A stretch of 64,000 bases of DNA from Dillenia suffruticosa (taxonomy: Eukaryota; Streptophyta; Magnoliopsida; Dilleniales; Dilleniaceae): positions 31,194,761-31,258,760 of the forward strand of contig JAVTVX010000012.1 in the NCBI GenBank assembly GCA_033439265.1, read 5' to 3'. Under the pieces are notes generated by a model, which was given only the letters and a program-made list of their open reading frames with translations, did no database searches and was not told where the DNA came from. Shown one piece after another: positions 1-64,000 of this stretch. How positions within the stretch are numbered: the stretch's first letter is position 1; the number at the start of each line of letters is the position of its first letter. Position numbers and translations under genes: made by a program.

Positions 1-244
1 AGCACGAAGTGAATGTTGGTAAGATGCTAGAAACTAAACCCTTCCATTCTTTCCCCACAACAGAAAAGAAAAAAAGTAGAAAAGAAAAGAAAAAAGAAAA
101 AGGGAAATGTGCTTTAAATTGTGGCAAGACTGTGGCGTCTCCTAAATTGCTTATTCGTTTTTATCATGATTTGCAGCTATCTCTAATTCATTTGGATTTG
201 GTGGACACAACTCTGTGGTTGTCTTCTCTGGATTTAAGCCTTGA
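1..244 (+). CDS. KAS1: 3-oxoacyl-[ACP] synthase I, plastid (KAS I), last two exons (partial)
   Basis: C-terminal end of a beta-ketoacyl-ACP synthase, the plastid condensing enzyme that elongates fatty acids up to C16. Exon 1-18 encodes (Q)HEVNV plus the first base of Ala. It is followed by a GT donor at 19 and an intron 19-176 ending in TTGCAG. Exon 177-244 encodes AISNSFGFGGHNSVVVFSGF, then KP and a TGA at 242-244. NSFGFGGHNS is the conserved C-terminal glycine-rich motif of thiolase-fold KAS enzymes. The ending in -FSGFKP resembles KAS I rather than KAS II (recalled, not searched). The rest of the gene, including the Cys-His-His triad, lies upstream of the window. An open frame running through the intron is not the real product. 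Confidence 0.88.
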
Positions 245-1568
245 TCAAGATCACTATTGGAGCTTGCAATATCTGCCAGAAAAGCAGTGCCTAGTTACAG
301 ATCTGATTAACCACGCTGGCGACTGCTTTTACCATTACTGCTTTTTTTCTGGGGTGAACTTGCAGCAAATGCCATTTTAGAGCGCCATTCATAAGGTTAT
401 TCATGTAGTAATAAAAGGTTGGGAATGTAGCTGTAGGACCTCGAGCCAAATTTTAGGTAGGATGATCATGGCCTGCAGGCTTTTTATTGTCAAGGGGGCA
501 TGAGATTTTGTTCAGTTTTGTATCATTTGATGGATTGAACAAATTGAAGTTGCATCACTCTTAAATTCTCTGGGTTGTTTTGTCATTGGCCCAGATGGGC
601 TTCTCTTTATTTATTTATTTTTTAAATTTTCTTTTGTTATTTTAAAATGGCTCAACAAATGTAGAATGTATGGAGAATGTTTATCGCCTCAACTTAATTA
701 TTTGGAGAATGCTAGATTTAAGTAGTTATGTATCTATTTTATAAACTTGAGCAGATGGGCTCACAAGTAATCGAACAGAACTAAGGTTAAAAGAGCGAGT
801 GATAGTTATCCAGGGATTGATTTATATTGGAACTTGGAACTGGAAGACAATTTCTCATGTAGCAGTTATGACTTGTAAATGTACAGCCAGCAATGCTCTG
901 CAATCGCAACATTTGAATCTTAATGGCAGGAGTTTCTTTCGGTGAAATAAGTTTAAATTTTAATAGCAATCGATCGTAATCGTTAGTTCATTAGTTCGAT
1001 CCGTCGTTGTTTACTCGGTTGTTGTATAGGAGAGGATAAATCTCATGGTACAACCTTAACCCCACATAGCTCCTAATGGATTAAAGTTGTAACTTGTATA
1101 CTGAAGGTGAGTTATTTCTTTAATCCTGATGGGCTTTCTTTTCCAAGTCAATTATGGTGAAGTTGAAAATTTGAAATACTTCAGCTGAGTAACTTTTAGG
1201 TCGTGTGTGGTACAAGAACGACTTGGACTGCCCAATCGATGGTATCTGGAAAATTAGATAAATTCAAGTTGATAAATTCAAGTTAACTCAATTTCAATCC
1301 ATTTTAACTAATTATATATATACTATGATTCAATTGAAACAAAAAATTTAATAAAAAAATGTATAAATAGTTAATTTTTATAAAAATATTTAATTATTAT
1401 TATATTAACAATTTTTCATATTAAAAAATCGAATTTAAGGGAGTTGCCGAACTTTCCCATGTGTAGTACCGAACAGCGATGAGCTTTGCTAATGCTAAGA
1501 TAGGGAGTAACTTGAAGACTAGGATGCAAAAGGAGAAGAAGTTGGAGAGGATCAGCTGAAGAAGACAA
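245..1568. other. KAS I 3' UTR and intergenic DNA
   Basis: The first few hundred bases after the KAS I stop are T-rich, intron-free and consistent with a 3' UTR; I could not fix the poly(A) site. From about 1300 the sequence becomes very AT-rich and I recognise no gene in it. Confidence 0.5.
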
Positions 1569-2061
1569 GTGAAACGACTGGTGAAGTTAAAAACATATGG
1601 GGCAGCCAATTTGACGACGGGAATAGCAGGTGCGGGAGGCATCTTTCGTGACAGTAGAGGGGAATCGATCTATGGTTACATGATAAACATTGGAAAAGCC
1701 AAAGTGGACATGGTAGAGTTTTGGGGGAGAATTGCAAAAAGCAAAAGGAAAACTAGGCTTGCGGTGGAGATGGATCCCTTAGCTAAACAGAGGGGTGCCG
1801 GTCCATCTTGCCCTAAGAGTATTGATACACGAATGTAAAGCATTGACGATAGAGGAGCAGGTGATCACAGTGAGACACGTCTATTGGGAAGCTAACCGAT
1901 GTGCAGACAAGTTGGCATGTTTAGGTCAGGAAACGAGTATAGGAACAACAAAGCTAGCTAACGCTATAGTTGAGCTGCTGACCTTGTTGAGAGAGGATGC
2001 GGAAGGAGCAGGTTTCTTGAGGAAGCGAAAGGGGAAAAATGGGGTTAGGCGTGGCTCCTAG
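1569..2061 (+). pseudogene. RNase H-like domain fragment of a LINE-type element
   Basis: Two overlapping frames together resemble the plant 'putative ribonuclease H' domain found at the end of LINE polyproteins. The first, about 1585-1780, has AGAGGIFRDSRGESIYGY, then a degenerate (M)VEFWG and VEMD. The second, from about 1795, has VRHVYWEANRCADKLACLG, the usual HVxREANxxAD end of the domain. The frame changes between the parts, and the first catalytic Asp position reads Tyr (TYGAAN where TDGAAN is usual), so it cannot be active. No reverse transcriptase lies beside it. Confidence 0.65.
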
Positions 2062-2116
2062 TTTTTGAAGCTGATGATGTGCTTTTCCTTCCTTTGTGTT
2101 CTTTATTCCATCTTCC

Positions 2117-2118
<2 letters not shown>

Positions 2119-2153
<35 letters not shown>
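2119..2153. repeat. (AT)n microsatellite
   Basis: About 17 uninterrupted TA/AT dinucleotides lying between the two convergent RNase H fragments. Confidence 0.95.
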
Positions 2154-2156
<3 letters not shown>

Positions 2157-2320
2157 GCACAGGGAATGGAGGAAAACTGAAAAGGGACCAACCCAAAAAT
2201 CAAAAAAAGGAGCACAAAGCAGAGGCGGGGGATCCAACTCAGACGTCCCTTATTAGATGGGATGCATGAGTGGAAACTAACTTCTTCTTCTAGCCTAGGA
2301 GATTCCCCCCAAATCAAGCT

Positions 2321-2715
2321 TCAAAGTTCCACTTTTGGAGGAGGACCGACGGACTCGATGAGACCAGGTTGGATTCCTTTCCCTATCTCCACCAACTTAT
2401 TTGCGCATCTATTGGCCTCCCTGTACACATGCAAGATATGATGAATACCCAACTCACTCATGAGCTCTTTGCAGTCCAAAACCATGTTTTTCCATGGATG
2501 ATTTATGCCAACCTCTCTGTTCACGGTGAAACCCACATTAAGGGAGTCACACTCGACCACTAACTCCCTAGTACCCCGATCCTTGGCTATCCTTAACCTC
2601 TCTTTTAAGCCTATATCTCTGCCAAGTCGCCTTTCGCAGAGCCCACATTAGCCCAAAAACCATAGGTCCACTCTCCTTGTTGTTCCTAAAGAGCCCATCA
2701 GTACTGGCATTTTTT
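2321..2715 (-). pseudogene. RNase H-like domain fragment, opposite strand
   Basis: Read on the minus strand from about 2715 down: STDGLFRNNKESGP (first catalytic Asp kept), a frame-shifted middle, then ELVVECDSLNVG, GINHPWKNMVLDCKELMSEL and HVYREANRCANKL, ending GPPPKVEL before a stop. It is the same domain type as the fragment at 1569-2061 but on the opposite strand, and it also needs frame changes to read through. It represents a separate insertion or an inverted rearrangement. Confidence 0.65.
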
Positions 2716-3225
2716 TTTTGTGGATAATCAGTAGTAGCATTGCCGCCCTCTAACCTGTCTCCACCATCAACATTGAGCTATTGTTTTCTCTTGACCTTGG
2801 TAAAAAAAAATATTAGTAAAATATCATGAGAAAGGAAAAGGAAAAGGAAAAGGATAATATTAATCGACGGATAGTCAATCTAGTGAGATGGTGTACTAAA
2901 TCTTTTAATCAAATTTTAGATTTGAAAATTAAGAATGAAAAAGATTATATTAGAAAAGTCACCCCTGAATAGAGCTATTGTAAATATTCGAATTAGATTA
3001 GTCGGAATATAATTTCGGATATCAATAGTAAAAAAAATAAATAAATAATTGGGCCGGCCCAATAAAGTAACGGCTTGTGTAATCTTTGGATCCTCCCATC
3101 GGTCTATCCAAACAAAATCTCCAGCCAAAACGAGGTGCTGTTTCTCAAATCCCCATCCCCCCCCCCCCCAACCGCGGCTTCTTAGGTCGAAGGGAAGTCG
3201 GTTCTCTCTCTCCCGTTCAGTAACA
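2716..3225. other. 5' flank of the MCM3 pseudogene
   Basis: AT-rich stretch with poly-A runs, the site II palindrome at 3048-3063 and a run of about a dozen C at 3158-3170. It probably holds the former promoter and 5' leader of the MCM3 copy that starts at 3226. Confidence 0.45.
3048..3063. promoter_or_regulatory. Palindromic site II (TGGGCC) element
   Basis: ATTGGGCCGGCCCAAT is a perfect 16-bp palindrome holding two opposed GGGCC site II cores. Site II motifs (TGGGCC/T) are TCP-factor sites enriched in promoters of plant proliferation genes, and this one lies about 165 bp upstream of the MCM3 copy's ATG. Its function is inferred from motif and position only. Confidence 0.4.
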
Positions 3226-3739
3226 ATGGACATCAGCGAATAAGCAAGAGCAGCTCACAAAAGAAATCTCCTCAAATTCCTCGATCAAGATGTAATCGAT
3301 CTCTTCTTTTTCTCTCTAAAAATCATGAATTTTTCAACTCAGTTAGGGCGTTTATGGAGATACAATCAGGAAAATGACACACGAGAAGCGACGTCCTCGT
3401 CTTATTATCAACATCTCGGATCAACATGACTACTCCACCGACTTGGCTTCACGGTATTCTCTCTCTGGTTCTCTTTTTTTTTTTTCCCTCTCTCCCCACT
3501 TTGACCCGGCTCTTGTGTCTTTTGATGTAATTAGGGTTCTTCGGAGTCCGAGCGAGTATATGCAGCCGTTTTCTGATGCTGTTACAGAAGTGGCTCGGAA
3601 CATCGATCCGAAGTATTTGAAGGAGAACAAGTACCGATTGGATTTGAAGGTCCTTTTGTGTCTCGCAGGGTTTTCTCCCAGAGATCTTCTCTCTTCCTTC
3701 ATGGGTTCCATGGTTTGCGTCCAAGGCATTGTTACGACA

Positions 3740-6206
3740 GTAGGTTTGGGAGTGGGAGAGAAAAGAAAAAATTTTTTTATGGAGTTTTATAAAAGAAAAG
3801 AAAAGGAATCAAATTCTTTGAAAATAAAAAGTTTTACTTTAAACTTTTTTAAAGAATATTTTGAAATATAAAAAATGATTAATTTTAGAATTTTCTCTTT
3901 CTTTCGTCTCTTTCCATTTTTGAGAAAGAAAAAATTTTAAATTTTGAAAGATCTCAGATTCATCCAAATTCTTCTTTTTTATCATACCTAAACTCCCAAA
4001 TGAAAAAAAAAAAATCATAACTTTCTCTTCTAATCTTTTCTTTTCTCTTTTGAACTTTCCATCCAAACGAGCTGTAAATGCACGCTTCTCTCTCCTTCTC
4101 CCTCTCCCTAATTTAATTGACGATGGAGGATGGAGGTCATTCGAAGGAAATTCTGATATTTATGCAAAATTCCAAATTAGGGTTTAATCCTCAAACCACT
4201 TTTGAGAACCCTAAATTCTGTTATCAGAAAATGATTGAAGTTGCTTCTCCAACTCCATCTTCTCTTATTTATCAACTGCTGAGCAAACCCTCAAAGTGAA
4301 TGCGATTCTTGGTTTTGGGAGTAGTAGAATGAAATTTATTTGTGTGATGATCATGCCACTTGTTTGTGATTCACTTTACAATTAGCTCTTGAGCAGCAGG
4401 GGGCGCATTATGGACCTATGAAACCACCACCGTGTTTTCATGTAATTCACTGAATAACTAATTAATTGACAAACGAATGGTCTTGATTTGTTAACTTTGA
4501 CTATTTGTATTCCTGTACACATTGAGGTAATCTGCCCATCTGTGGCAACATGATTCATTCATTCACAGTTTTGGGTAGACAATGAATGGCTTGAAGTGTG
4601 ACAAACAAGGAATGCCACTGCAGATATAATGGGTCTTGTTGAGAAAACTAATAGAGGATGTAATGAGGTGCTTCTTATGGTTTTAAAAGGAATAAGTATG
4701 TCAATACTGCAATACTAAGATTGCACATGAAATGATGTTGTAACAACAATGCTTGGAAGGGGGGGATGAACATTGGTTGCATGTCAGAAAGATGGCACTT
4801 ATTGTACAAAACACATAGATTAACTCTTTAGATTTTTGGCCTGCTATCTGAAATGCATTTTAATGGAGGTCTCAATTGCAAAAAGCATGAAGAGAAACAA
4901 CACTAGAGCATTCTAACCAGAGAGAACTTCATGTTAGGATCATGCCAGAAAGGGCTATGTAGGTTTTATAAAAGACACCGTTCTAGTTTGTGTTTCGGAG
5001 ACTCAGAATAATCTTCAATTTCCACCCATTAAGGGTGTATGATGACGTTTCACTTGAAGGTCTAGGGAAAATTCATCTTACACGACAATATTAATAATTT
5101 CAAGACACCTAGGAAAAGGATGTGGCTCTGGCATATTGTAACTCTGTTGTTATGAGGGCTGTGTATGAAGTGGAGATATTTGTAAACTTTCAATTTGATA
5201 CTTTGTTTTGTTCAATGGGAGTCAAATGAAATTTTTGTGGTTTTTGCCAACTTTGTACATTATTATTTTACTGCAAGTGATTCCTACGGTCAACTTTCAT
5301 CCATCAATTTTTGGTAATGTTATCAAAACTAAGGCTGCGGAGCAACAAGGAAAAGAAAAATAAACTAAGGAAGCTTCAATACAAGAACCGGATATATCTG
5401 GGAAATGCCTTTTGGGGGTATGCAGTTATAAATGACATAAGGACCTATAGAAATTTTAGGCATTGCAAAGCAAACTGATCCTTTTGGTGTAGATACTATG
5501 GGAGTTTATATCAATTAATAAAGAAAGAAAACATGTTCAAAATGAAGCTGTGGTAAAGTATCATGATGTTGAGGCTCATAAAGTGAAGAGCTATAACAAG
5601 AAATGAAGATATAAATCCTGTGTGAGTTGGTTAAGAGAGTTAAAGTTGAGTATATGATGATTGAAACCATGATGCTGATTATCATGTGGAATGGTGGATG
5701 CACTTCTGAGATTTGTTACTGTTTATCATGCCCTTTTATCCCAATAAGAAAGGAGGTTGTTGTTCTATACTCTCTCTCTCTCTCTCTCTCTCTCTCACAG
5801 CATGCATGCACTTTATTTTAACACAATGTGGAAGAAAAAGAATTTACCTTGTTTGTTTTTACTTCTCCTTGCTTGTTTCATCCAAGGATATCACCACAAT
5901 CATGATTTTATTTATTGTAGTTACTGACCACAAGTGCAAAGTCTTTATGCCTATTACAAGAAGTGTTTTGCTTTATCTATTACTTGATTAAAAATCAAAG
6001 TTTTAGCATAGGTACTCCAACTCAATGAAGTTTGTGGACATTTCGTTATTTTATTTCTTTATCTTTTTTTTTTTTTGTAGTTTTAGTTTTATTCTCGAAT
6101 CTGGCTCCTATTATTCTTTGTTGCATGGCAGTTGTTGGCATGCCAAAACAAGTGTCTAGTAAGCCTAATGTACCTATTTGTGTCTGTTGCTGCTACCGAT
6201 CTTCAG
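3740..6206. other. Enlarged intron 3 of the MCM3 pseudogene
   Basis: A 2.5 kb gap between the exon encoding GSMVCVQGIVT and the exon encoding [14 protein letters not shown]. It starts with A/T-rich purine-heavy DNA to about 4080 and contains a (TC)n microsatellite at about 5769-5797. I see no recognisable coding sequence. Confidence 0.55.
5769..5797. repeat. (CT)n microsatellite
   Basis: About 14 CT dinucleotides in a row, inside intron 3 of the MCM3 pseudogene. Confidence 0.9.
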
Positions 6207-7253
6207 GTTCCCTTGTAAGGCCAATGGTTGTAAAAAGTGTTCACTTCTGTCCTACAAATGGAAATTTTCTTAGCCGTGAGTATCGAGATATTACATCCAA
6301 TATGGGCTTGCCTACGAGGTCTGTCTACCCAACATGGGTAATTTCCTGACACTTCCTATTATTACCCTTCTGATAGTAATTAAGAACCGAGTGTTTTTTT
6401 TAAGAGCTAAAATATCGTTCAAAATGAAACTGGCAACTTACTGGTCATGGAATGTGCAAGTATAAAGATCATCAGACTCTATCAATGCAAGAGGTGCCTG
6501 AGAACTCACCCCCTTACCGGCTTCCAAGAACTGTTGATGTCATGGTTGAGGATGAAGTGGTGGATTCGTGTACGCCTGCAGATCATGTTGCAATTGTGGG
6601 AATTTATAAAGCTCTTCCTGGGAAAAGCAAGGGCAATGTTAATGGGGTCTTCAGGTTGCCTTTATTACCTACTGTGTAAAACTATTGTTTTCACCGTATT
6701 TACCTAGAGAACATGTTAGATGTGCCAAAAAAAAAAGTTAAAAAGTAAATTACCAAATGAGATGCGGCATAGTTTTATTAATTGAAATATTGTATCACTT
6801 ATTGTGACATGCATTCTGGCGACCAATGAATATGTACCACACTAGATTTGGCATCTTTGAACTCCTTTTTGGCAAGTCTGATCACACTACTCTTCTTATT
6901 TCCTATTCTGCAAGCCTGTCCCTAACTTCTTTTGTAGGACGGTCCTTATAGGTAACAATATTTCTTTACTCAACAAAGATGCAAGTACCCCAATCTACAC
7001 GACAAGACATAAGGGACATAAAATCTATAGCTGCGAGACAGGATACATTTGATCTGCTTGGTAATTCACTCGCGCCATCTATATGTGGACATTCTTGGAT
7101 GAAGAAAGCGGAGATACTGTTGATGCTAGGCGGAGTTGAAAAGAACTTAATGAATGGAACACACTTGCGAGGGTGAGCCACACTGTGATCTCTCTGCTGA
7201 AAATGTGTTTTCTTGACCGAATCTTATATCTGTCCTTCACCATTCTTACTTAA

Positions 7254-7454
<201 letters not shown>

Positions 7455-7487
7455 TAATTCAGTATTGAGAGCTTATCTCAAGGATGA

Positions 7488-7634
<147 letters not shown>

Positions 7635-8513
7635 TGACAATTGCCAAAGCTGGTATTCATGCACCTCTAAATGCTCGGTGCAGTGTGGTTGCGGCTGCCA
7701 ATGGATCTGTAAGTTTTACCTGACGTTCCCAATAACACCAAGATTTGAAAAGTTGCTTCTTTATATTCTTTCCTTGACCTGATTATTTGGCCTTTTTTAC
7801 TGGATGTCTTCAGTATGACCGTTCATTGACACCAACAAAAAACATTGGATTTCCAGATTCGATGCTTTCTCTTTTTGATTTATTATTTATTGTATTGGAT
7901 CAAATGGACATTGATATTGACAGACACATCTCAGAGCATGTATTGCGTATGCATCGTTATCGACCCACAACAGATGGAGGTATGTCTCGTTTGGAGTTGA
8001 AAAGTTCACTTTGTTCACATTAATGAAGATATTACCTCCAGCAACTTAATTTTAGGTGAGAGAGGACTTGATGGAAATTCAAGATATGGAAACGAAAATG
8101 AAGCTGATACAGGATCATCGGTATTTGTCAAGTATAACCGGATGCTGTATGGCAAAAGAACAGGAAGAGGTCAGAAGCAAGAGACACTCACCATCAAGTT
8201 TCTCAAGAAATATATCCATTATGCAAAGCATAGGACTCAGCCTAAGCTGACTGATGAGGTGAGGATGCATTTTTTTCTGGTTCTTTTTCAAGTCTTTTGC
8301 TGTCTTCAAGTCATCATCTGCAGGGTTTTACATCCCATCAATAGCATGTTTGGATTGATATTTGCTGTCTTAATCTGCATGTTAAATTAAAATCTTGTTT
8401 CTCTGTGCTGATTTATCTGTTGTCATAATAGACATCAGAACAAATTGCTACGTCATATGCAGAGCTTTGAAATGCGAGCTCAGATGCAAAGGTTTGTCTT
8501 GCAGGCTTATATG

Positions 8514-8518
8514 GCATC
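8514..8518. repeat. Target site duplication, left copy
   Basis: GCATC immediately before the 5' LTR, matching GCATC at 14844-14848 immediately after the 3' LTR. Five bp is the usual Ty1/copia duplication length. Confidence 0.75.
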
Positions 8519-8872
8519 TGTAAGAACAAGGGGTTGGACCATCACCCTCTATACCCTGTAAAATCATTCCTAAAAGTAAGGGATTCTTCACTCACCAAAG
8601 AGATAATCAAATATGGAGCTCAATAATGGTTGTTGATGGCACAACCATTACAAATATGGACAACTATAATAAGGGTCTCTAAACTCAATTCATTAGTTTC
8701 ACACACCATTTAGAGAGATAATTGAGAGTTTGGAAGGCTTCTTGCATGTCCAGTGGTGCTTAGAAGAGAGTTGCAGTCGCCGGAATCCATGCTGGAGGTA
8801 TAATTTGCTTCCACTTTTTTTGATTCAATTTTATTTTGTAATTCATGTATAGACTTGCATGAACATTGCACA
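8519..8872 (+). repeat. 5' LTR
   Basis: Begins TGTAAGAACAAG and ends TTGCACA, a TG...CA long terminal repeat of about 354 bp. It aligns along its length with 14486-14843, including shared blocks such as GGTTGTTGATGGCACAACCA. A single Mu-like 'TGGAAGGCTT' block and the 'GTCGCCGGAATCCATG' block are also common to both copies. Confidence 0.9.
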
Positions 8873-8874
8873 TT

Positions 8875-8885
8875 TGGTATCAGAG
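8875..8885 (+). other. Primer binding site (initiator tRNA-Met)
   Basis: TGGTATCAGAG two bases after the 5' LTR is the standard complement of the plant initiator tRNA-Met 3' end used by most copia elements. The next bases (AC instead of CC) are degenerate. Confidence 0.85.
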
Positions 8886-10360
8886 ACATTAGAACCTCTG
8901 TCTGCATTTTTCGGCAAAATTTTCAATTTTTTTGGGTTCTGAATTTTTTAAAAATTGGCCCAAATTTGACTAAATTTTGGGGTTTTGAGGTTAGAAATGA
9001 GTTTTGCATGAAATGTCAGATGAATTTTTGTTTTCAGAGTAAAAAATGGAGTTTTTTTGACACTTTCCGGCGATTTTCCGGCATTCAGACCCACCGGATC
9101 AGGGTTGAGACCCTCGGGGTCCATTCGGGTGAAGAAGACCGGATGTAGACCAAAACGATGTCGTTTTTGTCTGTAATTTTTAAAAATAATGGATCTGCCC
9201 GAAAACGTTCTGTAATTACGAAATGGCCTAAACGGGTTTTGATCTGTTGCAATCCGGTCCCTATGACCTTTCAAAAACTCACAAAATTATAAGATATTGC
9301 ACATTGGTCCCTGGCCTTTATGCAAAATCCGAGAAACCTTGAAATGTTACAGATTGGTCCCAACATATTTTAAAATGTTACAGAGTAGTCCTTTGGACTA
9401 AAAAATATTGGAAAATTTAGTTTTAATTTTAAATTTAAATTTGGGTCATTTTTTAGAATTTGAAATTAAAATTTTTAAATTTATGTGTATTATGGTATCA
9501 CACAAATGAAAAATTGTGTATTTTACACAAATTAATTTTTATATGTTTTTTTTACATATTGAGAAACATGTAAAATAAAGATTAACACTTGTACAAAATT
9601 ATAAAATCATTAAAACTTTATGATTTTATATAAATTAATTTTTGTTTGGTTTTTGCATATAAAGACGCATGCAAAATAAAGATTAAAACCTATATAAAAT
9701 TGAAGGAAAATATTTTTGTGGTTCGTATGATCTCTGATTGTTAGGATATGGCCACAACAACTTTAATATGAAAGAAATTATATATTGGGATAGCTTTGAC
9801 CACATAAAATAAAAAATATTATTTGTGATTATTTATTTTTGTGTGACAAATTTTATCCCACAGAAATTTTAGTCGTATTAAAAATAATTAATCAGAATTA
9901 GATTGTAAGATTGGATAACCTAGTTATGTGGATAGTCTACCTGACTTTGGAGTTTTCTTTACAAGATTTTTCGAGTTCAGCAGAACAAGTACATGTTTAG
10001 GAAAGTTCTGTCAACAAGACGGGAATAAGTCTAAGGTTGGCTGGTTCTTAAGCGGTCCCATGTGACCCACCACCTACCTGGAGACTTTGCTGGTGCATGA
10101 GTGATGCTGTCTTGTAGGGAAACTCTAATTCAGGGAAAAATTTTCTATATAATTTCTTCTAATTAGCCTACAGACATTAGGAAATTAAGTAATCTTGTCA
10201 ATTTTTTCATAAAATATAATAAATCTAATATGAATTAGAAATTCAGCCTACAGGCAATTGTTATGTCAGGAGATTTATTTTATATGTTTTATATCGGTAA
10301 ACATATATTAAAACCTCAACTAAAATTTGTAAACATTTTTGTTATAGCTATACCAACCGT
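8886..10360 (+). other. Untranslated leader of the copia element
   Basis: About 1.5 kb of non-coding DNA before gag. It has a C/G-richer part to about 9270 and then AT-rich DNA containing an imperfect direct repeat (about 9527-9603 and 9637-9705). No ORF here resembles a retroelement protein. Confidence 0.6.
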
Positions 10361-11106
10361 TGATATCGTTGAGTTCTCATATTAAATGGTGAGAACTATA
10401 AGGTGTGGAAGGAAAAGATACTTCTCAATTTGGGATGGTGTAACCTAGATTATGCTATCAGGCATGACAAGCCGCCTAGGATAATGGATGCCAGCTCTAC
10501 AGTGGATAAAGCTCTTTATGAGCGATGGGAGCGATCTAATTGTCTCAGTACGATATTCATTAAGGATAAAATATCAATTGGCATCCACAACTTCGTCAAT
10601 CAGCATAATGACGTCTGTGCCCTTCTTAAGGCAATTGATGAGCAATTCGAGACGTTTGATAAAGCTCTCGCTAGCACCTTGATTATGGAGTTCTCATCGA
10701 AAAGACTCATCACTATCCACAGAGTGTGCGAGCACATCATGAGGATCTGGAATATAGTGGCCCAACTAAAAACTCTTGAGATTGAGATGTCTAAATCCTT
10801 CCTACTACACTATATTTTGAATATCCTTTCACAGCCTTATAGTCCCTTTAAAATTTCCTATAACACACATAAGACTAAATGATCCATCAATGAGTTGATG
10901 ACCATGTGTGTATAGGAAGAAGGGAGGTGACTCATAAAAATGAAGGAGGGAACCAGTAGCGCATATTTGGTCATGAAAGGAAAGGCAAAGAGAAAAGCCA
11001 AACTAAAAGGAAAGGCAAAGGGACCTATCCCAATTGTAAAAAAAGAATTTACGTGTTTCTTCTGTAAAAAGAAGGAACACATAAAGAAGAAATGTGCCAA
11101 ATTTTA
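10360..11106 (+). pseudogene. copia gag (capsid and zinc-knuckle nucleocapsid), broken
   Basis: NGENYKVWKEKILLNLGW and later ALYERWERSNCL and MRIWNIVAQLKTLEIEMSKS match the copia Gag polypeptide fold. The frame is broken just before NGENY, at the TGA near 10880, and again before the nucleocapsid. The knuckle CFFCKKKEHIKKKC (11054-11095) keeps the C-X2-C-X4-H-X4-C spacing and follows a Lys/Ala-rich stretch. Gag would form the virus-like particle that packages the element's RNA; this copy cannot make one. Confidence 0.8.
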
Positions 11107-11143
11107 GAAATAGTTTGCTGCCAGAGATACGAAAATCTCTTTT

Positions 11144-14100
11144 GTGTGTTATGAATCTCTTATAATTAAGATTTTTTATGACACATGGTGGATTGATTCT
11201 GGATACTCAATTCATATTACGAATATGTTGCAGGGTTTGCAAAACCCACGGAAACCAGTGGGCGGTGAGCAATTCATTTATTTAGGAAACAAGATGAGCT
11301 TGCATGTAGAAGTTATTGAAGATCGCAAACTCATTTTGACTAATGGAAATGTCTTGCAGTTGGAAAGAATTTTTTATGTATCAAGTTTTTATAAAAATCT
11401 AATTTCTGTATCAAAACTTGTACAATTCGGATATTCTTTTCAATTCAATAATACAATGACATTACTTTTGCATTCAAATGTCGTTGGTACGGATCTATTG
11501 ATTGACAGACTATACGAAATTAATTTACAAAATAACACATATTGCAATACAAAATAAATGAGTGTGGACTGTATTAAGAGTAAACAGTACAATAAGTCAA
11601 AGAAAGGTGCCAAGAGGAGCTAAGATCTGTTAGAGATCATTTATACAGATATATGTTATCCGGATATGGACTCATATGACCAAAGGTATTTCATCACTTT
11701 TATTGATGATTATTTACGTTATATGTATCTCTATCTCTTTCGCCATAAGGATGAGGCGTTAGATGCCTTTAAGGTTTTCAAGGCAGAAGTAGAGAAACAA
11801 TGCGGTAAGTAAATAAAGATAGTGAGATCGGATAGAGATGAAGAATACTATGGGAGGTATACTGAAGATGGACAAGCACATGGTCCATTTGCTCGATTTC
11901 TTCAAGAAACTGAGATTGTCGCCCAATATATCATGCCTGGTTCTTCAGACCAAAATGGTGTGGCTAAAATAAGAAATCGAACATTGTTGGATATGGTAAA
12001 GAGTATGATGTCTAGCTCTAAATTGTCTAAATCCTTGTGGATTGAATCTCTTAAAACGGATGTATACATATTAAATAGGGTTCCAACCAAGGCGGTTTCC
12101 AAAACTCCATTCGAAATGTTCAAAGATTGGAAACCAAGTTTGCGACATGTACACATTTGGGGATACCCGTCAGAAGTAAAGGTTTATAATTCACAAGAAA
12201 AGAAACTGGATCCAAGGACCATTAGTGGGTATTTCGTTGGATATGTTGAAAAATCCAAGGGATGCAGATTCTGTTGTCCATATAATCATACTAGGTTTGT
12301 GGAATCGAGGAATGCAAAATTTCTTGAGGATCACTTGATTAGTGGGAGGGATTCCTTTGAAAACTTAGTCTCTGAAAGGAATCTAACAAGTATGCCTGTC
12401 ATTTCAAGTGAAATGATGATTGTTATTCAAAGCGTCCCTCCAGTACCCATGGATGTTGACCCGATTACAGATGACAATCAAAGTATTCCACAATCTGCTG
12501 ATACCAGAACAGATCAAGTTGGACAGCCCTTTCTTAGAGAGACTGTTGAGCCGATATTAAGGAGATCTGTTAGGATTAAGAGGTCAGCAATATTTAGTGA
12601 TTATATAGTCTATCTCAAAGAGTCTGATTACAATGTTGGTGTCGTAGATGATTCTGAGTTATTTTCACAAGTCATAAACTCTAATGATTCGAGTTTGTGG
12701 CTGGAAGCTATGAAAGATAAGATAGACTCTATGACAAGTAACGGAGTTTGGAATCTTGTAAAATTGCCTGATGGGGTAAAACCCATTGGATGCAAATGGG
12801 TTTTTTAGACAAAAACTGACTCATTTGATAACATCGAGAAATACAAAATCAGACTTATTGCTAAAGGGTTTACTCAAAGGGAAGGAATCGATTATTCAGA
12901 GATCTATTTTTCAATATCTAAGAAATATTCCCTTCGTATTATTTTGGCGATTGTTACACATTTTGACTCAGAATTGTAACAAATGGATGTGAAAACGACA
13001 TTTTTGAATGGAGAACTAGAGGAAGAGGTTTACATGTATCAACCTGAATGATTTTCCTCTAGTGATGGTGAGAATTTGGTTTGCAAACTTAATAAATATA
13101 TATATGGACTGAAGCAAGCCTTCCGCCAATGGTATTTGAAATTCCATGAGATAGTCTCTTTATTCAGTTTTGAAGAAAATGTTATGGATCAGTGTATATA
13201 CCAGAAGGTAAGTGGGAGTAAAATTTGCTTCCTAGTATTGTATGTGGATGATATTCTACCTACAACCAATGATAAAGGGATATTGCATGAGGTGAAACAA
13301 TTCCTTTCTAAGAACTTTGCTATGAAAGATTTAGGTGATATGTTTTATGTCATTGGCATTAAAATATATCGAGATAGATTTCATAAGATTTTCGGACTAT
13401 CTCAAGAAACCTATATTAAGAAAGTTCTTAAGAAATACAGAATGCAAGATTGCTCAACGAGTATATCTCCTATCGTCAAAGGTGATCAGTTTAGCTTGGA
13501 CCAGTGTCCCAAGATGGAATTGGAAAGGGAACAGATGACCAATATTTCGTATACTTCCGTATTTGGAAGCCTTATGTATGCACAGGTCTATACCCGACCT
13601 GATATAGCGCATGCAGTTGGAATGTTAGGACGATATCAAAGTAATCCTGGTTTGGAGCATTGAAAGGCAGCAAAGAAGGTGTTACGGTACTTGTAAGGCA
13701 CCAATAACTACATGCTCATATATAAGAGGACCGACAATTTTGAGGTGGTCGGATACTCGGATTCGGATTTTGCTGACTGTGTTGATTCTCGAAAGTTAAT
13801 ATCTGGATATATTTTTGTTCTGGCCGGTGGAGATATATCGTGAAGAAGTGCTAAGCAGACATTAACTGCGACCTCTACTATGGAAGCTGAATTTGTGACG
13901 TGTTTTGAGGCTACGTCACAGTTGGTGTAGCTACGAAGTTTCATGACTAGGTTAAGGATTTTTGACTCTGTACCTAAGCCATTAAGCATATTTTGTGATA
14001 ATTCAATTGCGGTATTTCTGACTAAAAATAATAAAAGTGGTAGTCGAAATAAATATATCGACATTAAGTATTTAACCATAAGGGAACGTATATTGGAAAA

Positions 14101-14230
14101 TAAGGTTGTAATCCAACATCTAAGTACCGAATGTATGCTTGCTTATCCCCTAACTAAAGACATGCCTCCAGTTAAATTTAGGAATCATGTTGTAAATATG
14201 GATTTAAATCTCAATTTTAATGAAATTTAG
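11144..14230 (+). pseudogene. copia pol (protease, integrase, reverse transcriptase, RNase H), broken
   Basis: Protease: WWIDSG with the catalytic Asp at 11195-11197. The usual GAG-pre-integrase zinc region (H/C-rich, RLGH) is missing between 11557 and 11600. Integrase about 11630-12380: EIIYTDICYP, then VRSDRDEEYY, then DQNGVAKIRNRT, where the catalytic Glu is Lys (11966-11968). Reverse transcriptase about 12690-13400: GCKWVF, then a stop at 12808; QMDVKTTFLNGELEEEVYM; YVDD intact at 13241-13252. RNase H about 13740-14170: GYSDSDFADC, TSTMEAEF, IFCDNSIAV, ending LAYPLTKDMPP. Several in-frame stops separate the domains, so no polyprotein can be made. Confidence 0.88.
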
Positions 14231-14473
14231 AATTGAATTTTCTCGTATAAAAATTTGTGCACATTCTAGTTTTAAGAAAATTTCATGAAAATGGATCCCA
14301 AATAAATATAGGGTTTATTCATAAAGATGGTTACCATAAGAATAGGGTGTAGTATGCATTGTGAAACACAGGAGACAATACTCGTTGAATTAGAAGACTT
14401 GTCACTGTGATTCATGTGTGCTTTTTCCATTAAGTTTCGGTTTGGATAAAGTCACCAAGTCGGGTGAGTGGAC

Positions 14474-14485
14474 AAAGTGGGAGAA
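14474..14485 (+). other. Polypurine tract
   Basis: AAAGTGGGAGAA immediately upstream of the 3' LTR, the plus-strand primer site for reverse transcription. Confidence 0.8.
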
Positions 14486-14843
14486 TGTAAGGACAGGAGG
14501 GTGGCCCATCACCCTCCATACCCTACAAAACCATTTATGAAAGTAAGGGATTCTTCACTCATCAAATGGGTAACCAAGTATGGATCTTAATAATGGTTGT
14601 TGATGGCACAACCATTATAAATAGGCACAACCATAGCAAGGGTTCATAAACTCAACTCATTAGTCTCACACACCATCTAGAGAGAGAATTGAGAGTTTGG
14701 AAGGCTTATTGCACGTCCAGAGGTGCTGAGAAGGGAGTTACAGTCGCCGGAATCCATGGCTGGAGGTATACTTTGCTTCCGCTTGTTCTTTGGTTCAATT
14801 TTGTTTTGTAATTCATGTATTAGATTTGCATGAACATTGCACG
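14486..14843 (+). repeat. 3' LTR
   Basis: Begins TGTAAGGACAGG. It ends TTGCACG where the 5' LTR has TTGCACA, so the terminal A appears mutated to G. A small indel and roughly 45-50 substitutions (hand count) separate it from the 5' copy. Confidence 0.9.
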
Positions 14844-14848
14844 GCATC
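14844..14848. repeat. Target site duplication, right copy
   Basis: GCATC directly after the 3' LTR, identical to 8514-8518. Confidence 0.75.
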
Positions 14849-16687
14849 CTCATTTTATCTTGTTTTCTTATCCTTCAGCTGCTTGAGATGATTCTTTACT
14901 TTTCTAGAGTGGTTGAGGAACACTTCCAATCACTGCAAGAACCTTGGAAACAATGATTCGGTTGTCTACTGCTCATGCAAAACTGAAGTTGAATGCGGAG
15001 GTACTTGGTGTATATAAACATCTCATGCTGTTCTTTCTTGAATTATATGATATTTAAAAGGGCCCATCAAATTGTTGGATATGTTGAATTTGTATTTGTC
15101 CAAAACATGAGCCTCACTTCTAGCAGTAAATTTGAATTTGTCCAACGCTTGCGTTCTTCCTCAAAAGTTCGATTAAAAAAAAAGTTTCTTATGGAAGGCA
15201 TATAGCAATATATGGGTCTTTCTCAAATCTAACTTGGCAACTGGTAAGTGGAAGCTCTTGTGCACATGTTTGCATGTATTTGTGCCTTCCTAATTGATGA
15301 TGCTTTTCCTGTCCCTGAAGAAGTTTTTTATTTCTTTGGACTTCGTTGTAGATGATTGGTCTGTGTTGGCAGGTTCTGAAGTCTGATGCTGAAGCTGCTC
15401 TCAAGGTTCTGAATTTTGCCATATATCATAAAGAGTTGACTGAGATGGAGGAACGTGAACAATAAAGGGAGAGAGATTTGGAGAAGAAATGTGGGACTGA
15501 TCATGGTGGTGGCAACAATAATAGAGCTGCTCTGCTCAACACACTTCTGCTGCTGGAGGGTGAGTATAGCAAGTGGTATGCCAAATATATATAGCACCAT
15601 CTATGGGAGGCACTTGGTTTTCTCATTTTTCCAAATATGTTTTGTACAAATATTGATCTTGGAACTGGAAGTTGGCTTCTTGCAATCTTCAGTTCTGCCT
15701 CAATGAAAAATATTTTCGACTTCTAAAATACTTGCTAATTATTCCACTAAGATTACAAAACGGAACTTTTTGGTGTGATATAAAACATTCTTGTATGCCA
15801 TTGCCCGCAGGAAGTTTCTCAAGTCATTCAGATATTAAGTGGCTTTCAAAGAAAGATTCAATTTTTTTACTATATATCAGTTGCATTGGCTCCAGTATCT
15901 TCTCAATTAGCATCCCAGCTGCTACTCTTTAGGCACCAATGCAAAAAATAATATAGGTACTAAGCATCTGAGTTTCATCTTGGCCTTATGACTACATTGT
16001 CTTTGTCATACATTGGAACCAATAAGTCATTTGCACTAGAAGTTTTTCTTGCCAACTATTACACAAAATTATGTAGATTGTAGAAAAATTTGCATGTCCA
16101 TATTTAGCTCTAACATTGATGCAAAGTATATGTAATAGTTGTATTAAATGACTTTCCTGTTGCCCAATTTTCTCTTTTCCCTCTAGTGACACAGCAGACA
16201 CCATGGAAGTAGATGAGCCTCCTGCACCCCAGTCTGGTTCCAATATTACTCCAGAGAGGTAACATACATAGATTGGAAATCAATGTCCTACTCTCTGTGG
16301 TTCATCGGTGTGCTGGCGATCTCTTTCTTTTACGGCTACTGAATTAATTTTTGAAATGCAGAATTGCAGCATTTGACACTGCATTCAGTCAGCATCTGCA
16401 CCACGTGGATCAAACAACTGTCTCAGATATTGAGATGGCCGTAAACTCAGGGGCAGCTATACCTTACTCAAGGACAGAAATAATGTTCCTGCTAGAGGTA
16501 GCATAAATTTGCTTTATTTCATTGCGAAATCCATCATGAGCAATGCATGCCCATTATGCTATTTTTGCAAAATCCAAGGTTAGTAAACATATGAGGAACC
16601 ACTAACAGGGGATTCTTCTTACATTTGCAGAGACTGCAAGCAGATAACACAGTGATGATGGTGGATAATACATTATATAGGATGTGA

Positions 16688-17485
16688 AGTGCTGGAATGC
16701 GCCTCTTTTAGTTCAAGTGAGTCTTTCTTTCTTCTCCTTCTCCATGTTTCGGTCCAACTTTACACACATGCATTATGGTAAAAAAATTTGAAGCTCCAGT
16801 AATTTGTTTGAAGGTGACTCATTTCAGGAGGAGCTTGATTTGTCGAAGCAATGAAGCAGGAACCTTCATATTTTAGGGTTGTGATACAGGAGTTCATAGC
16901 AGGACATAATACAAGTCCATTGAATTCAATAATGGCCATAAGGCTGCAGTTCATCATACCATCCTGCAGGTCAAGGGTATTTACTTAGTTCTGTTAAATG
17001 TATTAACTTTTTTTTCTTGCCTTTTCAAATTGCAGCTGACTTGTATATATATATATTCCTGATTGGCCTTGGATTCAGGTTTGTTGTAATCCACGAACCC
17101 ATTTATCCTGCTTGTAATTCAAGTGGAATTACATCACTTGGCATTTATAATAGTGTTTAGTTTGCAACTTTTGATCTGCTGAAAAATCAGCTGGAAAACA
17201 AAGATCGACTTTGAACATGGTTTGGCAATTTTACATTCTCAAAGAGGCCTCAGATTTACCTTGTTACAATGTTTGTATACATATAATGTCTGTAATTTGT
17301 GAGTTCCTTAATTGATTTTTGTTGCCATTGAAATAGTAAAAAATAATAATAATAAAATAAAATAAAATAATTAGTTGTAACATCAAGTTGTAGAATATGG
17401 CATTTTCATCTACTCTTGTTTCTTGTCACTAGCACATTCAACTGGGGGGAAGACAAAGGAGGGTCAATTGTCCTTCAATATATAC

Positions 17486-17529
<44 letters not shown>

Positions 17530-19265
17530 TAATCTTTTGTTGGTTTATGAATAACATATTATTTTGTAAATATATATTGCACCATTAAAATTATCAAATA
17601 ATTCTTAATTAATTATATTTCCTAAAAAAAAATTGTAGTTTTATTTTTTTTAACATTTGGAATAGGAATGTTGGTTGTCCCTTTTATAAGCAAATTGTAC
17701 ATTAACTTCTAAATTCTTATATATTTTAATGATTGTTGTTAAATTTAACACAATCAGGAAATAATAAGATTTTATTTCTCACAACCAGCTAGTCATTTTT
17801 TTTTTTAATTTGATCACTGTATTTGAAAACTCGATTAATTTGATTCGAACATTCGTGAAATTTAATTTAGAGATTGACTTACTAAAACTTGAAATCAAAT
17901 GCTCACTAAATTCCAAGTCGTAATTTGTTTCATGGTTCAATTTTAGAAAAATTTATGTCAAATATCTGGAGTATATTTAGCGATGATTTTTTTTTGATTT
18001 TTTGATCATTTAATATTAATCACTTAGGCATTAAATCTATTGTCGCTGATTTTTCTTCTTCTTAACTTATATCAATGATTTTTTTTTTCCTTTTTTACTT
18101 GTATCAATCATTTTCATAGTTAAATATTAAAAAAAAGTTAGTAGAAAATAACTATACAAATTTAAGAAAATTGTTTTTTATTCTAAACTTTCATTTGTCC
18201 CCCTCCATGACACTCTTGGTTTGCCCTTACATCCAACATAAATCATGAAACCTTACACTTATTACCATTGCATTTGAAAATTTCCAAAATTTGCTCATAA
18301 TACGAGCATAGTTATCTCTGCAAATCAAATGCCTTTCAAGGGGCTTCCTGGGATTCAACTAGGCGAATTCTTTCTTTTCTTTTCATTTTTAGGGAAAGTT
18401 GAACTTGCTATCCCGACTGATTAAGAAAGGGTGAGTATAATAGCTACATGATTCCTTTGATTTCTAAAAAAACCGATCACAATTCTTTTCCTCTAACCCT
18501 GAGATTCAATGTTCAAACACCGTATAACAAAAAGGAAAAAAAAAAATCCCTTCCCTTTTGTTATTGCCCGCGCTTGCATTGGTCAGCTGTACCATTCTAA
18601 GGTTTTGTTTTGAATGATATTCAATTAATTAGTGAAGTGTTGACTTAATGCAAATAATAAGCATCCTGTTTTCACAACTTCTGAATAACATTAATTGGAT
18701 TTTTAACTAGGGTACAAGTTGGATCAAGTATTCAACCCTTTTTTTTTTCTTTAAATAATAATGTTATAATTTATGGAGATATTAGGGATTGGTTCTTTCA
18801 AATTTGAAAACATAATATATAGATAATTTAATAATGATTTTAGTTAATTGATTATTTTTTTCACAACCTTCTAACAAATTTAATTCTAATTTATAATAAA
18901 CTCTTTTTTTATAAACTATTTTTTATTCATTAATTATGTTGAAATCAACTAAATTCGATTCGAAATTTGAATTCAAGATCTTATTTGATATTTATTTTAT
19001 TTATTTCATATAGTATTATTATGTTAAATGTACATAAATTTATATGATCAATATTCTTTCAACTATTAAAAAAAAAAAAGAAAAAAAAAACTAAGAAATC
19101 AATTATTAAAAAAAAAAAAAAAAAAAAACTCTGCCTGTTTCTAGAAAGGGGGGAAATGTGATCGAGATTTAAAATCGTGAGAAATTGACAAGTGGCAGTA
19201 CGTTTTCAGACCAGGAGTGTGTGGCTTGGAAAGGGGGTTATATTTTCACCTCCAAATCAAAATCA
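16688..19265. other. MCM3 pseudogene 3' flank and intergenic DNA
   Basis: Very AT-rich DNA after the MCM3 stop. It contains an ATAC/AT microsatellite at about 17480-17528, several poly-A and poly-T runs (for example 19069-19090 and 19109-19128) and no recognisable coding sequence. The last 100 bases are probably the promoter and 5' leader of the gene at 19266; TTATATTTTC near 19236 is a possible TATA-like site. Confidence 0.5.
17480..17528. repeat. (ATAC)n/(AT)n compound microsatellite
   Basis: Several TACA/CATA tetranucleotides pass into about ten AT dinucleotides and a second short AT run. Confidence 0.9.
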
Positions 19266-22130
19266 ATGGCTTGTCTCACTCTCACTCCTAGTCCCCTGTT
19301 CCTCAAAGCCTCTCTCTTTCACACTCCAACCAAGCCTTTTTTTCCCACCAAAACTCTTCACATTCCTCCATTCAAACCCAGAGCAATAGTAAGTTTTCAC
19401 ATCTCTCTCTCTCTTTCTCTCTCTGTTTTCTTCATAACCCAATTCCCAATCTCTAATTCCTTCTTCAAATTTGGTGTATTTCAGATGGAAGGGGGTGAAA
19501 CTAGCAAACCCAAGAAAGTATTTGTGGCTGGGGCTACTGGGAACACTGGCAAAAGGATTGTGGAGCAATTGCTTGCAAAAGGGTTTGAAGTGAAAGCTGG
19601 AGTTAGGGATCTGGACAAGGCTAAGACTACCTTTTCTGCCAATACCAGTGCTCTTACTTTTGTCAGTATTTCCCATTCCATTCCCCAGTTTGTTACCGAA
19701 TTCTTCATTTTTTTTCCATAGTGGAATTCGAAAATTTTATGTTTTTTTTAATGATAAAATTATAAAGGAGTTTCATATTTTTCTTTAAATTATGAATAAA
19801 GTGTGTTTAATTTTGAGTAAATAGCGTGCAATTCCTTACTTACATGTGGTGAGCTTTCATGAGAGGAGGTGAAACGAGACAGGATCATGAATGAAATATG
19901 AAGCTGTTTCAATAGGATTACTCACTTGTATGACATGCTAGCATGGAGAATATAATAGTTTCATGTCGAAGGTTTAGGTTTTTAAGAAATTAAGGGCATG
20001 TTTGGTGCACGGGGGATGATAGCTGGGTATATTTAGAAAATTAACTGTACGTATGTCAACTTTTATGTTAGTCTGCCAGGTGATTTTTTGCACTAGGTGG
20101 GGGACTCCTGCCCCCAAAATGACAAGAAACTTTGATTCTTTGATGATAAAGCCAAAGAGACCCTTTATGTTGGATGGCTTTTTGTTATTAATAAGATTCA
20201 TGCAATAGACCTAATTGAGACCTGATGCTGTTGAAATCTAGCTTACATAAATACTTAATATTAATTCAATATGTTCATATGATTTTATAAGTACATCCAG
20301 TCAGGATTTCCTATTATTTTACTCTTGAAACCACTTCAATAGAATCTCTATTTTTATAGACTTGACTCATACTATCTGACTTAAAGGTATTCCATGTAAT
20401 GTTAATCAGGTTAAGGCAGATGTCACAGAAAGCTCCACGAAGTTAGCTGATGCTATAGGTGCAGATTCAGATGCAGTGATTTGTGCAACAGGCTTTCGGC
20501 CATCTTGGGATTTGTTTGCTCCTTGGAAGGTTTGTAACTATGATTTACGAATATCATTGGGACAACTGATTTGTCATTCACCATTTTCTTCGTGTCATTG
20601 TGAATTCTTTTTAGGTTCCATTGCATGTTTTGCGGTGTGATATCCCTAATCCTGGCATATAAGTGAACTTGTAACCTTTGGTTGAGTTTGTGGGTAGGTT
20701 TCTCTAGATCAATAATTTGACCAACCTTCAAATCTACACCAACATACTGCTGAGAAAAATGAAATCTACCACCCATTTTTTATGCATTTCCATATGTATA
20801 ATGATTAATTTGCTGGGGGAACTTGAAGAGAAGTTTATACAATTGCAAAAAATTTAGAATGAACTGAATTGAAGCTTTAACTGCTCTACACTATAATAAG
20901 ATTGCACTTTCTTGGCCTTGTGAGCATGCCAGGTGACAACTTAATGGTAAGAAAAATGACCTTTAGATTACAAAATTCTACATGCATACTGTTAATTTTT
21001 CTAAAATATGCCACTATTAGGTCCTAGTGAATCAAGCATGACTGTAGAGTTAAGGGTAGATTTTTTTCTTAAACTCCAGCACCTTCGTAGATGAACATAT
21101 TTATACATGCCATTTAAAGCCAAGCACTCTAATCCTTCTTGTTTATAAGGTGTGGTACTAGTTTTAGTTCTTGCCTATGCCTAGGAATCTTACTTCACAT
21201 GACCCATAAACCTGATCTTTCTGTCTGAAAATACTAATAAGAATGGTTAAAAAGGAAATAAAAGTTTGCTGTGTTATTTCTAGAATACATTTATGACAAG
21301 GTTATAGCACCACAAATTCAATGCCACATAAATGAGGCCAACTTATACTATCCTTCAACCACATAAATGATGAGCAAACCATGAGTACAATGACTTGAGT
21401 GACAATTTTTAACTAATTTAATGTCAACAGGTTCCGGTGTTCAATCCCTAAAGTGAAAATTGCAATTACATGTAAATTGTTAAGAAACCTACATATTAAT
21501 GTTCATATCTTCCTCATGAATGGAACTCCATCTTGCTGTGCAATAGGATTACTGTACCTGGTTTCTGAAGGTTCTTGTGATGCAGGTCGATAATTTTGGC
21601 ACGGTAAATCTTGTTGAAGCATGTCGGAAGGTGGGGGTAAATAGATTCATTCTTATTAGTTCCATTTTAGTCAACGGAGCAGCAATGGGCCAATTGCTCA
21701 ATCCAGCCTACATCTTTCTCAATGTATTTGGACTCACTTTGGTAGCAAAGCTTCAAGCAGAACAGTACATCAGAAAATCTGGAATTAACTACACGATCGT
21801 AAGACCAGGTGGTTTGAGAAATGACCCTCCCTCTGGCAACATAGTCATGGAGCCTGAGGTAATTGGCTTGTCCAAATCTGTCTTTCTACTTGTCTCCTTT
21901 TATGTTTTATGGAACTATTTTCATGCTCTTTCCGTCTTTCTTTCCAGGATACTCTTTATGAAGGTTCCATCTCCAGAGATCAGGTTGCTGAGGTTGCTGT
22001 GGAGGCCTTGGTCTATCCTGAATCTTTCTACAAGGTTGTGGAGATTGTTGCTCGTGCTGAAGCTCCGAAACGTTCCTTTGAGGAATTGTTTGGTTCCATC
22101 AAGCAAAGCCAATTTGGAACTATGCTTTAA
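19266..22130 (+). CDS. Chloroplast NAD(P)-binding Rossmann-fold protein, At2g34460-like
   Basis: Five exons: 19266-19388, 19485-19661, 20410-20529, 21586-21858 and 21948-22130. All have GT-AG introns and phases that join in frame (876 nt, 291 aa). Residues 1-41 are rich in Ser/Thr/Lys/Pro with almost no acidic residues, as in a plastid transit peptide. The core starts KKVFVAGATGNTGKRIVEQL, with the G57-X2-G60-X2-G63 dinucleotide-binding loop of atypical short-chain dehydrogenases. Later blocks are DAVICATGFRP, VDNFGTVNLVEACRKVGV, SSILVNGAAMGQLLNPAY, GINYTIVRPGGLRNDPPSGN and VVEIVARAEAPKRSFEELF. These match the Arabidopsis At2g34460 family, plastid proteins whose substrate is not firmly known. 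No defect is seen and length fits the family. Intron 3 is 1.06 kb. Confidence 0.92.
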
Positions 22131-23944
22131 TCCATATTGTATTTGATGGGATTATTCTCCGCTTGCTACTTTTAAGGGGGCAAATTTTCGTGTACTTAAA
22201 ATCATGTTGTCTATAAATCCACAAGTTTCATACTAAAGTGGTTGCATATAAACTTAGTTGCTTTGTGCAGGAATATTCTAAGTCACAAAAGATGTAATCA
22301 GTTCTACTGCTAACCGCTTTTACAAAAGGTCATAGCTAGCATCCAAATGGTGGAAGAAGCAACTGTCGACCATGGTAAAAGGTTCAATCACCTAGTGTGC
22401 GTGGGTGGTGTGCGTAGCTTTTGAGTTATTGCACATATGCTTAGATTTAGTATTATACACATAAGGGAAGTGATTAACTTTCCATTATCATCTTTTAACC
22501 CAAAAAAAAATAGTGTCATACTTATGAGACTCGCAACTTATAACCGTGAATTTTATGCCAAGTGGCCTGACCAATAGATGATGCACATCAATGGGGCAGC
22601 AGCAACGGGGTGTGCTGCACTGCACGTGGGCTATCATTCGCGCTCACGCACATAGGCCCGAGGAAAGATTTTAACAAATTATAAGCACCATATGGTTATT
22701 ATTCAGGTAATATTTCACATTTCACTTAAGGAGGCATTGCAGTTCAGTAAGCATGGACACTGAAAGCAAGAGATAGCCTAAAAAGGACCAACCCATCAAA
22801 GTGAAAATTGCGCCAAACATTGCTGGAAGATGCAAAGCTACCGATCTGTAATCTATTGCCTGAGACCTGAGTCAGTGCAATCTGTTCTGCTTTCTCAACC
22901 ACTGCTGCGGTGACACAAGTCGAAATGATAGCCATGTCAGTGGTGATGGCCATGGCCGATTTGATAGCATCCATTTTCTAATGTCTATGATTGAAAGTGC
23001 TAGCAATGTCTACTTAAATGTACAATCCGAAAAAGAAAAAAGGTTACAGTATGCATCTCATTAAGTAAATAAGCTTTTACATTAATTATTCAAAAGTGCT
23101 CCTAGTGTGAACATTTTTTCATTCTTTAGAAAATGTAATGGCAAAATTTTGAGACTGATTATCTTTCAAAATGGTTTATGAATTAAGATTTAAGTGTGAT
23201 ACTTGGAGTGGATTTAGAATTTGATTTTATGGATAAAAGAAGATGGGTAAAATGCAGAAATTTCTATGTGGATGCTGTCACCTTATGGTTCAGAAAATCG
23301 ACTTTTAATAACACTACAATTTGAATAAATAATAGATAACCCTTTCGCTAAGAATCCTATTAGAATCTGTCAAAAGTTATTATATATAAATATAATAAAA
23401 AGAATTGTTTTTGATCACTAAAAAATAATTTTAAAATGATTAAAATTTAATTGGAATTGTTACCCTTGTTCCTCTATTGCTTCCCCTCTCCTTTCACTGC
23501 CCATTTACCTCTTCCCTTTGTAGAAGAGATGCCCTTAGTTTCATATATGGTGTCATTAACATGCAGAAACACAAAACAATCAGCAAGACTTACAGATAGA
23601 TGGGCCTTTCCCTTGTTCTTTGCCAAATTATTTGAAGCTGTAGATGCATTTATTATTCAAGTCTCCTTCCTCCACTATCCTGAAATTTAGTAGAGGATTT
23701 CTCATTACAATACAACTTGAGTATTTAAAAAAAAAAGGATAATATAAGGATGGAATGATAATAAACTTGACAGTAGTTCTGCTCTTGTTTCTGGTTTCAT
23801 GCACTGGCTGTTGCATCTATAGAAGCAGCCATACCTTCAATGGCCTTCATTAGCAATACAAACTTTCATGGGGAGTAGAGTTGCCATTGCATTTGTTGTT
23901 GCAGCCCGGCCTATTATCCCCTTATTGTAAGCATATTTCGCATT
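22131..23944. other. 3' UTR and intergenic DNA
   Basis: Starts with the probable 3' UTR of the Rossmann-protein gene. The remainder has short open frames on both strands with no recognisable similarity, and I support no gene. Confidence 0.5.
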
Positions 23945-26360
23945 TCATTCGTTTAGGCCTTCTGGTATTCTTTTGCTCATTAGGATCTCTTTTTCTTGCT
24001 TTAGAAGGCCTTCCGGGCATTTTCTTCCTTGTGGAGGTAGGCATAGTGCACCGTTCAAGTTAGGCCTCATACTCTCTCCATTTATAGGTTGCAACATATG
24101 TGGGCATGCTTTAACATATTTCTCCCTTTTTAAACCATTGTGAAACATATTCTTCTGGGCCTTCCCTTTTCCTTTTATCCCAAATATAAGCAATAGAATG
24201 GTAACAAGGAATGCCTCCCGGTGCCCTCTCAACACATGAATATGCTTCATCCTTAGTTTGAATAGCATAGATACTCTTAACAAAGAACTTCATATGCCTT
24301 GTCCCCTTTAAATATGGGTGGCAAAACCTTGATTGGATCTTATTTTGTTCCAAAACTTTTTCTATTTTAGGACATAATATTTCTTCTCTATTGAACACTA
24401 AATCCCTTGCCCTCAATCTACCCATTAACGACCTCCTAATTTCCTCTAACAAGGAAATAAAGGGTTTTGATCTTCCACAATGTATCCATTGAATATCTCA
24501 CACAAGCTGTTATCGATTAGGATTTAATTCAAAATGAACCCTACTCCAAAACTTTGGTTCAATCCTCACTAAATAGATAGCAGCCTGGTTATCTAATTTC
24601 TTGAAGTCCTTGATTGCCTTTTCACAATCAGCCTTATTATTGCTTCTGGCTGCTTTCCAAAATACCACTTTGAATTGGAACCCGAGCCTTTCTCCAATTA
24701 CTATAAATATGCCTAGCACTATTTCTGAAGTGTTGCTCTAGGACAAACAATCTCCACTGCTACTTTGAGTCCCCATAAAAGTAGATGAAACATAGATTCA
24801 AATTAATGTAGATGAGTATTTATAAGAACACGAATCATGAAAATTAAAATTGTCAAAGAAAAAGATTTCCTTTTGTTAGTCAGGGATAAATGTGTATCCA
24901 GCACCTTCAAGTGAGTTAAGATCTTCCATTAGTAATTGCAAGAATCATTCCCATAACTCTGTCTTCTCCACTGTCAACAACTCTCCCTGTGCCAATCATT
25001 TCATAAAACAGCCATCTAACCCAATTATAGGTCTACAACCAGCTAAAAACCCCTTCTTAAGGGCATCGAAGCAAATATACATCCAACGGAAGACATGTTA
25101 CTCTCCAGTTTTAACATTTTGTAACACAAGTACTCTTCTGGTTGGTCCTCAATAGCTCTCCAGCATAATCCCTCAACTTACCATATTGCACATCATAGGA
25201 ACCGGTGCGCTCATGGATGGCTATGCCCCTAGCCTTCCTACTCAAACTTTGTGTCAACAATATTGTGATTTTCTTTACGGTTTCAACAACCTCCAATAAT
25301 TTCCAAAAAGGATTTTGCCTAATCCTATTCTTGAATTGCCTTTGCAAGCTATTTTGAGTTTGCTAAGGTCATTCGATTAGTCCTTGCACATTTACGTTGA
25401 TTGTCTATTTTCTGACTTGTATGGTTTTTTGACATTATATTTCCACAAGAAATATCTGCTAAAGACACAATCGGCCTTTACATTTGGCCTTAACCCTTTT
25501 CCTTATCATTCATGGTAAATTTAATATCTTTATTCTCAAGCACGGCATAATTACTCTCTGCCTCCTTAAATTGGTCACAACGTTTATGAACTCCATCCCA
25601 TCTTCAATCGTTTCGGGATCCTTGTTGTTAGGGTTAGACTGAGGGAAGTTATAAAGATACATAACACCATCATTCTTGTCCTCTGATGATGGAAGGCTAT
25701 GATTATCATCAGAGTCATTGTAGTCACCAAGGTATACATCTGACGGCACTTCATTTATTTTGGGTTCAATATCTTGGGTAACCTAAACATTTTTTTTTTG
25801 TTGATGCCATACAAAGAAGGTGACACCTCAATCTCTCTAGTCCTGGAAGCAATTTTTCTCTCCTTCCTAAGTGTCTTAACCTTTCTGACTTCTAATTACT
25901 CCTCACCATCACTAAGAAGTTCAATATCAACAAGACTATCATAACCACTATCAGTATCAGTTGTCTGCGCATTGTCTTCATCCGTGTCTTCTTTATCTTC
26001 CAAACCCACATCTTTACCAATGCCCTCATCAATCATTAAAAAAATCACTGACTCCATCATTTGCATAACTGTTGCACAGCATTAGGCCCCAAATCAGTGG
26101 ACCTTCTAACAGAAGTGGCTCCTTTTCATGTAGACCATGTTCAATGAATAAATTCTCCTAAATTGATCTTCGACAAAAACCTCAAACCATCATCCATTCC
26201 CCTGCCAGGTGATCCATAATATAACGCACAAAATTTTGAGTATCCAAGAGCCTGTACCATGCCCATAAGTACATCAAAATTTAGGATGTTGGGATATGTG
26301 TTTTATAATAGTCAACCTTGCCAGAGATGCACAACACCATGGACCACTTGATCAAGGTGA
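23945..26360 (-). pseudogene. MULE (Mutator-like) transposase, heavily decayed
   Basis: Minus-strand pieces occur in the order of a plant MuDR-type transposase. N-terminal PB1-like strip near 26100-26300 (MVQALGYSKFCALYYGSPG, then DDGLRFLSKINLGEFI). Acidic linker near 25900-26000 (DKEDTDEDNAQTTDTDSGYD). MuDR strip 25510-25749 (NKDPETIEDGMEFINVVTNL). Pre-catalytic part 25111-25347 (GSYDVQYGKLRDYAGELLRT). Catalytic-region relics near 24900-25090 (PIIGLDG). Then WKAARSNNKADCEKAIKDF, IEPKFWSRVHFELN, a SWIM-type zinc finger in which GGIPCYHSIA survives, and a tail ending PHMLQPINGES...LPPQGRKCP. Frameshifts and stops occur throughout. Terminal inverted repeats were not found by eye. Confidence 0.75.
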
Positions 26361-28085
26361 AAATGTTGCAATTGCACTTATAAACATTCTACACAGAAAT
26401 TAGAATTATTTTAGAATTTGACTAAAAGAAATCAAATGCTATAATGTCAAATGTTTACTAAAATAGTGTTGCAATTCGTTTAATAACAAGTCAATATTCC
26501 TCTATATTTCATCAATTTCTAAATTGAACCTTGCAAAAATGTAGTATGATAAAATTTTAATATAATTATTACTTAGTGGTCTATAACCATAGAAGGTTAA
26601 AGTAGAGTAATTGTATATTTACTAGATTGTTTCCATTTACTATTTGTTAAAAATGCATTGGCCAAGAAGAGGAAAACATTAACTAAAGTACGATGCAAAG
26701 TCGAAAATTATATACTCAAAGCATACAAAAGGGTGGGGGGATTTGTTGTGTACATGACGATTGTGCTGTTGTTGTTGTTAATAATGCTAAAAAGGCTTAC
26801 TTTTCAAGAGATTAAAGATTTTACTGGATTGAGGATAACGAAGTGAGGGGGACATTGCAGTCCTTGCAGTGAAGTCCGTGTCCTTCAAAAAGTGGGATTA
26901 ACATATGCCCTTTCTACAGTTGCCAAAAGGATGAGAGGTGATGGATGGCGATTCATTCATGTTAAAAAATGAATTCACTAACCATCGTGACTGCATAGAA
27001 GTGAACCTTCTGTTATGCACTTTCAGTCATCGTTCTTGTTTGAAGTTATATTTATATGTGCCTTTTACTAATGGGCTGTACCAATCATCATAAGCAGGGT
27101 AGCACCTTGTTTAGCCGAGCAGATCCCAGTCATTCTCCATCGAAGGATGGTAGACTTGGCATCTCAAATAAGTCTCACAAGTGGGCTGTGCCAATCATAG
27201 CCAAAGCCGGCCTCCGAATTTCACCAAAAGCTTCCTCACTCTGCCAGCTGCTGCAGGGTAGTACCAGAACCAACAAGCCCCCAAAACTCACTGTTGCTCG
27301 AGCAGCCATTTAAGGTATCCCAAATCAAGAATAATTCCTTTCCACCATTAGACCCACCAATTCTACTCTCATTCCCCCACTTCCTTAAGCTTTGCCAGCA
27401 TTCTAAAAAGTGTAAACAAATAAAAAATAAATAATAAACATTGGCAATACATTCAACATCACAAAGAAAATGCTACCTCCATTAGTAATGACAGCAAAGG
27501 TTGAACTTCACTGAGTTCATACACATCAGAATTGACAGACACTCAACCAAGACTGATCAATTACCTTACTAAGGACTTGAAAACAATTTATTTAATTTTA
27601 AAAGATACTTATCTTTAATATTCTTTTCATACTTATATAGCATCAACATGATAGAGAGAAAAAAAATTCAAGAATGCAATTAGCAGGCCACCCAATGTGC
27701 TTCTTACACTATAACTTTAAGAGAACATCAACTAGCATGCTGGAGCAATATATGAATAGCTGATTCTCATTATGCACTTTTGATCCCAAAGAACCCAGAA
27801 AAATAGAACATAGAATAAAGCACAAAAATTTTCCCCCTCCAACCTGGGTGTGGAAACAAAAAAAGAAAAGATCATTTTTTTATCATTCAACCAGTAAGAG
27901 ATATTATTTTACCATTATAAATTCATCTGGAAACATTATGTTATTCTTGACATACATCCTGTACCTAAAAAAAAACATCAGAGATATTGAATTTAGCACA
28001 GAATTGAATTACTTAGCTGAGGTACAACAAATTGAACTTGTTCACCAGTTCTAGCCTGCTTTAACCAGATATTCTGAGCAAAACA
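26361..28085. other. Intergenic DNA between the MULE and the MADS locus
   Basis: AT-rich, with short open frames only (for example 27056-27313), none recognisable. It may include unrecognised TE ends. Confidence 0.45.
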
Positions 28086-28087
28086 AG

Positions 28088-28120
28088 GACTCCGTGCCCA
28101 ATGGATAAGGCGCTGGTAAC
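28088..28120 (+). pseudogene. tRNA-Arg 5'-half remnant
   Basis: GACTCCGTGCCCAATGGATA followed by AGGCGCTGGT resembles the acceptor, D-arm and start of the anticodon stem of plant tRNA-Arg. The A box lacks one G (TGCCCAATGG for TGGCCCAATGG). After GGT the sequence diverges: no anticodon loop, T-arm or B box follows. Either a truncated tRNA gene or the head of a tRNA-derived SINE. Confidence 0.45.
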
Positions 28121-28185
28121 CCCGCTTCTTACAATACAAACAAATTAACAAAAACAGAGAACCCAATTATCAACATCCAAAAAAT

Positions 28186-28749
28186 CTAAAAGCCAAAATT
28201 GATTACTTCAGAAGTCATCTCCACCTCAACCTCAAAAATCTTCTTCTCCACACTGTTCTTCAAGTCATTTCCATCTCCACCTCAGAAATCCTCTTCTCCA
28301 CACTGTTCTTCAACTCCTCCAATGCATTGTTGTAATTCATTAGTTCATCCAATTCAAACCCTTGACCGTCGTATCATCAGCATCAAGGACCCATGAATAC
28401 CTATCGTCAGCACAGCGTAGTTTTTGCTCTTTCTCCTTCTCAACCTCCAACAACCTCTCAAGAACCTCAATTTCCTTACTTTGTGGCTCGCCTTTAACAA
28501 AATTATCCTCGTACTCCTTCGCATAGTCCTTGGCTCCGAGAAAGCTATTGAAGACCCAGTCGGAAGAGGGATGGCCGTACGTGAAGTACTTGTTGCCCGG
28601 AGAGATGACAATGACGGCGCGATCTGGGCACCAGAAAGCCAGCTTAATTCAGCAGCCTTGCTCATTAAACCTTGTCTGCGCTTGGAGAATGTGACCATCA
28701 ATTTGCTTTTGTCGGTTATCCTCTTAATCTCTATTTTGCGTTTTCCCAT
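28186..28749 (-). pseudogene. Type I (M-alpha, AGL61/62-like) MADS-box gene with frameshifts
   Basis: Starts at ATG 28749 with GKRKIEIKRITDKSKLMVTF then SKRRQGLMSKAAELSWLSGAQIA, a good MADS DNA-binding domain of the endosperm/gametophyte type I class. Directly after AQIA the frame is lost. Shifting frame restores VIVISPGNKYFTYGHPSSDW and then VFNSFLGAKDYAKEYEDN, KEIEVLERLLEVEKEKEQKL, which continue the family pattern. The cause looks like an extra GC in GCGCC near 28620. A second shift occurs near 28365. A 50-bp tandem duplication then adds another KNSVEK-type segment, with a TGA at the join. Type I MADS genes are normally intronless, as here. If the GC insertion is an assembly error the gene could be nearly intact, but the second shift argues against that. 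Confidence 0.8.
28212..28311 (-). repeat. 50-bp tandem duplication in the MADS 3' end
   Basis: Two adjacent 50-nt units (28212-28261 and 28262-28311) with a few differences. On the minus strand each starts GAAGAACAGTGTGGAGAAGA. Because 50 is not a multiple of 3, the duplication also shifts the frame. Confidence 0.9.
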
Positions 28750-28857
28750 GTTTATGAATTGATCAAGGTCGCAGAAATTAGGAAGAGAGAGAGAGAGGAG
28801 AAGAAGAAGAAGAAAGAAGAAACTTTTTCTGATGACGTAAATTGGCATATGGGGTTT

Positions 28858-28868
28858 GCATATATAGG
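28858..28868 (-). promoter_or_regulatory. TATA box of the MADS gene
   Basis: CCTATATATGC on the minus strand, about 110 nt upstream of the ATG at 28749, with a purine/CT-rich leader between. The spacing suits a TATA box and short leader. Confidence 0.45.
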
Positions 28869-29789
28869 GTTTTGTAGGAGGAAAAAAAAATAGAAACAAG
28901 AACATCTTGGAAACTCGGAGAAATCGAAATGCAGACTTTGTTTCTAATATGTCATCCCAACGGTCATATTTCCCTCCCGTAGTTAGTTTCTTGGAATCAA
29001 AGGTATCCGAATCATTATTGGAAAAAATTTAGAAGTCTTTCTAAATCATCACTAAAAATTCAGCTGTTCGTTAGGAGAGAAAAACTAAAAACATCCGAAG
29101 ACAAATAATTACTTTTTTTCACTTCAATTTTGTTAAAATTCAGCCATTTTACGATTAAACTATAAATATAAAATTATAATTATTTTTTTTGGTATGAAGA
29201 AAGATATCGTGTCTCTAAGAGTACAGTTTAGTGGTATAAACTCTCTTCCCTAATTTGATGATTTCATATTCAAATTTTTATAAAAAAAAATGAAGAAAGA
29301 TAATGTGGGAAAGACAGTTCTTCGTATCACCAAACCCAATATATTTGATACAATTATGATATTATGATTTTTTTAAATGAATTTTTCTTATATATCTGAA
29401 TTTTGTGTGATTAATTCAGTTCGAAAATTATGTGGTTCATTTGAGATTGATTTTCTCAAATCTTATTTTTTTTTTCATTAATCGAATCTGAAATTTATAA
29501 TTAAAAGAATATAACATTTTATCACTATCTCTATATCTACAGGAGTTTGGTTACGATACCGCTGTCACGAACAATGAGCTTATTTGGTAGAACTGAGCAT
29601 CACGCAAATCCTTCAAGTTAAACTTACCAAAGTCAAGCCCAATAAATATTATTTCTGTCCAAGCCTGATATATTCCCAAAGCTTTTGTAAATTTTGTCCA
29701 ATTTATCTCGTGAGTAATAGAAAATTTATATATATAAAAACTAGGAGGGTTTTGACAACATAAGATACGGCCTTGGCCTAAGTTTTTTT
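28869..29789. other. Intergenic DNA
   Basis: AT-rich sequence upstream of the MADS locus with no recognised gene or element. Confidence 0.5.
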
Positions 29790-32255
29790 TTGTGTGTTAT
29801 AATTATTGAAAGAAAATAATGATGGATGAAAAAAAAGTAAAAAGGAAATAAAAAAATAAAAAAAAGTAGTAAAAAAGGGGAATAGTAGGAAACCGTTATC
29901 AGGGGAATAAAAAAATGAATAAAAAAAAAGAAATGTGAAGGGTGAGGGAAAAAAAGAAGAAGAAACCCAAAAAAATTATAAAAAAAAACAAAGAAAGAAA
30001 AAAATGAAGGATAAATGATGAAAAAAATAAAAGTAAAAAGAAAAAGAAAAAGAAACCCCAAAAAAGGGAATATTAATAAACTGTTCTCATCCGAAGTGAC
30101 AATTACTCCTACCACCCCCACCCCATTTGCTTTTAAAAAAAAAAAAAAAACTTTCAATAGTGTGTAAGTGTACGTGCATGCAGATTTTTTATTGAAGGAC
30201 GTTTTAATAAATTAGACAACCAAAATGATCAAAAAAACCAAGTTGTACCAAATGGTATCAAGAGGAGAAAGGACTTCCAAAAAAAGTTGTGAAATAGTTA
30301 AACCCACAAAAAAATAAGTGAAAAAAACAAACGGAGAAAGGAAAAGAGATAGATTAATAAGGAAAAAAGGTGAATGGTGAAAAAAAAGTAAAGAAGAAAA
30401 AGAAGAAATAAAAAAAATTAAAAAAATAGTAACAAATCGGTAACAATAGAATCCAAAATAAAAGGAGAGAAGAAAAATGGTGGAGGGTGAAAAAAAAAAA
30501 AGAAGTAAACAAAAACAAAAACAAGAAGAAGAAAAAGAAGAAACCCCCAAAAAAGTTAAAAAAAAAAAAAAAAAAGGAAAGATGAAGGGTGAAAAAAAAG
30601 AAGCAAAAAAAAGAGTGAATGGTGAAAAAATAGGAAGAAGAGTGAATGGTGAAAAAATAAAAGAAGAAGAAACCCCAAAAAAAGAAAAAAAAAAAAAAGA
30701 AATAATAGCAAATGGTTCCCAATCGATGTGGCAGTCCTTCCCAATCGATGTGGAAGTCCCTCCCACCCCCTCCTTACTTGTTCCTTTATATATAGTTATG
30801 ATGATAATTAATTAAGAATATTAAAATTAAGATAAGATATATATATATATATATATATATATAGTAAAGGGTAGAAAAAAAAGTAAAAAAGAAAAGAAGA
30901 AACAAAAAAAAGGAGCAATACCAAACTGGTAACAGTGAAATAAGAAGCGTGAAGGATAAAAAAAAAACAAGAAGAAACCCATAAAAAGAAAAAAAAAAAA
31001 AAAAAAGGTGAAGAGTGTAAAAAAAAAGAAGAAGAGACAAAAAAAAAAGGGAACCGTAGTCCATTGTTCCTATCCGAGGTGGCATTCTCTCCCACTCCCC
31101 TCTCCCCAAGAGTGAAGGTGGAAAAAAAAGTAAAAAAGAAAAAAAAAAGTAAAAAAAAGGAACAGTAGTAAATCGGTAACAACGGAACAAAAAAAATGAA
31201 AAAAAGAAATGTGAAGGGTGAAAAAAAGAAATTAAAAAAAAAAAGAAGAAGAAGAAGAAATCCAAAAGAATGTTAAAAAAAAAAAGAATGGTGACGGATA
31301 AAAAAAGGAAGTAAAAAAAAAAGAAGGAAAAAATAGTAAATGAGTGAAAAAAAAGAAGTAAAAAAATAAGAATAGTAACAAACTGGTAGTAATGGAAGAA
31401 AAAGGAGCAGATAAAAAGAAGAGTGAAGGGAGAAAAAAAGAAGAAAAAAAAAAAAGAAACCCAAAAAAATTAAATAAAAAGAAGGATGAAGGGTGAAAAA
31501 AAAGAAGTAAAACAAGGGTAAATCAGTGAAAAAAGAAGTAAAAAAAAAAGGCAACAAACCAATAACAGTTAATCTTAAAATAAAAGGAGTAAAAAAAAAA
31601 GAAGAGTAAAGGATGAAAAAAAAAGTAAAAAAAAAAGGAAGAAGAAAAAACCCAAAAAAAAAAATTAAAAAAAAAAGGTAAGGTAAAAGATGAAAAAAAG
31701 AAGTAAAAAAAAATGTAAATGGGTAAAAAAAAGAAGTAAAAAAAAAGAAAAAAAAAAGAGGGAATAGTAGCACACTGTTCCCATCCGACGTGACACGTTC
31801 TCCCATACCCCCTCCCTACTTGTTCTTTTCTTCTAAAAAAAAGAAGAAGAAACCTAAAAAATATGTTTTAAAAAAAAGAATGGTGAAGGATAAAAAAAGA
31901 AGGAAGTAAAAAAAAAAGAAGGAAAAAGGGTAAATCGGTGAAAAAAGAAGTAAAAAAAAAAAAGAATTATAACAAACCGATAACAGTGAATCCAAAAAAA
32001 ATGAGTAAAAAAAAAAGAAGGGTGAATGATGTAAAAAAAAGAAGTAAAAAAAAAGGAAGAACAAGAAACCCAAAAAAAATTTTAAAAAAAAAAGGTAAGG
32101 TAAAGGATGGAAAAAAAGATAAATCGGTAAAAAGAGAAGTAAAAAAAAAAGAAACCAAAAAAAGAAAAAAAAAAAAAAAAAGGAAACGGTGCCACACTGT
32201 TCCCCTCCGATGTGGCACACCCTTCCACACCCCTCCATCACTTGTTCTTTTCATT
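29790..32255 (+). repeat. Purine-rich (A/G) array with a recurring pyrimidine module
   Basis: For about 2.5 kb the + strand is almost entirely A and G. Recurring words are GAAGGGTGAAAAAA, AAGAAGTAAAAAA and GAAGAAACCCAAAAAA. A second word like AACAAACCGGTAACAGTGAA recurs near 30425, 30915, 31160, 31375, 31555 and 31970. A module resembling CACTGTTCCCATCCGATGTG, then a C-rich CTCCCACCCCCTCC and ACTTGTTC, recurs at about 30080-30134, 30714-30786, 31061-31110, 31771-31830 and 32191-32252. Module spacings are irregular (about 350-710 bp). This looks like a decayed higher-order tandem repeat. Minus-strand frames here give only Phe/Leu/Ser runs and are not genes. Confidence 0.85.
30836..30862. repeat. 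(AT)n microsatellite
   Basis: About 13 AT dinucleotides between repeat modules 2 and 3 of the purine array. Confidence 0.9.
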
Positions 32256-32726
32256 TTTTTTTTTTTTGTTATATAATGATGTGAATATGAAATTATCAGA
32301 TTAATGGAGGAAATTTATATCACTAAATTGTTTATAGGAGACTTGTTCTTTCCTAAGATAAGAAAGATTGAAATTGTTGCCTTGGCTTTGGGCCGGTTGG
32401 CAGTCAAGCCAGCCCACAGGATCATAGGAAAAATCATGGGCGGGCATGAATTTCACAAGTATTGTCGCAACTCGTAAGTTCAAACCTGCATGCGAGCATT
32501 ATGCTGGCATTTTTATGGAATCTAAAAAAAGAAATATTGTCGCAACTCCACCGAACCAAAATAGGGTCATATTCCACTTAGGCTAGGCCTACGAAATTTA
32601 ATGTGCAGTCGTTCTTGCTAAAAGGGCAAGGGCCATACTCAAGTCTCAGTTTTTTAGTAGAGAAATTGTTTGATATGCATTATCTGGAAAAAAAAAAAGT
32701 AAAAAAGAAGTAAGAGAATTTGTTAA
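32256..32726. other. Spacer after the purine array
   Basis: No gene recognised. Contains a copy of ATTGTCGCAACTC at two places (about 32461 and 32535), a short direct repeat. Confidence 0.4.
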
Positions 32727-32995
32727 TTAAAAAAAATTCCAACTATTTAAAAAAAAAAAAAATTCCCACTTGTCACTTGGCAATCCTTGAGAAAGTAGTT
32801 CTTTTAAAAGGTTATTGACAAAAAATTCATAAAACTCCACGGGGTCGGGCAAAATCATGGAATAACCAAAAGCCATCAGCGAAAAGCTGTATTTTTGGTT
32901 CGTTTTGGCCTTTCTCAATCTCCCAAGAACCTCAATTTCCTTCCTCTCATTATCGTCTCGCATCGTCCTCGGTGGTCAAAAAGCGCTCGACCATG
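32727..32995 (-). pseudogene. Type I MADS gene fragment (C-terminal part only)
   Basis: On the minus strand, ERKEIEVLGRLRKAK matches KEIEVLERLLEVEK of the MADS gene at 28186-28749. At DNA level a run of about 17 bases (CAAGAACCTCAATTTCC on +) is identical between about 32920 and 28455. Upstream, DRMVERF corresponds to DWVFNSF; downstream, DPVEFYEFFVNNLLKE corresponds to ELDELMNYNNALEELK. The MADS domain itself is absent. It lies on the same strand about 4 kb away, so it is probably the remnant of a local tandem duplicate. Confidence 0.6.
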
Positions 32996-33817
32996 CGGTC
33001 AGCCTACGATTGACCTAAATATGGAAGCTTGACATATGGGTTTCCTTTCATATCTGTCACCTGGATCAAAGAGTTTCTCTTTCCATCCATTCCATCCTGG
33101 GGAAGGAAAAAAGTCCCCCATGGGCTTTGGTTGGCTCCCATTCGATGGGCCTTTGTGAGCCCAAGTTGTACCCGAGTAATCAAGCCTATCTTTCATTTTT
33201 TTTTTAATAAATTATCAAAAACCCGATAATTACATTAGAATTATATTAGATCCGATTTAAACTGCGTTGAACCCCTTAAACAACAAAATTCTTCTGTTCG
33301 TTACACAAAACTTGCATTTAAAACTTTATTTAAAGAAAATGAACACCTAAATACTAGACAAATTAGGTATCGATTCTCAAATTTTGAATAAAATCAGCCT
33401 TTAAAGATAATCAAATTTAAAATCTAATTGGAAGGTGAAATATTTTATATAGAATATTTTAGCTCCATTCTAATGTCGAATTTTATTATTATAATATTCA
33501 TTTTGCACTTGTTCATAGAGAAAATTCAATTTTTTTTATTTTTATTTTTTTTATTCTAACATATCATATTTGCATAGGATAGAAAAGAGACGAGCTCTTA
33601 AGGATCACATGATACACTCATACTTTGCAAATTCCATATTTTATATCCCAATTAGACAAATAAAACATTTTAATATATTTATAGTTTTCAAAATTTTCAA
33701 GTGTAATGAATTTAATTTCAGTAGAGATATGTTCTCTTTCAGCTGCCAGCTGCCACAATCAAATGCACCTATTCATCTTCCTTTCTATCTTCTTCAACCA
33801 AGCTAGAAAAAGGCTGT

Positions 33818-33841
33818 TATTATTATTATTATTATTATTAT
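33818..33841. repeat. (ATT)n microsatellite
   Basis: Eight ATT trinucleotides in a row. Confidence 0.9.
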
Positions 33842-36800
33842 TTGAATTGCATTATTATTATTTTATGGAGAAATTGTTTTGAAATTCATCTTTATGTATA
33901 ATCAAAATCCTCCATAAATCCAGTTAGACTATCTTTGTTTCACAAAAATTATCTATTAAAATTTTATTACTTTTTCGTATTCGGCAGTTGAAAAACTATT
34001 TTTTGATAAATAAACATATTTTTTTAATTAATATAAAACCTACAAAAATTTTGAAAAATGATTTTATTTTATTTTTTAAAATTGTTTCTTTATCTATTAG
34101 ATGTGATAAACTTAAAAAGCTTTTTTTTTTTTTCTTTTCTTTTGGTTCATTCGAGGGCCATGATTTTAAGGCTACACAATATGGATATATATATTTTTTT
34201 CAAATAATCATAGAATAAATAGAAATCATTAGAATTCGAATCTACGCTCTAAAGAAAATTGATTGAGTGAATATTTGCACTGTTTCTTTTTTTTTTAAGT
34301 AAAAAAGGGATATAGGAGTTGAGAATGTTTTTTGTGTCATTCTTGACCATGTTTTTTTTTATTATTATCGTCGATATCCAGATTTTATTTTATTAATCTG
34401 GTACAAATACTGTAAGATCCATTTTATGAGTTGGATCTTTTAAATTCTTTTTCGTCATTTCTAAAACTAAAACTCAAGGCCTGATGATAAAGTGTTTGAT
34501 CACTTAATCTAAAAAGATTTGGTATCATTATTGATTATATATTAAAAGGAAAATAGAAAGTTATCATATGACAACAATTTTTATAAATTTTTGTGAAAAA
34601 ATCTTAGTTTTAACATCAAAATTTTTTAACTCAAAAATTCCCTAATTTTGAAGTTAAAACTTTTCTCTTATTGATAAATTTATTTCCTGAATAAAATAAA
34701 ATAAGGCAAGATCTTTTTTGCACCATTGTTCATTAGTCAGAGTAGATTTTCATTTTCAAGAACATCAAATTGGGACCCACAAGCAAAAAAGCACCCTCCC
34801 CAGTAGGGTTGTCTTGACTTGGAGGCTGACCCCAATCCCAGCAAACCCTATTAATTGAAATTGAAAGCGTTGTATTCTGCAAGGCCACTTGCTTGATTTT
34901 CTACGAACCAATGAAGAAAATTTTCGTAATTGCAAAGGTCAAAAATCATTTGTCTTGGGACACGTAGGAAACGTCTCGAGGTGGTGTCTCTTCAAACGAT
35001 CTGTCGACGGCCATCCGTTGCAGAAGGTTAGTCAGCCGGTGGGAATAGTTTTATCTCTTTTAATTATTCTGTTTAAAAATAAAAAAAAATTATTTTAAGA
35101 GATCTCTCTTTATAGGAGATCCGATAATCAGATCAATCCAAATTAATCATAATAAAAATTCAAATGCAGGAAAATCAGATACCAAAAAAAAAAAAAAAGA
35201 AAACAGCTTCGGCTACCAAAGAGGGCAGGAAAAGTCTCCCCATGGTGTCTCTATAAACCATCTGTCGGCACCCATCGGCCATCGATGCAGGCCTCTTCCA
35301 ACGGCCCAAGAACCTATTTGTGAATCAATTGTACACCAAATAATAAACACACAGATTAAATAAAATATAATTTTAAATATCGATCATCACAATAAAAAAA
35401 AAAATGAAACATATGCTCGACCTACGGAATATCTTAATCAAATCATCATATATTTGACTACTTCCTTCCTTCCAGGAAAAGGAATTGCCAAGGTAATTAT
35501 ACTAATGTAAACATGTGCCGATTTTTCTACATGGGTATTAATTCTTACAGAGTTGGTCACCAATAATCTGACTATAGTGATGAAATACTATTTTATAACA
35601 TGATTGTCATATTTTCTTTTTTTTTTTCTTTTTCTTTTTACAATATATAGACCAAGGTAGATTAATTAAAAAAAAAAAAAGCAATTTTTGATTGATCCTT
35701 AGGTCTCTATACCCGACAAAAAGAGAATTAGACCTACAACAATGTATGCCTAATTCCCATAACCCTACTAATTCAAGTGGTAAAAAAAAAACAATATTAT
35801 TAGGCTAAAAAAGCTGTAGACTATGGATAAAAACATATGACTTTTCAAACAAATGAAAGAAATATGAAGGCCACTAATGGAAAAAATGGTAAAATTTTCA
35901 GTTTTTGGAATACAAGGGAACGTTAGTCAACAAAAACACCTTTTACTGTTTCTGAAAAATGCATTTTACCTCACCAGAGTTTAAAACCGGTGCTCAGTTC
36001 GGATTCAAAAATTAAAATTGAATTTAAAAAAAAAATTTAAAAATTCATATCACCAATTGGGTTTCAGAAAACTTCATAATTTGAAGATTTCAGAAATCCC
36101 ATAATTTAGAGATTTCTATTTCTAAATTCTAATTTTATTTTATTAATTTAAATAAATTATATAGATTTCGTTCTGATTTTTATGTTAGATCTCATATTTG
36201 ACCCTATACAAGGCTAGGGCCTAACCAATATTTTCCGATGGTTTTCCGAGTAGTGAACCTACTCTGTGACATTGAATATTCAAAGTTACTGGGACTTTGT
36301 ACAATCTACCCAAATTGACAAAGCACTGCGGAGCAATCAAGGGAAATGATAAATGTGAAGTTCCTTGAAAGTTGAAACCACTTGGCCATGGTAATGCATT
36401 CTTACGTGTACAATCCAAGCAACTCGCTAAATGGTAAGGCCCACAAAGTTGTACCTACAAAAACCGTCCTACATCTGGAAAGCAACCATCCAACAATAAT
36501 TCCAGATGATTGGACTGCCCTCTGTTTCATACTTTGCCCATGCTTACGCGATTCCCTCCGAATCATTTATCGGTTCAAAGGATCATTCCATGTACCTCAA
36601 GCTCACTTCTTAATTAATTAAGGGATTTAATATTTTATTCTATTTAATTAATTATCCTTCATCCAAACATACATACTCTCTCTCTATATCCAAATTCTTT
36701 CACTTTACCGACGTCTGATAGTTTAATTAGTTCAAAAATTGACGTCCCTTAATCATGATCGAGAGTTCGATTCCTTATAGAAACGAAAAAATCAGCGTTG

Positions 36801-38025
36801 GGAGACTTGTCCCCTTAATTGGGCCCTACAAACGATCGACCCAGATTAATCAGAACAAAACTCCGAATACTAAATTAGTGGTCTAGCCATGATACAAAAA
36901 AAATTCTCTCATTTTCCCTCTCTTGCTTAGCATATAAAAAAATATTAATAAAACTCAAACTCTAAATTTTTTATGCAAATAAAATTTTAAATTAGGAGCT
37001 ATGTTTAGATATTATAAAAATCAATAGAACACTTGAAATTATATTTTGTAACATATAAAGTGATTATTGAGTCTAAGCTTACTAATGAACCATACTAGAC
37101 CATCAATAGATTAACCTTATACTTAGAATCAAGTGGAAATTAGTTTCAATTCATTTTAATTAAATTCTTTAATTTATTTCATTTTGAAATATATATTTTT
37201 TAATTTATTTAGATAACTTTGAAATTAATTAAATTCTATTGTTTGAAATAAATAAATGATTTTAGAGTTTAATTTTAAAATTGTTGTTTAATAACATTAA
37301 TCAAAAAATTATGTTGGGACCCACAAACTCTAGTAAAGTACATTTTAAAATTCTTTTTTAATATTCAAATTTTTTTCCATGGAATTAGAGTTAAAATTGG
37401 TAATCTCTTATCACATCCAAATAGCAAGGAAATTAAAATTAAAACTGAAATCCAACGTTTAACTTGAAGAAAATTCACGAAAATCTCTTAAAAATGTAAT
37501 AGTTGTTGTGAATAGACACGTCTATTATATATATTATAAATATATTAAAAATCATATAAAATTGAATTCAATTTAACTGTTATCAACGATTCAAAATATT
37601 TTAAATTTATTGACAGTTTTGAAAAAAGAAATTGGAATTATTTAATAAGGTATGATTCCGATTCTTTATTATGAAGAATTGAGAATCGATAATACTCAAA
37701 TCGTGACTATGTATAACGCGAGAGGAGAGAACAATGATTAAGTTATTAAGATAAGGAGGTGAAAAAATAATTGAACTACATAGTTTTTGATTACATTGCA
37801 TCCCACATGCTCAATTTTTAAAATAAAAATAAAAGTAAAAATTATTTAAAATTGGTAGCGTAATTAAAATTATCTCTTTAAGGGATAATTTCGATATTTC
37901 CAAATTTAAAATAAAAAAATAATTTTAAAACTGAAGCCTCGATAAAAAAATTTAGAGAGAGATTGGCCTGCAAACGGTAGTGCGTGTTATTTTGAGCGTC
38001 CGTGCGTTTATTGTTTTTGTTTGGA

Positions 38026-38057
38026 AAAAATAAAATAAAATAAAATAAAATAAAATA
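38026..38057. repeat. (AAAAT)n microsatellite
   Basis: About six AAAAT pentanucleotides, followed by an AAT run. Confidence 0.9.
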
Positions 38058-38616
38058 AGAATAATAATAATAATTAAGATGAAAATCTAAAGAGGTCAAA
38101 GGAGTGAGAAAACAAATCCAAAAATTCTCGACGTCCTGAAAGCCACCCGTGGGAGTATTGGACAAATCGAACGTATCCGACCATCGCTTTTGCCGAACAA
38201 CGTTTTCTTTCTTTTGTATTTCCGCCTCTTCTCCCTCCATTTTCACTTTATTGCAAATACACCCCTCCCTCCTTCTTACATTATCTAATTCTAAAATTGC
38301 CCGCACCCAGTAAGGCTCTGTTTGTTTTCTCGGAAAATACTCCATAAAATATATGTATATATCTTTAAATCATCTAATATTTGAGAGAAAAATCAAACGC
38401 AATTATATCAGCAATGAATAGTGACAGTGCCACTAATCAAGATCTTAATTCAAAATATTATCTTAATTATTTAAAATTTATATTGATATTAAATGTCAAT
38501 AACTTGAACCTAATTAATTTGTGTCATTATTATTATTGTTCATGCTCTTTGATTTATTTATGTTTTAATTTTTATTTTCCAGAATCTGCAGCCTCTAGAA
38601 AGAGAATTTCTAAACC

Positions 38617-38639
38617 TCTCTCTCTCTCTCTCTCTCTCT
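38617..38639. repeat. (CT)n tract
   Basis: About 11 CT units about 230 bp upstream of the TOM1-like ATG; with the (GA)n tract it brackets the probable start of transcription. Confidence 0.85.
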
Positions 38640-38822
38640 AGGATCGTAGGTTCATCGAATCAGCGAGGATCCGTCATGAGAGATACCTTTCAAGGATACC
38701 ATTCATAGTTCAAAACAAAGCAAGCAAAAGGAGAAAAAAAAAAATAATAAAGTCTCTTCTCTTCTTCTCGACTTGTTTTCCACAAAATTATATTAATTTA
38801 TTTTTGGGGGGAGGGGAGGGGG

Positions 38823-38870
38823 GAGAGAGAGAGAGAGAGAGGAGTGAGAGCGAGAGAGAGGGGGAGAGAG
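38823..38870 (+). promoter_or_regulatory. GA-rich tract in the 5' leader
   Basis: GGGAGAGAGAGAGAGAGAGA and further GAGA runs reach the base before the ATG at 38871. GA repeats in plant promoters and leaders are binding sites of BPC/GAGA factors. A GTG in frame at 38844 is not a likely start. Confidence 0.45.
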
Positions 38871-41800
38871 ATGAGGCTTGATGAATTGAGAGACGTCGAG
38901 TCTTGCTTCCCGCAGCTATTTGTAATCATCAATATCTGTCTTGCTTGTGTCGATGGAATAATTGCTTTCATTGCATTCTCTCAGGTTTGTTTGTTTTCAT
39001 TCTCATCTTTTGATTTCTCTCAATTTTAGTGTCTGGATTTTTGTTTTTAGGCTTGTTTGATAAATGGGTTTTTGTAAAACTTCAAAATGTGACATGGGAA
39101 TGTAATCAAATGTTGAATTAGTGTTGATTTTTTTCCCATTTGGGTATGGATCAATTGAGGGTTTTGTTAAGGGCATTGTGAAATTTGATTGGCATTAATA
39201 ACATCGAATTATGGTTTTTTGATTTAATTTCAATTGCGTGTTTGTTGCTCTATAGTGACTGTTTTTTCTGGTTTCACATGAATTTTAATTTAGTCTGTAT
39301 GCTGTTTAAATAATGTTGTTCCTTTGAAGCCATTTCATGACATCTGGAATCATTAAATTTATGAGGACATTTCATTTGTTTTCTTGCAACTTCGTGTTTA
39401 TGCATTTCATGTGTTTCACTTGCTAGTATTGAAGAGAATTTTGATTCTCGGGTTATTGATTCTCTTCAACTCTTGTCTACCAGTTATTCAGGATTCACTC
39501 CAGGAATTCACAAGTTGGATGGACTCGCCAAAAAGTAAGTGGTCATTCTTAAATTCTTATCTCGTACAAGGTTCCTTTTTTCACTTCCAAAAGTTAAAAT
39601 GAATGACAGGCATTGGTATTGACTGAAGGAGGAAAAGCTGGCAAGCCATATTGAGTAGTTATCACCAGGGCATAATTTTTCATAACATTTTTTTCACCCT
39701 TTTTAACAAAGTGCATGTGAGCCAGCTATTTGATATGGATTCATTGGTACTTGTAGGGGTGCCCATGCAATATAGACATGTCACATGCCATTTGTATCGA
39801 TTGCATGCTTTTCCCTCACAGGGTTCACTGTATACTGGATAATTGGTATTCACATTTTCATTTCTAATGGTCTAAAAATGGATCATTATATGGACAGTGG
39901 GAACTTTTCGCTTATCTAAAATCAAAATTTTCCTCTTCACTTTGTTGGCAAGGGCAAGGACGTTGGGAACACAGCTTCTTGCTTAATATATGGATTGAGG
40001 GTTATGTCTCAAACATGAGCAGCAAACCATTGGATGGGTGACCCCCCGACTTAAGTCTCATGAATCATTGAATGTCTTTTTGAGAGAGGAAGAATGTATG
40101 TCTGTCTGGGAACTATAAATGTATTCACAAAAAAGCTACACCATTAAGCCTAGAGTTGTGGTGTCTTGTTCTTTCCATGGTTCATAAATCATGACTAAAC
40201 CTTTTTCTTTTCTCAGTTTAAAAACATAAAACTTTCTTCGAAGATGATCATTGATGATGAAGTTATAGGTCGTTACTATTTAACAGCAATCTCGGTGATT
40301 AGTATCCAATTAATACAGGCTTAATGCTAGAGAGAATCTTATAAATAAATTAGCTCGGATTAGGAGTGTTATTGAGATCACTCTTCTCTGAAAGGACACT
40401 TAATTCAAATTGGCTGATCTAAAATTTGGCTGTTTTGAAGTCTGTCTCACTAGGAAGGGCAACCCAGATTTGGTATAGGTTTGAAGAAATTGACAAAATA
40501 TAAAGCACGGAGAAGTAATGAACATTTTAATTTCAAAGGCATTGTCCTACTGAATGCTCATGCTTCTTTTCTTCTTTCTTTTCTTTTCTTCTTTTCTTTT
40601 TTTTTTTGGTCAAAATCTATACCTTACTTGTACTTATGAATAAACCCACTAAAGCATATCAATGACATGAAATGATGCAAATTACCACCTGAAATAGCAG
40701 TCCGGGCATCTAAGTCTACTTGCATACATGGTGAGATAACCTACTACATTTTCAATCCTGTACTCTGTACAGTAGTAAACCATGATCCATGTAACATCAG
40801 TTTGGGACACAACGTTGTATTATTTAAACTTAATCATGTTATGTCTGGAATGAAGTTTCTGAACTCTCAGTTCGGCAAGTCACTTGAACTGGAATGCTGA
40901 GAACTTGCATACAAGTATTGTACGTATATGTTTTGCGCTATTGTTTATTTTGTTTGTAATGGTAAGTATCGATATTCATTTTATTAGCATTTCAGGCCTT
41001 ATCAACTATAAATGTAAAGGTAGATAATCCTACACCGCAATTACTTGCTGTTAGTAGTCTGTAATCAAAATGGATTCTTATTCTTGATGGTTAGGTTTAC
41101 CTTCTTGAACACCTAATAATCAATGCATAAGGCCTGGAATAAAGCAAAACAGGGGCTAAGCTTTACGTTTCTATGTGATTCGTTCATTTACTTGTTTTCT
41201 TTCCTTTCATGTATTCTTTGGAGGATATTTTATCCTCCTTGTATCTGTCCGCCTTTCTTTCATAAAATACTTTTCTTTTGGCTAAAAGAAGTAAGCTTTT
41301 AGTGCTTGATTGTCTAGTGTAAAATTTCTTTTTCCTAGCCTGATTCTTATGATAAGATTTCTTACTCTATGGAAATGTTTTTGTATACTTTAACACTCTC
41401 TTAGACTTCAGATCGTGTACCTTTTCCTTTTATTTTAATAACAAAAGAAAAAGTATGGATTCTACCTCTGTTAGCTCAACTAGTAAAAGGTGTTTGCATC
41501 TCCTTTTGAGACCTCAAGCTCAAGTTTTCAGGAGAGAATTGCTCCTTTTGGAGTTCTTTTATTTTTATTTAATATTATTTGGGGGGCTGTTACCCCTATT
41601 TTTTGGGTCTTTGAGTCGTTTTGCTCTTTGGGTCTTAAGCTTGTTATTTTGTGCTCTTTGTTGAGGGGCACTGGACCAACCTCATTTTATGCCCCATATG
41701 CAGTGAATCGGGGGGGGGGGAAGGCAAATTGAGAAGGGAGGAGGCAAGAGGTGATTTTTTCAGATGGATTTACCAATTAATCTCTTGGGGATAACACTTA

Positions 41801-44800
41801 AGGTTAGCTATTAATGGAATTTTTGGAGTTCTGTTGAGGATGCTTCATCAAGCGCTTTGAAAGCGGGTAATGGAACTCAAGTTGGTTTTGTAAGGATATT
41901 TGGATTGAATGATGTTCCCTTTTTTCATTTTTCCAAGACCTTTGGCTTAGTCAAAATTACCTACTGTTCCTGTCTCAGAGGTTTCTTCTTCTTCTTCTTC
42001 TTCTTCTTCTTCCTTCTTTTTTTTTTTTTATTTTCCTATCTGGAATCTTCACTTTTATCGTTATTTGAATGATGAAAAGGCCACCAAGTTTATTTCTCTT
42101 TCTGACATGATCCATATGTTCAGGCTTTCTAATCATCTAATCTCATGATAGCCTGGACCGTTGATTATTATTTTTTTTTTTGGTAAGTCCTTTTTCACTC
42201 TTCTGACCCAACTTGTGTGCAATCCCTGTATTTTAATCAAGTGATCTGGAGGAGTGAACTTTCCCATGGTTAAGACCTTTTTGTTGGACTGTTTTGCATA
42301 ATAGAATAGATACAAATTACTTGTTGTTTGCTAGGAGACCACATAGAGCTCTCTTCACCAAATTTGTGTCTTATGTGTCAGCAATTGAAGAGACTATGGA
42401 TCACTTTCTACACTCTGATGTTGTTTTGTCACTTTGGTGTAATATGTCCCAATTGCTAGGTGAAATTAGGGCATCCCCAAGCTCTCTTCTGCATTTCTCT
42501 CCAACAAGACACACAACAGTGCATTGCCACAAAGTCTAAGCATTATGAGCTAGAGAAAGGCTTTGGAAAACTCAGAAAGACTAAGAGACATCAGATGAAT
42601 AGTTGTAAAATTTACTACTAATATGGTCTTAAGTATTAACACTGGCTAGCAAGTTGAAATTAACTAACATTTTGTTGATTTGAGGATTTACTTTCCAAAC
42701 ATGTTTTGTTGTGCATAGGCTTTATCGAATTAGGTGGTTGGCGGTAACTTGTTCTGCAAGCTCAATTACTTGCAGTTATCATTGTAGGCACTTGTCTAGT
42801 TTTTTGGCTATTGCAGTGATGGATTGCAAAGTATTACCGTAGGAGTCTGAACATCTATTTATTAGCTTCAAAAATGATAATTTGGATTCAATTGATCTAT
42901 GACTTTGTAATATCAGTAGATTGTTAAGCCTGTACAAATACTGGTTTTTAAGTCTTCTTTGTGTGTGTGTGAATTTTTATAATGCATTTGTTGTAGAGTT
43001 GTCATGTTCAATTTTGATTGTATGCTTCCTATTGGTAGTATACTTTTATTGTTAAATAACATGGCCCTAACACTTTGAATGCTATATTGCAGGTATTTCA
43101 TCTGATTATTGGCCTTTCTAACACCGGTAAGATATTGCAATTATGATACCACTGCTATGTTTTCTGTTTTGCAGTGTGACCTTTGACACATTTATTGATG
43201 TAAAATCGGCTAATTTTGATGTTTTAATCTATTTCCTTGTCCATAATTTTGATGTTTGCTTGGCTATCTGCTCTCAATCTTTCTTGATCTTTAAACATTT
43301 TAGCTGGGGGGTGTATCCTTGTGTGATCTTTCACTTATTTGGTGCAAATGAGCTGTGATGGACATTTCGATTACAATGACTTATCTAGAACTAACTTAGG
43401 TGGAGATTGAAGTTTGTTGTAAAAAATGACCTGTTTGTTTCATAACATATTGTTTAATGTTCTTGTGGAGCAAATGGAACTTTCATGAGCTCATGATGTA
43501 TTTTCTAGTTTTATTTACCTCTATTGTGGCATGGACTTTCATTTCTATCTCACCTACTTGTATACCAACAAACTGACATTGAGGTCCCAGCAATCATTTA
43601 GTTTAGCAGATAATCTCAGTTGATTGAACTAATCAGTGGTGTCTTCTGGGTGAATGTGAAGTCTGAATTATTTTTTATTTTGACATTGAATTCATCATCT
43701 GGGCAATGTCTTAGAGTTACGATTTGGCTGACACTGCCATTATATCTTCTGCAATAAATTTTCTTCATTTCGTTTTTCTGTTAGTTGTGTGGCATTTGAT
43801 TTTCTGTATTTGCATGTTAGGTATGATTCAGATTCAAATAAAACCGTTATCTTTTAAAAATTATTTGTTCTAATGTTGGACATATCTTTTGAAATAATAT
43901 CTACATCATGCTGTCTTTATTTCCCAATTCCTAGACAAAAATATCAAATATAAAAAGGTCAAATTTGGAGAAAGAGGTCTTGTTTTAGATTTCACGTCAA
44001 ATCTCTTGGAACCATGAGTCATGAATTACATTACTGCTGGGTTTATGATTCGAAATCACTTTCTTAACTCAGGTTTTGTTTCTGGCAGGTTATTTAGTTT
44101 ATTTTGTCATAACTGTTCTTGATAACTGTAAGGTTTGGGTCTGCTGGTCATACTCCTGTGGCTTTTTTTTCATGGGTACGTGGTCGCTCATTATACCGGA
44201 TGCTTTTGTTTTGTTTTTGTCTTTCTTTTTTCTAGATGCTGTTTTACAATTGTTGATATTTTGCTTTTGCAGCCTTCCCAGATATTTTGTTCCTTGCTGC
44301 ATTTCTTCTACTTTTATCTTTCTGGTATGTGACCCCATCTTCTTATTCAAAACCAACATCCGTTTCTTGTTTTCTTTTTATCTTTTGATATCAATAGGAA
44401 AGGAAAAGTTGTTAAAGGCACCAAGGAGGTGCAAAAAGGAATTACATGATGAAAACGGGAGGCAAAATAAATAAATAATAAAACAAAAAGGAAGGTAAAT
44501 GGACTAAGCACATACCAACCAACAGCTTCGATGACTCAACAAAGTCAAGGTCTTAGTAAAGATCCAAAGGAAAAGAAGAAAACAGAGCATATTTAGAGAA
44601 GTATCCCAAACACTGTATTCTTTGAGTTAATTATGCATCTTTTCAGTTCCCTCCAGAGCCACCGGAGGGGAATGTTCTGGTCTCTGCCATACAAAGATGC
44701 AATTTTAATGGTCTCTCTAGATTAGATCTGCCCATGACCAGGAATAGATAGCGGCATGCCCGTAATCTCCTCCCACATGGATGATGCAGAATAAAAGATT

Positions 44801-47800
44801 TCTCTCATCTCATGTTTATCATACTGTCTTGGTCCCAAGTGACAAAGTTATCAAAATACACGTTAAGGAAAAACATTAATTGCTCGACTTTATTTGTTGA
44901 AAGCCTTGTTTCCCAAAAATATTCCTTAGTCAAGTTGTTAGATCTACTTTTTAGGGGCAAACTAGTAAAATCACATACTTGTGAAACTTGCTAAGGGAAA
45001 AATGTGGAAAAAAAATGCTCACTTAAAATTGGATAGAGGGAGTATCTGTTGACGAGGCCGTGGCCTATTAAGGAGAGAAAAGTGCATTTGAGGGAGCTTC
45101 TCATTAATGAGTCTTCATTCCCCTAAGGGTCATTTGATTACCTTTTATATTATGAGCTTGTATGGATCTCCTGAAAATCAACCTGTGGAATCTGGACATA
45201 GATTCTGATCCAATTTGTGGAGTCTGGCAGCTTATGCATTTATTTAACTTTTACCCTAAAAATCTTCTAAAAAATTAACCACTTAATATTGTGCATGAGT
45301 TGAGAATAGATAATATGAAACTCTTATTTAATGTTATATGGTGACATGACTTTCTAAGTAAATGGTGTCATTATGTGAGCTATACTATATGCTCTTCTGG
45401 CAAATCATTTTATAGGGTCGACCTTTGCCACCAGGCAAAAGATGATGAGGAGGATGAAGAATGTAGTTCTCAGGAAGCGTTGCTGCAAAAGACCTGGAGT
45501 AAACCGAGTTCGTCAAGCACAGATGGTCATTTAAGATGTTTCCCTTGCCGACAAATCCATCTTGGAAGCCGCCAAAAAATTGTTGTTCTGGTATGTTGGA
45601 AACACAATTTTCTAGGTTACTTTTCCTTTAATGATAACTAACAGAAAAACTAACAGTTTCCTTTATGCAGGTTACTATTGTAGTTTTTGTTATCATGGTG
45701 GTATCTGCTGTCCTGATCTGGATTGGAACGGGAAAGAATTTTGTTGATTCAGAAGTTGTGGCACGGGTCTGTACTTGCTCTGATTTTCCTTTTTCTTTTT
45801 TTTCATGCCTTTGCGATTGAGTGCCTGCATTTATCCCAAAACTATTTATTTTCTTTAGCGCCAATGCCCCCTGTTGTTGATCATGCTTCCATTGTTAGTA
45901 TGGTTAAAAGCATTTGAACCACAATTAGTTTGAGAGAAACTGGTATTAGTTTGATCTTCTCAATTAGATTTATCATTATAACTTTCTGTACAAAGAAAGT
46001 AGAGAAATAATATCCAACATGTGCCAAGAGGAAGCAACCTCTTATAAGAAGGAATTTCACCATAAGTGATGGCATCAAAAAGATCAAAATTTTGGAAGCT
46101 TATCTCAACCATAAATCACTTATTTGCTATTCCAGAAAATGGCTAGAGAGTAAGAAAAATGGTTAATCTTTTACGCGAAAAGTGGTCTACTCCTTTTAAC
46201 TGTAATTCAACTTTAATCCCAGTGCCTCCCAATCGAATATAAATTGCTGAGCAATTGTCGTAGTCCAGCAATAATACAAAAGAAGTGGGGTACATATGAC
46301 AAAAAGGAAGAAAAGAAAGCGAGAATTAGAAGAAGAAAGGAGGGAAAGCAAGAGAGGAGAAAACAAGAGAAAATAGACATATGAAGAGAGGAACTTTAGA
46401 GAATGTTTTAATAAACAATTGAACTGCTTATATGGGGGGTCATTGCCCTGGCCAATGCTACAGTTCACCCAATTAAGACAATACATGTTCCAGTACTTTG
46501 TGCTTCAGGTATCTTCATTTCTGGGTTACATGCACCTCCAAAAATGTGAGAGCTTGTTGTGGAAATAGTAGAAATACAACTCAAAAAAAACATTTAATGT
46601 CTATCAAAAATACAATCAAATTGAACCTAAAATTTTCCTGCTTATTATTCATTTGCACTTATTGTAAAGTATGTTGGCCCATATCTAGTTTATTCTGTAT
46701 GAATTCTTCGTGGTAGAGAAACACTCACATCTGGAGAGTGGAGCCTGGATGGTGTGATAGTGCTTCAAAAGGTCCAGTTTCTGGAGGCAAGGTTAATGCT
46801 CTGTGCTAAGCATTCCAAATTGGCGCCCCCGAGATGGTGATGGGGAGGTGCATCTCGAATGTAATGATTCAATCATAGAAAATGGATTCAATCTAGTAAT
46901 GCTGGTTTCTGTTGTAATGAGTTGATGGGGAGGTGCATCTCGAATGTAATGAGTCGATCATAGAAAACGGATTCAATCTAGTAATGCTAGTTTCTGTTGT
47001 ACCTGTGGGAGCATGGTTGAAGTATAGAAGTGGTGTTGTGAATTTCTGCTACTTGCCTTGGTGATAAAACATTCCTTCCACATTGAAACATGGTTTATAG
47101 CTATACCTTGATATAGTAAATATGCATAACGTCCAAGGTGTTGAAGGGATGGGAAGGCCCAACTGCTTGAGTATATAATTTTTGGAATGAAGGCACAAAG
47201 TGGCTTCAATCTGATCATGGTGGTTTCTGTTGTATCTGTGGGGGCATGGTTCATGGAAAATGTGGACCATGACCAACAAGTTTATATTTGTGATAAATTC
47301 TTGCAATTCTATGATGTATCTCGGCATGTCATTTACAAAAGTCTGATTCAGATGGGCAAGCGTTTGGGTGTAGGGGGAGAAGGTAAATATGTTGGCAGGG
47401 GAATGACCAAGAACAATCTGGAAAGAGCTCTCCTGTATTACCTGTTAGTCGATCAATGGAATTCTGCGGGGCAACTCAACCATAGGTAACTAAAATCGAC
47501 AGATTACTCAGCCAGGAAAAAGAAGATAGAATCCAGCAACTTACTACTTAGTTTCATTGGAGGCATCTGGGCATGTTTGTCTCCCTACCTATGATTGACC
47601 ACTTCAAATCCGACCTTCAGTTTTGGGATAAAAGCTGAAGAAGAACTTAAGGCTATCACAGAAAAGTTTCAAAGTGTTTTCCAAAAATAGCTATTGAATT
47701 AATGCTTTGACATTTTTACAATATGTGAAGTATTGGCTGGCACATGGGATGAAATGTGCCATATTGGAACATATTTTATGCATTACTAAAATAAAATTGA

Positions 47801-50800
47801 CTCCTTGATTGGTCTTATGCAGTTCAAAGACGAAATCCATGCTCAAGTAATGCCAGGTGAGTGAGGTACTTTTGTGAGTGTGTACAGACTTCGGAATCAG
47901 AGGTGTGTCAGATTTGCGTTTATCTGTCTGGCCTTGTTAAGATTATAGGTTTGACAATGTTAGATGATTTTGGCAACATATCAACTAAGGGATGACAATA
48001 GAACCTATTCCTAGGAGGGCAATAGTCTATTTCTTGACCAAAAAAAAAGTGTCTGCCAATGCTTCTTGTGTGCATTTCTCCAATAAAAATCTCTAAGATT
48101 AGTCTGGAATCCAGGGTCTAGTAGCCTTAAGCCAATTACCATTTGGATGGCTAAAGTAAAGTGATCATGTTGGAGACTATCGCTAATGTCTCGAAATGAT
48201 GCTGGAATCAGGACAAGAAAGTTGTTTTCATCCTTCACCCATTCAAGATCTACGAGTTATGAATCTCAATAGATTGTGTTGTTCTTTAACAACTGATCTG
48301 TGCTCATGAACATCAAAATACTGTACAAGGGATTCTACCTATAAGCGTGTCTTGTGCTTCACCTCGTTTAAGAGTGGAGATAGTGTACAGCCTCTTGGTC
48401 AGAATAAGGACAACCTCATGGAGTGAGAAATAGTAGCTAGAATATCTAAGGATGCAATTGGGTGTCCTTGTAAGTAAATATTTCTTATTGGATTTATCAA
48501 GCTTTTTTGGTGAAGTATACAATGGGTTGTCCTTGATTCAAATACCTTTAATCCCCACACGTAGTGCATCACAGGCGACTTTGAAGACCTTAGAGAAATC
48601 AGATGTCTCATAGAGGTGCCTCTGTCATTTTCCTGGATGCCAGAAAAGGCTCTGGATGCAGCAAAAGGTCCAAGAAAACTCTCCTAGCCATGAAATCTCT
48701 CGTGAACCTCATTTAGAAAGATGCAAGCCCGTGAATACCTGAAGTCACAATGATTGACTTAGGTTCTGGCAATTCTTTAATGGGTTTAACCTTGTCAGCT
48801 GTGCAGCAGTTCCATTTGGAAAAACAATAAAGCCCCAGACCACAACCTGGTTCTCCCTCATAGAGTAATTCTTAAGGTTGACACAACTTCTCATTGTTAG
48901 GTGTCATGAACATTTAGTGCAATGCTCCAAGTGATCTCTTGATTTGGTTGTTTGCCTCCATCTATTGTTTGCTTTTCCAAAATAATGGTTTTTTAAGCTG
49001 TTCTCTTGTACTGTTTATTTTGGCCGAATATAGAAAAGCTTGGTTAGTTGCCCTCACCCTGCACATCATCAATTGGAAGAAATAGAACAGAGAAAAGAAA
49101 GGATGATTCAGCCTAAACAAGAAGCTATAAATATGTACTTGTACTTTCTGTCCTTTTCTTGGGCAGACTGTAGCTAACGATGTCAATGCTTTTAGAATAT
49201 GAGTTATGTAATACATCGAGTAAAATAATCATGTGTTGATATTATACCAACTAAAGCTAATTTATATGTTTAACTATTTCTGGTCAGCCATCGTTTCTTC
49301 AAAGCAGCTTACTGTGGGCCCATGCTTTCAGAAATACTATGCCTAGCAAATAATTTCCTGCCCATGCATATCATATGTACAAATCATATACTTGAAAGAA
49401 TAAATTTTGAATACTCTAGCATGAATGTGGAATGTGGCTATCCATGTACAAATGCTGGAGCGTAATGTTAATCATGTTGTTATTTCGCAGGTATATGTAG
49501 ATCTTTTTGCCATAGCATTGCTTTTATTAGGAGGAGCTTTAGCATGTTACGGTAAGCAACTGTCAACACTTGGTTTTCTAACAAGTGGTAGTCATCCTGC
49601 AGTTAACTAATGCTTCTTATTGTAGCTTTTCAATATTTTCTTCTTTAATGGTTTTCATATATTACATAACCTTGTTATTGACAATTTTGAGGATTATGGC
49701 TATTTTCTATAAGGTTGCATTTGGCAATTTGGATTTGTATTTACTTATAGATTTCAAATATGAAACTTTCAAATACTTTGATTTGAAATAGTAGAATTTG
49801 AAGAGTATATTCATAAATAAAGAAGAACATATAAATAAAGACTTGCTCAAAATTGTCATAATCCTCAAAATTTTCAATATAAACATGTATTCCAAATTCA
49901 AGCTATTAAGACTTGCTTCTACTTTCTGAAGCCACATAAGTTTAGCATCTTGCGATGCAATATTCCAGTGCACTGCATGTGTTTTCAAGTAATTTTCTGT
50001 TACATGTAGAAGTATAATGCCACAATTTAAAAAAAAAAATGCTTTAGCCAAATGTGCGAAACATGTGACATGATATATTTGAAGATGATGGCTGTGCTGT
50101 CATTTGCCGTCTCAAGATTATCAATTTCCCTACAGATTTGTTAATTTTGGAGGACTGCACTTAGAACTTAAGCAACTCTAATGAAAATTAGTTTGGAAAA
50201 TGATTGAGAATAGGGTGTACGTGAGTGGGAAAATCTCTTGACTACTTTTGGCATTGGTTGCATAGAGATGTTCTATAGTTCATTTTAGAGGATAGAATTG
50301 GTAATTCCTTTTGTCTCGTCATGGTTCAGTTTCCTATTCAATCTAGAATGCCATCCCTCATTTCATTTCTGGTACCAGTTTAACGATATTACTTCTTTAC
50401 CATATTGAGCTTTCCTGGCCATAGTTTCATAGATGAGCCAGAAGAGATTTGTGCATGACATGTACTTTTTTTTTTGTTTTGATTTTTACTAACAGATGCC
50501 TATGTAGGAAAATTAAACAGTTTTTCACTTAGCCATCAAAGAAATTTCTGCTTTTTCCTCTTGTAGCTTATTAACCACGGATTCTTGGTTCAGAACCAGA
50601 GAGATCATATAAATTGAAACATTTGCTGTACACTTTATAAGAGTCAATCTTCTTCCCCTTCTAGAGGCATTTTCTTCATTCTGCAACTTTCCTCTTGTAT
50701 CTCTTTTATGGTGGGATTCACACCCTTATTGTTTTGCTTCCAAGGGGGAGGCCCAGCTAAGAAGTGAGAAGTCACCCTTGCCAGACTCTGGTAGGCAGCA

Positions 50801-53699
50801 AATATCTCCACTTCACCCTCCACCCCAGTCACCCCATTTTGTACTTGATTACCATCATCTTAAAGATAAATAGAATGTATTTGAGGTTAATAGTTTGATT
50901 AGCATCAGAACGGTATGATGGTATCATCTGAAAGAGGATATGTGACTCCCTCTTTTAGGTTTTATTGACTCTCTTTTTACGTTGCACGAATGAGATTTTC
51001 TGTACTCAGCATCTGTTGCTAAAATCATGAAATGTAGCCTTAGATGTGACTGAATGACGAAGTTAAATGCATTTGAGTACATGAACATGAAGACAAGCCG
51101 GTTTATCTTTTGCCTTAAATGAGTGAAGCTGCTATTTTAATGGCCCAACACGTGATAGAGCAACCAGTGACTTTGTTGGCATTCATCCTGCCCATCTTTT
51201 GTCTTGTCCTTAAATTTTCATTCTGATCGAGATATATTTTGTAAAATTGCTCTAATTATTTCCTAAGGTGTAATTATTTCTTCGGTTTTTATATTCAGGG
51301 CTTATATTGTTCTTAAAAATGAGCAAAGTGAGATCTGAGCGAGCTTCTTCTGAAATGTGGAAGGTATATAAATTTGTCATTCTTAGTTACACTAATTGGT
51401 CATAAATCTGCTTTTCTGCTACTCAGCGTGCAAGACGTGTCAGTTGATTACTAGGAAATTTCACTTTAATCTAATCAATCAACACTCAATCACACCTCAG
51501 TTGTATTTTTCTTGAGCTTTCACCTCTTATGTTTTTATGCCTTGAAACTTACTAAAACATCTAAATGTTTTGTTGTCCTCCAGGTTGCTGGTTTAGCAGT
51601 TGTCTCTGTTCTATGCTTCACTTTGAATGCTTTGATTGCTATTTTTACTGATATTCCCGTATGTATCTGATTTCTTCTAGTCTTAACTCTTCTATGGTTT
51701 ATCATTCACACTTCATACTCATCTTGAGAACAATATATCGCACTTGATTGCAGATGCTTTACCATGGGGATCCTTATCAAATTGATGGTGTTTATTCTGC
51801 TGTACTACTCATCCTATATTATTTTATAGGTACTGATTTAACCATTTACGTTGTCTATCCAATTGTTGTGAAGGATAAACTTGTAATCAATTCATCACAA
51901 AGAATCTAAATAAACTATTCATTTCTTCTTGATCTCCGGTTCATGAGAAATATGTCTCTATACATCTTTGATGTCAGAGTTATCTACACGACAGAAGAAC
52001 TGGTGTGGCAAAGGCATGCCAATTAAAGTAGTCATGCTTGCATTAAGTTCACTTGAATAAATTATGTTGTAGATGTCTCATTCTGCATCTCATAAAGGAT
52101 TAAACTTGAACCCAGTCCTCTTTTTCTCTCCAGGAGGATTTTTAGTGCATTGCAATGTATAGAAATCACCCTCCTGGACCAACAGTAGCCACCCCTCATT
52201 CGATCCATAGCTCCATTGATGAAGGCAGGTCTTTTAGATTTTCTCTACTCATTTTTTCTTCCTCTCACAAAACTTAAGAGGAGATTATTGTCTCAATCTC
52301 AACCAATTGAACTGGGATCCACTAGCTTGAGAATCATATCTCTCCAAAATATTCGTCAATCTAGATTGATACCCTTATTCCCTTAGAACAACCATGTAGT
52401 AATTCTGTTAGAACCATCAGGAACAGGTCAATGCCAAGATCAGCTCAGTCATGTCTCAAGTCAGTTGGCTCTAATTCCAAAACAAAGTTATAAGACCTGA
52501 AGTTGAATATGTCTGGACACATTAGGTATGTGTTCAATTGTAGAAGGTATTATAGCTACAGGTAAAGATCGAGAAAGTCTCCTGTTCAAGTAAAGACAAT
52601 TGTCCCAGCCTAACTGGACTCCAAGTGAAGAAAGGGAGAGATCATTTTCTCTTTCCCATTGTGGATTTAGGAAATCCAGCCAAATGTTGGAAAGATTAGC
52701 GATTCCATCCACGGGAGTTTCAATTTAGGATAGTGGCATCTTATCCTGTTCCTCAGATGTGATTGACATCATGCAACTAGAGTCTTTAATTGTCTTTGAT
52801 GAAAGAAAAGATAATCAAAATTGGTAAAGGTGTGGTTAATATCTTCATCCCTATGAAAAAAGATAATCAAAATTGGCTAAGATGGGGTTAATATCATCAT
52901 ATGTATGATGACTCTGATGGAATCGAGGTTCTGTGGCCTCAGGGCTTCTCAGCACATGGTGAATTCTTAGGGCTTGTATGGTTGTGGGTTCCTTAGGTTC
53001 CTGGTCTTGTACATGGAATAACGTCTTAGCTTGTTGTGGATCATTAAAAAACCTTTGCTTGTTTTCCTGGCCTTGCGCAATATTCTTTTGAGGGGGCTCT
53101 GTCCCCTTCCATTTCTCTCTGTTCTATCTATGTCGGCCATTGGTAACAAAAAGATATTCAGAATGTCCTCATGTTTTCCAGGTTCATCAATACCCTCGGC
53201 CTCTTTATTATGGGTCATGAGAGAATTACCACCTGTTGCAGCTAACACACAAGAAGATGTGAGAACCATAACTTTCTTTGCCAGTAGTGCAGTGACAGGA
53301 GCTCATCCACAGCGCTGGACCACGTCCACAAGCTCCCAAAATCAGGTTCATATAATTTATTGTCAATCTTCATATTTGATATTCTAGTTCCTTCCCCCCC
53401 CCCCCTACATGCATGAGCTCATGTGTCTGCAGTTGAGGGTATTTCACTCTCCCTCTCCCTCTCCCCTTAGGTTGGTGCTAAGGATACGGGAGAACTTTGA
53501 ATTAGAAAATTAATGAATTTTCAAAATAATGAGTAATTGAAGAAGCTTTCCATGTTTCTCCAAGAACTTATGTGTTCCTTTCCGATGCTAAGTGGTTTCC
53601 ATTTATCAATAATGTTATTCAGATAGTCGAATAAGAGTTGAGAGAGATCCTCAGTTACCGGCTTTATAACTGCAGATGTCAAAAGCAAGCCCTATATAA
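38871..53699 (+). CDS. TOM1/TOM3/THH1-domain multi-pass membrane protein
   Basis: Thirteen exons: 38871-38984, 39484-39534, 43093-43126, 44089-44175, 44273-44324, 45416-45590, 45671-45766, 49491-49551, 51299-51363, 51584-51658, 51754-51829, 53182-53345 and 53676-53699. Phases fit throughout (1,074 nt, 357 aa). The protein matches the plant family of tobamovirus-multiplication-type host proteins (Pfam THH1/TOM1/TOM3 domain). These are polytopic membrane proteins; TOM1 and TOM3 are tonoplast proteins co-opted by tobamoviruses, and the role of this branch is not established. Signatures: SRNSQVGWTRQKVFH, PDILFLAAFLLLLSFWVDLC, an acidic loop DDEEDEECSS, KVRSERASSEMWKVAGLAVV, PMLYHGDPYQIDGVYS and WVMRELPP. 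About seven hydrophobic segments are visible. It ends MSKASPI. Introns 2 and 7 exceed 3.5 kb and contain transposon debris; no lesion in the CDS. Confidence 0.88.
41857..42480 (+). pseudogene. LINE fragment (zf-RVT region) in intron 2
   Basis: Plus-strand pieces follow the order of the end of plant LINE polyproteins. GNGTQVGFVRIFGLNDVPFF corresponds to the usual 'GNG..V.FW.D.W.G'. Then WNLHFYRYLNDEKA, then a stop-broken KSFFTLL, then FVSYVSAIEETMDHFLHSDV and LWCNM, matching the 'C..C...EET.DHLLxHC...LW' zinc-binding end. Cys positions are mostly lost. A (TTC)n run at 41983-42010 interrupts it. Confidence 0.55.
41983..42010. repeat. (TTC)n microsatellite
   Basis: Nine or so TTC trinucleotides followed by a T run, inside intron 2 of the TOM1-like gene. 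Confidence 0.9.
46841..47254. repeat. 85-bp tandem duplication plus a distant third copy in intron 7
   Basis: Unit 1 starts at 46841 and unit 2 at 46926, both TGGGGAGGTGCATCTCGAAT. They share a following block with TTCAATCTAGTAATGCT and TTTCTGTTGT. A degenerate partial copy of the end of the unit (TTTCTGTTGTATCTGTGGG) lies at about 47198-47254. Confidence 0.85.
48010..48715 (-). pseudogene. Ty3/gypsy reverse transcriptase-RNase H fragment in intron 7
   Basis: On the minus strand: KMTEAPL, then (frame-shifted) DFSKVFKVACDALRVGIKG, matching the gypsy 'PDFxKxFEVxCDASxxGIGxVL' block. Then KKLDKSNKKY, then HEVVLILTKRLYTIS, matching 'HEFVLxTDHxALxxI'. Numerous stops and shifts. No LTRs or integrase recognised nearby, so it is a truncated relic. 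Confidence 0.6.
52809..52912. repeat. 52-bp tandem duplication in intron 11
   Basis: AGATAATCAAAATTGG occurs at 52809 and again at 52861, followed in both by a similar GGTTAATATC block. Confidence 0.8.
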
Positions 53700-54220
53700 C
53701 ATCAATCACATGTCAATGAAACTCTCCAACAACATTTTCACATGAAGACTAAAGTAACTGCAGAGCAATTCGAGAAACAGAAGAATCACCTTGTATTCTG
53801 CAACTGATGTGAGGTCGCAAGAAGCTGGCAGAAGTCTATTCTTCATGGGCATTTGGGTTACGGCCGTAAGGTTGCCATGCCCTTCTTTTTGGACATTGCA
53901 TCTCTGTGTACAGATAAAGGGTGCTAAAAGATAGGTTTTGCTTAAAGTCAATTCCCTTTCTTTTCTGCTTCTCTTTTAGGGAAACGTTTGAAAGGGGCAT
54001 TTGTTCCTGTATTTAAGTACTATATAAATGATCTCGGTTACGTTTGCGCTGCCTGTCAAAATGTTAGATTTGGTGAGAAATAACAAAGTTTAATCCCTTG
54101 TTTATGAGTTTTTCTTTTCCTTTTATGGAAATATATTCCTTGTCTATTCTTTTTTCTTTTTAATAATTTTTTTTGGTCTAAACAAAAAGAATTGCGAAGC
54201 AACTGCACATTACCATCCTA
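53700..54220 (+). other. Probable 3' UTR of the TOM1-like gene
   Basis: Sequence after the TAA at 53697-53699 with no further coding similarity. The poly(A) site cannot be fixed by eye. Confidence 0.45.
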
Positions 54221-54648
54221 AGTAATGCTTTTAAAACCGAATCAGTAAACAATTCGGTCAATTTACCGATTCATTGGTTCATTGGTTGGACCAGTCAGAC
54301 TGTTTTACATATTGATATCAATATTATATTATATATATAATTTGTATATTATATATTTTAAAATAAAATAAAACTCATATATCTCTATATAAAATTGAAT
54401 GTGTTTCATCAACAATGGTTTTTATATTATATTATTATTTTATTTAGACTGGTTTGAAAAAAATGAATATGTATATTACATAATTTATTTATTATTTTTT
54501 TGAATCGGTTTGAATAGTTATCGGTGTTTTTAATTTTGACCGACCAGATTTGATTTCATCTAGTTTAATAGTGAAAATCAAATCTGAATACAGAACAATT
54601 CCCCATCGAATCGGTCCAATTTTAAAACCACTGATCCGAAGCATTACT
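54221..54648. mobile_element. Candidate 428-bp MITE
   Basis: Perfect 10-bp terminal inverted repeats: AGTAATGCTT at 54221-54230 and AAGCATTACT at 54639-54648. Inside each end lies an inverted TTTTAAAACC / GGTTTTAAAA-type block and several GAATCGGT/ACCGATTC words, like subterminal motifs of hAT-type elements. No coding capacity. I could not identify a clear target-site duplication. Confidence 0.4.
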
Positions 54649-57600
54649 ATGAGGGCCTCCATGGTTGTGGAATTTGGTTTGGGAAAGTTACCGCCTTTGG
54701 GGCAAGTTTATCGTTGCAGCTCTATCAAAACATTTAACAACAACAATGTTTTCATAGTGTTCTTTGTTTTCTTTCTTTGTTCTCTTAGTTGCATATGGGT
54801 TTTATAGCTTACATAACCATCTTTTGTCCTTGCACGAGGTGAGGGAAAACTTCAACTTCCAACCAAAATGCCATTGAGCTACAAATTCACATGATAGCTT
54901 GTGAAGCAATTTGCAACATCTAGAATGAAGCCGAACCTTGAGGGTAGGCCGGTCTTGGGCTCAGACTCGCCCAAGCCCACGTAGTGACTCCCTTTCCATT
55001 TGATGTTTAAGAACATCCTGGTAAAGAAATGATTTCTGCAGTTTGTCATTTTGGTTAACCTTGCATCACATCTGCTGAGAATTCCAAATCGTACCTGACA
55101 GACCTGATATTGCTAATTCCTCAACAATGCGAAACCCAACAAGGCTAGCACAAGTGATCTCCAGGCAGTTAACGTACTAGAAGATAAGAAACATAAGTCA
55201 TAAGTCATAAGAAGATAATCTTGTGCTGGATTCGTAAGTATAGAAAATACACAAGTTTGATCCAAAATAGGGGAAACAAAAAATCCTCTGACAACAGCAC
55301 CATAGTACCTGGAACAAACCAATAGACATAAACCTCCGTTTCAGAGGAATCCCATTCCAATATCCAACTTGAACATGGACAACTGGGTTTACAATAAAGT
55401 TAAATTCATTCAAAGACTTGGACCTAGAAATTGGGGGTCATGGGGAGTAATCACCATGTACAGGCATGATAGATTAATCATTGCTCAAAATCACACACTA
55501 TTGATACAACCCCCAAAATCAGCACATTCTGTTTGGCTTGCAGCAGATTCCTTTTGTGCGATGGGGAATCCCTAAAAGACCAAGCCATGATAAATTTAAT
55601 AAGGCAGCATTTCACCTGCATTGTAAAATCAGCAAATTTTCACTTGGATTAGATTTGGCAGCTTGGATTTGGAGTTACAAATGAATTTCAAATACATTGT
55701 TTTGAAATACTAAAATTTGTGTATTAATATCATAACAATAGATATATCTATTAATGAAGCAAACTTAAGACGTGGGTATACATGTACTAATGTTTGTACA
55801 GGAAACTACCAAGGTGCCACAAAGGTACTCCTGAAGGGAAAGCGTGAAGGTTAAGGAAGTATAAAAGGAGCCTTGAACAACAAATTAGAATGAAAGCCGA
55901 TAGTGAAATATTGTCCGAGTATCACAACATACCTTATAACTTGAGAGATACACCTCCTTTCAACTCAAGGGCCCAAAGCGTTTAGGAGGCCATACCTGCA
56001 AAGAAAGAACCAATGGGAAGAAATTTTTTAGAAGTTCTAAATTTATGTGCAAACCATCATCACAGGTTTATCTTTCATATTCCATAAAAAGAGTTATTCC
56101 CACCGTCAAAGTTTTTGTTTTTCTTTTAATAGCAATTCCCTTCAGTCCATCACTAAATATTCAACATGGCTCTCATTACTCTTTTGCATTAACCCGTGCC
56201 CCCCATGCTGCACATTTCATTAGGAAGAAGCTCTCAACAACCTCAGAAAAGATTACAATCCTTAGCAATCTAATCTTAAGCTCATGTTGGTGGGAGACTC
56301 AACCGCAACATTGCCTGGCTTTCCTAGTTTAGTCTTTTTCTTTTCATCTAGACTAGTTAACAGAACTTCATTATTTGCGCAATGGCTTTCTAGGGGCATT
56401 ACTAAATAAAATAACAAATCTGGCAACTGATCTCAGAATTCTTCTATTTATACACAATATTCTTTGAGAATTGAAGCATAAAATTTTTTGAATCAACTGC
56501 GGCTTTAATCACTTACAAAAACCTTGTATACACTATAAGAAATTAAAAGCCATCAACTCCGACAATGTTTTGTTGGCCCCAATTTCAAAGGCTTGGCACA
56601 AGAAATCATAAAACTACATCTATTAAAATACTTTGCCACAGATTTAGAGAACAAAGTCTTTTGAGTAGGATGAGACATTGGATCAAGTGGATCATGACAA
56701 TAACCTTTCCCTCAACCTAATTAATAGCCAACCCAAGGATCAGCTCCTGCTGTTGCAGAAAAGAACATTAATCCTGCTTTTAATGTTTTGGTTTAGGGAG
56801 GGTAATGGACAGGCAGTGGAGGGATATCATCACCCTTACCCAATCTTGATTAATACAATAGCCCCCAACCCTGGCCTTTGCCAGGTCGAGGTGAAATCAA
56901 TCTTGATTAATGCATAGCCCCCAACCCTGGCCTTTGTCAGGTCGAGGTAAAATTGATCCAGGCCAGTGTTATACTAGTAGAAACATAAATCCTGAAACTG
57001 AACCCTGTACCATGCCACAAACAACTCTGTCACTGCCTCCTTCCCCTCATCTATACTTTGATTTTTCAATGGAGTTAGTATTTTGTGAACAATTAGATCT
57101 GACTTCAATAAATAAATAAACCACATACAAATCTGGAGAGATTCAAGGTAGAATTAGAGAGTAATGCATTCCCTCTATTCCCACACTTAACATCTCACCT
57201 GGACCACACTACAAAGTTGCAAGATCAGGGGGCAGGGAGATAGGTTGGGATTTGTCAGAGAAAAAAAAAGGAGAAAAATAGAAAAGGGGAAAAGAGGAAA
57301 AGCGTACACACACCTTTTTAGTGATTTAAGCTGGCAATCATTGCTGTTGAAAATGGCGATGGTAATAGTCGACAACAATGGAAAGTGAAAATTAAAGAGA
57401 AAAAAGGAGAAAAAGAGAGCCCAACAGCATGACACTTGTATGTCTCAAGCAGTGCACGGCCACACTGCAATTGCCAAGATGAACAGAGGAAAAGGAGAAA
57501 TGATGATAGGGAAGAAAGAGGAGTGAGCAAGTGCACATATTTAATAGTTGGATACCACAGAATCAGACAACAAAGTGCAATTGCAGTAGACTGCAACTTG

Positions 57601-59748
57601 TATATAGAAACATAATAGCGTTGAGTGGCTACTAAGTGAGTGAAAGGAAATGTTGGAACCAAAAAGTAGAGAAATTAAAGACTAAATATTTAATATTTAA
57701 TTTTCAAGAAAAAAATTACATAAATAGGATGGGAAATGAAAGTAGCAACCTCTCCCTGACCACAAGTTAAAAATCTTATAAACTTGTCCAATAATGATTC
57801 GAAACCAATCAAGTCCCAGAAAATGCAGCTCTGATTGAGGTTGTGTCAGTCGGTTTCCTACAAGTATAGTTTGAAATGGTATCACTACTTCTGTTAGCGA
57901 AATTCTGAACCAAATGGTACCAAATGTTGAGAAATTTGGCTTCTCGGGTGGTTATAAAGTAAGCAGGAGATCAAAGAAATGAGGATCCTTCTTTGATTTC
58001 CCCCATCAAACTAAATGAGGCATGCATGAGAACAATCCTGTATGGTCATGGGATTCGAGACAGTTTTAGCCTTCGGGGATTAGGAATTAACTTGAGAATG
58101 AGTGCCATGATTCAACCAAGGGGTAAAGGCATAATTTTTTTACGAAGAGTAATATCTCCAAGCTTAATATCTACTTCATATGCCCTTACATGGCCCTTAA
58201 TGGAGCACCCAAGAACTGGAAGGCATAAAGACAAGTTTCTTCGAGGGTCCTTAGAAAGGAGTTATTATTATTGTTTTGGTGATAATTTGAAAGACAAGTT
58301 ATTATTATCATAAAGACAAGTTAGGATATCATTATGATAATTTGGAACACTCAAACTATGTGAATCTCTTCTGACGGGAACTTTTAGTTGCAATTGTGAT
58401 ATGGGCTCCTAGACACATTTCAAATAGAGTACTCTTAATTTCTAAGTTCTATTTACTAATATTTTTATGTTTAACTTGCCAAATGATATTATTACGAAAT
58501 GAATTTTACTCTGTATTACTTGTTTGTGGGGATGACTTCCTAACAATATCAATCACAAAGCCTATTTTGTGCGTACACAGTAGCAAAATGCATTTTTTCT
58601 AATGTACCATGTGGGATTAATAATGAATTCAATAAAAATTAAAGACCCATAAGAGAGTTACCCTTGTAATTCATGTTAATGTGATTGTTGCATAAAATTT
58701 TTTCTTTTAGAGGTTCGAATGACTAAAATTACGTGACAAGGATAACATTCTCTTATAATAATTAAATAAATCAGAATCATTAAAAATCAAATCTATTTTA
58801 CTAAATAAAATTATCGATCGTATAACTATTAGAATATACTTCTTTGTGCATATTAAATTTGTTCATCACGTATTAGTTATCACCTATATCGAGAAAATTA
58901 TAATTGAAAGTGTTAAAAAAATAATTTATACAACACTACTTGGGAATTGGCATATGCTTTCACAACAAAAACAAATATCCAGGATGAAAATGCAACACAT
59001 CCTTTTTTATTACTGCCTGCCAAATGAGTTCAACATGGGCAACTTAATATTTAGGATAAAAGTCTTTTTGAATACGTCATGATAAAAAATATATATAACA
59101 TGAAAATAAGATAAGTTTTGGGTTGGCAGAAGAAATTAAAGAATTAGTGTTTAGAGTTTAGGGTTTTACGAAAGCGTGAAAGATGAGATATTTGTTGGTG
59201 ATGTGGATGAAGCAGAGGAATTTCGCCGCTCTGAATGAATTTGTAGCTGCCTCTTTGATTATGCTTCTCCATGGTATTGAATTCCAGAAACTCATCTCTC
59301 TCTCTCTCTTTCTCTCAGTTGGTTCTTGTTCAAATGGCAAGAGAGAGAGAGAGAGAGAGCTGTAACCATACTTAGAGTGAGATAAATCTCACCTCTTATG
59401 AACTGCCCAGTGATTGAACTTTTTACAGTCCATCAACAATAGAAGTGAAGTGACGAATTTAGAATTTATTGATTTATGATGAAAATTTCAAGTTCATACC
59501 CTTTGGGAGCCTGTTTCAGTTGAGTACTAAATTTTGGGTAAATAAGAGTATTACATTGATGAGTGCCATTTTGGTACTTAAAACTGAGCATTAAATTTCC
59601 AATTTATTAAACCTAGAAAGACCCTTTGATACCGAAATACACGATTCAATCATCTCAAGTAAAACGGAAAACACTCCTCATCATTTCATCTAATGATTCT
59701 TCAAAATTCGTTCTTTTCTGTCTTAGAAGGGTAAAGAAGAGAATGAAT

Positions 59749-59779
<31 letters not shown>

Positions 59780-59989
59780 GCCCCTAATCATATCTGTTTA
59801 GTAATTTTTGCCCCTAATCTATAAATTGTCATAGAGTTAACTTTTACCTCTCAAAATAGGGGTGAACAAGAAAGGCAACAAGAGGGGTAAGGGGAAATAT
59901 CTTTCTTCACTCCAGCAACCAAACATACATGGAGGATGAGGGAGTAATGTTTTGTCTTGACAATTTACTCTACAATTTTTACTTTCAAA
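54649..59989. other. Intergenic DNA
   Basis: No gene I can support. Short open frames occur on both strands (for example 57187-57662 minus and 59183-59365 plus), without recognisable domains. Contains a 57-bp tandem duplication (56842-56955), a GA microsatellite (about 59340-59360) and a long poly-T run (about 59748-59773). Confidence 0.45.
56842..56955. repeat. 57-bp tandem duplication
   Basis: AATCTTGATTAAT begins at 56842 and 56899; both copies contain AGCCCCCAACCCTGGCCTTT and AGGTCGAGGT. Confidence 0.9.
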
Positions 59990-60029
59990 ATTTTCGCCCC
60001 GCTATCATATATAGGATTGTAGGTGGTCC

Positions 60030-61035
60030 GGGTTACAAGCGACAACCCCAACCTAACCAAATCAAAAATTTTGGTTTGATTCTATTTTTTTTAAATAAAT
60101 TTGATTCGGATCAAATCAAATTAGAGTTTTTTTATTTGGTTTCAGATTAATTAAAAAAAGGGTTTGATTCGGATCGAATTGAACTAAATAAAAATGTATT
60201 TTTTGGGACCAGAAGAGCGGGAGGAGAGAAAAAGATTGAACCAAAAGAAAAAAAAGAAGGAAAAAAAGAAAAAAATCTCAGCCACCACCACAACCCTTAT
60301 CCTCTCTGTTAAAAAAAAAGGTAAAAAAGAAAAAAAGAAAAGAGTGAGAAGTAGGGTTCGAAGAGAGAGACAGCATGGAATCACATTCTGCCCTCTCTCT
60401 CTCTCTTCTCCTTCCTCTATTACTGAGCTCTCCATCATCTCTATCCATCTCAACAACCACCATTTGATCACTTCGAAAATGGTTGGAATCCCTCTTTTTC
60501 TTCTCTATCTCAGTCTCAGTCGAAATCCTCTCTCACATTTTGCTATTCTGCTCTCTCTGCCCTCTCCCTTACTGGTAGTGACTGTTGTTGATTGCTGCCG
60601 GTAGTCAAAGACTCATTGAGAAGCAGGGCTCATCTTCTCTTTCTTCAGCATAAGCCTTAGCCTTGATCTCTCTCCCTCGATCTCAGATTTGATATCTCTT
60701 CATCTCCAACAATACCATCATTATCGCCAACATCTTCTTCAAATTTAAAGACCTTCAATGACCCAATCATTCTCTTTCATTGTAGCCGAGCATGCAAGTA
60801 GTTGGGTTATGAATCATAAGGTTTGCCAGGGCTTTCTCCGAGTAGCCCTCTGATTCGTCAAAAGCACTCAAGGGACATCCTTTCCTCAACAGGGTTTTAA
60901 TTTTATTAAAAATTCAGATTAAACTGAATTAAATTTGGTTTGGTTTTTGATTTAGTTTTTTTTGAAATTTTGATTTTTAGATTGGTTCAGTTTGGCCACT
61001 AAACGGAACCGAACCGAACCGAACCGCACCGGATT
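60030..61035. repeat. Region bounded by GGTTTGGTTC-type motifs, possible DNA-element remnant
   Basis: The left part (60040-60180) has repeated AACCAAATC/GGTTTGATTC words and the right part (60900-61035) has TTTGGTTTGG and four tandem ACCGA units. Such subterminal repeats are common in plant hAT-like non-autonomous elements. The middle is CT-rich without a credible gene. Borders are uncertain. Confidence 0.35.
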
Positions 61036-61128
61036 GTCCTTGTAGAGGCAAATTCAGCAAAGCTAGCAGAGTTTGCATGGGATCTAAAAGTGGTATTCTG
61101 TTTTTTTGGGTGAGCAAAGACTAAGAAG

Positions 61129-61460
61129 ATGACTCACCATCTTCTCAAAGAGCTTGGCTTTACTTTTAGAGAGACATCCGGTCAAGGATGTGACCAGTTG
61201 GGACGGCCGCTACACCCAAACTGCCACCAAAAGGCCCTAGCACAAAGGTCACCTCATGAGCCCCATGATCACGTGGTCGCAATTTGGCCATTACATCCGG
61301 AATTGCGCCTTTCATTACATCCGGAATCGCGCCCTTCTTCGACCCCTAGACAATGACAATTTTGCTCCAACCAGAACAAAATTAATTCCTGTCATTCCTA
61401 CTTTATCATTAGCTGAGGGAAGATTCTCATATTTTTCCAACGTATGCCGACTGGCAATCT
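61129..61460 (+). other. Possible retrotransposon gag fragment with a 24-bp duplication
   Basis: FGHYIRNC and a repeated HYIRNR-like segment resemble 'GHxxRxC' of retrotransposon zinc knuckles. The segment is a 24-bp tandem duplication (61289-61312 and 61313-61336). Too short for firm assignment. Confidence 0.3.
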
Positions 61461-62351
61461 AATCTTGAGTTTGGTGTCCAGGATCCACCGGTCTATGTTA
61501 TTAAGGCTGTGCATGTTCATGACCCAAAAATGCATCCCAAGGGAACAGCTCTGACATGCAACTTGTACAAAGAAGATGTACAATACACTATATAATCATG
61601 CACTAATAAGTGAAATTTAATTAGATAAGTGCGATCAGGTGAGTCTATACCAAGGCATAATCCGGGGTCTTTGACACGTGAATTCCGATACCACAAACCA
61701 CGTCCCAACATATTGGCAATGCTAAGGGAGAGGCCAGATAAGCACTATTGGTGCAAGAACACGGTCATTGTATCTCTCCTTCCCAGTACAGCAAAGGAAA
61801 AGAGGCATAGTGTAGCAAAGAATGTAACACTTTCTGCTTTAAGCCAAAGCAATGTTCATGTAAAGTTGTTCACTAAAGCTTCAGGCATTCAACAAATGAC
61901 TTATCAATACTTCCAAAACCCAAGGCTATAAGATATACATACATTCTGAATTGGTGCTAAATACCGAAGAAATGCAGTAAAGCACATAATGAGACAGGAG
62001 AAAGTGTGATTTATATTTCACGGAACAGCTGGTGACAATGGTGTTTAAAGTTTACAATCCTTGTACAATAAAAATAAAGAGCCAGAATAAGAAGATAGAG
62101 GTTATTCACATTACACAGCTAGCTCCTACAGCTCATTGAAGAGCATAACCAGAGCATAGATGCTTGAAGGTATTGTAGTAGACACCCTATGAAACAGTAA
62201 GAAACAGGTACTTTAAGCAACAGCACCAACCGATACCATTGTCCATTTCAGAAGCCAACCTATGGGGGGAAGGGGGGAGTCCACTTTTATCATGGAATAT
62301 TAATTTCATGGTTAAATCAAAGAGAGTTCAACTTTGTTACCATGGTCAGGC
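61461..62351. other. Downstream flank and probable 3' UTR of the HLH gene
   Basis: No gene recognised. The part nearest 62351 should hold the minus-strand 3' UTR of the SAC51-type gene. Confidence 0.45.
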
Positions 62352-63083
62352 TTAGTTCGCCAGATTCTCTACCCCAAGCTTTTGTACTTCCACTTTTAGA
62401 GACTTGAGATATCTAACTGCTTCATCCAGAACCGCAACTGTATTCATTTGGTCAGCACCAGGTACAATTCCTCTCAGTGCCTTCACCATCTTCTTCATTT
62501 TCTTCCGCTTCCGCTCAATATTGCAGCCACTGCCACTGCTAGAAGATTTGTGTATAGTCGAGGAAGAAATCCTACTCTTCTTCAGTTTGGAACCATAATT
62601 GCAGCAACTATCTGGTGAACTGCTTCGGTAGTTATCATGAGTTCTTGCGGTGCTAACCTCCTCCTCGTCGTACTCTTCTTGGTCTTCATCTTCCAAGCTC
62701 AACAACGCATCAATATCTTCTAAATCCTCTTGTGCTGAAGAGGAGACTTCTTGATCATTGATATTTTCATCCTTATCAACAAACTTTTCATGTACATAAT
62801 TCCCAAGGATATTTAAACCAGGAGAATCAAATCTGTGAGCAATTGCTGGGTGGAACATAATCTGGCTCCTATTCTCAGTCTGATCAAAGATAATAAAGTT
62901 CCTTGGGCAAACTTCTGATGGTTGAAATTCCAGAGGGGGGACTGGAGCTGAGTACCTCACAGGAGGAGGTAGAATGACATCAAGGTTGGATGCAGCAGTA
63001 GCATTATACATGTAACCGTTTGCCACATGATTTGCAATTGGGAGCAATCCGTTTCTTGAGGAGAACTGTTTGCCGGTCTGCAT
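62352..63083 (-). CDS. SAC51/bHLH144-type HLH transcription factor
   Basis: A 243-aa protein from ATG 63083 to TAA 62352. Order: a variable N-terminus; the family signature SEVCPRNFIIFDQTENRSQ (about residues 56-74) followed by IMFHPAIAH; an acidic stretch (LEDIDALLSLEDEDQEEYDE); a Ser-rich linker; and a C-terminal helix-loop-helix (residues about 188-238) with RKRKKMKKMVKALRGIVPG and AVLDEAVRYLKSLKVEVQKL. The basic region lacks the His-Glu-Arg DNA-contact residues, as in the atypical SAC51-like (SACL, bHLH142-145) group. In Arabidopsis, SAC51-family translation is controlled by thermospermine through a conserved uORF and affects xylem differentiation. The matching uORF end lies upstream (63357-63395). 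The choice of start fits the family's M-Q- beginning and leaves the uORF out of frame fusion. Confidence 0.85.
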   Translation of the reverse strand: MQTGKQFSSRNGLLPIANHVANGYMYNATAASNLDVILPPPVRYSAPVPPLEFQPSEVCPRNFIIFDQTENRSQIMFHPAIAHRFDSPGLNILGNYVHEKFVDKDENINDQEVSSSAQEDLEDIDALLSLEDEDQEEYDEEEVSTARTHDNYRSSSPDSCCNYGSKLKKSRISSSTIHKSSSSGSGCNIERKRKKMKKMVKALRGIVPGADQMNTVAVLDEAVRYLKSLKVEVQKLGVENLAN

Positions 63084-63125
63084 GTGTGGTGCTGTTGAAA
63101 AGACAAGCTCACCAGAGAGATGTAT

Positions 63126-63296
63126 CTGCAGCTATTAAGTTGGCAACTTTGATTTTGGTTGGACAAATTTTCTAGGTTGATGACAAGAATAAATACTATG
63201 TTTATAACAAAGGCATTAGACGTAAAGAAAGAGCGCTCTAACCCAAACAAACCCTTAGTGAAGTCAAATGTTTCATCTCATTGACCGCCATCTTAC
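63126..63296 (-). other. Possible intron in the HLH gene 5' leader
   Basis: A good donor (ATGT|GTAAGA, first intron base 63296) and acceptor (AGCTGCAG, ending at 63126) lie between the uORF stop and the main ATG. Removing this segment would also remove small ATG-started frames such as the one at about 63290. Splicing is inferred from motifs only. Confidence 0.35.
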
Positions 63297-63356
63297 ACAT
63301 GATCACACGTATAAATGGCAGTTATCCCAATACCCCAAAAAATTTGAAATGGAAGA

Positions 63357-63395
63357 CTACGTCACAGGTTTCAGCAACTGACGGAAATACTCTGC
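63357..63395 (-). CDS. Conserved SAC51-type upstream ORF, last exon (partial)
   Basis: Minus-strand exon after the acceptor TTTGCAG encodes AEYFRQLLKPVT and TAG (63357-63359). This is nearly identical to the C-terminal end (AEYFRHLLKPVT) of the conserved peptide uORF in Arabidopsis SAC51-family leaders as I recall it. The remaining N-terminal part must lie in an exon right of 64000. The uORF stop is 273 nt upstream of the main ATG in genomic distance. In the family, this peptide reduces main-ORF translation and thermospermine relieves it; that this copy does so is inferred. Confidence 0.82.
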   Translation of the reverse strand, partial: AEYFRQLLKPVT

Positions 63396-64000
63396 CTGCA
63401 AAGAGGGAAAAAATAAAAAGAAAAGGAGCACATGAGTACAAATGTCTTGGCCAAAGGATCAATGTAAGATGGGGAGAAAATGCCACAAAGAATAGGAAGT
63501 AAAGAGTAAAACAACCACAACTAAGGTGCAGACACCACATTCTCCAAAAGGGTATTAAGGGAGAATCAGCAAACTCTCAAGGAAGGAACTCTAGCTAGAT
63601 CATACTAAAAAAGACATTCTTCAATACGAAAACCATCTCTTGCCTCAACACACTCAAGGGCTTCATGCAGAAGTGAACGAGAAATATAAGATAACTTCAT
63701 CGTTGGCATAATATAACGTTTCAGAAAAAGTGCCACACCTAACAGAGGTACAAGATCTATCACTAAGATTAGATTAGCTACGTTAATATAAGAAACAACA
63801 TGCAGCCAATACTTTTATTATTTATTCCAAAGACAACCAATCCATGCTTGCACACTTTGTTATCTAGATAGGTAAAGCAAAAATTTTTATCAAAGCATAA
63901 GATTGTGACATTTGAAATGGCAACGAGACAAATTAGAACTTTTAGGCCTATTCCATGTGCTGGTCAAAATAAATCCGAAACCTTTCTTTTACAATGATAA
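63396..64000 (-). other. Intron in the 5' leader of the HLH gene
   Basis: Starts (reading on minus) beyond the window and ends at the acceptor before 63395. I searched it by eye for the upstream uORF exon and found none. Confidence 0.6.

Follow-up and report, generated by a model that had tools for sequence, protein, structure and literature searches.

The closest described systems to the locus considered here are the leaders of the SAC51-family bHLH genes, which carry a conserved-peptide uORF designated HG15.3. In the published numbering, SAC51 corresponds to bHLH142, SACL1 to bHLH143, SACL3 to bHLH144, and SACL2 to bHLH145 (PMC3426882). The HG15.3 uORFs are reported to encode peptides of 43-54 aa, at whose C-terminus 13 of 14 residues are completely conserved between Arabidopsis and rice, and uORFs of group 15 were reported as far as fern (Hayden and Jorgensen, 2007, PMC2075485). 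HG15.3 is also listed among the uORFs with sequence-dependent action (PMC7106846). SAC51 is described as a gene of four exons, with exon 4 holding the complete CDS, three introns in the leader, and a fourth uORF of 53 aa (Kakehi et al., 2015, PMC4308196), a length from which we infer that this uORF is HG15.3. Ishitsuka et al. (2019, PMC6504692) mapped the SAC51 uORFs to exons 2 and 3. The conserved uORF of Arabidopsis is itself presumably split by an intron.

Mutants in the uORFs of the SAC51 family suppress acl5 (Xu et al., 2025, PMC12436307; Mutsuda et al., 2025, PMC11913374), and premature stops or changes in the conserved uORF are reported to result in higher expression or in acl5 suppression (Ishitsuka et al., 2019; Xu et al., 2025; Mutsuda et al., 2025). 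Mutations in ribosomal proteins are described as increasing the output from the SAC51 and SACL3 leaders (Xu et al., 2025; Mutsuda et al., 2025), and mutations of RPL4, RPL10, and RACK1 have been reported to ease repression by SAC51-type uORFs. SAC51 has been counted among the conserved-uORF genes that are targeted by nonsense-mediated decay (NMD) (PMC3284524), and Kakehi et al. (2015) suggested stalling on the nascent peptide together with NMD through a downstream exon junction. The same study reports that acl5 is not suppressed by upf1 or upf3 mutations; thus, decay alone does not account for the repression.

Thermospermine has been reported to relieve the block imposed by the SAC51 uORF. The response is described as lost when uORF4 and its internal uORF6 are both without start codons, the sac51-d leader, with its premature stop, as still responsive, and a fragment carrying just the minimal uORF6 as giving no response (Ishitsuka et al., 2019). 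In wheat germ extract, according to the same report, thermospermine was without effect, and translation was reduced by the leader whether or not its uORFs kept their start codons. Thermospermine increased the output of a SAC51 CPuORF-LUC reporter (PMC9305500), and the single Marchantia homologue is described as having neither the conserved uORF nor a response (PMC11020214). The AdoMetDC uORFs (HG3) are likewise conserved uORFs linked to polyamines in the literature, although they belong to another gene and encode another peptide, and polyamines are reported to stall ribosomes on them, in contrast to the relief reported for thermospermine at the SAC51 uORF.

The window analyzed here, a stretch of 64,000 nucleotides of Dillenia suffruticosa DNA, very probably carries the end of such a conserved-peptide uORF (HG15.3) of a SAC51-family gene (probability roughly 0.9). 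Positions 63395-63357 on the minus strand translate exactly as AEYFRQLLKPVT, followed by a TAG stop, so that the feature at 63357..63395 consists of 12 codons and a stop. The corresponding tail of the Arabidopsis SAC51-family uORFs is presumed here, as in the original prediction, to be AEYFRHLLKPVT followed by a stop. Compared with this presumed tail, 12 of 13 positions are equal, the stop included, and the single difference is a Gln where the Arabidopsis tail is presumed to have His. The original prediction that this segment encodes the conserved tail and stop was accordingly borne out, and its claim of one His-to-Gln change holds against the presumed Arabidopsis tail. The tail agrees with the HG15.3 C-terminus in its conserved residues and its position, with presumed reference letters and the comparison starting at the Ala. 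The C-terminal tail with its stop (by the presumed reference letters and the published description) and the placement of this tail in the leader that precedes a SAC51-family bHLH ORF are common to the HG15.3/SAC51 family and to this locus; in contrast to HG15.3 of Arabidopsis, Gln stands where His is presumed, and the first half, the start codon, and the internal AUG are not seen within the window. The peptide strings of the tail were absent from the text of the literature searched, in which the alignments of PMC6504692 and PMC2075485 are figures.

The main ORF lies downstream on the same strand, at 62352..63083 (minus strand), and encodes 243 aa in an intact, uninterrupted CDS. Its translation passes the Pfam model PF23173 (bHLH_SAC51) with 30.8 bits against a cut-off of 28.5 (E 2.9e-7), which places it in the SAC51 family of bHLH proteins, the kind of main ORF that characterizes HG15.3. 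The general Pfam HLH model reached 18.1, under its cut-off of 20.7, and the HLH of the main ORF aligns to MYC2 with an E of 0.00092 in a match that starts within the basic region. Since PF23173 is above its cut-off and the ORF begins 273 nt downstream of the tail, the claim that the uORF end precedes a bHLH gene of the SAC51 family is upheld; the bHLH144-like label of the original prediction is a candidate name for the paralogue. Three other assignments of the main ORF were set aside: Pfam DUF1645 as below its cut-off, and the likenesses to V-ATPase subunit H chains (E 0.025-0.051) and to SREBP-1A (E 0.4) as weak. A search of IMG/VR for relatives of the bHLH protein yielded 23 stretches that matched a pattern, none of which was confirmed.

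Elsewhere in the window, on the plus strand, 3347-3868 and 8001-8387 show weak Pfam matches, below the cut-offs, to MCM_N (E 0.00042) and MCM_lid (E 0.0011) and are perhaps exons of an MCM helicase gene, and 19173-19718 and 21547-22143 encode an NAD(P)-binding protein of the NAD_binding_10/NmrA kind, over the Pfam cut-offs. Broken stretches at 10373-14227 (plus strand) resemble, by eye, a Copia-type retroelement (gag, integrase, and reverse transcriptase). A MADS-box is found at 28343-29028 on the minus strand (SRF-TF, E 1.5e-12), and by eye its continuation lies in another frame, possibly indicating a broken type I MADS gene. A long low-complexity stretch with Phe-rich open frames on the minus strand occupies 29744-32314, and the AT skew is 0.34 in 28001-32000.

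The tail is preceded immediately by an AG with the properties of a strong 3′ splice site. Pyrimidines occupy 19 of the 20 positions upstream of it, and the closest other AG lies 50 nt upstream. Scored with an assumed plant splice-site matrix, which was used for the acceptor and donor ranks throughout, this acceptor is second among the 3730 AGs on the minus strand. When thresholds of at least 17 pyrimidines in 20, no AG within 20, and a pyrimidine at -3 were applied, 38 of the 7439 AGs on both strands passed, and the values of the tail acceptor satisfy them. The frame of the tail can be followed upstream through 21 codons without ATG to a TGA at 63461; consequently, a tail translated from an AUG needs splicing to an upstream exon, and unspliced translation of the tail from an AUG start is rejected. 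The leader of SAC51 is described as interrupted by introns, with its uORFs in exons 2 and 3. A strong acceptor precedes the tail here, and the region 63396..64000 (minus strand) is probably the 3′ part of the intron that would split the uORF, of which at most 605 nt are inside the window. The predicted position of the tail behind an intron agrees with these findings. The description of a 13-codon spliced exon of 39 nt stands as far as the strong 3′ splice site is concerned, but not in its length: these 39 nt form only the coding part at the beginning of an exon that continues beyond the uORF stop, at least to a possible donor (63333, 63296, and 63252 are among those scored) or into the main ORF.

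That the tail is a chance match of a short peptide is extremely improbable: the Arabidopsis tail is a presumed one, but the next-best places for it on both strands of the window, at least three in number, reach 6 of 13 positions, and the number of matches of at least 12/13 expected in the window is approximately 6e-10 under a model of its trinucleotide composition, a figure that depends on the presumed target peptide. A 20-base degenerate pattern for QLLKPVT-like codons matched once in the window and in 1 of 100 shuffles (mean 0.01). The exact DNA pattern of the tail had no match in IMG/VR contigs, and the same pattern without the Ala codon had none in GTDB genome contigs; since these are collections of viruses and prokaryotes, the scans serve as a chance control only. 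The tail is, moreover, on the correct strand, shortly upstream of a SAC51-family ORF and behind a strong acceptor, which likewise argues against coincidence.

It is also conceivable, though quite unlikely, that the uORF is a relic or a shortened form, in which the upstream exon or the start codon has been lost or a short start within the window is used, so that the full peptide is not made. Such a loss would agree with the lack of an in-frame AUG on the stretch leading from the stop at 63461 to the tail and with the failure to see a uORF-like first half by eye in three frames of the 605 nt of 63396-64000, where no AUG-initiated uORF with the full 43-54 codons and the conserved N-terminus was found either. 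An intron longer than 605 nt accounts for this absence equally well. Of the 41 GT sites in 63396-64000, seven follow an in-frame ATG and could give starts of 4 to 20 codons, but these donors are weak, with ranks from 543 to 2763 of 2791, and the best of them (rank 543) would give an 11-codon start; a uORF start inside the window through one of them is improbable and would be too short for the 43-54-aa form. The rank of the acceptor, the completeness of the tail, and the intactness of the main ORF also speak against a relic. The likeliest reading is that the intron exceeds 605 nt and that the first half of the uORF lies beyond the window.

From the uORF stop to the main ATG, the leader (63084..63356, minus strand) measures 273 nt and contains, if unspliced, five ATGs (63300, 63291, 63281, 63276, and 63216), the longest uORF within it being 20 codons. 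On the model of SAC51, which has its complete CDS within exon 4, a second leader intron of 205 nt (GTAAGA..CAACAG, 63092..63296, minus strand, with an alternative donor at 63252) was proposed as a speculative candidate. It is not favored by the splice-site scores: the acceptor at 63092 is the best in this stretch but ranks 207 of 3730, and the donors at 63296 and 63252 are mediocre (ranks 975 and 89 of 2791). The top-scoring donor of the stretch, at 63112, ranks 37 of 2791 but lies only approximately 20 nt before the acceptor. An intron at 63296-63092, ahead of the main ORF, is therefore unlikely. Its removal would join the ATG at 63300 to the main frame, giving a protein of 247 aa that starts with MSPHMQTGK, would eliminate four of the five AUGs between the ORFs, and would leave 56 nt from the conserved stop to the main start and 60 nt from that stop to an exon junction. 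The mRNA would then be open to exon-junction-dependent decay, and the same step might come under the control of both splicing and thermospermine. Without splicing, the 324 nt that begin at the tail and end shortly after the main ATG do not fold more stably than shuffled sequences (z 1.14; 91 of 100 shuffles were at least as stable), which gives no grounds for proposing a structured switch here, and a search of the window with Rfam at gathering thresholds gave no match.

The DNA itself shows the tail, the acceptor signal before it, the bHLH_SAC51 ORF, and the order and distances of these parts. Taken with the published Arabidopsis work, from which splicing, translation, repression, and a polyamine response would be expected here, the arrangement is consistent with the following model. 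A leader exon would open with the final 12 codons and stop of the conserved uORF, whose AUG and approximately 31-42 codons would come from an upstream exon that most likely lies beyond the window. Ribosomes translating the joined uORF would synthesize a C-terminus that stalls them or causes unproductive termination at the stop, so that few would reach the main AUG and the mRNA would be exposed to NMD. Thermospermine may lift this block and permit synthesis of the bHLH protein, which would restrain LHW-type partners in xylem formation. It is likely, by analogy with the SAC51 family, that the uORF represses its main ORF.

The last step of this model is the least certain, because the leaders of paralogues differ and the AUGs that decide the response lie upstream of the tail; the odds that the D. 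suffruticosa leader responds to thermospermine may be put at about even. Among leaders from other species, those of BoSACL1, OsSACL3A, OsSACL3C, and GmSACL3 were reported as responsive, and those of OsSACL2, PtSACL2, GmSACL2, and BoSACL3 as unresponsive in transgenic Arabidopsis (Ishitsuka et al., 2019); Arabidopsis SACL2 and SACL3 have been reported as unresponsive as well. With four such leaders on each side and two Arabidopsis paralogues without a response, the statement in the original prediction that the tail predicts polyamine-controlled translation was too strong. The uORF may be real and repressive, yet belong to a SACL2-like paralogue without a thermospermine response, which would hold translation at a fixed low level; this alternative, which rivals the preferred model only in its last step, is nearly an even proposition, falling a little short of it. 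The four unresponsive leaders are in its favor and the four responsive ones speak against it. All of the responsive leaders are described as carrying two overlapping uORFs through an internal in-frame AUG (Ishitsuka et al., 2019), and at the present locus such an AUG would have to lie upstream of the tail, in which Met is absent.

The D. suffruticosa locus is very probably a further example of a known switch, and the known mechanism is unchanged by it. Annotation easily overlooks a 12-codon coding tail that follows an intron; hence, the gene model should carry the tail. The locus adds one more plant in which the leader switch of the SAC51 family can be tested, and the Gln for the presumed His represents a natural variant in a stretch that has been described as nearly invariant.
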